Assembly: GCF_002775205.1 (NCBI RefSeq)
Contig: NC_036456.1
Coordinates: 12,551,463-12,615,462 of the forward strand
Length of the DNA: 64,000 nt
Reading direction: 5' to 3'
From: Xiphophorus maculatus
Taxonomy: Eukaryota; Chordata; Actinopteri; Cyprinodontiformes; Poeciliidae
Under the pieces are notes generated by a model. The model had not been told where the DNA came from, ran no database searches, and worked only from the letters and a program-made list of their open reading frames with translations. The position numbers and the translations under genes were made by a program. Below, piece after piece: positions 1-64,000 of the stretch. The stretch's first letter is position 1; each line of letters begins with the position of its first letter.

Positions 1-44
1 GTCGAGTAACACAGAGGAAATCAGTCAGTATTTAAGCTGACTGA

Positions 45-415
45 TCGTATCATGATATAAGCGTTTCATATCAGTCGATATCGATAATTGTTGATTATTT
101 TTCTGTTTTAAATATCTGAAATATGGCGTAATCTCTTCTGTTTTATCCACAGTTTTTATTTCATACCTTTCTTTTTATTTTTAAGCAGTTATTAGGCTGC
201 TGTTGTGCAAGTTACTCAACAAACTGTTGCTAGGTAACCAAAGAATGGGTGAGTTAGTTGATGCCACCAGCCTTTCTTAGTTGGACCGTGAGAGGTTCAT
301 CCTCTTAAAGCGTTTACTCTGCCTACATCCCCCAGAATGCAGTGCGGTTCTGGATTGCAGTTCAGCAAATATTCTATATACTGAATACTTTATCAGATGT
401 ACTATCTAGTTTTAT
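45..415 (+). repeat. X-box repeat family, copy A
   Basis: This dispersed repeat is shared with 51422-51835 (same orientation) and 62426-62870 (opposite orientation). Shared landmarks in order are ATATCAGTCGATA near the left end, GTTGCTAGGTAAC (226-238), GTGAGTTAGTTGA, CCAGAATGC.GTGC.GTTCT, and CAGTAAATATTCT-like sequence near the right end. The AT-rich ends are roughly inverted (TCGATATCGAT-type), suggesting a non-autonomous DNA transposon, but I cannot name the superfamily. The X-box palindrome is described in the findings. Confidence 0.7.
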
Positions 416-587
416 TACGACGGTTACTGTTGCCGAGTTATTCTCCGGTGCTATTTTAACCATTCATTTTCTGCTCCACCTGTATCCATTGGAAGCAAAA
501 ATTCTCTTTTAAATGAACACTTATCCAAAGTCTTTCACAAATACCAATTTTAAGTTCAGTCCTCAACGTCCATCCATCATCTTCCAC

Positions 588-866
588 TTATTCGGGGTCG
601 GGTCGGGTCAGGCTTAGGCCCAGACTTTCCCCTCCCCCGCCACTTGGGGCCAGATCCTCCAGGGAAATCTCATGTTGGAGCCCAGACAACCTGCAGAGGA
701 AACTCATTATGGCCGCTGTTGTATCTGCAGTCTCATTCTTTCGGTCACCTCCCATAGATGCGTGAATACCGTAGATCGACTGGTAAATCAAAAGTTTTGC
801 CTTTGAGCTCAACTCTTTCTTCACCAGGACAGACCGGTAGAGCTCCCGCATCATTGCAGAGGGCGC
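588..866 (-). pseudogene. LINE reverse-transcriptase fragment
   Basis: The minus-strand translation contains MMRELYRSVLVKKELSSKAK, then LLIYQSIYG, then IMSFLCRLSGL. These match the familiar teleost non-LTR retrotransposon block of the type VLVKKELSRKAKL.IY.SIY...EMSFLRRVAGL near the C-terminus of the reverse-transcriptase ORF. The stretch between SIYG and MSFL is divergent and shortened, and the downstream part is truncated, so this is a dead fragment. It lies in the dishevelled intron, in the same orientation as that gene. Confidence 0.75.
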
Positions 867-2759
867 AAACCAAGCCGCCTATCGATCGCTCTCATTCATG
901 AACAAGACCTGAGTTACTTCAACTCCTCCAGAGCACCAAATAAAGCGCTTTACAAGAGACACTGGCACAGCAGACAGAGTTTGTACTTTAAAGAGAAAAG
1001 GGGAGAGAGTGCCAGGTGTGTATCAGAAGTGTCCGTTGTTTTAGGCCCTCATGTAAACATTCATTTTATTAAACATCACTATAATTGCTTGAAGAGTTTA
1101 CCACCATTATAGAAACAAGATTTGCAGGAATCGATTATTCAATAGGAAATATCCGCAATCAGAAATCAAGCTCAGTGGGAGAAATTGCAAATGGAGCTTT
1201 GAACAGAGATGAGAATTGAGCAGAATAGCATAGAAAAGCAATGGCAAGCTTGTATTTTTCATGAACGATAGAAATAAATCATAAAAATACTCAAATCTCA
1301 TGTATAATTCAATTGTTTATTTCCTGACTATTTTACAGCCAATTTATTGACTGCGGCTCCGCATCCATGACAGCTTAATAGGACTATGCCTGCTGATCAA
1401 ACCAAAATACCTCTTTAAAATTTAAAACTGTGATCTGAAAGGGTCACAAGAAGAACAGTGAGTGAAATGGTCTTTTAGTTTTCAACAGAGTAGATTGCAA
1501 CTTCTCTGTCAGTAATTCCAAAAACAGAACAAGAAAAGGAGTCAGACAAAAACCTAAGCTGTGACGTGGCAAATCAAAGATAAATGGCATAATTTAAAAA
1601 TAAATAAATTAAATACTCATCCAGACTTGCAAAATGTTGAAGTCAAATTATATTCTTTTCCAAATTTTTCAAGGATGCGTCAGAGCCTTGTGTAAATATT
1701 TTCACAGATAGAAAAGACGAGATCAAGATTATGATATTCAGTTTAACACAGTATACCAGGCAGACTGTATGGGTAGACTGCAAGCAAGATGAAACATAGG
1801 TAACAAAGTGATTTAAAGTGCTCTGAAAGCCATTTTATTTGATAAAGCCAATATTTGCAAGAGCTGCAGAACATATCCAAGAAAAATATAAACGTGCACA
1901 ATAATAATATTGTAATGATAGTTTACAATATTTCAGTTGCTGTGTCTTTATTACCTGCATCTGATTAAAATAGCAGTCCCAACTGGATGAACTCTTACTG
2001 CCCTCAATGTTCACATTTTATATAGACGTTAGTACAAACTTTGGACAACAAATCATTTAATGTAAAGAAGACATTTAAAATAAAACTTAGATGTTTACAG
2101 CTGTTTCAAGTAATAATTTATACACTTTGCTTGGATATTGCCATTAAACCTTCAAAAAAAAAAGTTTTTTGGCTGTCCAGCCATTTAGAATAAAAATCAA
2201 TGCATCGACTTGCAGCAGTCCAAAAAGGTCAACTTAATTATGTTGGAAAGCTGCAGCAACAGATAACACTCTGCTGTGGGACAAACAAAAATCCAGTGTT
2301 TTTCTGAGAAAACATGGAAGTTCATTCATAAACTAAATATTCTGCGTCTTCAACTCAAGTGTTTCTAAACAAGGGCTCGACATGGACTTAAAAAAAGGGA
2401 GAAAAAACCAAAACAAAAGAGGTAATTTATAATACTCTGGGTATATTTACGTTGTCAGCAGGGATTCTTACAAGTGCAGCAGTAAATAAACCTCCGGTGT
2501 GGTTGATGAAATGCCTCAGTCTGTTGCATATTCACAAAATCCTGTGATGGGTCAAAAATCACAGCCACAAACACACCGACAGTTACGTAAATAACGGCAG
2601 TGACCACAATTCAAAAACTCAGAGTGATTGGAAAATTGGGATGGCAAAAAAAAGAACAAGGCTGAGGAATATTGCATCATGTTGAAGTACGGGACACCCA
2701 CAGTAATCAAAGCTACAACCAGGAAATTATAAATTAATCAGATTCACTTTAATACCTCC

Positions 2760-3150
2760 TCCTGCAGGGTTTCTCAAACTTTACTGGACGTCATAAAGAT
2801 TTTGCAACAGCGCAACACAAAGCAGCGGATAATTGTGAAGTAGAATCAAAGAGACGCATGGTCTTCTAAAATTGTTGAAGATGAAAAGCTGAAAAGTTTG
2901 TAAGCAGCCACGTTGCACAGTAGTTTGTTGTACTTTCTAAAAGTTTGGAGGGCTTATTTCCCCATCAACAGAGACCACTGAAAAGCATCCCCCACAGCAT
3001 GATGCTGCCACCTCCATGTTTTACTGTGGGGATGTTCTGCTGAGGATGGCGTGCCGTGTGAAGTTTCCCAGCATGCATCATGTTTTGGTTAAAAACTTCC
3101 ATTAAGCTCTCATCTGACCGGGACACCTTCTTCTACAGCTTCTCCCAGCT
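2760..3150 (-). mobile_element. Tc1-like element remnant
   Basis: The plus strand carries the widespread fish Tc1-type text CACAGCATGATGCTGCCACC. Read on the minus strand this is the transposase signature [12 protein letters not shown]. Flanking text around 2815-2845 (CAACACAAAG.AG..ATAATTGTGAAG) and 3110-3140 (TCATCTGACC.G..CACCTTCTTCTAC) belongs to the same repeat. There is no open reading frame, so it is a decayed or non-autonomous copy. Confidence 0.8.
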
Positions 3151-3299
3151 AACTATAAATACACGTTTTTCATGTTACTTATAACAGATTTAACAAACCA
3201 CGTATAATCATCTTTATACTTCACAGTTACACACTTTGTGCTCTTTTATCAAGAGATGCAGCAAACCTATATTAATATTTGTTTTGGTCCTGATATTGA

Positions 3300-3790
3300 A
3301 AAAAAAAATAGATGGGGTACTGTAATGATGTGCCCAATCTATGAGGGTATCTACTCAGTCTAATTCTATGTTTTGTGCACTGAGCGACATCATGCTTCAT
3401 TATTTATTTCACATTATATTTAGAAGTCCTAATTGCACTTGAAATGTTTCACCAAGGTAGCCAAGCTGTTGTTTTTATCAGTTTCTTTATTATTTATTTC
3501 ACGTTTGCCGTTACACTCCTAATTGCGCTGACTGAACAAATTAGTCGTTTGTTTATGTTGACCAAGCTTGTGAATCTAATGGTGTGTTTCAATGAGCTGC
3601 ACTGGTGCAGAGTTATCAAATAGATTTGTAATTCAGTACATTTACGTAAAAAGAAAAGAAAAAAAAAGAAGTTTCAAGTCAATTCAAAATGATCAGATTA
3701 TTGGATCGTATCGGACGATAATAAACCACAGATATCTGTAGCGGTATCAAAAGTGAAAAACGTAGATTGGTATTTTTCAGCACATATAAT
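3300..3790. repeat. Unclassified AT-rich transposon relic
   Basis: There is a local near-duplication: TTATTTATTTCAC...CTCCTAATTGC-type blocks occur at about 3399-3440 and 3490-3530. This is followed by GGATCGTATCGGACGATA-like text at 3704-3720, of the kind found at the ends of dispersed fish DNA-transposon relics. I cannot define its boundaries. Confidence 0.4.
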
Positions 3791-4621
3791 ATTACAAAAT
3801 GTCATTAATTTTGTGGTTGTCGTGCGAGAAAATTGTTTTAAAAAAATTAAAAGACGTATGAATAACCTCCTTCTGTGTGGGGAGTGCCGAGTCAACCTAG
3901 ACTTAAAGTAAAGCAATCTTGCACAATCGCAAGCTTGAATTCGGGTTTGCCTCTGCAGCCCTGGTGCCATCCAACAAGGGGGGAAAAAAAACCATCCAAA
4001 ACTACAATGCATTTAACTGAAACCCTGAGGGTCTCACCGGGTGAATAAACCACAAACTCACATTCCTTTGCAGGAAAATGCACAGCAGCCACACAGGAGG
4101 AGAGAGAGAGAAAAAAGAGGATTAATTGATAGAGGAGACAGCTATTTCTCAGAGAGGGTCGGGAGAAAGCCAGGGAATGAAAGGATGGCTGGCAGGCCAA
4201 AGTGTTGAAGAGGTAGGGAGGAGGGGGGGAAACCCTGGCTTCAGTCCTGAAGGAAAGAAAAGGCAAGGATTTCACCAGATGATGGGCTCAGGAAGGAAGG
4301 GAGGGAGGGATGAGGATTAGGGTAAAGAAAAGCAGCAGGAACAGGGAATGTTTCCCATTGTAATGATGATGTTTAGTGAGAAAAGTCCCAACCTGAAGGA
4401 GCAAAGGATGTTTATCAACCCTCTTAGCATCTTTTAAGAATATTTTTACTTATTCTCCCTGCAGCTACAGTTGGAAATACCCCTCCGATCTCTAATTTGG
4501 TTCAAGTTTAAGTTCCTGCTCCTGCCCTCAGACACTTCTCGGGAATTAAAACTACCTTTCGTGGTTTTCCTGCTTGTGCATCGCGCGGAAAGCATTAGAG
4601 GGGAAATTCAGAGCAGCTCAC

Positions 4622-4782
4622 CCAAAGTCTTGGTCCATGGACTTGAAAAAGAATTTGTAGTTTGGCTTGTTGAGGACCTGTTTAAAATCCAGCAGGGTGA
4701 TATTTTCTGCAGCTATGGGGATCTTCACCAAGTACGGGGTCTCCTCCTCGTCGATGTGATAGATGATTTTGGTCTCCGCCAT
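4622..4782 (-). CDS. dvl2: Dishevelled (DVL) first coding exon; rest of gene lies left of the window
   Basis: Dishevelled relays Frizzled/Wnt signals to the beta-catenin and planar-polarity branches. Its N-terminal DIX domain polymerises with Axin. On the minus strand, ATG at 4782 opens 53 codons plus two bases, beginning [20 protein letters not shown] and ending [12 protein letters not shown], which is the unmistakable start of the DIX domain. The exon stops at a consensus donor (TTTGG|GTGAGC, GT at 4621-4620), in phase 2. The following exon is not recognisable in 1-4600, so intron 1 runs past the left edge. Paralogue: MDQDFG argues against DVL3 (MDDDFG). The KIP and ITL residues and the lack of the extra residues human DVL1 has before YKFFF favour DVL2, as do the RING neighbours. 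DVL1 is not excluded. Dishevelled identity is near certain; the paralogue number is about 65 percent. Confidence 0.93.
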
Positions 4783-5170
4783 CTCTGCGCTGGTGAAAAA
4801 AGCCGGACCTTTTCCCCGAAGAGACGGGCTACGGAGGGAGCCGAGGTAGCGTCAACTTTGTCGGGGACTCAGCTAGGTGGCTAACGAGATGCAGCGCTGA
4901 CGGGACGGGGCCGCTGAGATTTTTCAGCCCGAGCCCACGGACACAAAGCGGCTGAAAAAGTCCTCGCTCTAAAACCTCCGTGGACGACTTTCACGCTGGC
5001 GCCGACGCTCCTTCCCTCCGTTACCGAGGGGCAGAAAACGGCAAACACGCTACATCCACACGGCTAAAACTTCCAGCAACTTTTCCCCCAACAAAAACAT
5101 AAAGAGGAGGGGGTAGTCTAAAAACTTTTTCACCGCTCGTTGCGAGCCAACGCGGCGTGTGACGTAAAGA
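4783..5170 (-). promoter_or_regulatory. CpG-rich promoter and 5' UTR region of the dishevelled gene
   Basis: Immediately upstream (rightwards) of the dishevelled ATG, composition changes from the AT-rich background to GC-rich with many CpGs up to about 5165, then falls to poly-T/AT sequence. No TATA box is evident, as expected for a CpG-island promoter. A CRE-like half site TGACGTAA lies at 5160-5167. The transcription start cannot be placed from sequence alone. Confidence 0.6.
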
Positions 5171-7555
5171 CGTTCCCCCCCCTCCAAGTTGTTTTTTTTT
5201 TTTTTTACGTGCTGCCCCAGCCGTGCTCCCAGGTAGGGAGTTCAAAGAGTGCCAATATATATATTTTAAAAATGAAAATAAAAAATAAAAAAGATGCCGT
5301 ATCAAGGTGAAGAAATCCTCAGGGATAGTGGAAGGCTAATAATAAGTTCAGGGGTGTCCAGACATTTTGTCCATTTTTTATTCATTAAAAAAAATCCAAA
5401 ATTCAATTTAATGTGTTTTATTTTATTTTTACCTGCTCGCAATGAACTAAGCAGACAATATTTTTTAAAAACAGTGTTTGATTTTTACAGAAAAGAACCC
5501 CAACTTTAAGTTTGGGCACACAAACAAGGAATCTGACTGAGATTCTGCTTTGCTCCAAATGAAGACATTTGGAACATTTTTAAAAGCAGAACAAATCGCG
5601 GCAAAGACTTTGGTATGTTTGTTTTCTAATTGCAAATCAGGCATGCAACTTTTCTTCTGCGACAAGAACAAAAACTGGGTCACTCTTTCCTTCAAAACAG
5701 TTGCTCTAAATAACCACGATTAATCAAAAGCCGCATCTATGTCTGATTTAAAGTAGAATTTGCTGGATGTTTGTGGTCCTACCTACTACAGCCAATTCAT
5801 TCACATCTGCTAGTAATTTTTTTTGTTTGTTTCAAAACTTTTGATAAAAAAAAATACAGATAGTTTGACAAGGTTATTTACTTTTCATCTTTTTGTCTTT
5901 AAGTATTTTATATGCTTTACAACTAAAGAAAGAAAAGTGTGCCATTGAATCTCATTCAGAGTCTGTGTATATAATTGAATGTTAATACATTTTTTTACAG
6001 TTTGAGGATATTCTTTCCTGAATTGTATTTTTAATGCATTTCACTTGATAAAGATATATATATTAATAAACTTTAAATCACTTTTTTGTGTTTATCAACA
6101 GTTTACTAAATAGTTTGGAATTAAATAACTTTTTTTATCATGTCTGATTACTAATTGCTCAAAATGTAAAACAACTGGTCAGAATCAGGATTGCTGTAAA
6201 AATGTTGCATCCTGGGTTTGGATAATACCCAGCCATTTATGGTGTAGAAATACAATTAGCTTTTTTGGCGGGGGGTTAAATATATTTAACAGACATTTTA
6301 AGTACAAAGACTATGTAAAGGGGTTTAAAATATATTTATTGAATATTGATTTCAATAAGAACTGAAGTTGACAACTGCAATTACCAAAAAGGGAAAATAT
6401 GTTCATACATAATATGCCTATATTGATCTTTAAAAAAAAACTTTTGTGTCTAAATAATGAAGGGAGAACATAAAATGAATCGGGGTAATAAATAGCATCT
6501 ACCAAATGTCCTTCTGGTGGGTTACGTTTTAATGTCTACTGTTGCCAGAAGACAAAAAGAACAACAACATATTTTTTACTGTAACTATCAAATATATACC
6601 AGAAGAAAATATATTCAAGCAGTAGTCTGTGCCGAATGTGGCATTAGGAAAAAATGACACTCTAAGGTTTCTCTTAGAGTAACAACAGTTTATTGGTCCT
6701 CACCAGTCGATACTTTGGTTATACCCAGGTGTATGGCTACTGATAGTTCTGTTACAGACATGAGATGATGGTGTTTTCATAAAACTTAAACTCACTAAAA
6801 AAATCTTTTAGCTCATTCACATAAATTAGCAACAAAATCTTGAAAATCGCTTACAAAATTACTGTTTAAGGCAATACGCAATATTAATGCAATATCCTCC
6901 TTATAGCACCAGATAAAAGTGTGTTTTCAATCAATCATCTGCCTGTGTTGAATTTACTAACTTCCTATAACTGCTAGCTGTGCTGTAAACTAACGGCTCG
7001 CACATAAAGAGGAACAAGTAAAGATTCAGGAGCAGCTTATAGTTAATATGAGTTAAAATACTTTCAAATTAAGCTTTTTAATTTCATCAGTGCTGTTTAA
7101 CCAGTTTAATTGGAGAAATAATTATAATTAATTAAATGTGTTTCTCTTAAACAAATGAAAAACACTCAAAGCACAAAATACACACGCACTATACAGAAAA
7201 AGGAAAAGTAAACACAGGAGGATTATCCAACAATTACATTACAGAATCAGTACTGCTTGTCAGAAACTGCTGTTCATATTCATATTGTTCACCTCAGACA
7301 CTTTTAAATGGGTCCCAGACCAGATAAACATTGTAGTAGTACTAATAATAATCATAATAATGGTGATGATTATGACAATTACAATAATAGCATAAATGAA
7401 CATCTTTTTTTTTAAAAAACATATTCCTTTAGGAAACTTTGCAACATTTTGTGTAGGTGAGGCAGGAATCCTTGGCAGAGCAGTTCTGGTACAAATCTGT
7501 CCTGTGTTATAATATTGTCAAGCATCACATGTTGCTAAATAGGAAGTTTCACTTA
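5171..7555. other. Intergenic AT-rich sequence without recognised genes
   Basis: Between the dishevelled promoter and the next element I see no coding exon. At 5348 GGGGTGTCCAGACATTTTG resembles the end of a hAT-type element, but no partner end or target duplication was found. A small 8-bp hairpin (ACTCTAAG/CTTAGAGT, loop of six) occupies 6659-6680. Confidence 0.5.
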
Positions 7556-8060
7556 CTGGTCACTTCATTAGGTACACATCTCTAATTGATTCTTCACTAA
7601 GACTGCAAATCAGTTAATCATAAAGGCATCTAGACCTAGTGTAGAAGATTTGCGGAAGTTCAGAACGTGGAACAAAGAGGTTTAAAGTGACTGAATGTAA
7701 TTTTTTTGGTGCTTGCTATTAGGGTTTTGATGCACAACAGAGAATAGTTTGAAAGAAGAAAAATATCCACTGAGAGGCGGTTGTATGGACAAAAAGGCCT
7801 TGATGTCAGAGGAGAAAGAGCAGAGTGGTTCCAGATGATAGAAGGACAACAGAACCTCAAAAAGCCTCTTATGAACTTCTTTTAATTGCGCTAGTCATCT
7901 CTGGATGGACACAGTGTACCCATCTTCTGATGGCTACTGTGTTCTCATCAGTAAAGCACTTTTGGGATGAACATCAGACGCATCTGCAGCAGCTGTCATG
8001 ATATAAAGTCAATTTAGACCAAAACTCTCCGAGGAATAATTCTTGCGAAGTGCATCTAAC
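7556..8060 (+). mobile_element. Internally deleted Tc1-like transposon
   Basis: The left part (7558-7580) reads GGTCACTTCATTAGGTACAC, the terminal text of a common teleost Tc1-like transposon. It continues with that element's 5' region (GACTGCAAATCAG..AATCA; GCATCTAGAC). At 7790-7860 remnants of the early transposase region appear, and at 7910-7945 text corresponding to late transposase (GTGTACCCATCTTCTGATGG), followed by ACCAAAACTCTCCGAGGAAT. The middle of the transposase gene is missing, so the copy is defective. Confidence 0.8.
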
Positions 8061-8114
8061 AAAGCGGCCAACTATGTCAAAGAACAGATGTGTAGAGCTT
8101 ATTACAGTCATGTG

Positions 8115-8130
8115 ACACTAGAGGGAGCTC
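8115..8130 (+). promoter_or_regulatory. CTCF-like motif
   Basis: ACACTAGAGGGAGCTC matches the forward CTCF core (CCASYAGRKGGCRS) at most positions. It lies in the 3' flank of the downstream membrane RING gene, just outside the Tc1 relic. Motif match only; occupancy is not known. Confidence 0.4.
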
Positions 8131-8285
8131 TTCATCCATGTAAGAAGAAAAAAAAAGGAGCGATAGCACCAACCATCCACAATGAGGTATTTAAGTAAAT
8201 CTTCATCAGTCTAAACAGAAATCACTCACATATTGTCTTTATGTCAGGAGTATCTGCTGCCAAAGTGACCCCACCCACCCACCAA

Positions 8286-8960
8286 TTAGAATTTCCTGTT
8301 GAACAAGTGCGGTCCAAACACCACGCCGACCACGCAGGTGATCACAAAGAGCACCCAGAATATGACGGCCAGCAGCTGCACGCACAGCAGGGTCCTCCGG
8401 CTCTGCTGTATGACCCCCTCCTCGCCCACCAGGTCCGCGGCCGCTCCGTACGGCCTGTCCGGGTGCATCTGCTGCACCTGCAGGCTGACGGTGGGCAGGA
8501 CGATGAAGCGGCTGTCCCTGCCGCCTCCGCTGCTGCTGTTGGCGCCCTCCAGAGAGAGCACCACTCTCTGGGTGACCGTCGCCACGCGTGTGGAAACTGT
8601 CGCCGGCATCCGGAAGGCCGTCACGCGGGGCAGCCTGCACATGATTTGGGAGTTGCAGGGTAAAGCGAGGGCGTTCCCAGTGCGCAGAGGGGTTAAATGG
8701 CGGCAGAGGGGACAGGGAATGGCTTGTGGGCCGCCGCGGGGGTCAGCGGGGTCACAGGGGTTGAACTGGATCCTCTGCAGGCACTCTGTGCAGAAGACAT
8801 GGAGGCACTCCAACATCCGGGGGCTTTTGTTATACTGGTTGTACTCCTGGTAGCAAATGGGACACTCTAAATCTACAGCCTCCCCAGGGGTGGTGCTGGG
8901 GCAGGGGGCTGCACTAACTGGTTCCCCCTGCTGGGACCCTGGAACAACGTCCTCTGGCAT
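8286..8960 (-). CDS. Membrane-anchored C3HC4 RING finger protein (RNF222/RNF223-type)
   Basis: A 224-residue probable E3 ubiquitin ligase. The RING is complete: C33-x2-C36-x15-C52-x-H54-x2-C57-x2-C60-x22-C83-x2-C86, in context LECPICYQEY ... CPLCRHLTP. A single hydrophobic helix spans about 190-216 (LLCVQLLAVIFWVLFVITCV), leaving a tail of about eight residues, so the RING should face the cytosol. This layout (N-terminal RING, C-terminal anchor, about 200-250 residues) is that of RNF152/182/183/186/222/223/225. RNF222 fits best by the RESQIFV-like stretch before the helix (here RDSRFIVLPT) and by neighbours on human 17p13.1; RNF223 is the alternative. Start: the only in-frame ATG before the RING is at 8960. 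The frame stays open upstream to a splice acceptor at 9036-9035, so a 5' exon probably exists to the right. Confidence 0.9.
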   Translation of the reverse strand: MPEDVVPGSQQGEPVSAAPCPSTTPGEAVDLECPICYQEYNQYNKSPRMLECLHVFCTECLQRIQFNPCDPADPRGGPQAIPCPLCRHLTPLRTGNALALPCNSQIMCRLPRVTAFRMPATVSTRVATVTQRVVLSLEGANSSSGGGRDSRFIVLPTVSLQVQQMHPDRPYGAAADLVGEEGVIQQSRRTLLCVQLLAVIFWVLFVITCVVGVVFGPHLFNRKF

Positions 8961-9034
8961 GCCTGGAGGACGGATGGACACAGCTGAACTCTGAGGAAAG
9001 GTTTGACTGAATCTTTTCCAAAAACTGGGAAAAT
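8961..9034 (-). other. Probable 5' UTR start of the RING coding exon, with splice acceptor
   Basis: On the minus strand the sequence TTTTCTCATTACAG (AG at plus 9036-9035) is a good polypyrimidine/acceptor signal. It places the exon start at 9034, 74 bases before the ATG. The frame is open throughout, so an upstream exon could add N-terminal residues. I could not identify that exon. Confidence 0.5.
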
Positions 9035-9193
9035 CTGTAATGAGAAAAGTAGTTATAAGTGTTCCAGGAAATTATAGCTGGAAGTGTCCCAGCATTTGCT
9101 CCCCATGAAGGACTTCTTTGTTTATACAACTTAAATCAACAGATTTGCATCATGAGTCACAGCATTCCCCTTCTTAGCCCCTCCACATGCTGG

Positions 9194-9242
9194 GTGTGTG
9201 TGTGTGTGTGTGTGTGTGGGTGTGCGTGTGCGTGTGCGTGCA
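9194..9242. repeat. (TG)n microsatellite
   Basis: A TG dinucleotide run with a few CG and GG interruptions, in the intron or upstream region of the membrane RING gene. Confidence 0.95.
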
Positions 9243-9866
9243 TGCATGACTGCACAGGATGGGGGAAAATAAAAGAAAAGGCGGAGTTGTGAACAAAAAC
9301 TAATAAGTCACTGAAATCCTTTTCCACGTGTATTTGTGTTGGAGCACGTTCACTGACTTCTGGTTTAGTCATCTACAGGAATCGTCCACTGACTCATTGA
9401 ACATAAGAAATCTTGGGGGAAGTACAAACAGTTTGAGAAGAGCTGCTAAAGGGGACTTGTGTGTTGTGTGGTTTATAATTACTGGAAATGGGGAAGTTCA
9501 GTTTTCAAGTGGATCTGAGAACAACAGAAAGAATCTGGTCATTTTTGCTTCTTTGATTTTGGTGCAAAAAACGTTTGATTTCCAGTTTGTCAAATTGTCT
9601 CGTTTTCTTCAAAAAAAGATCTTGATCAACAGTGCTTCATGAAAGGTCATTCAACATTTTTCTTTAGGATTGGTCAGCTGTCCTGACCATTTCAGAATAT
9701 GAATGTGCTCAAAAATAAAGAAACAAAACTAGAAAAAGAAAACAAAATAAAAAGTGTCAGGCTTGGCATGAACACTGTGTGAAAGTCACCATAAACAAGG
9801 TGGGGGAACCAAAAAACATCTGACTTCGTACTTCTTTCATTCTGTTAAATTTTGAACTACTTATTC

Positions 9867-9867
<1 letters not shown>

Positions 9868-9960
<93 letters not shown>
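9868..9960. repeat. (TTA)n microsatellite, 31 units
   Basis: An uninterrupted TTA trinucleotide array of about 93 bp. A second array of the same motif class lies in the RNF227-like intron (18033-18129). Confidence 0.97.
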
Positions 9961-9963
<3 letters not shown>

Positions 9964-12948
9964 TAATAATATTAATATTTGTTCTAAAATACTACTTTCC
10001 TTCTGTTAAACATTCTTGTCCTTAATATATTTCATGGGTTTTTAAAGAAATTGTACAAACCAAGTCTTTATCTCATTCCGCTGAGGCTCAGTTAAAACTT
10101 GTCTGCTAGCTTGTCTTTTATGTGTTGACACAGTCCAGAGTCATCCATTAGTTTTGGAGCATGTGTGCACAAATAATGTAGAGATCAGCATAAACTCATG
10201 ATGTTGCATTATGTTATGGTAAAATCTTAATGTACTAGCAAAAATGTGAAATAGTAGCATCTGAAAATCATGTGGATGCTATTTTTGCATTTTCCCCCGT
10301 AGTTATACATTCCTGAAAACAATTCAGAATGACATAACTCAGATTAATACTGAATCCTGTCCAAATCCACCAGATTCACCACCACAGTTATTACAGCACA
10401 CCTCCAACATCCGATCCTGCTAGAGTAAAAAAAAAAAACTTGCTCTTTTATGCTAGTGGCAGATCATTACTCTCTAGCTTTTGTGGATATTTACATCTTT
10501 TAACTATATTTTCTTCCACAGAACACCACCACTGACAACTACAATGAAATGATTGCTTTTGGAAGAGATTACTTCATCATTTTAACCGGTGTCATGTTTA
10601 ATATGTAACTTAGCTTACAGTAAAAACTGTGCTTGCAGACTTCACTGAGCTTTTGCACCGACTGAATGGAAACACGACAAGTGAGCCGGCTGTCAGATGA
10701 AATAATGGAAGGGTTCGCATATGTTCTTCATTATCAGCAACTAAACGGGGAAAAGTGGGTCCCCGGGGCCTAAACATGAGCAGTCACAGACTGTGAGGTA
10801 TGATTCAGTGTTTGGTAACTGTCAAATGAAAAAATAAGCCAATGGGGTGACTATCCAAGACAAACAGGAACATTGCAGTCACTGGTTACATAAGGCCACA
10901 GACCTGGAAAACAAGGATTTATTTTCTCTTTTACCAAGTAATTTGATAAAAAACTGCTAAACTTAAATAGTTTGCTGTTGTAGGAGGGATTTGAATTCTA
11001 GAGGATTTACGGACCTCCAGACTTTATGGATCTGTTCCCATCACAGAGTTGTATTAGTTTCATTTTTAACAAGCCAGTCTGACTTAACTCTTATCTGGGA
11101 AACAATAACTACTGCAACTTTGTTTTCATATTCAGTAGATTCGGCTCATTCACAGACATCCTAAATATGACTTTTCTTCATAAATAAAAACTGAATGGAC
11201 ACATTCACTGTCAAAAATTACTTAATGCTTCATAATATATAGTAAATTTGGACTCTTAATAATTCAAACACCTTGTAAGCAGCTCCAGGTGAATGTATTT
11301 GTTAATGCATAACGATAAGGTAAAGTTGTGTCAAACCTTTGAATTTCTGTAGAAATAAGCACATTACATTGTTTGTAGATTTGTTTAATGTAGATTGACA
11401 CATCTGTGCCTGTTGTTTGTGGTTTGCTTCCAAATTTCACATGGGAACAACTAAAAGCCAATCTGGTGCTGACAGTGGTTGTGGGAGGTAGGATTGTTGC
11501 TTTGGAGATTGGGTCTCTTGCATCACCCCATGGCAACCTGAAGCTTTTCCTCTCACATCTGTGCAATCAGAGCAAAAATAAACTACATCACATGACCTAA
11601 TGTGCTTATTTCTTAAAGAAGAAGTCACTAACTGTGAGCTCAAAATGATATAACATGGTTGGATTAAAAAAAAAAAAAGGCATCATCCCTTCTTTGAAGC
11701 AGATAAAACGGAAACTCACCTGCAGCAGAGCCTTTTGATCAGAGCTCTCTTTAGTTCCTCCAACCAGGATGGGTACTTTCCCTCTCACACACATCCATAA
11801 ATGTTGCCATGCTGAGACAGATCACCTCTCGCCTCTGAGTCTTCAAAGCCAAAGCTTTGATATTCCAAATCTACGAGCCTGAGCTCGTGTTTTGTTCCAC
11901 CTCAGCTGGTTTCTCTCCTCTTCTCCGTCTGGTCCCTCATGAGGTGTCTCTCTGGTTGTCTTGCCAGTAATTAAACCCTTGGTGATGACAAGGTAACCGG
12001 GACACAAAGGACAGAAAATGACAGATAGGAGTCTCTTTATCATGACTTAAAGTGCTCGGCTCGCACATTATGTTATTACGGTTCATCACAGTCAGCGCTT
12101 TGTGGTTTAAAAGTGTGAAGCAGGGAGTCATTACTGATATCTCCACTTTATTGTGTGCTCCTGTTGATGTTGAGACAATCCTATTTAATAGTGCTAATAA
12201 GACGGTTTATTTTAATAGGATGGTTTACAATCTAATGCGCCCCGGCTTCCATTAGAAGTGTTTCAGATACTTACCCCAAGGAAGTGAAATTATCCAGGAA
12301 ATGTGGCAGGATTTAAAGTTCCCTGAAGCAAGGAATAATTATACACACATTATTAAAGGAGGAAGAATGGAAATCTCTCTTAGACTTCAAAACATCTGAC
12401 TCACAAAATTAGGGGGCTAAACAATCTTGATCAGGCCAACAAATAGGATCCAAACCTGCTTTGTGGAGCAGGTTATGTGAGAAATAAGACTGAAACCTTG
12501 GACAAACAGAAAGAGGACTCAACATGCTCGAGATCTTCCTACATGTAAAAAGAAGCTAGAGTTTCAACCAAATGATATTTTCTTACTCTCAGCAAACATT
12601 CAGCGTACTTACATTTGGGTTTTCATTATAAAAAGCATTTACAAAGAGGCAACTGAAGAAAGGAAGGTCAGCTTGGAGTTTATAACGTCTCTTTCAGGAC
12701 TATTCATGAGCCGTGTGAAAAGATGACTCAAATATGTGGAGCGTTTCACGTGGACGTGTTGATATGAAATGAAAGCTTCACAATCCAAAGTCAATGGGGC
12801 TGAGTATGAGCGCTAAGGTACGTGAAGAGTAAGCAGTAAAGTGTAAACTGATTAATTATTAACATCTGCAAAAAATAGGACAACCTGTTCAGAAGAGCCC
12901 AGCTGTATGCTTACTCTGTTTGGTTTTTAGAGAAACCACAACTGGCGG
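9961..12948. other. Intergenic sequence without recognised genes
   Basis: Mostly unique AT-rich sequence. Short open frames here (for example around 11406-11643 and 11843-12255) show no domain, codon pattern or splice context, and I regard them as chance. No transposon ends were recognised. Confidence 0.5.
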
Positions 12949-12976
12949 CATAATCAAAAATGTATTTTTGATTATG
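12949..12976. repeat. Perfect 12-bp hairpin, 4-nt loop
   Basis: CATAATCAAAAA (12949-12960), loop TGTA, then its exact complement TTTTTGATTATG (12965-12976). Confidence 0.9.
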
Positions 12977-13312
12977 TCAAAATAACTCAATCAAAATAGC
13001 TCTTCCCATGGCGATAGTTTTACCTATTTAAGCAGAGTTCTGTTAAAAGGTGAATCAATTTGTTAAATGCAGTAGGAAACTCTCCTATTGTCTTTTTTAA
13101 GTGGGGTTTTGTTGATTGGGGGTTATATGATCTTACATGCATCAGATTTCATCAAACAGATTATCTTTAAAGCTCTATCTGTCAATCAAGACAGGAGCAA
13201 AGACCAAATCCAACTCCAGTTTCAAATTATTGTTATTGAATGTCGACTCTTTTATCCGTCTGTCTTTGAAAGTTTTGATAAATCCTGTAATGTACTGGCA
13301 ATCTGTGTAGGC

Positions 13313-14400
13313 CACGTGTGTTAAACTCAAGGCCTGGGGGCCAAATCTGGCCCACCACAGCTTTTTATGTTTCCCTCTAGACTCCAAGTTACATCAATAA
13401 GTCCCTGCAGTTTTTCACAAATCCACAAAATTCACACAAAATCAACAGATCCCCACACTTTTTCTGATTTTACTGACATTTTTAATCAAAATTGGCCTAA
13501 AACACTGGGTTTAAGCGACTGCCCCCTCAGTCTTACTTGATGTCAAGTTATAGTCTGGGATCAATACAGTGATTAATAAAATGTCACATTTAACATCACA
13601 CATTGGCAAAAATGTCGTAAAAATTCCTTACAAATCATTTTAAATTAGCGCCACAAAATTTGCGATTTTGACTGCAAAGACCCACAAAAACAATCACAAA
13701 GTCCTGGATGGACTGATCAGTGTGAAAAGATGTTCAATATTATTTCATTTTAACAGACACTTACTGAATGCAATAAGCTATGCATTGATAATTTATTAAT
13801 TTTATTGGCTTTATCAATACGTGAGGAGAGTGGTGCGGACAGCAGAGAGGATCATCGGGGCCCCCCTTCCCTCCATTCAGGACATTTCATCCCAGCGCTG
13901 CGTGTCCCGAGGCCGAAACATCATCAGTGACCCCTCACGTCCCCACCATGGACTGTTCTCCCTGCTGCCCTCTGGAAAGAGGTTCCGCAGCGTCCGGTGC
14001 AGGTCCACCAGGTTCCGAAACAGCTTTTTCCCACTTGCCATCAGACTGCTGAACTCTTAATTGGACTGCACTCAAAAACTGGTCTCCACTTCATACCTTG
14101 CACATATACATAGCTAAGTAACTTCCATTTTACTGTCAGTCCTGCACTTTATAATTTATATTCATATTTTATACTGTATTTTATTTTATTCTGGAGTAAC
14201 CTCACAACATTGGAACTTCAAAACATTGTTCTGAGCCGTATGCAACGAAATTTGGTTCTGTATACACCCTGTGCATGCAAAATGACAATAAAGTCAGTCT
14301 AAGTCTAAGTCTAAGTCTAATACATTCTGCCACAACCGGCCCTTTAAAAACATTGAGATTTTTGATATGGCCCAAAATGAAAATGAGTCTGACACCACTG
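13313..14400. mobile_element. hAT-type element interrupted by a LINE
   Basis: The left end CACGTGTGTTAAACTCAAGG and the reverse complement of the right end, CAGTGGTGTCAGACTC, form imperfect terminal inverted repeats of the fish hAT class (CAGGGGTGTCAAACTC). Just inside are the usual GGGGGCCAAATCTGGCCC and CAACCGGCCCTTT texts. The flanks GTGTAGGC (13305-13312) and GTCTAGGT (14401-14408) agree at 6 of 8 positions, consistent with an old 8-bp target duplication. A LINE 3' end is inserted at about 13821-14320. Confidence 0.8.
13821..14320 (+). mobile_element. 5'-truncated L2/CR1-like LINE 3' end
   Basis: An open frame at 13821-14060 encodes the extreme C-terminus of a non-LTR reverse-transcriptase ORF: RVVRTAERIIGAPLPSIQDI ... 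ISDPSRPHHGLFSLLPSGKR ... NSFFPLAIRLLNS. A 3' UTR follows, ending in a tandem AAGTCT array at about 14291-14320, the microsatellite-like tail of this LINE group. AATAC flanks both sides (13816-13820 and 14319-14323), a possible short target duplication. It sits inside a hAT-type element and is therefore the younger insertion. Confidence 0.85.
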
Positions 14401-15059
14401 GTCTAGGTTGTACCCTGGCTCTTGCCCCATGACCACCACAGTGATCCCTAAAGCCCTGCAAGGATTTGTGGGTATAGACAAGTGATGGATGGAAAGACAC
14501 TCACTGGTCATAATCTACAACAAAGCCTCATTTTTCATCTTTAGTTAAAGTGAGGTTTGAACAACACAAAACAAAACCAACAAAAACCCAGTAATGAGCA
14601 ATGGGCTTGCTTGTTTGATTTCCAATTGATTTACGAAGACTCATTAGGAATTATGTTAACTTGAGCGGAACTTTGAAAAGCGGTTACTTTCCTACAGCAG
14701 TGATTGTTTATTGGAAGGAAGTTAATTTGGAGGCGGGTCTGTATGCCTGGGGTAAAAGTATACAACATGTCATTCAGCTTTCAAATATCTAAACATACAA
14801 AAAAAAAATCGCTTGATCCTCGCTGGATGTTCAGATAACCTACGAAGCAGCCTAAAAATGAAGAACAACGTGTGAGAACTCACTTTGTCTTGTTATTTAT
14901 TTACCCTGGAGATCCAAGGGATGACGCTGTTCCACGTATTTCAATACAATTTCAGACGATCCCATGGCGATCAACATTATTTGAGTTCGGAAACCATTCT
15001 AAACAGTTGCTAATCTTGATTCATAGGAACTGCACCCAGAGACAAGACAGGGCAATTCT

Positions 15060-15400
15060 CAGAAAATACATCTAAAAAAAGCCCAGAACTACACCTAAAA
15101 CAAGCCCCAACAAGTTCAACAAGACGATTAGAGAACACAATCATGGAAAAACCGGAACAGGTTTGGCTGGTTTAAAAAGGTCATCACCACACGGTCGGGG
15201 TTTTCTTCTGAAAGCACCTTCAGTTCCACCTGAGCCACCTAGAAAACATGTTTTGGCCATTACCCAAAGATCCTTATTAGGCGAAAACAAACAACATATA
15301 AGGATAAGCAAGCCTATATCTGCTGTCAAGCACGGCAGTGGAGGTATAATGATTTGGATTGTTTTGAAGCCACAGAACATTGAACTGACTATGTGCTAGC
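15060..15400 (+). pseudogene. Tc1/mariner-like transposase remnant
   Basis: The frame at 15322-15357 reads AVKHGSGGIMIW, the hallmark block before the second catalytic Asp of Tc1-like transposases. Upstream text (15163-15300) stays open but is divergent. The frame ends shortly after the signature, so this is a fragment. Similar low-quality sequence may extend left to about 14870. Confidence 0.65.
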
Positions 15401-16687
15401 TAGCCTATCCTAAGATAGTTGGAAGGTGTATTACCTCTGCAGTATAACTTTGTTTTAGTTATATAGTATTAAATATAGTGCCTTGCATCATGTTTAATAT
15501 TTAAAAGACCAGATTACTTTTAATTTATTTATTTTTTCCATGGACTTTAAGTACTGTTTTGGAAGACATGGCTAATCTGTCACATTAGCTAAACATATTT
15601 TACATGTGTTTTATAGTGACTCATAAGAAGCCTATTTTTTCATTACATAGTCTTTTGCTGCTTGGTTGGCGTTATTACATAACCGACTCTAGACGGAGAA
15701 AAATGGGTGGAAAAGGTTTTTATCAAAGAGTGTAAGATGATTGTTTAAGCTGAACATTAAGCTGATATCAGAGTACCTCAGCGAACTCAGATCTGAAACT
15801 TGTTTTGAAGAAGTTTGAAAAGCTGGTGAAAAACATGCTGTTCAGTTTGGCTATAAAAGAGACAGAGCGGTAAGTTTGCAGCAGGGCCATCTTTAACATG
15901 GTTTTTAGAGGCAGCAAATCACCTTATTTCTTTATTAATTAAATTTATTTAGATTTTTAATTATATTATTGACTTGTTTTCACACATAAGATTAACATTT
16001 TTATCATTACTTACTATGCAATCGCTGAAGATGTGGATGAATGTTTTTCTATTGTCTCTGTTTCATTCTCTGGAGTTCAGCGGGGTCATGGTCTTGTCCC
16101 TCTTGTTTTATTGTTTTCTTAAACACTAACGATCAGCAAAGTCACCAGGGTCACCACATCATGAAATCTGCTGACGGTGGGTAAAGTCTGTCAGATGGTG
16201 TGAATCATTGTTTGTTTAACATTTAGGTTGCAAAAACTGGAATATTGCTGATTTTAGTAGGAACTCATATGTCATCCAGCCGTTCAGCAGGAAAACACCT
16301 TGGAACAGTAACTGTGTAAAAAGTCGCACTATGACTTTATCACAAGTTTTACAGTTTTAATATTGACATAACCTTTAATGTTTTATTTTTGCATTATTGA
16401 CTATGTTCTTATTATTCAACCTGCTGAGAAAGACACTTATTGTTAAAAAAAAAAAAAAGTAGCAACACAGCAGGACTTCCCACTTACTCGATAACTCTTT
16501 TCCCAAAAGTTTTGGGTTTGTTTCTTTTTGCTTTTTATTGTTTCTCAGCTTGCACCAGACATGACCTAACAGACTTACGGTAAGTTCAGCTCTGAAAGAA
16601 AGAGCTGGAAGGCATTAAAAAAAAAAAGCTCTAAACAAAAGATCTGAAAAACATTGTTAGATCTGCACACTGAGACATTCACAGAGG

Positions 16688-16688
<1 letters not shown>

Positions 16689-16753
<65 letters not shown>

Positions 16754-16768
16754 CACACACCCACACAC
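16689..16768. repeat. (CA)n microsatellite with CT interruptions
   Basis: About 80 bp of CA dinucleotides broken by two CCTA interruptions (near 16719 and 16751). It abuts the 3' side of the candidate minus-strand reading frame at 16751-16981. Confidence 0.95.
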
Positions 16769-16981
16769 AGTGCTTTTAGTTTGTGATTTTTGGCCTAGAT
16801 CCCAGCGGATATCACCATGAAAGGAGTTCATTCTCATGGTGGAAACACTGGTAGGAGGCGCGATGGCAGGAGGTTTCTGTCTGACGTATTTCTGGAGTAA
16901 ATCTCCCTCCACGGGGTCAGGAGAGAGGACGGACATGTAGGGCAAATCTCGAGAAAGGATATTACTATAATTGGACATCAT
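16751..16981 (-). CDS. Candidate small protein or exon, unrecognised
   Basis: ATG at 16981 opens 76 codons beginning MMSNYSNILSRDLPYMSVLS, then PDPVEGDLLQKYVRQKPPAI, then APPTSVSTMRMNSFHGDIRW. It reads like ordinary protein (mixed residues, no low complexity) until it runs into the CA microsatellite, where the last eight or so residues are an artefact. There is no acceptor in frame just upstream and no strong donor before the repeat, so it may be a decayed exon, a lineage-specific small gene, or chance. I do not recognise a family. Confidence 0.3.
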
Positions 16982-17462
16982 ATCAACAAGACATTGGTTA
17001 TTGTATTGATTATTGTAGTTTTTGAGTCTTCATTTGAAACATCTGTAGGTCTTTTACAGCTGTTTGTGGTCAAGCTTTGTCTACTGAAATATTTCAAAAG
17101 AAATCTGAATTGAATAAAAATGTTAAAAACCAGGCTTCATTAACTCATTTCATCAACAATTATATTTTAGTACCGCTTTTAAAGGGCTAACATAAGTGTT
17201 TATTTAGATGTTTGTTCTTCTTAACAATATTTAGACAAAGCAATGTCATCCGTTCAGTTGTTTCTGTGAAATTGAACTGGAGGGATTGTGTTCCTGCGTG
17301 TGAGTGCGTTTGGTAATGATCTATAAATGAACAGAAGACCGTCAGTTTAATGCCCCACTGGGTGTGTGGAGATCGGTCACGTCACGCAGTCCCATAAGGT
17401 TTCGTTGCGTCATGTTACTTTGCACTCGTCCAGTTTTAGTCCCTCCCGTTCCGGGGAAGAAC

Positions 17463-17470
17463 TATAAAAA
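17463..17470 (+). promoter_or_regulatory. TATA box of the RNF227-like gene
   Basis: TATAAAAA lies 66 bp before the ATG at 17529, in a locally GC-rich upstream region (17330-17520). Initiation is expected about 30 bp downstream, near 17493, which gives a short 5' UTR of about 35 bases. Confidence 0.75.
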
Positions 17471-17528
17471 GGGAGCGACGGCTCCGACACCGGATCACAC
17501 ACAACAGTAGAGAAGGAAAACATCGAAT

Positions 17529-18032
17529 ATGATCTCAGAGATTGAGTGCGGAGTTTGTTACCGGACCTACAACGCGGCTCGCCGCTGTCCACGGGAGCTC
17601 CACTGTAAGCACACCTTCTGCGAGAGCTGCCTCCGGGCTTTGAGCCGCCCGCTGCTGCCGGGGGCGGACCGGTCAGTAGATTGCCCGCTATGCAGACACA
17701 GCACCCCGCTGACCGCAGAGGGGAACATCAGGACCGAGCTGAGGGTGGATGAGTCCGCCCTGGAGCGGCTGATGACCGCGGGGGTCCTAGACCGGGAGGA
17801 GGACCCGGACGACGAGGAGGAGGAGGACAGGGAGGAGGGCGGAGAAGCTCCAGAGTGTGAGAGGGAAGTCCCAGAGGCTGAAGCCGAGGAAAGTGACTCC
17901 TCTGCGGGGCTCAGAGGTGGGAGGCTCCGGCGGTCCTGGACCAAAGTTTGGAGGAAGATAAGCGGCAAGAGCTCTCAACAGAGACCAAATGGTAAACAGA
18001 CGATTATTTATTGGTTGTTCGTAGAATTATAA

Positions 18033-18130
<98 letters not shown>

Positions 18131-18393
18131 TACACAATTATACAGTTGTTTAAATAGCTCTTCTATTTGTTAACATTTCAATTGTAATCATTAGGGGTTT
18201 TAATTCATGTTGGAATGTTAAAAAATGGTAAATTTGGACTAACTCCAAATCAAGTCCAGTTTTTCTAACAAGCTACTTTAGTCTTCTGACGCTTCATTCC
18301 TGACCTTGTCTTTTGTCTTTTGTCTGTTTTACAGATTGTATGACCACTGATGACCTGAGGAACATGGCCATGATGTCCTGCCACATGTTCTGA
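17529..18393 (+). CDS. rnf227: Soluble C3HC4 RING finger protein, RNF227-like (2 exons)
   Basis: A probable E3 ubiquitin ligase of 173 residues, joined from 17529-17991 and 18335-18393. The intron is GT-AG (GT at 17992, AG at 18333-18334 after a pyrimidine run), phase 1. The RING is C7-x2-C10-x15-C26-x-H28-x2-C31-x2-C34-x17-C52-x2-C55, in context IECGVCYRTYN ... DCPLCRHSTP. An acidic stretch follows (about 90-125, including DDEEEEDREE), then a basic RSWTKVWRKI segment and the tail CMTTDDLRNMAMMSCHMF from exon 2. There is no membrane helix. The short RING-first layout and the C-terminal D-L..M..C pattern recall human RNF227, which I place from memory near DVL2 on 17p13.1. RNF224/RNF208 relatives are alternatives. 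If the intron were retained, the frame would end at 18032 with a different short tail. Confidence 0.9.
17992..18334 (+). other. Intron of the RNF227-like gene
   Basis: 343 bp, beginning GTAAACAG and ending TGTTTTACAG. More than a quarter of it is an (ATT)n array (18033-18129), starting only about 40 bp from the donor. Confidence 0.85.
18033..18129. repeat. (ATT)n microsatellite in intron
   Basis: An uninterrupted trinucleotide array of about 97 bp inside the RNF227-like intron. Confidence 0.97.
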
Positions 18394-18655
18394 GCTGCTC
18401 ACAGACCCATAACGTGATATTTATTGTTACAGCTGCACTGGATGAAGATCATGACATCTTGCTGGCAAGACACATGGACACATAACCATTATTTTTAATG
18501 CTTTATTCTAATGGTCCACTTTTAATATTTCACTGCCAACAAATGGTTTCTTTAAGATGCTTGAATGATCCTCAAGTGGATTTATTTAATATTTATTGTT
18601 TTTTAATGTATGAGCTATATATGTTTTTTTTTACAGTATCGTATTTATAATGACT

Positions 18656-18661
18656 AATAAA
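18656..18661 (+). terminator. Poly(A) signal of the RNF227-like gene
   Basis: AATAAA lies 263 bp after the stop codon and is followed by T-rich sequence, giving a 3' UTR of about 290 bases. Confidence 0.7.
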
Positions 18662-18884
18662 TTGATTATTGTTTTAAATAATGGTTGCTTGTTTTTTTTT
18701 TTGCGAGTGCATGATACATTTGGAAAACTTTGTGTGAATCAACAAGTTATAAAAACTTAGAGTTAATTAAAAAAACAAAACATAAAGAAGAAAATATGAT
18801 CAACAATAAAGAATTTTTTTTTGTTTTTTGCTAAAATGTGATGTAAGTAGATCTAATATGCCGAGTCTCCTTGATGTGGAGACT

Positions 18885-18972
18885 CAGACTCCAATGCCGC
18901 GTGTTCAGTAGGTGGCGGTATGCACCTTAAAGTTGCTTGCAATCCGCCATAATAGAAAAGAAGAAGAAGACT
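18885..18972 (+). repeat. Dispersed repeat fragment with (AAG)n tail and CTCF-like core
   Basis: The text TCAGTAGGTGGCGGTATGCA ... TGCAATCCGCC followed by AAGAAGAAGAAGA is a recurring short repeat in fish genomes, of unclear class. It contains TCAGTAGGTGGCGG (18905-18918), which fits the CTCF core except for its first base. It lies directly upstream of the first exon of the large unknown gene. Confidence 0.55.
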
Positions 18973-18974
18973 CC

Positions 18975-19010
18975 AATGCAGTTCACCTGCAATGCCAGGT
19001 GAACGGCATT
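18975..19010. repeat. 15-bp hairpin with one mismatch, 6-nt loop
   Basis: AATGC-A-GTTCACCTG (18975-18989), loop CAATGC, then CAGGTGAAC-G-GCATT (18996-19010). The arms contain an E-box (CACCTG). It sits 33 bp before the probable start codon of the unknown gene, hence in its 5' UTR or core promoter. Confidence 0.85.
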
Positions 19011-19042
19011 GCCTCCAATCAGCAGCAGCACAGCTTCTCAAC

Positions 19043-22000
19043 ATGACAGCAGAGACGCATGAAAACACGACTGCTGCTATTTTTACGCCTTTCTTTAGAG
19101 AATCATACAAACCTTGGCGGAAGCTGTCAGTCATGTCTGGCAACTTTGTTCTCTTCTCAAGGTAAATGGCTGGTTTTAATGTTTCTTCAAGTTCCATTCA
19201 CAGGATTTTAAACTAGTGGTAATCCTGAATGGCAACAAAGCAGTTCTTGAGAAAGAACAGGGAGCCTCAAGGTGTGTTTTTCTCCCTGCAGACTCTTTGT
19301 GGGGATCTGTGCTGCTGTCATACTGATTGTCATGTGTTCACACGCTGCAGGAGGTGAGCATCTGCTTCCAATGTACCAATGCTAAACCGTAGCTTCAGCG
19401 GTGTTCTGGTGTGTGGAAAATGAAACTGATTTCTAAGTTTTTGTTAGAAGTGTACATAATTTTCCTTTTAAGATGAATGAATTTATTTTTTCAAATGGGT
19501 TTTAAACTTTTAAAACAAGCCTAATCTCAAGGCCCTTTGCAAGATGTGCAGGTCTGATTAACTCTGTTGAGTCCAAATTCAGTTCATCTCAGTTCAGTCA
19601 TGAAGTCAAATTCAAATCTAGTTTTGTTCAGTCCAGTTCCATCTAATCTAAAATATTGGACCACCCATCATGGTAAAGTTGTTTTGCTTAATCTAAATTA
19701 GCTGGGTTACTGAAACAGACCCCACTTTTACACAAAATCCACACACAAGTTCAACAATGCTGAGGTTGGGAATATTCCTGAAATGTGAGGTAGCCTACAT
19801 TATCTATCCGCAAACCAGTTTTAGTGGTTGTTGAGGATCGTTGTCCTGTCCAGCATTAGCAGGGATGAATTTATGGACTTTAAGTCATTTTTAATAAGAG
19901 AAAAATCATCAAAAATGTCGAAGTTGTGTGTTTTTTTTATTGTTGACATTGAAGTTGAATGTTTTATTAACTGGATGAAGAATGGGTCAACTTAATTACT
20001 ACAAGGCCAAAAAGAATGAGTCATTCTGATGAATGTATGTAAACGTCTGACCAGAACTTTATCACCAGTTTAATCATCCAACATTTAATAAAAGCATACA
20101 TTTGTTGTATTTTTTTTTCCAGCCAGTCCAGCAGTACCTATAATCCAAAAGACGGTGAAGTACAGGATCCTGAGACGACTCGGTCCTGAGCAACGGGTTC
20201 CCTTCTTAGCTGGTCAGCTGGGCGAAGAACAAGAAGTCCAAACACCAGCAGACGCCCTGTTGATCAGCAATCATCAGTCCTATCCTGTCCACTTTACTCA
20301 AGGTAGCTTTAGTTACAGTCAGAACAGCCTCGATAAGACGCGGCCTCGAGTGAAAATAATCAAACTACAGAGAGGTGGAATGATGAGGCCAGGAAGCAGC
20401 ATTTTCACCACTCATTCCCCGTACAAAGAACCAGGGTTTGATGAATCCAGAATGCCTGACGACAGTCTTCCTCAGAAAGATGAAAACACTGAAAATACAT
20501 ACAACTCTAACATTAACTGGATTAAACATCCAAAGAAATCTGGCAGCGAAGGAGGAATCCCAATGACTCCCCTATCAAAGGTAGATGAAGACAAGTCTGC
20601 AAGAAAGTTGAATTCTGTTTTTCCTTCCCAGGCAGGTAGACTTCAGAGTGCTCAACTTCTAACCCAAAGGGGGCTTGGCAGTGACCTTTTGGAAACAAAT
20701 CTGCTTCCCACGGTCAGAGTCCAGAGCGGTGCCGGTAGGATGCAACTAAAAAACTTCTTTGACTTTACAGATCAGTTTTGGGGTGGTGCTCAATCTCTCA
20801 GCAACAGTTTAAGCGTTATTAAACGAAACCCAAGCCAAGAAAAGCCAACATCCATCTCAAAATTCCCACAGAACCAAAACTCTGTAAGCAGTAAAGAAAT
20901 TCTGGAACACAATAACATCCAGTCGTATCTCTTTAAAGAATCTCCAGCTCAGATTTACACCGTGAAGAATGTTGGGCAAAAAGCTTTTAGAGGACAGAGA
21001 AATACTGCTAATTGGGCCCCGAAACAAAGCCTTTCTGGGACACAAGAGAAAAGTAGATTTATTTCTAATCTCAATCATTTTACCAGAACAGACCCAAAGA
21101 AGGAGGAATCTGGAGCCCAAATTGGTTTTGGTAGACGTCAGGTCATTTTCTATCCCACTCCACACAAGGCTGCTGCCCCTACACCAGGTTTCCTGCATCC
21201 TGTTTCAGAGAACAAGAATCGGCAAAATCTTGTCTCTGCAGTTCATTCTCAAGATAGCAGAAAGGCATTTGGTGTACTGCAAGACCGAGTCAACGTGACT
21301 TCAAAAGAGTTGAGACTGGAGTGCACAGCAGGTCAGTCTGTTGAAAGATTTCATCGCCTCGATGGGCTCACCAACCCTGAGAGGAAACCTGAGGAGACGT
21401 CTGGTCCGTCCTCTGCAGAGAGAACACAGTGCACCCTGGATAAAGGAGTAGACACTGGGTTTAAATTTTCAAATGCTTATCCTTTATCACAAAAGTACAG
21501 CTTTGGCCAGAGAAGACCTGCTGCTACAACTACCACACCAGCTAAACTGGGCATGGTAAAAATGAGTCCACCTTCTCCTGTAACCCAAGTCAGCAGTACA
21601 ACCACTGTTCAACCCTTCACGTCAATGCTCAAAAGTCAGCAGCCTGAAACTGGGGCAAGCATGAACAGAAATGAGAACAGATTCAGGCCCTACAAGGGAA
21701 GGTTTGGTCTAGAAGGATATGGCAGCCAACCACTTGAGGGAGCCAAAGCTTTACCTCAGAGCACAGACTCACCCGTCAAACCCAAACCAAGTTTCAAAGC
21801 GTTTGAACTCAGGAGCTCTGAGGTCTCCAGACCCAAACCCATCATGATTTACAGATTGTACAATCAAAGAGACGACAAGGAGCCAGGTAGCAGTGGTGAC
21901 TTTAAAATGCCTCCAGAAATTGTAAGAGCAGATGGCTCAATCTCAAGATTTACATCCAACAAGGCCCACATTCTTCAGAGGTTTCTGCCCAGTAAAAACC

Positions 22001-22698
22001 GAACTGTAGGCACTCGCAGCAGAACCAGCTGGAAATTTCCAGCATGGATTTCTCCAATAGTCTCTTCATCTCTTCATCTGAGCTCACTAGAGCAGTCCAC
22101 AGACGAACTGAAACCGAAAGCAGCTGACGGAAACAATCCTGCTGCAGAGGAGGTGCCTAAGTTCAGGACCCTCACCAGCCGCACAGTGAGGGGCAAACGG
22201 GTGAAGCTGACCCAAACTGGCAGTAGAAGGTTCCTCAGACCCATCGCCATCAATTCAACGGGCAACTCGGTCATACGCAGGCTGCCCAGGGTGAAAGCCG
22301 TCACGTACGAGGACGTCCTGGGAAGTGCTTCGTTCAGCAGTGTGAGGTCTCCGGGTCGTCATCAGGATCGTTTCCCAAACGTGACGACTGTTCGGGGAGA
22401 AGGCTGGAGCTCAAAATCAGATGATGTCAAGAACATGAGCAGAAGTCCTAAAGCAAACGTCACCAACGAGGAGACGGCGAGTGTTTATAGGAAGGAAGAA
22501 GCAGACAATGAAGTAGAAACGTCAGATTTGTTTTTCGAGAGTGAAGGAAGTGGAAATTTGGATTTGTCCGACGTTTTATCAACCGCCTCAGAGAACGGGC
22601 CAGCAGGAAATGATCTGCTGGAGCTCGACTACCTCCGAAAATCCACTGGCAACGTCTCCTTCAAATCGCTGAGTAAATCACATCTGGAGCAGCAATAG
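19043..22698 (+). CDS. Large unknown secreted or type II membrane protein (3 exons, ~918 aa)
   Basis: Joined from 19043-19161, 19292-19353 and 20123-22698; all splice sites are GT-AG and the frame is continuous (phases 2 and 1). The first ATG (19043, A at -3) gives 918 residues. An in-frame ATG at 19133 gives 888 and a conventional signal peptide. A hydrophobic run LFVGICAAVILIVMC (41-55) follows a basic segment and precedes SHAAGASPAVP, a plausible cleavage site. The rest is rich in S, K, R, P, Q and T, basic until the acidic last 100 residues, with no recognisable fold. After the signal there are only two cysteines (461, 497). Seven N-glycosylation sequons occur at 451, 686, 771, 813, 831, 839 and 903. 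A furin-type RGKR lies at 750-753. FFESEGSGNLDLSD (Ser870) resembles a glycosaminoglycan attachment site. Exon 3 alone encodes 93 percent of the protein. Coding potential is clear; function is unknown. Confidence 0.85.
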
Positions 22699-22738
22699 AA
22701 ATGTGCTGAAATGTTCCCTTTATGGAGCAGCTCTAATG

Positions 22739-22744
22739 AATAAA
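22739..22744 (+). terminator. Poly(A) signal of the large unknown gene
   Basis: AATAAA lies 41 bp after the stop codon, implying a very short 3' UTR. This compact ending supports a functional transcript rather than a chance frame. Confidence 0.75.
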
Positions 22745-23029
22745 CATTTTTGGAAAACCACATGGTTGTTTTTGTTCTTTGTGCTGATGATGCCTTAACA
22801 AAAAGGGAATCCACTCTTTGATTTAAGTTTGGAAAAGGTGGTGCAGATCAGAAAGACAAGCTTGTTTTTGTACAATTCAAAATGTTAAGTTGTCTCCAGA
22901 ATTTAACTGGGGTGGATAGTTACTGAATAGACAAATGTCTTCCAGTTGGCAACAAGTTATTTAACCCAACTGATGTAATAAGTAGCTTCTCATTTCTTAA
23001 ACGACCGTATTGAAAGACACATCCTGTGG

Positions 23030-23520
23030 TCATGAAAAAGATGTCTAAGAACGATCAAATTATGGGTATGCATCAAGCAGTGATTTCAAAAACTACTGAA
23101 ACTCAGTTGAGAACTTTTCAACGTTTCATTAAAAACTGGAATGATAGCGGGGAACCATATTCTTTAAATAAATGTGGCCAGAAAAAAAAACCCTGAATGG
23201 CCTTCATTAGTGTTCACTTAAATTCTTGGTGGCATTAAAAAAGAAGACCACCAATCAGTGAGGTTAACAGGAAGAAATTGATTAAATTGTTAAAGGAGCA
23301 TAAAAGTAATGTGTGATCTGATGAGTCGTCCTCTGGAAGAGAAGCAGATGAAGAGATCAACCCCTCATGCCTGGTGTCTACTGTGCAGGGGCAGCATTAT
23401 GATCTGGGGTTGCTGCAGTTAATCAGGTCCAGGTTCAGTACCATCATAAAGTCAGCTGACCTCCTGAGCGTACCCGTTCAAATCAACAGGGATTTGAACG
23501 GGTTAGATTCACTGTCAGTG
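23030..23520 (+). pseudogene. Decayed Tc1-like transposase
   Basis: In changing frames the plus strand shows the Tc1 order of landmarks: WSDES-like text (GTGATCTGATGAGTCGTCC, about 23311-23330) and then GGCAGCATTATGATCTGGGG (GSIMIWG, about 23392-23411). Multiple frameshifts make it non-functional. A perfect 12-bp hairpin lies at its right edge (23472-23503). Confidence 0.75.
23472..23503. repeat. Perfect 12-bp hairpin, 8-nt loop
   Basis: ACCCGTTCAAAT (23472-23483), loop CAACAGGG, exact complement ATTTGAACGGGT (23492-23503). Confidence 0.92.
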
Positions 23521-26357
23521 CGATGACATTGGATGAAAGGTTCAATGTCAATAAGCCAAAAAGAACTCATTTTATTCTTATTGAAAAAAGTGTCCACTTT
23601 TATAATTTGCACTTTCAATGACTTTACTATCACTGTTTAAAGCGCCAGCAGCTTGACTGTGCTTGGAACTTTTTTTGCATTTTCATATCTTAAATGGACA
23701 GCAGGTAACATACTGGCCACTTGCAACTGCTCCACAGAAAGACTCAAATTTCTGCTACTTTGTTGTTTTTTTTAAATGTGGAGATTTACTCATACCTGCA
23801 GTTGGTCTGAATAAACAAAAGCACACTGGAGCTAAGTACAAGACAGATTGGAGATAATGGGGTTGCGTTACTGTTTTTAATCAAGGAAATGTAAGAAACT
23901 TTGGGGCAGGACTCTTCCTGCTTCCTTTGCAACGTGTTTTTAATTTAATTTTATTATTTTAGAAATGGTTTTAATTCCTGGATGTATCTTCTTAATTCAC
24001 TTTTACTTACTATGTTTTTCTTTCTTCTTTTTGAGATTTTAACTGCTAAAAATATAGGAAAAAAGCAGCAACAGCTAGACAGAGCATTTGACTTTTTATT
24101 TGCTGATCATGATCGTTTGTACGCTGGAGAAAAAAAAAATCCACAGAAAATAATCAAAGATTTCAGCAATAGAACAAAGAAATGTGTTTTCCTTGCAGCA
24201 ATATCTTGCCACAGTATTTTGATAGTAACCCTTATGCTTGTCACTGTTTTAAACCTAGATATTCTTCTAGCTTCATCGTCCTGATCGGAAAGTTCAGAGC
24301 TCCTAATATTAATATCTTTGGACATTTTGTTTCCCCTTATCTTCCTTTTAAGGCAATTTTAAATGTATTATAAGTCACAGAAAATTGTCACAGCTGCCTT
24401 GTTAGTATGGGTGCCTTAAACTACCAGTCCTAGCAGCAAATGAACGTACATTCTCCTGATTCATGCTATGTGGTATCCTTGTTGTATCCAGAGCGGTGAA
24501 ACCCATCATCAGGCCCCACAAGCAGATTACTGGAATGCTGGAAAAGATTTTAAATCACCATGTGCTGTAAATCACTTCTCGTAAAACAGCACTTTGTTGT
24601 GTTTTAAACACCACCCTCCAGCATTGACCTCAGATTTCCTCCTCCGCTGGAGGAAAATCAAAACCTCTGTAATGAGGGGAAAACTACGGGTCCACCGAGG
24701 CCGTCTGAGTATGACCTCTGCTTTTTTTTGTTGCTTTTTTCTTTTTCTTCGAGGATTTGCATGTAATTATTCCACGTAATGAGGCAAGGTCATTCTAGAG
24801 ATTTAGTTTTTTAGTGAGGTGATTATATTCCCCATGCACAGGTCCTCATTCCCATGCAGACGGCTGCATAATTCAGTGACCTGACAGATTTTATGGCAAC
24901 ATTGCTGCTCTGTAACTTTAAACAATTAACAAAAAACAATAATTACAGGGACAAATGCGGCAACAGCTCATAGCTAAACACAATATCGCTGAGCTAAAAA
25001 AAACTAAGTGTTGACATCAATACAGATTTGCACTTGTGTTCTCAAATCTGTGGACTTTTCTGTGGAACATATGTTCAAATTATTCACAAAAAATTCACCT
25101 ACTCAGAATTTTTTTTCTTTAAATGTAGAGCATATCTAATATTTTCTAAATAAAAAAGGCACATCACAGAAGTGCTATACCCAGAGAAAAGCAAAAAAAA
25201 ATACATACAGTTAATGGCAGCAATAGCTCCATTTATCAGGGGAAATGAGATACAGTTAAACACAAGCGCTGTGCTTTCAATGAAGAGATAAAAACACATG
25301 AGTTCACATTACAGTTGAGAAAAACTGACCAGTCATTCCTTCAGAAACCTATATTATCACAACTACACAAAGATTTTTCTTTTAATTAGAATATCTTATA
25401 CAAATTAGCTGAATACATCATGAACTTGTTTTGTTTTGTTTTTTAAAGGTAATTGTCTGGGTAACTTTTACTAATTTAAGATCGAAATCACAAGATAGGC
25501 TAAATTCTTTTCTAACTTTTTCTAACTTTGGCAGCAGGTTAGAGTTTATTTCAAGTTTACAACATAAATAAAACAATATCTAAATGCTCCACTAGATGGC
25601 GCAGCTCTTTCATTATTTTTCCTCTTCATTTTGCACATGGCGGTTCTCGTGATCTGCCGTCCTGATGTTTTTGCACAGAACTTGTCAGTTGAATGGAAAA
25701 TATCTGCATGCAAGTTTAGCATTAGCCATCAGGAATATGCAACAATATTCTGAACTAAAATAAAATCAACCTGTCAAGTGTTAAGTTGATAAACATAAAG
25801 TTTATTATCACAGCCTGACCTCTCACCTCTGCCTCATTCCTACATTTTCAAAAAACAGCTTTGCTCTTGTCCTGATTCACAAAGGGAAGAGGCCCCCAAA
25901 AGAAGGATTAACCCACCACCCACCCCTCAAATGCAGTCATCCCCATTTGGTCACAGTGGGAAGCACCTCTTTCCCATAGGTTGGAGAGGCTTACGGTGTT
26001 ATGTTGTGGGGAGGTTTCTGTGTCTGGGCATGTCGAAGCACTGGCTCCTTTAAGTTCCTCTCTTTGTGTAGCTGGATTTTTTTTTTTTCCCCCTGCCAGG
26101 TTCTCACAACTTCTCCTAGCTGCATATGTTCTTACCTGTAATGTTCTCAGCCTGAGTCTGACTGAGATTGATCACAGACGCTGTGGAGTTGCGAAACCAG
26201 CAGTCCCCCCGCCCCCCATTCCCTCCCTCTCTGGTTCTCCTGCTGTGAGGGGAATTCTGCCTCCCATGTGTCTGTGGTTTTCAGCGAGCTTTCAAGGAAA
26301 AGTAAAACACAGAGGCCTCCCGGACTCCCTCCGACCTCCTTTGACATACTGCCACTA
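23521..26357. other. Intergenic sequence without recognised genes
   Basis: Mostly unique, AT-rich to about 25500, then more GC-rich. Short open frames at 23982-24373 and 25981-26540 lack domains and splice context. A strong CTCF motif lies at 25589-25605. Confidence 0.5.
25589..25605 (+). promoter_or_regulatory. Strong CTCF core motif
   Basis: CCACTAGATGGCGCAGC fits the CTCF core CCASYAGRKGGCRS at every position. It lies about 2.9 kb past the last confident gene, at the edge of the gene-poor right part. Occupancy is inferred from sequence only. Confidence 0.55.
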
Positions 26358-26417
26358 CTCCCTCCTCCTCCTCCTCCTCCTCCTCCTCCTCCTCCTCCTC
26401 CTTCTACTTCTACTTCC
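26358..26417. repeat. (CTC)n microsatellite
   Basis: About 45 bp of CTC repeats followed by CTTCTA variants. It produces spurious poly-proline and poly-leucine reading frames. Confidence 0.95.
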
Positions 26418-27956
26418 CCTTCTCATTTTGCCCCCCCTCACACACTCCATGTGGTACGTTTTTATGGTTTTGACCTCCCTTCCTCTTCGGAGCAGCCACC
26501 CGGCTTCGGAGTGACAGAGCTAATTTTGCACGTCGTGTAACACAGGCACTTCCATAACGGTGGCAAAGAGTCTCTGGTGAAGACTGAGAGTGAGTGTTGG
26601 GTGGGTGGTTGGGATGTGGACGGGGAGGGAGGCCGGGGCACGAAGAGAAAGGCTTTTTGTTTGGCTAAGTACACTATGTGAAAGAGGGGGCGGTGAGGAA
26701 AACGGGAGCTGGAAATACATTAGAGGACGTTTGCGTTGGCTGTGGTATTTGAGGCTCGAATGACTACTCCACACGGCCCCGTCGGATTCGCATGTGCGTC
26801 GACTCCACGGCGGTGCTGTTAACCCTAATCCCTGCAGAGATGGGACCAAATCAGATTATCAGAGGTCACCGCTGGCATTTGAGTTGAAATGAGGGGAAGG
26901 AAGCAATTTTTCAAGCGAGGGAACAGGGCTGACCTTAACATTCCCACATCAGCTGTGGGAACAAAAGCTGCATCCATGTCCTACATCCACAGCGCTTCCT
27001 GTGGCCCGAGCCGAGGAGGAAGTCATAAAGGCAGGAAGACTTCCTGTATTGTTTCCAGTGTTCAGAGGTACAGACAGTACTCGGACGGAGAAATCCCTGG
27101 TTCTTGTGATGTAAAACCATAAAAATGTGCAACACTTTTATGGTTTCTCATCCACATGAGCCAGCCAAGATGTCTGTCGGACAGCAGTTTTATGCCACCA
27201 GTTCTTTTTTTTTCTTTTTTTTTACAGCACTTAGCAGACCCGTTAATGCACCAAAGTGGCTTTAAAACAAAAACCGCTCATCTGGACACATTTAATGAAC
27301 GTTTTTCACATCGCCGTATCTCATGCAAGGCGCAGGTTGTCCAAAAATCATATCTCTTATAACAATGAAGGACACTTGAGGATCTTGCATATTTCTTTCT
27401 CTAAAACATGTGGGTAATGAAGTGTTGATTCCTTTATATGCCATGATATATGTTGGATTTTTTTAAGTTCACTGAAGAAATCCTAATCCTGCCTTATTTG
27501 TATTTGAGTTAATGACATCACAGGAGTCAAGCTGATTACCTGTCATTAGAAAACCTCATGGTGGAAAAGCAACTTGTCAGATTTTAAAGTAGACCTGGAA
27601 TCATTTGAGTCTGTTTGAGCCACATCTTAACTCCACTGACCAGCAAGTCTTGATGGTTCTGGACAGTGTGTTTACTTTTTTTATTTTTTGTTTTATCTCT
27701 TTTTTTCATGTCAGAGTAAATGGAAATGGGACTGAATACAAAATCTCTGCTACAGTTTTCAGATGTTACCTTTTGAAATCTGCGCATCTTGTTACACCTG
27801 ATGTAAAACTAACAGCTTTTAGAGAAGTAAACATAGTGGAAACGAAGTGGAAAGTCTGGAAAATTAAGAGCCCACTGCACTGAACCCCATTGAAAATCTC
27901 TTGGTTTTTCCACCAAATATTGATTTCTGAACTCTATATATCTATATCGATCAATC

Positions 27957-28076
<120 letters not shown>

Positions 28077-29296
28077 TGATCTTAAACATTTCAACAGAGC
28101 AAATCAGTTGCCATGCTCAGTATTATTGCGTGAAATTGTTACAATCCGTCCAGTGGGGAGAAATTCTCCGCTGCTTTAACTGTGTTATATATGTCAACAC
28201 AACTAATCATATATATGTTCAAACAACAGTCTGGATCTTAAGCTGAGGTCTTTAAAGATTTCCCCGTCCCCACTGGCTTAAGAAGTGGCAACTCTGGGAA
28301 CCCGAACATCATGTGAAAGTGATCAAAGGCACCAGAGGGACGTTGCATGTTTCATAAATCACATGGGTGCATGTAGAAGCAGAGAGAATGGGTCTCTATG
28401 TGATGCTACAGGCACAGCAGATGTGAAAAGTGTGTACATGCTGTCACAATGCCAAAGGTTTGTGACATTCTGATAGAAACACAGTAAAGATAAAAACTGT
28501 AATTACCTGCTTACACAAGTCCGCGCACTTTTAAATCCAACATCCTACAGTCTTTTGTTCACACCCGCCATCGCTAATAGGATTAACCTGTAGGATACAA
28601 GTAGGAGTTTTTCCTGACATTTGCTTTTTTTTTTCTCTCTCTTTTTTTTCAGCTGAAGCCAAAGTTTGCAGAGAAATTACAAAGGACTTATCTCAGTGTT
28701 TATGTCCCTCAGGAGGATGGTATATAACATGAAGAAAAACAACCTGGAGGTTTGATGAAAAGAAGCACTAAAGAGGAAGCAGGAATGTATCCTCCAGATG
28801 TTTAGACTAAAGGGGAAAGATTACAAGACAGAAGCTGCTTCTTCCAAAGAAAATATCCAGACCAGGATAAAACCTCCTAAAACTTTGCGTTGATGACAAA
28901 TTCTTCACACATGATCAACACTGTGCATTACCAAAATACATCAGTGGCAGCGTTGTGCTGTGGCTTTATCTCAGATTGGAACTGGTTGTTTTGTTTTTCA
29001 TTTCTGGGAGAAATTCTGAACTAAGTGTCTGCCAGGAAGCTGAAAATAAGTTGGAAATTCATTCAATTCAATAAATAGCTTTACAAGAAGAGACGTTAAG
29101 ATTGGAAATGACCAAACCAAACATGACACCTGTTTGCTCTCCTGAAGAGGGCTGTGGATAATTTGATAGATGTGAGAATCTTGCAAGGTGGAATCTGTAA
29201 ATAGTGTCAAGTTGGGATGCTGCATGCTCATAAACTACCAAAGCAGACTGAATGCTGAAACAAACAGTGTCCACAATCATGCGACCTTTATCTGTT

Positions 29297-29330
29297 GTAA
29301 AAGGTCAACCAATTACAGTTGACCTTTTAC
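29297..29330. repeat. Perfect 13-bp hairpin, 8-nt loop
   Basis: GTAAAAGGTCAAC (29297-29309), loop CAATTACA, exact complement GTTGACCTTTTAC (29318-29330). Each arm contains AAAGGTCA, an extended nuclear-receptor half site, so the hairpin also forms an inverted pair of such sites. Confidence 0.92.
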
Positions 29331-29789
29331 ACTTCCTCCTATGACACATTTGTTTTTCAGTTGAATCGAGAAAGATGTCTCGTTAAAGATGCAAAAATTA
29401 TCTCATGGCTCCTCTAATATTTGGCTTTTAGCAAAGGCGTGAACCTGTTCTTAGGATAGCTTTCGAATCGTCCTTTCTTTGTTGCGTAAATCTTTGCACA
29501 GAGCTCACGAAAAAGAAAAAGGAAAACATCCCATCTGGATGAAGAGATGATAGGGCAGTGGGTCCATCTGTTGGCCTGAGGCCAGCTCACCCTCTCTGTG
29601 AATGAACTCCACGTCCTCTTACCTTGGCTCCCGTCCAGCGTCCCTCCTCTGCTTCCTTTTGCTCCTCTTTCTTGGACGGAGACGTTGTCACCTCAGCTGA
29701 GGCGAGCCTGTCACCACGACAACCAGATGGCATCTGTGCCCATTTCTCTGCCAATCTGCATTTCTTTTCTTTTTCTTCTTCTTCTTATA

Positions 29790-30160
29790 CAGTGCAGTGC
29801 AAAAGCATTCACTCCTTTGGATCGTTCTCATTTTGCTGCACAATACAACCTCGTACTTTGGATTTTCTGTAAAATGACACAAAGTGGTGCATTACAGCGA
29901 AATGGAAGAATAAGCAAATTTGTTTCCACAACCATTTTGCCAATAAAAATTGGATGTCCATCAGAAGAATCTGACATTCATGAATAATTATTCATTCCAT
30001 ATTAGACTAGTCAAAGTCCAGACCTAAATCCAAATGAGAACCTTTAAACTGCTGCTTAACAAAAGCTTTTTGTCCAATCTGACTGATCTGTGAATGGGCA
30101 AATCAAAACTATCTGAAACAACCTGCGACTGTAATTGCATGGAAAAGTGCTGCAAAGTGC
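29790..30160. mobile_element. Tc1-like non-autonomous element remnant
   Basis: It begins ACAGTGCAGTGCAAAAGCAT then TCACTCCTTTGG, the terminal text of the fish Tc1-type family that has GTGCCTTGCAAAAGTATTCA ends. It continues with ACAACCTCGTACTTTGGATT and CTAGTCAAAGTCCAGACCTA, typical interior texts. The right end is not clear. Confidence 0.7.
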
Positions 30161-30695
30161 GAAATTATAGGGGACTAATGCGCATCCCTCTTTTAGATTC
30201 TTATTTCTATGAGATGTTTAAAACCACTTTTCAGCTTCCTTCCACTTCACAACTCACTGTTTCACTAAAGTCCTGCTAAAATACGTTTAAGCATTTTAAA
30301 AACTGCAGCTGTTGAAGGAAGCTGCTGAATGATTTTGCTGCATTTGTCCTCAGATGACTCAGATGTTAAAGTAGGTTGAAATTAGACTGTCTTTATTTCC
30401 CCTCAATAAACTCACTTATACATTCTGCATACTTTGAAAAATATCACGAGGAGCATTCCTGCTGATAAAGTTTAAATTAATTCACTAATTCTTGTCTGAT
30501 CACATGATGTAAAAAAAAAAAAAGAGGAGAGGGGGAGTAATGTGGCAAAAGGAGAAAACTAGATGATCTATTAAAAGTAGGGTTTGAAATCCCCCCTGTG
30601 GCACTTCGCCATCTAACATGTACACTTTGGCTGAACAAAAAGTTAAGACAAGACGAGATTGTAAAACAGGAGATGAGAGGCTCCAGTTGCCTTCA

Positions 30696-30747
30696 GGTGT
30701 GTGTGTGTGTGCGTGTGTGTGTGTGTGTGCGTGTGTGTGTGTGTGTG
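30696..30747. repeat. (GT)n microsatellite
   Basis: GT dinucleotide run with two GC interruptions, about 52 bp. Confidence 0.95.
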
Positions 30748-31688
30748 GGAGGGGGGGTTCGTCTGTCGTACAGGTGCTGAAAGCCTGTTTATCGTCCTCA
30801 CAAAGCAGCAGTGAGGGGAAGCGGGAGCATCTGCAGGTGCAGGTGTGAGCTGCCTGTGTGTCCTCGTTTCTAATTATTCCTGCAGTGCGGTATACAATCA
30901 CTCCCAGCTTAGGTTCAATTACCATCTGTGGGCGAGAGCGATACAAGATCCCGTGCAACTTTGGGAGAAAAAAAAAAGGAAGGAGGCTTACTTAAGTTAG
31001 CCGGTATCAAATAAGGCATGTGGTAGGTGTTAAATTCTCTTTTGGGGGGGGGGCGAGTGATTAAAACCTGTGGCAACCTGCCAGGCTGGAGTGAAAACGA
31101 TCTTATTTGCAGGAGTGGCTGGTGTGACTAACAGAGTTCAAAAGACTCGTCAAAAACAAATAAAAAACAATCAGGCCATTTTGTTTTCCACATTACAGTG
31201 GGACATCTGTGATGTGGTGGTGGGATATAAGCATCCCTCTGTGGCTGTGCCACTTCACGCAGATGTTCACACTTCCCTTCCTATGAGGAGCTGACTGCTC
31301 CTCATCCTCTCCCCTCCAGTCCGCTGCTCTGTTGTTTTTTCTGTTAGTTTTTCATTCACAATCATAGGCCTTAAATTAACAGCCAGTCTGACCAGACAGC
31401 TTTATAATAATAATTTTTTCCTCCTTACACGTTACTCCAGTTTAGTTCCAGAATTTTATTATCAGACAAAGATAACCTGAGTAACTGCAGAAACTATCCA
31501 ACCCAACCTGGCATAAAAAGGTAGCTACTCTGCTGGTTAAGTAATGAAATTACAGCGATTTACCACAACTTTTAGACCACCGAGTTCAATTTCACAGACT
31601 TGACTCCTGAAATGAAGAAGTTATTAAAACAGAACCTGTATGACAACGTGAAGCAGGTTAAAAGTCCTCAAATAGCAACTTATGCTAC

Positions 31689-31723
31689 AATCTAAAGCAG
31701 TTCCAGATGAACTGCTTTAGATT
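31689..31723. repeat. Perfect 15-bp hairpin, 5-nt loop
   Basis: AATCTAAAGCAGTTC (31689-31703), loop CAGAT, exact complement GAACTGCTTTAGATT (31709-31723). It is the longest perfect short hairpin in the window. Confidence 0.93.
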
Positions 31724-31829
31724 CATCAGTCCCAGCCACTTGGGCGTCCAGGACAGTCAGAGTTAATTCAATTAGCCAAATATGTTACTGGCATGCAGAG
31801 CCTGAGAGCACTGCCATTGAAATATGATA

Positions 31830-32470
31830 TCCTACTAAATTATGCATCCAACCAGTGAGATGTAAATGTTGCCAACATCGGTGCTGTGAGGACTGTGATT
31901 TGATATACTGTGCAGCACCAGTTGGTGTACTGGTCTTTTATATGAAGTGCTGTCAATTTTACGTATTTCTGAAGATGAATGTCCACATGTAGCGGGACAC
32001 ACTTCTAGAATGCTCTGCTTTCGTCTCACAAGCCAAAGTAATGTTTTAGTTTTGGTTGTTTTTTTTTTTTTTGTATAAATTTGGGATAATTGGGATGTTA
32101 TTTGGTAAATGTGATCTGGAGCTCTGTTGTTTTTTTTTTTAATCAGCAGTGGACTTAGCCTTGGGACTTTCATGAACGTCCTTTTTGCTTCGTTTCTTTC
32201 TTATTGCTGAATTATGACTTGAACTGATGCAAGTGAGACCTTCAGTGCATTATAGGTTAATCTGGATTCTTCCATGAACTCTTGGATTAATCTTATGTCT
32301 CTCCTGTCTGCCTGGGCTTCATGTTTTCTCCTTTTGTGGATAATTACTGATATTTTCTGAAGACCCAAAGCTTTAGAAATTGACCCGTTCCAAACTGGAA
32401 GATATTCATGATTTATCATTATTTTTAAACAAAAACATTTTCTTCAAAAAACAGATCAGGCAATGGAGTA
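31830..32470. mobile_element. Probable Tc1-like transposon relic
   Basis: The stretch 32140-32340 (AATCAGCAGTGGACTTAGCC; GGATTCTTCCATGAACTCTTGGATTAA) follows the interior of a dispersed fish DNA transposon of the Tc1 type. No open transposase frame remains and the ends were not defined. Confidence 0.5.
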
Positions 32471-33594
32471 AATAGTTTTCCGCAGCACTGACCCATTGTT
32501 ATTTAGGGATGAAAAAAAATTAATGGACTTACGATTGTCATTTTATGGATTATTAGATTAAAATTAGTTCCACTTAATTAACTAATAACGTTTGATTGGA
32601 CCTTCTTTTAGTGTTGTAATTTGTCTGCCATCAACTAGAGCGCCGACATCTTTAAGTGGAGTCAGTTGATACAGAAACAATGATGGTGGGGTCATACCAG
32701 AACAAGAAAGAGAAACAGACCAAACAGAGTCCGTTGTGTGATGCAAAATGCACTTTATGCGGTTTTGTTTTGAAATATTGATAAGCTCTATAAGTTGCAT
32801 GGCAGCGCAGCAGCAACTTATCACTCAAAGATTACTGATTTGCTAAGAAAGTGAGAATAATGTTAGAAATACAGAAGGAATACAAGAGAAAAATTGTAAC
32901 ATGATGGAAAAACCATGATGCCAATAAGCACGGTTGATTCTGATGACTGTTGTGAGTTAAATCCCTTCATGAAGTGACGTTTTAACATTTCCACATAGAG
33001 TCCAGTATGAACATTTCTCTCTTCATGGGGAATTAAGTGTTTAACCAAAACTAAATTATACTTTATTCCCTTTATTTTTCTATTCAGGAACTTAATTAGT
33101 TCCTGTCTTGTTAGGTTTTATTAATATGTCTAAGTTTAATAACGTAACAAAATCACAATATTTTGTTTATCTAGTCTGTATTTAATACATGTAATAAAAT
33201 TTTAATATTTAATCTTTTTTCATTTAAATCAAACATTATGAAAACATTAGCCCTTTATGTTAAAGAAAAAACGGACCGCCCTGTAGATTCAAGAGTAAAC
33301 TCAGGTTTTTAAGAAAATGGCCGCCTATCAATTAATCACTGGTCGATCGATAAGCTCAATCAACTTCAGATTAACTCAATCGATGACTTGCATTCCTAGA
33401 ACTGTACAGGTGTAATATTCTGCACAATAAGCAAATGCAAGCTGCACAATTTAAAGAGGAAAATAAACAACCACAACAACTTTTGTTGAATAAGTTTTTT
33501 TTTCTCTTAGGTCAGTTTTTTTTTTTTCTCAAGCAACAGAAGTAGAACGCTCTACATCAACACTAAATTTTACAATATTTCCATTCAGTACCAT

Positions 33595-33610
33595 CCCTCA
33601 GGGGGCGCAG
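33595..33610 (+). promoter_or_regulatory. CTCF-like motif
   Basis: CCCTCAGGGGGCGCAG contains the AGGGGGCGC heart of the CTCF motif in forward orientation, in sequence that looks unique. Confidence 0.45.
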
Positions 33611-33729
33611 CAGGAGCAGATAAAACAATTCAGTCCAAGCAGCAGCACCATTTTCTTCTGCACATCAGAATATCAAAAAAATGCTAACAATGCAATGAGT
33701 GAGATCATACAGCCACTTAAACTGCCCAC

Positions 33730-33797
33730 CTACACCCCTTGCTCTGCCAGAGCTCCACCACGAACCTTGCGGTCGTTGAACGCGTTGCCACGGGCAG
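33730..33797 (-). CDS. Candidate terminal exon, unrecognised
   Basis: On the minus strand, TGCATTTCCTTGCAG (AG ending at plus 33798) precedes a GC-rich 68-base piece. In phase 2 it encodes ARGNAFNDRKVRGGALAEQG then V and stop (33732-33730). The local GC rise and good acceptor are suggestive, but a 21-codon open frame is easily met by chance. No upstream exon was found to the right. Confidence 0.15.
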
Positions 33798-34210
33798 CTG
33801 CAAGGAAATGCAGGGAGTTTGACCAAGTTTGAACAGCTCAGGCCTTGAACGGCTCTCTGAAGGGCAGCGTTATTAAGCCTAATCGCCAGGTTGGAGAGAA
33901 AGTCTGATTACTTTTTCTCTAGGCTAAAAGTACACTGAAGCATTTGGCTGAAAACAACGGCATTACCACATGAGAACATCTCCAAAGTACATTACAGTTT
34001 CGACTCATTTGTTTGCCCGTAGGTTTTGCTGGAATGATGTCTGCCATCAGGATCAAACAGTTTTTTCTTTCCTGAATTATTCGGAGCAATTCCACCCACA
34101 GATCCCAATCAGCTCATAAATAAAGCCGCATTGTTACGCTGCAGAGTCTGAAACGTCGTGTGACCGGTCTGAGAAAGTTTGTGGACTTATAGGCAGGCAA
34201 ACACATGAGA

Positions 34211-35027
34211 TACGGTGACTTGAAAAAGCATTCAAACCCCTTCAGTTTTAAAAAAAAATACATTTCATGTTACAACCACAAATTCTAATGTGTTTTACTT
34301 GGGATTCAGCGTGATGGACCGCCATAAAGTAGCGCCCAAATAACAAATGTAATAAAAATGTTATGTGCATTTACACACACATACACACCCCTTCATCATT
34401 CAATGTCCCTAAATTAAATCCAGTGCAGCCATTTGCCTTTACAAGTCCTTAATTAGTAAGGAAATGAAGCGTGTGCAGTTTAATCTCAGTGTGTGGTGGA
34501 AAACTAACACTGCAATTCCTGAGCAAACCACTGTGGAACATGGCGGTGGCAGCATCATACTGTAGGAATGCTTTTCTTCAGCAGGGTCAGTGAATCTGAT
34601 CTGTATTGATTTAAAGGTGATGGAGCAAAATGCAGAGAAATCTACTAGATGTAGAAAAACTTTGAGACGGAGGTTCCTCTTCAAGCAGGAAAACCATAAA
34701 TACTGTTGCCAGAGCAACAATTGTTTAAATTGGTTTAAATCAAATCAAAGCGTATCTACGTATCAAAGTGGTCCAGACCAAACTCCAATAAATCACTGAT
34801 GTTCACATCAAAGCTTCAACGTGTTCCCCTACCATGCTGAGAAAAAACTTTTCTCAATTTCATCTTTAAGAAATCCTGAAAACTGTTTTGTCTTTCAGTT
34901 CACAGTTCTGAAATATTTTGTGATGATGTGCTACATAAAACCCCCAGTAAAACATACTCAAAGTTTGAGGTTGTAACAGCAAAAAAATATGAAAAACTTC
35001 AATTGGTATGAATTATTAAGAAAGGCG
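34211..35027 (+). mobile_element. Tc1-like non-autonomous element, both ends visible
   Basis: The left end TACGGTGACTTGAAAAAGCA then TTCAAACCCC, and the reverse complement of the right end (TACACCGCCTTTCTTAATAA then TTCATACCAATTG), are imperfect inverted repeats of the fish Tc1-type family. The interior at 34529-34566 reads TVEHGGGSIIL then a stop, a decayed transposase signature. TA dinucleotides border both ends, as expected for this superfamily. Confidence 0.8.
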
Positions 35028-38000
35028 GTGTATATCTCCTTATACTAAACAGACATATGTATTCTGACTTAAGTTGTATGTCTCCATGGTGGCCTTTTCT
35101 TTCTCTCCATGCATTTTTTTTTACAAGCCTCCAGTCAAAGTCATAGGCAAATTCAAGGTTAACGCATACACAAGTTTCCCACAGTGACCTTTATCTCAGA
35201 GAGAGCCTCATCAGCCGACTGTGGGCAGAGATATGCGAGAGTAGCCTCCTGCCAAACAGCGACAGAATGCAAAACAATCAAAATGTACATTTCAATCATA
35301 AAACAAAGCAAAGTGTCCAAAATTGAGTACTGAAGGTTGCTTCTTGAGGTGGTGTCGGAGACAGGAGCAGCACAGTTTTGCTGCTGCTGTGTTTTGGCAC
35401 TGCTGACAACGTGATGATCAAGTCCTCGGATCCTGGGATCAAGACCACGACCGCTGACAGATGAATTTTACACAGAACAAACTGAAGCAAGTTACTTTTC
35501 TGCCACAACTGTACAGCCGAGAAATAGACACAAAAATAGACATGTTATACTCTGCTATGACAAATGTATTAGTGCTATGTGCTAAAATGGGGCAGAGAGA
35601 AAGAGAAGGACAGATTAGGAAATAGGACAGGCACTTCAGCGCTTATGCATAGCGAAGATTAAAGTAAAGAGGCAAGCGAAGAGGAAAGGAAAGGGAGAAA
35701 AAGAAGGAGTCGTTAAGCAGGATTTAGAGGCTAAAGCACTTTCACTTTGATCAGTTTAAAAAGACAAATGAAACATCCTAAAACAGATTGGTGCTGTACA
35801 TTAACAACTGAGAACAACTTGGCTGTCAGATTTATGCAAAAGCAGATCGAGTCCTAGCCCATTTACAGATGCTAAAATCAATATTTGCTGACCATACAAA
35901 GCTAGCATAATCATGGCTATTGACAGGGACAGTGTCCTCGGCTCTGTGTACTGTTTGTTATTTAGCATCCTGAGACGAACGGGATTAAGCGACTGTCTAA
36001 AGCTAATAGCACTAATGGGATTGTGTCGCTATATATCAGGGGGTCTAACCCCAGTTGTGGTCAGCAGGACAGTGAATTTATGTCCAGGCTAATATGCTAA
36101 TCTGAGCCAGCTGGCTTTAAGCTAGCGAGCAAGCTACACTATTCCCTGCTACAAGTGCCATTTTCTTTCAAGCCTGTGGATTTGAACACTTTTCATTTAT
36201 GGCTCACCGAACAGCAAATATGAAAGTAAACAGTTAAAAAAAGAAAAAAGAAGTCAGGAGGAAAAGTATAAGCATCAAAATGCAACACATGGATTAGCAG
36301 AGAGCTAATGGCAGCTTAGCTAATATTTCTCACAGTAGGAAAGAAGGCTAGCACGTTGCGAGTACCGTTTACATATATTTGCATTCATGTCATATTGGAG
36401 TTATTGTTGTAGCAAGTTTTTTATTTTGTTGAGAACTTTTCATGCAGACACAGCTAAACAAAGTTTGTTTCTAAATTCTGACAAAGTTCCTATAAAACTA
36501 TAAAGAAACTTAGAAAAGTTTAGTTTTAGATGCCCACAGTCAAATGGGCAATGCACATCGGCATGTGTTAAAAATACACGTCTTAACTCACCCTGACAAG
36601 GTCTGGTCACTCCTCATTTTCAGGCATTATAACTTCAGATCAAACTATGAATGGCTAAATATGAGTTATTTGTGTCACCTTGGTGAACTTCAGTGCTTGT
36701 CCAATCTGTAATAAAGTATGGCAAGCCAAGAGTGCCAAACATTGGTATTGACTGATCACTTAAAAAATAAATAGAAAATACAAATCTTCTTTTGACTGCA
36801 TTAGCGCCACATTCCAGAATTATTTTTCTTTATTGAAACTAATAATATCGCAGTAAAAAAAAAAAAAAAGAAAAATCTAACAAAATAAAGACCCGAGTTT
36901 GTTAATTAAACGTGATTAATCTAATTTAAATAAATGAATAGACTGTTGAATTGTCTTACATTCTCTTAAGCGATAGCGCTGATTTCTGTCCTAGCATATA
37001 TGCTAAAACTTTACTTAGAAATGCCCAATTAAAAAGTTTATGGCATACAATTACGAAAATATACTTTTTACAAAAATCTGTGCATTACAGATAGTTCTCC
37101 TTTTTTAACCACTCATAAACAAGTGACTCTTTGGAATTACAAATGCTTATTTACACACGAGTTACATAAACGGTTGGAAACGTGCCGACACTGGGAACCA
37201 ATGATTTTCTGCATTAAAGGGGTTCATTTGATGAATGTCTTATTTACTTTCTCTACATCCTTTCTTCCGATAAACGTCAACACTGGCAGTGGCAGAAGTA
37301 CCCAAAAACTTTGTTAATCAAAATAGCTAGCACCTCAGTAAATAAAATAATACATATATATTAAATGAAAATACAGCCCTGAGTCTTTTTAAGTATTACT
37401 GATGAGATATCACTGGTGATATGCACTTAAAGGTAAATAACATTTAGTCACTTTGGAAATTTAATTTCAATAAAATTAGGAAATGTGCAGATCATATTAA
37501 TTAGTTTTTTCACCTCAAGCTGTGGCTCATTATCAACTTAAAAAGTTTAACATGCATATATATATCTTTTTTTTTTTTTTTTTTTTTAGAGGAAAGGGCA
37601 CAACAAAGGTCCTACTGTACTAAAACCAAAGCATCTGTCTGGAATTTTAGATGGCATATTTTCTAAAAACATGACTGTTTCTGATTAGAGAAACTTTAAA
37701 TATTTTGTGTATAAAAATCAGTCGTTAGCGCTCAAACTTTCCAATCTCTTGCATTGATCCTATATGACATGAACGCATCGGTGGTTTAAAAAAAAAAAAA
37801 AATGCTTCTGATGTCTATCAGCACCATCAGTTGTAATTACATCAAGTCAAGAATGAAACAACAAAACCCAAAGCTTTAGCTTTTATAATGGCTACAATAC
37901 GAAAATGAGGCACTTTTAGAGCAGCTATGATTTATATATTTTCTTCTTTTTCTTTTAAAACATACCACTCAGCCAAATTTGTACATTTTTGTCATTAGAG

Positions 38001-38268
38001 GTTTAAAAAAAGAGAGAAAAACACGCAAAAAACCCACTTTATTCTCCATTCGGTACCGTCCTCTGATTGGCTTTCACTTCATGAAATGAGAGCAGCGAAT
38101 TACTCTTTAAGAATATCATTTGGCACACATCCCTGTAGGTTTGCTCAACCAACCGGATGAAAGCGAAGAGGACAAAAAAAACAACAAAAAAGTACATTTT
38201 CCATCAGTTTATGTCAAAGTGCTTCAGGGTTGCGTCCAATCCAGCAGCTCTGTCCGTCTGATTGGCTG
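35028..38268. other. Unique sequence, possibly the 3' UTR of a minus-strand gene, or intergenic
   Basis: Few transposon signatures appear here. Between 35850 and 36350 the hexamer-like words GCTAGC, GCTAAT and TAGCTAA recur conspicuously. Poly-T/A runs occur at 36856-36869, 37567-37587 and 37786-37801. If the candidate exon at 38269-38352 is real, this would be its long 3' UTR; otherwise it is plain intergenic DNA. Confidence 0.3.
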
Positions 38269-38352
38269 TCAGAGGAGGAAAAGGTGGAGCATCGAAGCGC
38301 TTTGAGTGATACCAGATTGTCTCTCCGAGGATGAATCGCTGACATCAGCACT
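38269..38352 (-). CDS. Candidate terminal exon, unrecognised
   Basis: On the minus strand a very strong acceptor (GTTTCTTTTTCTTCCTCTGCAG, AG at plus 38354-38353) is followed in phase 0 by 27 codons, SADVSDSSSERQSGITQSAS then MLHLFLL, and a stop at 38271-38269. The serine-rich acidic start looks protein-like. No upstream partner exon was identified between here and 64000 and I recognise no family, so this may be chance. Confidence 0.2.
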   Translation of the reverse strand, partial: SADVSDSSSERQSGITQSASMLHLFLL

Positions 38353-39285
38353 CTGCAGAGGAAGAAAAAGAAACACAATCGGGTAAGATGTGGAACAAAC
38401 AATAAAACGGACATTCAGAAGATATAATTTATCAGGTTTATTACGATGGGTAATGTTTGATACAAGTGTCTGCTTACGGGTTCTGGAACTTAGTGACCCA
38501 GAAAGAAAGACTAAAGTTTACAGGACGGTCAAACAGGCAGGAAAAAAAAAAAAAAAAAGAGAGATTCAGATAGGAAGAGAGATAAAGGGGGACGGCAGAT
38601 ACGAAGACATCGAGGACACCTACTGCTACAGGCAGTCACACAAATGTAAGCTTTTGACTTTAGGCCAGCAGGGAACATTCAGATCGGATGCTGCGTTTTT
38701 CAGGCCGCGCGGTTACGTGACTGCAGTGCAAGAGATAGAAGCGCACACACGAGTATGCACAAAAATGTCCTCCGCAGCAAGAATTTAAAGTTTAAACAGT
38801 CATCCCCAGCAGCGTTGATGGGATTAAAGTCCCGGTTCAGAGGCTAAAAAACAATCACATGGTGTCATGAAGCCATCTGTCAGTCTCACACACAATGAGC
38901 CATCTGAGGATGTCCTGGCCAGATCTTCAAAGCGCTAAAATATTTTTGCAGATAATACTCTGTATGTGCCATCAGGCTTCCAACTTGTACTTTTGGGCTT
39001 TAAAAACAGCAATGTTGGAACTTGCAAGGCTTCCATGAAGCACAGTGAAATGGAGAGAGTCTAAAAATGCGTTTCATACGAGTCAAACTGAGAAGAAATG
39101 AGGCTCAATTTGTGAAACGTCCAATTGTACACGAATGACGATGAATGATGTAAAGTTTAAATTGAGCACCGATTGTTTTTCTTAACCATGTTGGGAAGCT
39201 AACATACGTGAGCTCCTAATTAGTCAGATTATTATCAACTTCCCTGGCATTTCAGTCACTTTAAGCATCCAGCATGTCAAGGTGA

Positions 39286-39313
39286 GGGAATCTTTGTTAT
39301 TCCAAAGATTCCC
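39286..39313. repeat. Perfect 11-bp hairpin, 6-nt loop
   Basis: GGGAATCTTTG (39286-39296), loop TTATTC, exact complement CAAAGATTCCC (39303-39313). Confidence 0.9.
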
Positions 39314-40459
39314 CAAAGCGACTGAATAGCATGGCATGAGAAATTACAAATAATTTAAGTAGGAATGGCACATGTGTGCTTTGAATGGATTTTTTTCCTA
39401 CTTAAAATCACAAACTTTTTTTCACTTAATGAAAGTTACCAACATGTTGCCTTGAGGTCTGATCCACTGTTTCAAGCTAGTTTGTTTAAGAACATTTGGC
39501 CAAAATAGGAACGATGACGCACAATAAATCTAGACTAAAACAAATAAATATGAGTTGTAAGAAAATGGAGAAATTAAAAGTTTATCCCCATTCATGCTTC
39601 AATGCATGTGTCGAAGCATGTGACCCTAACCCTATATCAGAGTTTTATTCAACACAAAATAGACAAAATAGAAAAAGCCTCTTTTGTCAATTTGTTTAGT
39701 ATATAACCTGCTAATAACCAAATAGAAAGTTGATCGGTGAGTCCTGAGTTTTAAGGTTAATGTGAAGCAGACACATGAAAAACAAAAACACTTCAAGCGT
39801 TTACATGTCTGTCTGTGAAACAAACAGCGGCAAACAGCAGTGTCTCATCCTCCCAACATGCATTGTGTGATTATCACAGCATTAATAGTAACAATTGCAC
39901 TTGAGGAGATTTGGACGTATAATTGTTAATATTTTTGCTCAAGCCTTTTCATTACTGCAGTATTTTTGCTCAAGGCTCTCCTCCCTTCTGGACCCCAAAT
40001 GAGATTCTGACTGTATGAGTCCTGTCTTTGTCACGTCTGACAGATCCGCTCCCTAATTTGATGCCGTCATTGTTTTTCTTACAAAATGCCTTATAACTGT
40101 TATCATACAGTCTGACAGATTTTACAAAAGCGCGACAAGCTCCTAAAGATCACGTTGATGTTCAAACTGACGCGTCTTTGCGTGTAATTGCTGCTGTGAG
40201 CGTCTACGGTTTTAAAATGTCCCATTTGGGAGTTAATGAGTGGCTGCTTGTGTAGTTTGTATTGCAAACAGGGTTGAAACCAATATAAATACGGCCAAAC
40301 TGGACTACTTTCTTCAAAACGCAGTGACTCACGGTGAAGGAACTCCGTCTGTTTTGGCCAATCTAAACAACATCATAAAGTTACTGAAGAGACCCAGTTC
40401 AGAGAGAGTTCCCTAAAATTTCCCAGCAGCGCTCGGCTCTCTAATTGCACCAGGATACT

Positions 40460-40513
40460 CTATATTTATACCCCTCCTTCTCTCCCAAGTTTCATGCAGT
40501 GTGCTATATTTAG
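40460..40513. promoter_or_regulatory. Pair of MEF2-like sites beside a GC-rich block
   Basis: CTATATTTATA (40460-40470) and CTATATTTAG (40504-40513) fit the MEF2 consensus YTAWWWWTAR (the second exactly) and lie 44 bp apart. They sit just left of a GC-rich unique block (40514-40600). A muscle or neural enhancer is conceivable, from motifs only. Confidence 0.3.
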
Positions 40514-40959
40514 CCCCCCCCGCCCCACTCTTGGCGCAGGCGGTGGCCACTGGCCCGCCTGCTGGTCCCCGGCGGACTGAAGCGGAGCACATCGCCTCCC
40601 TCTCTTCAGCAGAAACAACAACAAGCCATGAGACTGGAGGACCCCGAAGAGACGACGTAAAGGCACAAAGAGGGAGGGAAAGTATTTACCCCCTTATGGA
40701 GTTTTTGCCTTTTAGGTAGCTTTAATGGTTTTGCGGAGATTTTAAAGTCAGATGAAAGCAACCCGAGTAAAAGCTCTCCAAATTCAATTGTGCAAAAACA
40801 AAAAAAGTGACTGCCTCAAACCTAAACACTGCCTGTGTCAACCTTGGCTCCAACAGCCGTCATCAAGTGTTCGTGATAATTGCCAATGAGTCGGTTACAT
40901 CACTGCGGAGGCATTTTGGTTCTCTCTTTTTTATGAACTGTTTTAGACAGAAGATGGTT

Positions 40960-41560
40960 TTCAAACACCAATGACCTATTTAAGGTTATCCCAAAGCACC
41001 TCAATCAGATTTATGAACAAACTTTGACTAGGCCACCCTAAAAAACCTTTTTTGGAAACTTTTAAAAAAAATGTTTATCAGTCCCAGATCATCACATTAC
41101 CGCCACCATGTTTGATGATTGGCAAACATGGTGGTGATAGTTTTACACCGGCTGTAACAAGTTACACTCTTTTTAGTCCACTGAATATTTACCAAAAAAT
41201 AAATATAAATATTATATAAATATTTGGGAATAATCAAGATGCCATCTGGAAACACGTTCCTCTTGGTGCACTCTCCGATAGACGGCATTTTTGCTTCAGA
41301 TGTTTTTTCTTTTGTGATCTTCTGAATGTATATGTTGGAGTAATTTTGGCCAATCCTGGGAAGAACAACAACTATTGCATGTTTTCTCCATGCGTGGATA
41401 ATAGTTCTCAACAGAGTCCCAACAATTTTTTAAGCCTTCCCTTCTTGAATATCTCTAGATCTTGATGTGAAGTGCTGCTTTTTGAGATCTTTTGCCAGAC
41501 TTCATGCTGTCAGACAGCTTCTGTTTCAATTATTTCTCGATTCTGCAGGTTTTTTTATTA
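40960..41560 (-). mobile_element. Tc1-like element remnant
   Basis: ATCACATTACCGCCACCATG (41092-41111) is the antisense of the Tc1 KHGGG signature. The flanking text resembles other dispersed fish Tc1-type copies: AAGCACCTCAATCAGATTTA, GGCCAATCCTGGGAAGAAC and CTTTTGCCAGACTTCATGCTG. The copy is decayed and contains a 12-bp hairpin at 41103-41134. Confidence 0.6.
41103..41134. repeat. Perfect 12-bp hairpin, 8-nt loop, within a Tc1 relic
   Basis: CCACCATGTTTG (41103-41114), loop ATGATTGG, exact complement CAAACATGGTGG (41123-41134). The left arm is normal Tc1 text; the right arm is its inverted copy, which ordinary Tc1 elements lack at this position. Confidence 0.88.
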
Positions 41561-42734
41561 GGCAAATTAAAAAAAGTGGTTCATTTCAGATATTTCCGGA
41601 GGAATCGCTTTTCAACTTTTAATAAAATCGGTTGAAAACTGTTTGCTGAATTTACTCAGGTTATCTTTGATATATATATATATTTTTCGAAACTTTCAAG
41701 TGTGACAAGAAAAATTGAAGAAATCTGTAAGAGGGCAATTTATTGTTCACATCGCAGCGTAATCCTGTGGCTAACATAGGCCTATTATTGACCTTTCCCC
41801 AATAAAAACTTTATACAAATGGATACCAAAATAAAAGCTACTGACTGCCTCACATGCTACAATTAAACGTTTCCTCCCCCGGCCCCACTAAGCAGATATC
41901 GGCTTCTTATTTTTTCCCCTGGCGCTTCGCACATCGATCACCTTCATTTCCTAGAACCGTTTCACCATCTGTGGGCAAATCAATATCACAATGGCCGCGT
42001 GCTTCTCTTCCTCTTATTCCTGCAGCCAGACTGTTTAAATCAAGACGTTTGACAAGACTATCTGCCTCCGCAGTCCTTGTCTCGCCACTTTTACTGCTCT
42101 CTAGTTCCGCTGGTGTGTGTGTGTGTGTGAGATGAACGGCTGCTTTAAAAATTGAAAGCCACCCAGTTCTCTGGTCGTAAATCTAGCGTGTCAGTCTGTC
42201 ATTTTCCTGCCGCTGCAGCTCCCCACATGACGCGGAGCAGCCCTGAGCAACATGAAATGAGTCACTGTGTCCACTGGTCACTGCAGTCGGCTAAAATTAT
42301 ATTTCGCCTGAAAAGAAACAGGAGCAGACCAGAGGTACCGCACTCCATCAGTGGAAACGGAGGTAAGCACCAGCGATGAGGGGAATCGCTGCGAGCCGGG
42401 CCGTTTGTGAGGGAATGAAGGCGAGTTCTGCAAACCTCACATGGAAAACGATGCAATTCACCTCCGAGATGATTTGTGCTTCCCATTCAGGCGGAAAATT
42501 GTGTGGTTCCAACCTGCAATCTGAGACCTGTTTGTGAAAAACACAGACTCACTCAAAGTCCAGGGGTAAGCCGTCCATGACCTGCGATCCACAACGAAGG
42601 ATTTCAGAATCACCACAGGATTAGGGATGAAATAAAATCTCTCCAATCAGCAAGTTTTCCAAGTGAGCAACTTCACTTCTGAAACCATCCAGAGCTGTCA
42701 TTACAAAGCTTTCCAAGCGCCTAAACTTTCTCAT

Positions 42735-43620
42735 ATTTTTTTCATATCACAACCACAACTTCAATACAATTTATTGGGATTTTACGCGATAGGCCAACAC
42801 AAAGTACGAGGTCATTTTAAACCACAAACCATGTGTGGGATAGTATCAACTTTCTGATGCAGCCGCTCTGGTCTGGTGAAACCAAAACTACGTACCGCAC
42901 CACGTATCCTGTACTCTGATGTAAAATAAATCTTTATAAAAAATTTTTAAAAACTAATCATCCTAAGCACACCATTCCCTTGAGGGTGACAGTGTGATGC
43001 TTGTCTTCAATGGGGTCACGGAAGAACACAATGAAGGGTGAATTATAATCAATATTGCCACAATACAGCAGCTCCACCCATTTGCAGTTCAGTATTTGTG
43101 GATTTTCCTGTGAAGTGTTTCACTTCCTGACTTTCTGAAGAGCATAACAAAAATATATTTTTAGAAAAAAGCAGCTTTGGAAGCTGACAGAACAAGGCGC
43201 GATGCTACTTGACTCGCCATTGACTGGCCAATCCAGGAGCTGCATTTTATTTTCCATGACCCTGATTGGCAGTGACCCGAAGAACAGGAAGACTATTGAC
43301 GTTAGCTTTAGCAGTAGTGCTAATATTAAGGTTTCCTGTATTTTGTGTTTGGACTATTAAAGTATGCAGTCATAAACACTTATAGAGGAGGTCTGAAGTA
43401 TTGCTTCTAATTCCCATAAACATCGAGGCTCCAAAGTGTTCAGCAATAATATCTGGCAATTTGTATGTAATATATGCATCTCGTAATTATGTTTCCCTAA
43501 TCTCATGCAGTCAAGGAGAGTGAAAAGTAGCATCCCCATGGTGAAACATGGTGGTAGCAGTATCATGCTGTACCTTCAGCAGGTACAGAGAAGCTGGTTC
43601 GAGTTGGTGTGAAGAAGGAT
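42735..43620 (+). mobile_element. Tc1-like element remnant in two parts
   Basis: ATCACAACCACAACTTCAAT then ATTGGGATTTTACGCGATAG (about 42745-42795) is the subterminal text of the fish Tc1-type family. At about 43535-43575 the plus strand reads MVKHGGSSIMLY, a decayed transposase signature. The intervening sequence (42880-43500) is not clearly transposon-derived, so this may be two insertions. Confidence 0.6.
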
Positions 43621-43660
43621 CACATCTTCACATCAGATGTGCACGATATCACGCGATATC

Positions 43661-43696
43661 ATTCTATTGCGCGATTAGTTGATCACGCGATAGAAT
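43661..43696. repeat. 15-bp hairpin with two mismatches, 6-nt loop
   Basis: ATTCTATTGCGCGAT (43661-43675), loop TAGTTG, then ATCACGCGATAGAAT (43682-43696), complementary at 13 of 15 positions. Surrounding CGATATC-type words resemble the ends of dispersed AT/CG palindromic repeats. Confidence 0.8.
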
Positions 43697-44360
43697 GGTC
43701 TAGCCAAAGCCCGTCACGTTGGATCCCAGTAAAAAAACAATTTGCGGATGAAACATGACACAACGTGGAAAAAAGTCAAAGAGGCTCAGATCCTTGTGCA
43801 AAGCTCTGCATGCTTCACTTCATTAACTCGTCTCTCCTGTGAGTGGATTAGAGGCGCAACCTGAGCCGGGATCCAGCACGAAGACAGCTGCAGGAAGAGA
43901 ACTGGCAACCCGCGGGACAGCTCCGGTGTCGCCTCATTTCATTTCTTCCAGAGACGCCGGGAAGTCTGTCAGTCAGGGGTATGTGTTTTGTTGCCCTCTG
44001 ACCGTAGTTGCTGCTCGGTCTCGAATCTGGGTCTGACCGAGGATGGCGACGTGGTTGAAACGACACTCTGCCCGAAAAGCTCTCCGGGATTTGAAAGCTA
44101 CTTCTTCACGGAGGGCGTCAGCTGCATCAGCTGATGGTTTCACAATGCTTGGAGTCACTGCCAGAGGTGGATCAGCCTCTCTAATCCCCGCAGCAAATAA
44201 AAAACTCATCATCATCTTCCTCGTGTCTCGTCTCAGCTCAAACTGTTTAATTTTCCCACATTAAGTGTCTGGTTGAGGCAAGGCACTACAAAATAACTTG
44301 TATTTTTGTCTAAGCTAAAGTATGAAAGGCTCAAATTCTGGAAACCTACTGAGGTTCTCA

Positions 44361-44660
44361 ATTAGGATGGGAAGTAGGGCACAAGAAAAGGGAAGAAGTA
44401 AGGATGGGAAGGAAGGTAAGAAAGGATGCTAAAAGGCAGAAACAAGTGTGTTCGGACACGATGGAAGGGCAGAGGGAAGGAAAAATGACAAGGAGGTAAT
44501 GAACTAAGAGTAGAAGGAAGAAAGGAAGGACATGAGGATGGGAAGAATGGAAGAGAGGAAAATTATGAAGGAAAAAAGTAAGAACACAAAAAACAAGAAA
44601 ACGACCCAAGAGAGGAAGAATGGACACAAAAAGAATGAAAGAAAAGAAGAAATTAGATAA
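44361..44660 (+). repeat. Polypurine tract (degenerate GGAA/GAAG repeats)
   Basis: About 300 bp in which the plus strand is overwhelmingly A and G, with AGGAAGG, GGGAAG and AGAAAGG words. The minus strand gives meaningless L/S/F-rich frames. Such asymmetric tracts can form triplex DNA. Confidence 0.85.
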
Positions 44661-46344
44661 TCGGACAAAGACATCAACATTTATTTTTTATTTAACCAGG
44701 ATAAAAACTCTTTTACAAGAGTCTCCTGGCGAGTGGCAGCAGAACAAGTACAAGTAATTTCTTTCCCCGTTCTGCTTTTTAATTTTCCTGTCCTTATCTG
44801 GGCGTCAAATTCCAATATCCGAGCATGAATTCAGCGCTGATAAAGATCAAAAATTGAAATTCATCTAAGTGAGGCTTTTTTTTGGCAATTCGTGCTTCAC
44901 TGTTTTAAAGTTGATGATCTGGAAACTTTTAATCTGGGGTATAAACAAGGATTAACATGGAGGCTCATTTCTCTCAGCCACTCTTCAAAATGGGAGTAAG
45001 TTTTAAAACGGATCCCGTCTTAAACTTGCCCGGAAAAAGGCAAGTGGAAAAAGGATGGAATCCCCCCCCCCCACACACACACACACACAGAAAATGTAAA
45101 ACCAGTTGCTCTTATGTTGCCATTTTTATTTAGATTGTCCAATTTATGAACATTCAACAAATTTAAAATAATTTATGTTGACATTATAAACAGAGAAAAC
45201 TGTTACAAACTGGATTTTTGCAAAAACAGGACATTTCTGAGCCCTCGGAAAGTATATCATGTTCGATTCTAAAACGTTTTTATTCAGAGAAAGGTTCAGT
45301 ATCACACCCTGACTTCTGGTTTATTATTCTCCACCCCCAAAAGAAAGTCTAGCAACAGTTTGGTAGCAGCCGCTTGGATCCTTTAAGCTTGTGCTTAGCT
45401 AACCTGTATTTTTAGCAGGTAATGAAAACCGAGTGCTCAGCTAAACAGAACCAACAGGACGACAATGGGCCTCCGATTGTTTGCCGAACCAACAGGAACG
45501 GCTTGTTTGGAAAAGACAAAAGCGGCATCAGTCGTGACCGGGGCCGCTCACCTCCGCAGAAAGAGCAGGAGTCCTCATGTAGGAGCAGCGATTTTCAAAA
45601 CCTGTCGGCTTTTAGCAACAGTTCAACACTCGAAGCGGAAGCTGATGAACGCAGCACATGTTCTACATCCTGTCACATTACAGTGAACAGTGCGTTTCCA
45701 TACATCGCTGCGCGCCAGCTGCAGTGGAAACCAGATTGCTGGGTGTTGAAAGGCGACTGGTATGTGCTCTGACTACGCTTTCACACCCACTCTGTCCCGT
45801 CTTTAACTCTGCCGCTGTCAATCAGGCCCGCAGCACCTACTGCAGCTGTGCAGAAAGCTTTCAAACCGGGAACGCGTGAATGTGCAACGTGCATTACATG
45901 CAATACAGCCCAAAAGTCTTAGTGGGTGGATCATTAGGAATAGCTGGAATTGAAGGAGGTGGCATTGTGAGGGGTGAGGTCATTGTAATTTCTAGCTCTA
46001 CCTTTTATTAGGCCGATGTATCGGGTGAAAACAGAAAGCACCAGCGGCTTTAGATAGTTGTCATCAAGCTGCAAATATGACAGCGGGAAAGCCCGAGGGG
46101 TGTGTTACGGCACACAGAGGAGCAGGAATGTGTGGGGTCAGGAAGAGGGACAGACAGAGCAGCCGAGTCGGAGGGGGTGGGGGAGCAAAAGAGGCGAATT
46201 TGCAGGAAAACTGCGTCCAGCGCTCCCATGATTGCCTCCACATTTGAGTGTTGTTGTAGAAGTGAATGTTTCTTAACAAGCCGTCCTTTAACCAGCTGGA
46301 CAAACGGCCTGTAAACTCCTGGCACATACAGCAGCGAAGAAAAC

Positions 46345-46925
46345 ACACATCTCTGAAATTCATCAATTAATCGCGATGAATCGTGATTATATGATTATTG
46401 AAGTAATCGTCAACTAATTTATTAATAGATTAGTCGCTAACTGGTGTATACAGACGCAAAAAAGGCCATTTGCTGAAAGAGCGACATGGTAATGAAGCCA
46501 AAACTATCCAAAAAATATATATACATTCTGTAAAAAGCAAAAAAAGAAGAAACTTTATCTGTAAAAATGATCACCCTGAACCTCTTTGAGTGGAATAGTT
46601 TTAACTTCACCTGGTTCAAATTCAAAATCTGTTAAAAAAAACAAAACAAAAAAATAATATGATAAAAATTACAATAATTATATAAAAAAGCACATTTTCT
46701 ATCCAATTTTTAATAGGTAAATTAATGTTATTTCGCTGCATTAAAACAAAAAAGTGTATTTTCTTATTCAAAAAATGAATTCAATTATTTGTTTATGTGC
46801 AAATGAGAATGATTTTCTAATACTTGAGTGGTTAAATAAAAATTCAGCAGAATGTGCCAATTTTTTATCCAATTAATTGTCAGAATACTTTATATAGAAT
46901 AATCGATTACTAGAATAATCACTAG
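46345..46925 (+). repeat. AT-rich MITE-like repeat, copy 1
   Basis: It shares an ordered set of words with 51898-52210: ATTCATC..., GATTATTGAA.TAAT..TCAACTAATTTA.TAAT, TACAGAC.CAAAAAA.GGC.ATTTGC, and TTTGAGTGGAA/CTCAAGTGGCA before TTTTAACTTCA/TTTTAGCTTCA. Its right end (46875-46925, AATAATCGATTACTAGAATAATCACTAG) is roughly the inverse of the left end, suggesting a palindromic-ended non-autonomous DNA element. Confidence 0.65.
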
Positions 46926-47039
46926 TCGTTTGGAAACTTGTCGTTTGGAAAAGTTGAGAACTAAAAAGTGTAGAGTGCAATTGAATTCAGCGCCACCAAA
47001 GATAAATCCAGTTCTTTTCAGAGTCGCCTGAATATTAGA

Positions 47040-47400
47040 GTTTGTAATTTAACGTGCATTTGTGGCAGAAGAGTAGGACAGTGAAACATGGTGGTGGTGG
47101 TAGCATCGTGCTGTGGGAGATGTTTTTCTTTGGCGTTGAGGGAAATATGGATGCTGGAACAAAACCTGCTAGAAGCTGCAAAAAAGATTTAAAGTGATAG
47201 AGCTCCACCTCTTCTGCAGGAACCCAAAACATTCAGCCGCAGTGGCAGCAGAAAGAATGGTTCAGATCAAAAGTCTTAAAGCCGGGCCTTCAGGGTCAGC
47301 GTCCTGCAAGTTTTAGATGCGAGTCCACTTCAGCATGCCTGATTCAAATAACAGGGTCAAGAGCCGGATTGGGAAGGCCTAGTCAAAGTTGAATATATGT
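47040..47400 (+). mobile_element. Tc1-like element remnant
   Basis: At 47079-47120 the plus strand reads TVKHGGGGSIVLW, the Tc1 transposase hallmark with an extra glycine. About 260 bp later GGCCTAGTCAAAGTTGAA marks the late transposase region. There is no intact frame. Confidence 0.75.
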
Positions 47401-48598
47401 TGAAACCGGATACAGTCTTCTGACTGAACAATTCTGTGTAAATCTCAGTCTGTGGATGAGACTGTTTCCAAGCTGGTGGAAACAAACCTCCAACAGATCT
47501 GTAGCTGGAACCGCAGCACAGTGGAGGCTCAATACAAAAACACACCACACTTTTCACATTCTAACTGGTTAAAGCAAACGATTACAGTTTGTGGTTTTGG
47601 TGTGACAAAATACAAATAAGTTGACGGGAAATGAATAACTTGCATGCCGCTGTTTACACTGCTGCAGAAGAAGGCTCCGCCGTCCCAAAAGGACATCTGT
47701 TATGAAACAGGAAGAACAAACTCCCGAGTCAGAGAGAGCTGCATCTTGACCTTTGACCAAAATACCAACGATAAGAGCGCAATAGCTCCCTGAGTGCCAA
47801 TAAAGATCTCCATTTATCTCTGCAACAAGCTGCATCATAGATTTTCTTTGCAGTTTCAAAAGTCAAGCGGAAGACGATCTATATAAAGTCGGTATTTTCT
47901 GCGTTGCACAAACTGGCTACTGTATTGAAAGCTGCCACGGCACGCCGTGTTCCTGGACTGAAGTGTTTTTTTTGGAAACGTGATCCCTCTCATTCACATA
48001 CCACCAGCGCACTCACATGGCTCTTTGTCTGCTGATTGCAATCTCTGATGATTTGTCTGTGTTGGTGTTGCTCCACAAGTTCTGCCACTAAGACACACCC
48101 CACACACACACACACACATTACGGCGTCATGTTGAGAGAGGTGATATACGGACTGATCGGATGAGCAGGTGGGGTCTCCACTTCTAAGCAAGGCCTCTCC
48201 CAGAAAGTCGGATCGCCCCGGTTCTGACACGGATAATGACACGAAACACCAGAAGCTGTTGCTCCATCTCGGACAGGGTGGAGAGCCGCTGTGACTTCCA
48301 ACGTTTTAGAGCTTCGCAGATTTGACCACAAACATAGCTCCTTTGATTTGCCTGCACGTTCAAACCTGCACGCAGGAAGGCAGACTTTTACAGCTACTGA
48401 CTTAATATTGTTTCATTCATTTAATTACATATTATCAAATAAAAGTGCGCCTTTTTATGTGCTGGAAAAGAAACTTGGAATGCATGATGACATTTTTTCT
48501 AGGTAGCCACACAAACAGTTCTGGATTTGTTGAAAACTTCACACTGTATGATGTGAAGCCCGAAGCCAGAGGATATTTAAGCAAACGTAGCAGATTAA

Positions 48599-48995
48599 CC
48601 CTTTCATGCATAGCGGCCACTGCAGTGGGAAGCTGTCTAAAGCCGTCCACTGTAAGTGCAAAAATAAAATCCAATAAATCCAAAACGGCAGACAAACGAA
48701 AAAGCAACTCAAGATTATCCAGTCCCAACGTCTACTTTAGAAAATATAAAAATATTGCAACATCAAGTAACCCCTAAAGACTAATACTAGTGATGTATTT
48801 TCCAAATAACAACTTTGTATTTGGATAAAAATACAACTGATCACCTAGAAACAAAAATTCAGATTTTTATATTTATTTATTTTATTTTATTTACAAAATT
48901 TGTTTTTGCACCTTTTTATATACCTTAAGAAAATCAACAAAAAAAAATTGGGAAAAAATTCCGACATAAAGAATCCTAATTCATGCATGAACGGG
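48599..48995. mobile_element. piggyBac-type MITE flanked by TTAA
   Basis: The 397-bp segment begins CCCTTTCATGCAT. The reverse complement of its right end begins CCCGTTCATGCAT, so 12 of the first 13 bases match. Both ends are flanked by TTAA (48595-48598 and 48996-48999), the target duplication of the piggyBac superfamily. There is no transposase, so it is non-autonomous. Confidence 0.85.
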
Positions 48996-49059
48996 TTAAA
49001 TTAATTTACGTGGAAGCCGGGTTATTCCTGGTTATTCCTGGTTAATAACGTTTACATTT

Positions 49060-49240
49060 ACAAAATCTGAAAAGTGTGGCGCGCCTTCCTCAGAAAAGAC
49101 ATCTAAAACATGAAGGATCCTGAGAGCCAGAGTTCAGGAAAACCTCTCTAGATATTTGTCCTGCTAAAGAAAAGCATCCCCACAGTATGATGCTGCCACT
49201 GCCATGCTCTAACATGGGGACAGTGTTCTGAGGGTGAAGG
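49060..49240 (-). mobile_element. Tc1-like element fragment
   Basis: CATCCCCACAGTATGATGCTGCCACTGCCATG (split: CATCCCCACAGTATGATGCT at 49177, then GCCACTGCCATG) is the antisense Tc1 signature, followed by a mutated GGGGACAGTGTTCTGAGGGT. Confidence 0.7.
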
Positions 49241-49581
49241 ACTTAATGCATGAGAAGCAGCACTGCTGTATTTCACTAGTAAATTAAAAAGAAACATGAT
49301 TAAATGTGGTTGCTATGTGCAGTTTCATGGTAGAAATCACACTTCTTTAAGAAAGTGGAGTCATGAAGAAGCGTACTTCAAATGGGAATGATTTTCAAGA
49401 ATAATACTCGGGTATGATTGCTGTGCCATGCGGTCACAGCCACACAGTTACCTAAAAGAGAAGTAATAAATAGCTTTGTAACTAATTCTTCCAGTTGTCA
49501 ATGAATAATTGTGATAAAATTCTCTAAGTCCATATTGCCCATACCTTCCGAAAGCGGCACGTTTTAATACCGCCCTGTGTA

Positions 49582-49615
49582 TTAAAATGCTCAAGCCTTC
49601 TCTTGAGCATTTTAA
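49582..49615. repeat. Perfect 14-bp hairpin, 6-nt loop
   Basis: TTAAAATGCTCAAG (49582-49595), loop CCTTCT, exact complement CTTGAGCATTTTAA (49602-49615). Confidence 0.93.
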
Positions 49616-50112
49616 GACTCTTTTAGCACATTTTCGGTTGCAGCTTTAATATGCAATGAGACACGTTTGTAAAAGGATTCACACAAAAGAGAGGCAGCAT
49701 CGCATTCTGTCGCCGAAAACCTGGGTTATCCGCCTGTTTCTGCACAGTAACTGACATTTTCTTCTCACAAAAAAGACCTCCATCCTTCTTCTCGTCTTGA
49801 GATGATTTTAAATAATATATTTGTTCCTCCATCTCCTGCTGACCTGAACTGACTCCGTGTGAAGGAGTCCGGCGCAGCAGCAGCCGTGCGGCGTCTGCTT
49901 TCGTGCGACGCCCCTCGGCTTATGCTGCGGTCTCATGATGCGAGTGTGTAATTACTAATAGCGAGGCTTTCGCTGCTTCCTTTGAAATGCGGTCCAGTTA
50001 TATTAACCAAGTGACATATTGAGCTTTTTTCTCGTCGTTACAGAGAAACTCAATGATTCTCTTTAACCCGAGTTCGGCAGCATGTTGCTTTCCAAACAGT
50101 GGGGCAGATCGG

Positions 50113-50145
50113 TGTGTGTGTGTGGGGGTGTGTGTGTGTTGGTGT
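50113..50145. repeat. Short (GT)n microsatellite
   Basis: GT run with GGGG interruptions, about 33 bp. Confidence 0.85.
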
Positions 50146-51421
50146 GCACATCGATGTCAATGCAGACTGTGTTGGCATGCAGCGGGGAGTGAGTGGGTTG
50201 TTTGTCGGACTGTCTGCAGACAGGAGACTTGGTCAACATGCACAGCAAATATTTATCCAGGACACCGCAGGAGGCTCTGTCAGCTCCTCTTCTCTCCGTA
50301 GAAAATCTCCACCCTTCTCTTTTTTGAACTCCCTCACTCCTAAAGCTGTGGCACAATTAGTGTTAGCTTATCACTGGAGGGAAAAAAATACAGCGTGGAA
50401 AAATAAATGCAATCTCAAACTTTGCTGTCTTGCAATGTTCTTTAAAAGTGGCAACGATCCATCCAGTTAACCGATCAGTTTATTTGTCTATCCATCTGTT
50501 CATCCATCCATCTTCAGCAAAGTCATAGTGATGTTGTGTATTTATGCTTTTGAAACTGTCTAGTTCCATTAATGTGTTAGTTCTGTCTAGTTTCTAGTGT
50601 CTATATTTTAGTACACTTGAAATAAGACAAAAAAGTAACTTTTCTGCAAGATATACTAGTTTGATATTATAGTAAATATTGAATTAAAAAGCACTGGTTT
50701 CACTGACAGATTGTCTCACTTAAAACATGGGAAAATGTATTGTTATAAGTGAAAAAACATGTAATTTCTAATCAGTATTAAAGATTAATTGACTTAAAAG
50801 AAACTCCTATTTTGCTGAAAAGTTATTTGTAAATTACTTTTGTGTCATTTCAAGTGTTCTGTGATATTTGCTCCAGAAACTAGACAAAAATGCTTGTTGG
50901 GATTTTGTGTTTATGTGGTGTGAAAAAGTACAATTTTAACATAAAAGTGGGAAATAAATAGGAGTCACTGGCTATAAAACGATAGCCATGTTTCGTATTG
51001 ACCCACTCAGAAGACACGGCAACTGTACGCCTGCAGTAAAAGCGACAGTATGTGTGTAGAAGCCAGCCAGTTTTTAATTTCTTCAAACAAAACATGTCTT
51101 GTAGACTCAGAGCAGAATCCATGCAACAAAATCCCGTCACCCCATTTCAGATTGTATCTGCAGGCTTGAACTGTAAACCAAAATGAAAGAAAAGGCCACT
51201 CTAGCCTTAAGAAGCTAACTGCTATCACATGTGCACGGTTGGCAAAAAAAAAAAAAAAACCTCTAATGTCATGTAAAGTAAATGTGATCTGCTGTAAAAC
51301 GGCATACAGAGGAAACCGCTGAGAGGTGCAGTGAATGACTGGAAGAGACGGAGTCACATTTGAGTTCAAGTGACTCAAATGGTGACTTGTTGTTTACAGA
51401 CAAGTCATTAATTAAGACTGG

Positions 51422-51835
51422 ACGATCAGTCAATATCAATAATTATTGATTCGTTTTTTGAAATACTGCCAAATGCTGGTGGCGTCACTTTTTTAATCAC
51501 TCCACGCCGTTTTTTATTTTTATTTCTGAGGCACAATGGTTAAAACCTTACACTGCTGCTGCGCCACTTCCTCGACTGGTTGTTGCTGGGTAACCACTTG
51601 AATGAATTGCTTGTTACCTGGGAGGTTGTTGCTAGGTAACTAAAACGCGAGTGAGTTAGTTGAAGCTACAGACCTTACTTAGCTTGCTGTGAAGGGCTGA
51701 GCTGCTGAAGCCTTTCCCCTGCCTACATCTCCCAGAATGCTGTGCAGTTCTAGACCCAAGATCAGTAAATATTCTGTGTATTGAATATTGAATATTCTAT
51801 CAGGCGTATTATCTATTGATATTGATCACGTCTTA
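51422..51835 (+). repeat. X-box repeat family, copy B
   Basis: Same orientation as the copy at 45-415. It contains two X-box-like palindromes, GTTGCTGGGTAAC (51582-51594) and GTTGCTAGGTAAC (51628-51640), then GTGAGTTAGTTGAAGC, CCCAGAATGCTGTGCAGTTC and CAGTAAATATTCTGTGTATTGAATA. It ends near TATTGATATTGATCACG, roughly the inverse of its left end. Confidence 0.75.
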
Positions 51836-51897
51836 ATATTTGTAATGTCTGCTGGGACACAGAGAATCTATCTGGATGATAAATGTAGAAATACATT

Positions 51898-52210
51898 ACG
51901 GCTAAAACAATTCATCGGATTTATCGTGATGAACTGATTATTGAAATAATTATCAACTAATTTAGTAATCAGATAATTGTTAAATGGAGAATACAGACTC
52001 AAAAAAAGGCTATTTGCAAAAGGAACAGCACACTCAGCGAAGTAATTATGACAAAACTGTGCAGAATATATATAGACATTTTGGATCTAAGATAAAAAAA
52101 ACTGTTTGTAAAAATGTTTTACCCAGAACTCCTCAAGTGGCAGGTTTTTTTTAGCTTCAGCTGAATCAAATTATTTAAGAGAAATCTCTTAATAGGTACT
52201 CTTTGTTGTC
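51898..52210 (+). repeat. AT-rich MITE-like repeat, copy 2
   Basis: Shares an ordered set of words with the copy at 46345-46925. It lies about 60 bp after X-box copy B and appears truncated on the right. Confidence 0.6.
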
Positions 52211-53329
52211 TAATTATAAAGAGGACAAATAAATAAATCCAGCATCAGATGAATTTATGGGTCCTGTTAAAGGTCGGTGGAGGGTGCCGGGGACACAAAG
52301 TTCCCGTTTCATGTAAATTAACCGCATTGTGACGAAATCACCGTTCCGTTCCATACGGGACGTAATGATTCATATTTAGATTCTGCTGAGGCACCAAAAA
52401 ATGGAACAAAAAACGGAACCAGACACCCTGTCCCCTACTAATTTAGGCACAAAAACACATCATAAATATAAACAATTTCATTAATTTGAGATGACACTCT
52501 AGAAGAAACAGAAGCAGTAAACAAGGCTGATGCCTTCCTCCAACCCCCCCGTCTCCTCAATGTGCAATTTCAGCTTGTTTACTCTTGAACAGGTATGACT
52601 AAATGTGTAAACAAGAGAGTTAAGAGCATTTCATTTCCTCTCTACTGCCAATTTGATGCTGCTAATGCTCCACTTAGGGCGCCGTGACGCCTGCAGTGGA
52701 GAGGAACATTGTGTCGACGGCTGTGGAGAGGTGAGTGTGAGCGAGGAAGAGGAGGAAGAGGACGAGGAGGAGGTCCTCGTGTTCTCGCAACAGAAAAGCG
52801 ACAGCAGGACATTTCCCAGGGATATAAAGCGGCTTGTTGGATAGGAAGTCTTTTCAATACTGAGCAGACGTACAGATGTCGTCACTTTACTAAATATGGA
52901 CAGATGAGTTCCTTTAAATTAGATCATAGAAAAATGTGTGCACCCTTAACTATGACATTTCTCCTTCCACCCAACTTTCTATTAACCCTTCCAGGTGATC
53001 CAGCCAAATTTGCAGTACCGCAATTCTGCCACATTTTGCCCCATCTGAAAAATTCCAGCGGTTTCTGAAAGGGGAGACGTTGCGCTTTTCAGCCACTATC
53101 GGGTTATTACGGTAATTTCACCCCCGCCATAGCAGGAAGGGATATTAATCTGAGATCTTTTAATAGACGCCAAATTGCAAAAATAACTTGCTAGGTATTC
53201 AAAGTTCCAGTTGTTATGAATAAAAGGGCAAATATAAATACTCACAGGACATTTAAAGAACTGCACAGAAGATAAGCAAAAAAAATCCAGGCAGAGATTT
53301 TAAACTTAGGACATAAAGGGTTTTATTGT

Positions 53330-53580
53330 CAACAGCATCTGAAAGTTCCTTTAAATCAAGACTAAAACCCACCTGTTCAGAGTTCCCTTTCATTCATAGT
53401 AATTGAAACATTGATCAACACATAGGATGTGTATTGATGATTTTAATGGTAGCATTTTAAAATAAATGTAATGTTTATTGAATTACGTCATACTAGTGAT
53501 GACTGATGTTTTTATGAGCTAAAGCACTTTGAGCCGCCTTGTCGCTGACATGTGCTACACTAATAAACTTGACTTGACAT
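53330..53580 (+). mobile_element. LINE/SINE 3' tail
   Basis: The block starting CTGAAAGTTCCTTTAAATCA then AGACTAAAACCCACCTGTTC, through GAGCTAAAGCACTTTGAGCC then GCCTTGTCGCTGACATGTGC, to the terminal repeat AAACTTGACTTGAC, is the 3' end of a very common fish non-LTR retroelement. The 5' part is missing. Confidence 0.7.
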
Positions 53581-53910
53581 GCACGCACACTGTGTACCAC
53601 ATTATAATTCAAGTGCCATGCAGTAAAACTCTAATATATTTTCCCTGCTTGAGGCACTTCAATCACCCTTGATGCCCAAGAGTCCAATAGTCGAGGCACC
53701 ACAACCATTTCTTTGCAGTAACGTTGAGACACCATTTGGTTACGTTCTGCGTTTGGTCTTTGTTCTCAATGTAAAGATTTTAATCAGTAATTTGTTCTTT
53801 TTGTTGTTGTTTGTGCTCATCTGTAATTGGTTATTTTGTAGGTCAACACCTCGGTTTGCTAATCTGTAATGTTTATGTTTTTAACATCGGATTTTTCTCT
53901 TCACCTAAAT

Positions 53911-54212
53911 CTGTGGTTCTCATAGATTTTCTTCTGCCCCCCTATGGATTACAATAAAATCCCCCCCCCCAAAAAAATCAACTGGGCACACACATCGTTC
54001 AACCAGCCATAAAAAATATACATATATTTTGTTTTCAAACTCCACTGAAGTTTATTTCACACTTCAGGTTGCAACAAAACACACTATAAACCATCTTTAC
54101 AGTGAAACTGTTTTTTGTTTTTTTCATTCATCCATACTGCTTCCCGCGCCCCCCCCTTGCAAAGACATGGCGCCCCCCATAGTGGACGCGCCCCACACTT
54201 TGGGAACCACTG
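53911..54212. mobile_element. hAT MITE with perfect 8-bp target-site duplication
   Basis: The 302-bp segment starts CTGTGGTTCTCATAG and the reverse complement of its end is CAGTGGTTCCCAAAG (12 of 15 match). It is flanked on both sides by ACCTAAAT (53903-53910 and 54213-54220). The interior is C-rich (runs of eight or more C) with CGCGCCCC words, as in the fish MITE family that ends TTTGGGAACCACTG. There is no coding capacity. Confidence 0.92.
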
Positions 54213-54954
54213 ACCTAAATAAAGATGCTCAAATTACTCTTCTTTTCTCCATACTGCTTCCTCAATTACAGCTTTGTGCAACAAGTGTGGTTGCAGCCAA
54301 CAGTATAAACACTATTGTTTCGTCTTACTGATTTTTTTCCTTGTGCCCATTTCCTGACTTATAGGATGAAAAAAGACCTCTGCCTCACCTGAATCGAATG
54401 TTTCCTACTCTTAACCCCTTTTAAAGAGTGGCTAGGAGAAATTGGTCCTTGATGGTTCTTCAACAGTCTAATCAGCTGGTTGCCGATGTTTGCAGCACGT
54501 GTTACTTCTAAATAGGGAAATGTTTCCATTTAGCCCTAAAAGCAAATACAGTCCCCTGGTTTAAGACACAAAAACATGGACCCAATTTCAAACCAGGTAA
54601 ATCCCAATGCAAACTGACACCAAGCTGAACCAACACCTCTCTGCTTCGACACGCCCCTCCTAAAGTACTGGAGTCATACTTTTCCATTTTTAAGATATAA
54701 ATTTAAAATCCATAAATTGTATAGGAGCTTATTGTTCTTATAAAATTTCACTTTCAAAATTCTCAATTTTTTCCAGACTTGGATGCTTAGATTATTTTTT
54801 GGCTGGGAGATTTGAGCACAAATAAAACCTGAACACAGACAATTTTATGCAGAATTTCTTTCCATGCTCATCTACATCTGGAAAATGATCAAATCCTTTT
54901 GGACTTTCAGTACCTTGAGAAACCCTAAAGAATTAATGATAAAATATTGAAACA

Positions 54955-55150
54955 TTTAGGGATGATCGATGAGCGTACTGACCGACGGCTGAAGAAACCA
55001 ATGATTGAATGGTCAGACAGATTGATGGACACAACGATGGACAGACGGATGAAGCAGCCAATGATTTTTTGGATGAATGGATGGAGCGATGGATGGATGA
55101 AAGTATAACGACAAATGGATTGATTACCAGAATGATGGATGAATGGTTTG
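54955..55150. repeat. Degenerate GGAT/GATG minisatellite
   Basis: Imperfect repeats of GATGGA, GGATGA and GAATGG, interspersed with GACAGA and ACCAATGATT (the last occurring twice). Confidence 0.75.
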
Positions 55151-55249
55151 CGTATATTAATAATTTGAGGAAGAAACCAATGGATTGATGCTTAGAGAAT
55201 TTGGAAGTTTTCCACAGCATTTCTTTACTTTCTTTACACAATCCAGCTT

Positions 55250-57770
55250 CAGTTCAACTCAGTTATTACTTATATAGCGTCAATTTACAACCAATGTCAT
55301 CTTGAGGCACTTTCAATTCAATCAGACACATTCCAACTCATTTTACTTATAAAATGGTACAGGAAGCTCAGTTTGTTATTCAAACTAGTTTAAAAAGTTT
55401 TCTGCCTCAGGAAAACCCAGCAGATTGCATCAAGTCATTGTCCTGCAATATTCACCAAGCAGGTAGCGACGGTAGTCAATCGCTTGCATTGTCTCCTACT
55501 TATCCAGACCTTGAAAATACTTATATCAAGTTAAATCCCAGATTTTTCCGGGCTGGTGAATAGCCCTGACGCAAACACGGTCTGCTAAACGCTGCAGTTT
55601 GAGCGATTCACAAGACAAAAAGGCACACGCTTTAGATCAGAGGGAGGCCCAGCAGCGGTGCTGACGCTGAGGTGGCGCTGAGGTGAGGCAGCGCTCTAAA
55701 GGTTAATGACTGTTCTGCAGCCAGTAATGGTAGCAGTGAGCAAACACCTCCGCCGCTTCAAACGGCGCAGTGTTGTGAGTTACGTAAGGCGGGTCTAGGT
55801 GCCATGTGTTCCCTTTCTCGGTTACCCTTCCAGAGCATTAAAGCAAACTTGTCCCAGATGTGCTCAGGTGGTGGGGAGGCTATTATGTCGACTCGTAGCA
55901 ACGTACACAACTCTGCGCGTGTTTACACTGGAAACTGTCAGCCGGGGCGCTGGTTTCTTTAAGATTCCTGTTGGCTTCCTGATCGCTGCGCAAACAGCTG
56001 AACATTGTGTCAGGGTTACGCAACTGCAGGGGGTCTGCATGTGGAAGTTCCTCCTATAGCTTCCTCTCTGCAGGCCGCTGGGGTTGAGCAATCCCAAACG
56101 AAGTCAAAGATGGCCCCGTTGCTCTCAAGGTTCTCAGGTTTTTTCTTCTTCTTTTTTTTTTTAAATGAACAACGGTTTAGCTTTAGGTTTTGAGAAAACA
56201 ACAGTGAGACAGTCTGCTTAGCCTTATCATGCATTAGCGTTTGCTTTATTTTGCGCTATAATGTTTAATTTTAGCAAAATATTAGAGGTCATGAACAATT
56301 GCAAAAAAGGAGATTAAATAATTTTACATCAAATTTGTTTAAGCTATTCAGTTTAACTAAATTTTGGCTAAAAAAAGTATTAAATAAATAGACATGAACC
56401 TAATCAGTCACTTCTGATGTAGCTATAACGTTACCTCAAGTTCTCATAGCAACGGCTTTGGACCATTTTAATAACAAGCCCATAAATACAGATTCTGTAC
56501 TTGGGATAAGTTCCTCAGATTTTATACACTTCTAATGTCTGGATTTGTTGGGAAAGTTCAGATTAAGAAATCCAGTCTAGTTCAAGCATTTGAAGACATA
56601 TTCCTAAAAAAGAAAATGTTTGTTTCCGACCCCGACAAGCATTCAATTTATGCAAATACTACTGGCTCAAACACCAAACAAAAGAAGAAACTCAACTCAA
56701 GTCAGGAAATATTGTTAACAAAAACATTAAAAATGAAATGAGAAAAACAACAAAAATTATCAGCAGAGCGCATCAGTCGCTCAAAACAGGTCATCCAGTT
56801 TAAATTGGCTTAACTAAACCCAATTCAGGCCGTCTAATCGGTCCGAGAGGTCAGTAGTGAAGCCCAAGCAGGTGGAAGAAAAAAAGAAGGATTCCAAGGT
56901 GGCCCTCCCTGTGAGAATAATTTGACCCCCAGCGGCGGGAGACCGAATGCCCGCTGCGCTGTCGTAGTCAGCACTTCAGCAAGCCCTGGGATCAACTCTG
57001 ACCTCCTGTCGCCCACCGTCTGATTCACCCGGCCTCACCGCAGCTCAAGTGCCAGCTCACGCAACCGGAATATGAGCCGTCGAGCCACGCAACCTCACAG
57101 ACGAGCAGCGCGGTGGCCGGTCTACATGTGAGAAGTGGCTCGTTAGTGGATGGTAATCAGCTTAGAGCTCCCCAAACGCCCACCGGCGCTAAGCTCTTTA
57201 CAGACAAACCTAGTTAGAGAGGTAGATTTTGATTGATGCCAGGGCTGGGAACACACACACACACACACACACGCACGCACACAAACAGATCATGCCTGAA
57301 GCATGAGAGGAAACAAGGAGGTGGGGATGGTGGCAAACACCTGAGGCAGCAGAGAGAGGAGTTTGATGGGAAGAAAAAGAAGAAGTAAATGCTGAGAGGG
57401 AGCACAATGAGGGAGGGACACAAATAAGAATGGTGTGTGTGAAAAGAGAAAAAAAACTCCCTCCTTCTCCTCTTCATCCTCCTCCTCCTTTCACCCCAGT
57501 GCACTCAGTAACCCCGGCAGGTCGGTGGGTGGCAACTCCGTTCTTTAAGGCAGCGCCCGACTCACTCAGAGCCCAGCATACATCCCATACCACGGCGCAC
57601 AATCGCTGCTCTGTAGCCAGGATCACTCTCACACACAGAGCTGGAACGTCGCCCGGAAAGCGCAAGCGGATACACAGCAATACACACACACACACACACA
57701 CACCTCAAATGTAGCAGTTTTCATGTGTCGATTTGCTTTTTTTTGTTTGCCATAAAAACTCCTCAACTCA
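55250..57770. other. Mixed unique sequence, no recognised genes
   Basis: GC-rich unique blocks at 55640-55800, 56840-57140 and 57490-57660 alternate with AT-rich sequence. I find no exon with both splice signals and protein-like content. CA microsatellites lie at 57250-57281 and 57681-57702. The GC-rich blocks are candidates for conserved non-coding elements. Confidence 0.35.
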
Positions 57771-57814
57771 GGTAGTTTGACTTATTATTAAAGAGTGCAT
57801 TGCAAACATGCTAC

Positions 57815-58600
57815 CTGTTGAACCTTTACACCTTTCACGTTTTTTTCATAGGATTTTATGTGATAGATCAAGACAAACTGCAAAGTAAAAGAAAAAAAAG
57901 TTTTTATTTATTTTACAGCTATAAGTGTGGACTTTATTTGTATTTACACACTTTACTCTTGTACCTCTTAATAAAATACAGACCCCCAATTAATACAAAC
58001 AAAATTTAAGTAGCTATATTGCAGATTAGTGAACGATTTTTCAACATCCAATGATATTCTAAACAAATCACAAACTCTGGTTTACATGATCTATAACATA
58101 CAACTCAATTCAGCTTTGACTTAAGTATTTAAGTTTCAACTAGAGCTGAGAATTACTGTGTAAATAAAGAAATAAGTATTTTTCTATTTTCTTTGCCGAT
58201 TATTTTAATTTATTATGAGAATTCATAAAATAACAAAAAAAACTGCACGTGTGCAGATTTGCAAAGAAAAAAAACTAACTGTTTACCAGTCAACTAATTT
58301 TGAAACAATTGAGAGATTAGTTTGGAAACCTAAAAAAATCAATTATCGGAGCCCCGAGTGTGACGATCGAGGAACAGAGAATTTTAAAATCAGAGTTTGG
58401 GTCAATCTTTCTGGAACATCTGAGCTGTGAAACTGGATTTTGGAGCCAAGCAATGACTCTAACCACACAGGCAGTGGTACAATGGAGTGTTTAGATCCAA
58501 GCATCAAAGAGAAATGGCCCAGTCAAAGTTCAGACTTAATCCAATTGAGAATCTGCAGCAGAACCCTCTTATTGTACCTGTGCTCTAAATTGTCTTGGTT
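57815..58600 (+). mobile_element. Tc1-like element remnant
   Basis: It opens with ACACCTTTCACGTTTTTTTC then ATAGGATTTTATGTGATAGA, the subterminal text of the fish Tc1-type family. Late-transposase text (AAATGGCCCAGTCAAAGTTC then AGACTTAATCCAATTGAGAA) occurs at 58513-58552. The middle is scrambled or replaced. Confidence 0.65.
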
Positions 58601-58619
58601 TATCTGATAAACTCAAATT

Positions 58620-61600
58620 AAAATACATTAAAACATTGTGTTTATATAATTTCAAATGAAAATCTTTTGATATAAAAATCCTCCTTTTGTTTCTTCTTTC
58701 TTTTGCTGCTAAGACAACATTTACGCGCTCAAACAAAGTTTAAAATTATTTTAATAATGGCCACTTACACTTCTAAAAATAAAGTCTTACTTTATATTAA
58801 AAAAAACCCTGACCTGTTTGAACCTCATCCAACATAAAACAAAGTCATGTTGAAAGCACAAATAAAAAGTCAGCTTGAGACCAAAATCTTGCGTCTAGTA
58901 ATCTGAAAAATGTAAACCCGGTTCTATTAATCATCCTCGAAGTGTTTTCATTTTGCACAAAAGCGCCGCTCACACACCGGAGTGCAAAATCCTTGGAATA
59001 TGATTGCAAGAGAGAGGGAGAAAAGGGGAAAGTCTGGATTTAGAATAAAAGAAGAGGGCAAACAAAAAGTCTGCAGGGGGAGAAATGAAAGGGCAGGAAG
59101 AGCAGAGAGAAGAGGGGGGGGCAGCATGAGGGGCAGATGGGTTTTGTGGAAGACAGAATCGGCGAAACAGTTCGGACAAAAGAGAAAATAGGTGTGTGTG
59201 TGATTGAGACAGAGGTAGGGAAGTGAAATCTATCCATTAGCTGAAACGCTTTTGGCCGAATCCCGTTTCCTGGAAGGTGGTCCAGACGATCCGTTTGTGA
59301 GTTTCTCTCCCACCAAAAGACTTGTGATTTATGTGTTGTCATGCAAACGAGTAAACCAAACAAGCCCAAGATGTGTTGTTGAAACTAAAACACTTTGAAG
59401 TTACAGAAAGAAAGACAGAAACAGAAAAAGTACGTAAGAAAGAGTACAGGTGTGGTTGGCAATCAGTCACGTCCAGTGACCAGTTCAAAGCGAGAAGATC
59501 TCACACACACACACACCCACACTTCGGTCCGTCCAGCGGCGCCTCCCGGACTGGCCGAGCTGCCAACACAATTCACTCCCCTGCATGCGAATGCATGCGT
59601 GCCAACTGCATGTGAATAAGGCACTAGTCAGTCAAAACATGACTGGAGTACTGAACCATTAGTTGAGGTTTTACTACCTAATTACCATTCGGATGGCCGG
59701 GCAGTTCACCAGCACAACACAAAAACACGTACACACAAAAACAAAAAGGGCAGCAGTCTACCTCCTGTGAAAGAACCTATCCACTGGCAGCTCAACTGAA
59801 AGAAATGCTTTTTTTTGGTTGTTGTTTTTGCCGGACGAGGGAAATTAGGTGAATTACTGAAAATTAGCTGCTCTGGTTCTGATTTATTGTATCTGAAAAT
59901 ACAAATTTCGTCCATTTTCAAGGAGCTGTATATACGCCCAAAGGAGTGTAAAGCACTCCCTGGGGGAAGTCACCATCCAACGATCAAAGGCCGACAAACA
60001 TTAGACGAGTGCAGAAACCTGAAGGAGGAATTTTATGGGAACGAAGATTAAAAAAAAAAAAAAAAAAAAAAGTTAAAAAATGCTCCGGGTCAATTCGCCC
60101 GTTGGTGCTTCACCGATAACGCTGGACTGTTTGTGCGTTCGTTTGTTCCTTCAACAATGCAAAGCCTTCAGCTGAGGTTTTTAACTACACCCACAAATCA
60201 GACCACATTTTCATGACATGGCTGTTGAGGATTTTTAAGCCTTTTTAATAGGATACCAGAAAAAGAGCTTGCTCGATCCAAGTTTTCTCCATCTGAAAGA
60301 AGCATAAAGTAAAGTTGCTCCTCCCCGACCTGTTGCTGGGCTGCTGTCAGTGCCACCTATCACTCTGGTTAAGGTAACTTCTAATTGAAGCAGGTATTTG
60401 TTGTATATGTAAGTTTATGTACCAAAATCTGAATGACAATAAATACCTTTTTCAAATTTCCTGCAATTCTAAATGATTAGAAGATGAAGTCAGATAATTT
60501 TGCTTAATGTTTTAAATACTAAGACATTAATACAGAGTTACGACTTCACCCACTCTCTACTTACTGTACAGCGAAGGCCACCACGGTCAGAAAAGGTTGT
60601 AAAACTTTGTTAAATTTATTTTTAAAATATGTTTAAACAGGACACACAAAATGTAATCAGCAAACAACCCACGCTTTACATATTTTCCTATTTGGAGCAA
60701 TTGAACGTGCGCCATAACTGTTTGCGCTTTTGAGAGCAAATAAGCTGGTTTCTGGATTTTATCTTTTTTAATCTTGCAGTATTTAATGAGGCTCAGCTTC
60801 ATCGGGACTAATTGGATAATAAAATAAACTCAAAGATTAATCTATTTTTACAAAGAAAAAAGTTATCCGTTCTAGTCCAATAACTTCCTTCGCACTGCAT
60901 CATCGAACTGCGTCTTTGAACAATCGTTTCATCTCATCTGTGATCCGTGACTTCAGAGGGAGTTTGTACATGTGTGCTTAACCTTGTCGAGGAATCACGG
61001 CAGTTATGAATTAGCAGATAAAGAGGCGTTGACGTGCGCGTGACAACGTAAGACTGTCTCTTTGCAACAGTGCGATGAATTTAAGGTGGCAGGGATCCGC
61101 CTGTGAGGCGGGTAATCCAACCGGGTCGAGGTCTTCCGGAGGAGATTAACCGAAAGCAAAGTGAGTTGATGATCTGTTGGCGGTGGAGGAGTGAAAGAGA
61201 CAAAGAGGGAGGGAAAAAAAATACACAAGGTTTCATCACCGGTTTTCACCAAGGCAACAAAGATTTGCGTCAAACAGTTTCTGTGGAGTCACATATTTTC
61301 TTTCCTTTATATTTTGGATGCGGAAGCGAGTCAATAAGGGTCAACGCAAGACTGACGCACACTGACTTCATTTTCTGCTCCTCCAATCAGCAGGATGAGT
61401 CAGGTTAGTGAGCAGAAAGGTGCATGAAGCAACCACGCACTGCAGATTCAGACTCTATTCATCACGCAGAACCAAATGCTTCTGTTTCTTCCACTGCATC
61501 AGAATCAGCACACTATTAATTTGAAGCAGAAAAAAACAAAACCCAAAAAATAAAGCTGCACAATAAGCTGAAAATATAACTGGCATCGAGGTAAACAAAG

Positions 61601-62060
61601 ATTTTTTTTAAATAAAACCATTCCTTCTCTTTATTGTTCACGTTTAAATTCAGAGAAAGAGGCAGTGGTTTTTCTCAAACGATTTGAATCAGAGTGCCGA
61701 AGCCCCTCCCACACTAGTTGCTGCACACTACCAAGGTTCCACCTGTTGCTCAATTACAAACATACTAATTCTATTTGGAAATATTTCTGGTCACAAAAAC
61801 TCAAAGTGTGAAAGATAAAGGAGAACCATCTTAAGATGACGCTGCTCCAGATCACCGGTTGGTAAGCCGGAGAAGCAGGTTTGTTCAGCAGCCGATCGCG
61901 GCTTAATCAGAGCCAACTAATTTAGGAGCTAAAAACAGCTGACAGTGCTAAAAAGACGTACTTGCCCCTCTTGCAGACTTCTTTAGTTTCAGTTTTCTTG
62001 TCACGCTCTAAGGGTTTTGGTTCTGTTTTACTAGCTTGATCCAGACCTGATAACCTGACG
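58620..62060. other. Gene-poor sequence with scattered GC-rich unique blocks
   Basis: Short open frames here lack splice context and known domains. A poly(A) run occupies 60050-60071 and CA repeats lie near 59500. Purine-rich sequence fills 59000-59140. The block 61000-61160 is relatively GC-rich and non-repetitive. Confidence 0.35.
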
Positions 62061-62074
62061 AAGTTTGGAGGGTG

Positions 62075-62400
62075 AATATCCTACTGTACCTGGGGTAAAA
62101 TTAGTACAGCATTCTACAACTCAAACATGGTGTCGGTAGTGTGAAGGCCTGGGACTAATTTCATTTAACTTATGGAATCATGAATTCTGCTGTCTAGCTC
62201 AAAATCCTGAAGGGGAATGTCCAGCTGTCTCATTTCTCAAGCAGGCTTACATGATGCAGCAAGACAAAGATCCAAAACACACCAGCTAGTCCAACAGCTA
62301 AAAATGAAGGTTTTAGAGTGGCCTAGTCAAAGTCTGGACCTACATCTGCGGCATGACCTTAAACACGACTCTCATGCTAGACGACCCAACCCCGTCTAGA
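62075..62400 (+). pseudogene. Tc1-like transposase remnant
   Basis: CAAACATGGTGTCGGTAGTG (decayed KHGGGS block) is followed after about 140 bp by CAAGACAAAGATCCAAAACA then CACCAGCTAGTCCAAC and GAGTGGCCTAGTCAAAGTCT then GGACCTACATCTG. This is the ordered late-transposase text of teleost Tc1 elements (QQDNDPKHTS ... WPSQSLDL in protein). A stop-free stretch remains at 62217-62399. Confidence 0.8.
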
Positions 62401-62425
62401 GTTGAACTGGAGCTCGGCAATGCAT

Positions 62426-62870
62426 CAAAAACAATATATCGCGATAAACACATGATCGATACCAACAGATAATATTCGATCAATAATTTCACTGAACTTC
62501 AATCCAAAACCGCACGGCATTCTGGGGGGTGTAGGCAAAGGACAGACTTTAGCTTCTCAACCTCTCATGGCCAGATAAGTAAGTTTGGTGGCATGAACTA
62601 ACTCATTCACTCTTCGGTTACCTAGCAACTCACTCATTCTTTGGTTACCTAGCAACAACCTGTTGAGCAACGTGTAGCAGCTGTCTAAAGGTTTCCCCAC
62701 TGTGCCTCATAACTGCTTAAAAATAAAAAAAGTGAAGGGAGAAAATGAGAACAACAGCTCGAGAGGAAATTATGGATGAAACTTGAATGGCCACACCACC
62801 AGTTTGAAAGTATTTCAGTTATTTAAAACAAAAAAAAACTAATCAATAATTATCATTATCGACTGATATA
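62426..62870 (-). repeat. X-box repeat family, copy C (inverted)
   Basis: Reverse-complement orientation relative to the copies at 45-415 and 51422-51835. It contains two exact X-box palindromes, GTTACCTAGCAAC at 62617-62629 and 62644-62656. Other landmarks are GCACGGCATTCTGGGGGGTG, GTGCCTCATAACTGCTTAAA and, at the far end, AATAATTATCATTATCGACT. Confidence 0.75.
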
Positions 62871-64000
62871 AGACCCTTATGTCGTGGTATGTTTTTCAGC
62901 CATATGGTAGCTTGAACTAAGAGAGCAGTTTTGAAACGTCTGTCTTTAACTGCTGTTTTATGGCGAAATGATCACATTTTGAAGAAAGAATAAAGGGAAA
63001 TTGATGAAATTGCAGATTTGTATTGATCAATAGTTTACAGCTGCTGTGTAGTTGTACTGTTGAACTCTGGATGCTGAATTCACCGGGTCACACAAACTTT
63101 GCATATTTAGAACAGTGCTTGTCGTCAGCCCGACCATCCGTCACAGAGCTGTCTGTGTGCGCGTCTCGGTCTCAGCCCAGATTACCCCTTGGATTTCCCT
63201 AATCAGACCGAGTCAGAAGACCAAGATGAGACGATGATGTGATCACATGCTCTGTGCCAGGAGCCTTCGAGCGCTCCGGCATTTACAGGTGCAGCGTGCA
63301 CACGGACGGACACACAGCCTTCAAGGCTCCCAAAAAAACCCAAACAGTGGGTAGCTGTTCCCGAGCGTGGAGTTAGTACGTCACCTTCTTGAGCAGACCA
63401 CCCAAACAAATCAAGACCGGACTTCAGAGAAGGACGCATCCTTGACTTCAACAAAAACACGCTCCAGCTCCCTCAAATGGATCGTTGGCAGATTTGCTCG
63501 GTGAAATTATCCCACAGACATCCAAATACATGTCTGAGGAATAAAACAAGGATAAACAGAGGAATATGGAGTTTGTTGGGCCTGGCAGCCGTCCCCATGC
63601 AAACACATGGCTTTATTTTTGCTTCACTCTGTCTGGGTAAATCCCGTTGTGTAATGCTGTAATTAGGCTAATGAACGAAGGTTGAGTTTGCAGCAAATTT
63701 CCATTTTAATATGAGTTACATAATCATAAGACGGTGGGCTGAGCCACCCAGACTATACAATCAATTATACCAAAAAACCAACCAGAAAAATAAGAACGTT
63801 TGAAGGATGAATTAGTAGTTATGTAAAGTCTACGCTAAATAAACACAGCATCTAAAGATCTAAATTAACTTGCATGAAGCGCTTCAGGATTCAGACTTCT
63901 ACCAACCCTGGATTTAGCCACCATGTGTTCAGTCCTGTTGATTCTGCTGCACATCTGTATGCACTTACACTCTGCATTAATGTGAGCGGGGCTGTGAGTC

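Follow-up and report, generated by a model that had tools for sequence, protein, structure and literature searches.

A gene of Xiphophorus maculatus predicted to encode an exported, largely disordered protein, possibly a chondroitin-sulfate core protein

Secreted disordered proteins that await characterisation are common and usually of an ordinary kind. Three described systems lie closest to the gene presented here. Members of the SCPP/SIBLING group are secreted, disordered and cysteine-poor, some with much of their coding sequence in one large exon; their coding introns are all phase 0 and their genes are linked to the SPARC/SPARCL1 cluster. The SPEM genes, found at mammalian 17p13.1, encode an N-terminal hydrophobic segment followed by a long low-complexity tail. 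Cholecystokinin and secretogranin-1 are secreted proteins, and one report names both as chondroitin sulfate core proteins that lack functional domains (PMC10424144). Published glycosaminoglycan (GAG) sites consist of Ser-Gly preceded by acidic residues, within disordered or low-complexity regions (PMC10424144, PMC8418075).

The gene lies on the forward strand of a 64,000-nucleotide stretch of the Xiphophorus maculatus genome (hereafter the window) and comprises three exons. Exon 1 (19043..19161) is coding from the ATG at 19043 or, likelier, from that at 19133, and ends in phase 2 at its donor; exon 2 (19292..19353, phase 1 at its donor) holds most of the hydrophobic signal segment; exon 3 (20123..22698) contributes 857 whole codons plus TAG and encodes essentially the entire mature chain. 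Joined in frame, the three exons give 918 codons, or 888 counted from ATG 19133, with exon 3 (2576 bp including the stop) supplying 857 of the 918 residues (93%). Our analysis thus reproduced the exon coordinates, the intron phases (2, then 1), the 918-residue product and the share of exon 3 given in a preliminary description of this DNA, and also confirmed its poly(A) signal shortly 3' of the stop, an AATAAA at 22739-22744 (forward strand) that lies 40-41 bp past the TAG.

Searches of the mature chain bear out the earlier statement that it has no recognisable domain. Pfam gave no family for the chain as a whole at E values up to 5, and PDB gave no chain for the full-length protein (E up to 1) or for its C-terminal 180 residues (E up to 10). 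When nine overlapping pieces were run against Pfam, three returned one weak match each (Sde182, E 0.021, the best; FAM47, 0.12; Exo5, 0.15), and these domain readings were rejected, all three falling under their curated cutoffs; leucine-rich repeats and other matrix domains were likewise not found by Pfam, in the whole chain or in the nine pieces with their three sub-cutoff matches. The mature chain is likely to be largely disordered. Set against the charge-hydropathy boundary, its composition falls to the disordered side (0.412 vs 0.429), and a single-sequence fold prediction returned a mean pLDDT of 33, with 849 of 857 residues below 50, values that fit disorder yet may merely reflect the absence of an alignment, as one sequence was used. 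Only two cysteines occur outside the signal segment, at residues 431 and 467 of 888, confirming the number previously given. Charge is distributed unevenly: the body up to the RGKR motif (residues 31-723) is strongly basic (pI 10.06, net charge +38), and the fragment after it (residues 724-888) is near neutral overall (pI 6.2, net charge -1). Within that fragment a basic stretch of 67 residues (pI 11.8) precedes an acidic C-terminal tail of 98 (22402..22695, forward strand; pI 4.44).

Short motifs in this chain differ in how far they rise above chance. The preliminary description proposed cleavage at the furin-type RGKR (22189..22200, forward strand) into a basic body and a glycosylated acidic tail. 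The RX[KR]R pattern has a chance expectation of 0.62 occurrences, and cutting there would release a near-neutral piece; cleavage into basic and acidic halves is therefore unsupported and we reject it. For N-glycosylation, the seven sequons counted earlier are present, compared with 8.2 expected after shuffling (P 0.75), and an overall excess is therefore rejected. Five of the seven, rather than the six reported, fall in the last quarter whichever of three numberings is used (nominal binomial P 0.013), and the 165 residues after RGKR hold five where 2.3 are expected (P 0.054). This clustering remains a weak positive and lends weak support to glycosylation of the C-terminal part; an acidic and possibly glycosylated C-terminus is supported.

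The candidate chondroitin-sulfate attachment site, ESEGSG (22537..22554, forward strand; serine at 22549-22551), lies within the acidic tail, has glutamate at -4 and -2 of the serine and carries the preferred GSG. A GSG preceded by two or more acidic residues between -5 and -1 occurs once, against 0.022 expected (P 0.022). An SG preceded by two or more acidic residues occurs three times, against 0.54 expected (P 0.017), and [DE]GSG once, against 0.044 expected (P 0.043); the loosest form, any acidic residue shortly before SG, gave five where 2.2 are expected (P 0.09) and was not significant. These P values are nominal, since ESEGSG had been picked beforehand by eye. The motif is among those furthest above chance in this protein, and it agrees with the attachment rule of Ser-Gly, nearby acidic residues and a disordered stretch (nominal P 0.02-0.04), in support of its earlier likening to a glycosaminoglycan site.

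The explanation we prefer, and hold to be rather probable leaving the GAG step aside, is an uncharacterised exported, largely disordered, polyanion-binding protein. Exons 1 and 2 would encode the signal peptide and exon 3 the mature chain of about 857 residues, with signal peptidase removing the N-terminus near AGA|SPAV. The basic body preceding RGKR, with its pI of 10, would bind polyanions of the matrix or of the secretory granule electrostatically. As a further step, tentative and less likely than not, the acidic tail could bear one GAG chain, chondroitin sulfate being possible, on the ESEGSG serine, which would make the product a part-time or full-time proteoglycan core protein. The gene would then possibly encode a chondroitin-sulfate core protein.

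Standing at not far from an even chance is a secreted disordered protein that carries no GAG chain, for instance a prohormone-like precursor or a polypeptide of granule or matrix, with ESEGSG a chance motif. It overlaps with our preferred explanation, whose standing was judged with the GAG step excluded. The sequon total and RX[KR]R both occur at chance counts, and motif hunting in a polar protein of 888 residues must be discounted accordingly; the P values for the GAG site are themselves merely about 0.02-0.04, and 0.09 in the loosest form. Against a chance motif speaks the setting of ESEGSG, with its acidic tail, its glutamates at -4 and -2 and its GSG, which resembles published sites (PMC10424144, PMC8418075).

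We examined the 264 kb around the gene, from which 294 coding-like segments were kept, ten chosen stretches were searched against Pfam and three against PDB. The gene is flanked by ACADVL-DVL2 on one side and by IRS-ACAP1-BCL6B on the other. The ACADVL exons have a PDB match at 3e-31, and the 264 kb also contain DVL-type PDZ and DIX exons, an IRS-type PTB exon, ACAP1 and a BTB exon that is consistent with BCL6B by Pfam. A further exon, for which Pfam gave no match, we take to be monocarboxylate-transporter-like. The neighbourhood is presumably the fish counterpart of human 17p13.1, where we know of no comparable gene. In a study of fish bcl6b, synteny with SLC16A13, ACADVL and DVL2 is described as conserved (PMC9650189), and Acap1, Dvl2 and Acadvl appear in an abbreviation list of a paper on Irs genes, which we take to belong to a gene-neighbourhood figure (PMC5482937). 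Within the window, the stretch from 25000 to 64000, about 39 kb with few and low-scoring coding-like segments, separates the gene from the IRS-type exons, which lie outside the window.

Upstream there are two RING-finger genes, at 8286-9071 (reverse strand) and 17529-18393 (forward strand), both matching Pfam RING families and bearing what we assume to be a likeness to RNF222 and RNF227. Between them, at 15158-16948 (reverse strand), are two weak coding-like segments that, run together, gave no Pfam match. A genome search with the second RING gene returned the first and 12 further places, at 36-47% identity. Two repeats were also observed in this part of the window. The stretch at 13800-14320 (forward strand) ends in AGTCTAAGTCTAAGTCTAA repeats and resembles, by eye, the 3' end of a non-LTR retrotransposon. 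At 18900-18972, immediately before the gene, is a short dispersed repeat of about 70 bp (CAGTAGGTGGCGGTATGCACC..., with GAA units at its end), and all 40 places scored, out of 333 first-look candidates, match it, its own at 100% and the 39 others at 94-99%. Among seven copies compared, the five in the same orientation show a variable left edge and differing flanks; the other two are reversed and were left unturned. A literature search with 19 bases of this repeat yielded no paper.

The gene looks to be single-copy in its own genome, searched as 704.3 Mb in 101 contigs. The whole 888-residue protein (E up to 1) found just two of its own exons, and its last 183 residues (E up to 10) found themselves and one match at E 7.7 that contains a stop. 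The same search tool recovered the RING relatives at 36-47% identity as a positive control, one that is less informative for a disordered protein since RING is compact and conserved. Tblastn (E up to 1) found nothing in the 264-kb neighbourhood with the gene itself masked, nor at 21 loci, of which six lay at RING relatives (each about 3.2 kb), eight carried an arbitrary pattern and seven the dispersed repeat. Scans for relatives picked out one stretch in viral contigs, by a pattern, and 22 in prokaryote genome contigs, of which none was confirmed, neither collection being a fair test for a vertebrate gene. Rfam at gathering thresholds gave nothing in the window, no tRNA was found there, and the literature searched on orphan secreted proteins held no match.

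These searches bear on a second alternative, that the gene is an orthologue of a known vertebrate gene which has diverged past recognition by them. This would be compatible with secretion and overlaps with the explanation we prefer, and we regard it as unlikely, if worth keeping in view. In its favour, ACADVL, DVL2, ACAP1, BCL6B and an IRS gene make up a neighbourhood common to fish and mammals, and disordered proteins diverge fast; against it, the chain found no Pfam family even at the permissive threshold used, its pieces reached no better than sub-cutoff matches, and human 17p13.1 offers no comparable gene known to us. Less probable again is the more ambitious proposal of an undescribed family of secreted chondroitin-sulfate proteoglycans, which fishes would keep in the DVL2-ACAP1 neighbourhood and mammals would have lost or changed beyond recognition.

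The N-terminus decides between export and membrane anchoring. In-frame ATGs occur at 18992, 19043 and 19133, downstream of an in-frame stop at 18953; relative to a start at 19133, ATG 19043 adds 30 residues and ATG 18992 another 17. The start at 19043 given in the preliminary description is thus in frame, but it is preceded by 18992 and so is not the first. ATG 19043 has A at -3 and ATG 19133 has G. An acceptor-like site at 19098|19099 (19098..19099, forward strand; score 9.3) sits between these two ATGs within exon 1 and could open the first coding exon downstream of an untranslated 5' exon; its use would exclude ATGs 19043 and 18992 and leave 19133 as the start. The N-terminal segment reaches a hydropathy maximum of 2.66 over 19 residues and is followed by small residues, A-G-A|S. 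Signal-peptide features are therefore present, namely the hydrophobic segment and small residues at -3 and -1, the A-G-A|S being read by eye and the start uncertain. From ATG 19133 (19133..19135, forward strand), a start suggested by this layout, the 888-residue product begins MSGNFVLFSR and opens with what resembles a signal peptide of about 31 residues that would be cleaved near AGA|SPAV. ATG 19133 is accordingly the likelier start among the three, judged from sequence features, and the product is very probably exported from the cell.

Of the signal or anchor segment originally proposed, the hydrophobic segment with its signal-peptide layout stands, whereas type II anchoring requires an upstream ATG, which we judge the less likely start. 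A type II membrane protein that begins at 19043 or 18992 and keeps the segment uncleaved as its anchor is therefore improbable: both upstream ATGs are in frame, the A at -3 favours 19043 and the hydropathy would suffice to span a membrane, but the segment is laid out from ATG 19133 as a signal peptide with its AGA|S cut, and the acceptor-like site could remove the upstream ATGs altogether.

That 19043..22698 looks like a genuine gene rather than a chance frame follows from several measurements. The other five frames of exon 3 contain 30-52 stops each, and 858 open codons at the composition of this exon have a chance of 1.3e-20, confirming the large exon open for 2576 bp that had been noticed before. 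In exon 3 the period-3 signal reaches 7.0, whereas 76 control windows average 1.15 and peak at 3.2. Scored over every GT and AG of the window with simple matrices, the donors of exon 1 (AAG|GTAAAT) and exon 2 (GAG|GTGAGC) fall within the best 0.91% and 0.18% of 3416 GT, and the acceptors of exons 2 and 3 within the best 0.36% and 0.17% of 4219 AG. Codon G+C bias gives the gene model no support, since GC3 (0.453) is not raised over GC1 (0.497) or GC2 (0.462). A chance open frame or decayed sequence, for which this lack of a G+C rise at third positions would speak, is very improbable in the face of the open-frame chance, the strong periodicity and four good splice sites in compatible phase.

On present evidence the gene is uncharacterised but of an ordinary kind. 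If its GAG site proves real and conserved, an old vertebrate gene neighbourhood would gain a proteoglycan core protein, and we know of no mammalian counterpart to that protein.

Compared with the described systems, the protein shares with SPEM an N-terminal hydrophobic segment with a long low-complexity tail, and the human SPEM members lie in the corresponding chromosome region; unlike them it drew nothing from Pfam at E up to 5, and the Pfam library presumably holds a Spem1 model. With SCPP/SIBLING proteins it has in common secretion, disorder, few cysteines and one large coding exon. Its introns, however, are phase 2 and phase 1, a departure from the all-phase-0 pattern of that group that had already been pointed out and is confirmed here. 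The neighbours recognised in the 264 kb are ACADVL, DVL2, an IRS-type gene and ACAP1. The likeness to cholecystokinin and secretogranin-1, drawn by description, covers secretion, an attachment serine in a disordered stretch and acidic residues mostly N-terminal of that serine, whereas the large basic body sets our protein apart and its attachment site is a predicted candidate. Secretogranin-1 does without an SG or SA site; in the protein described here, the candidate serine is followed by glycine.
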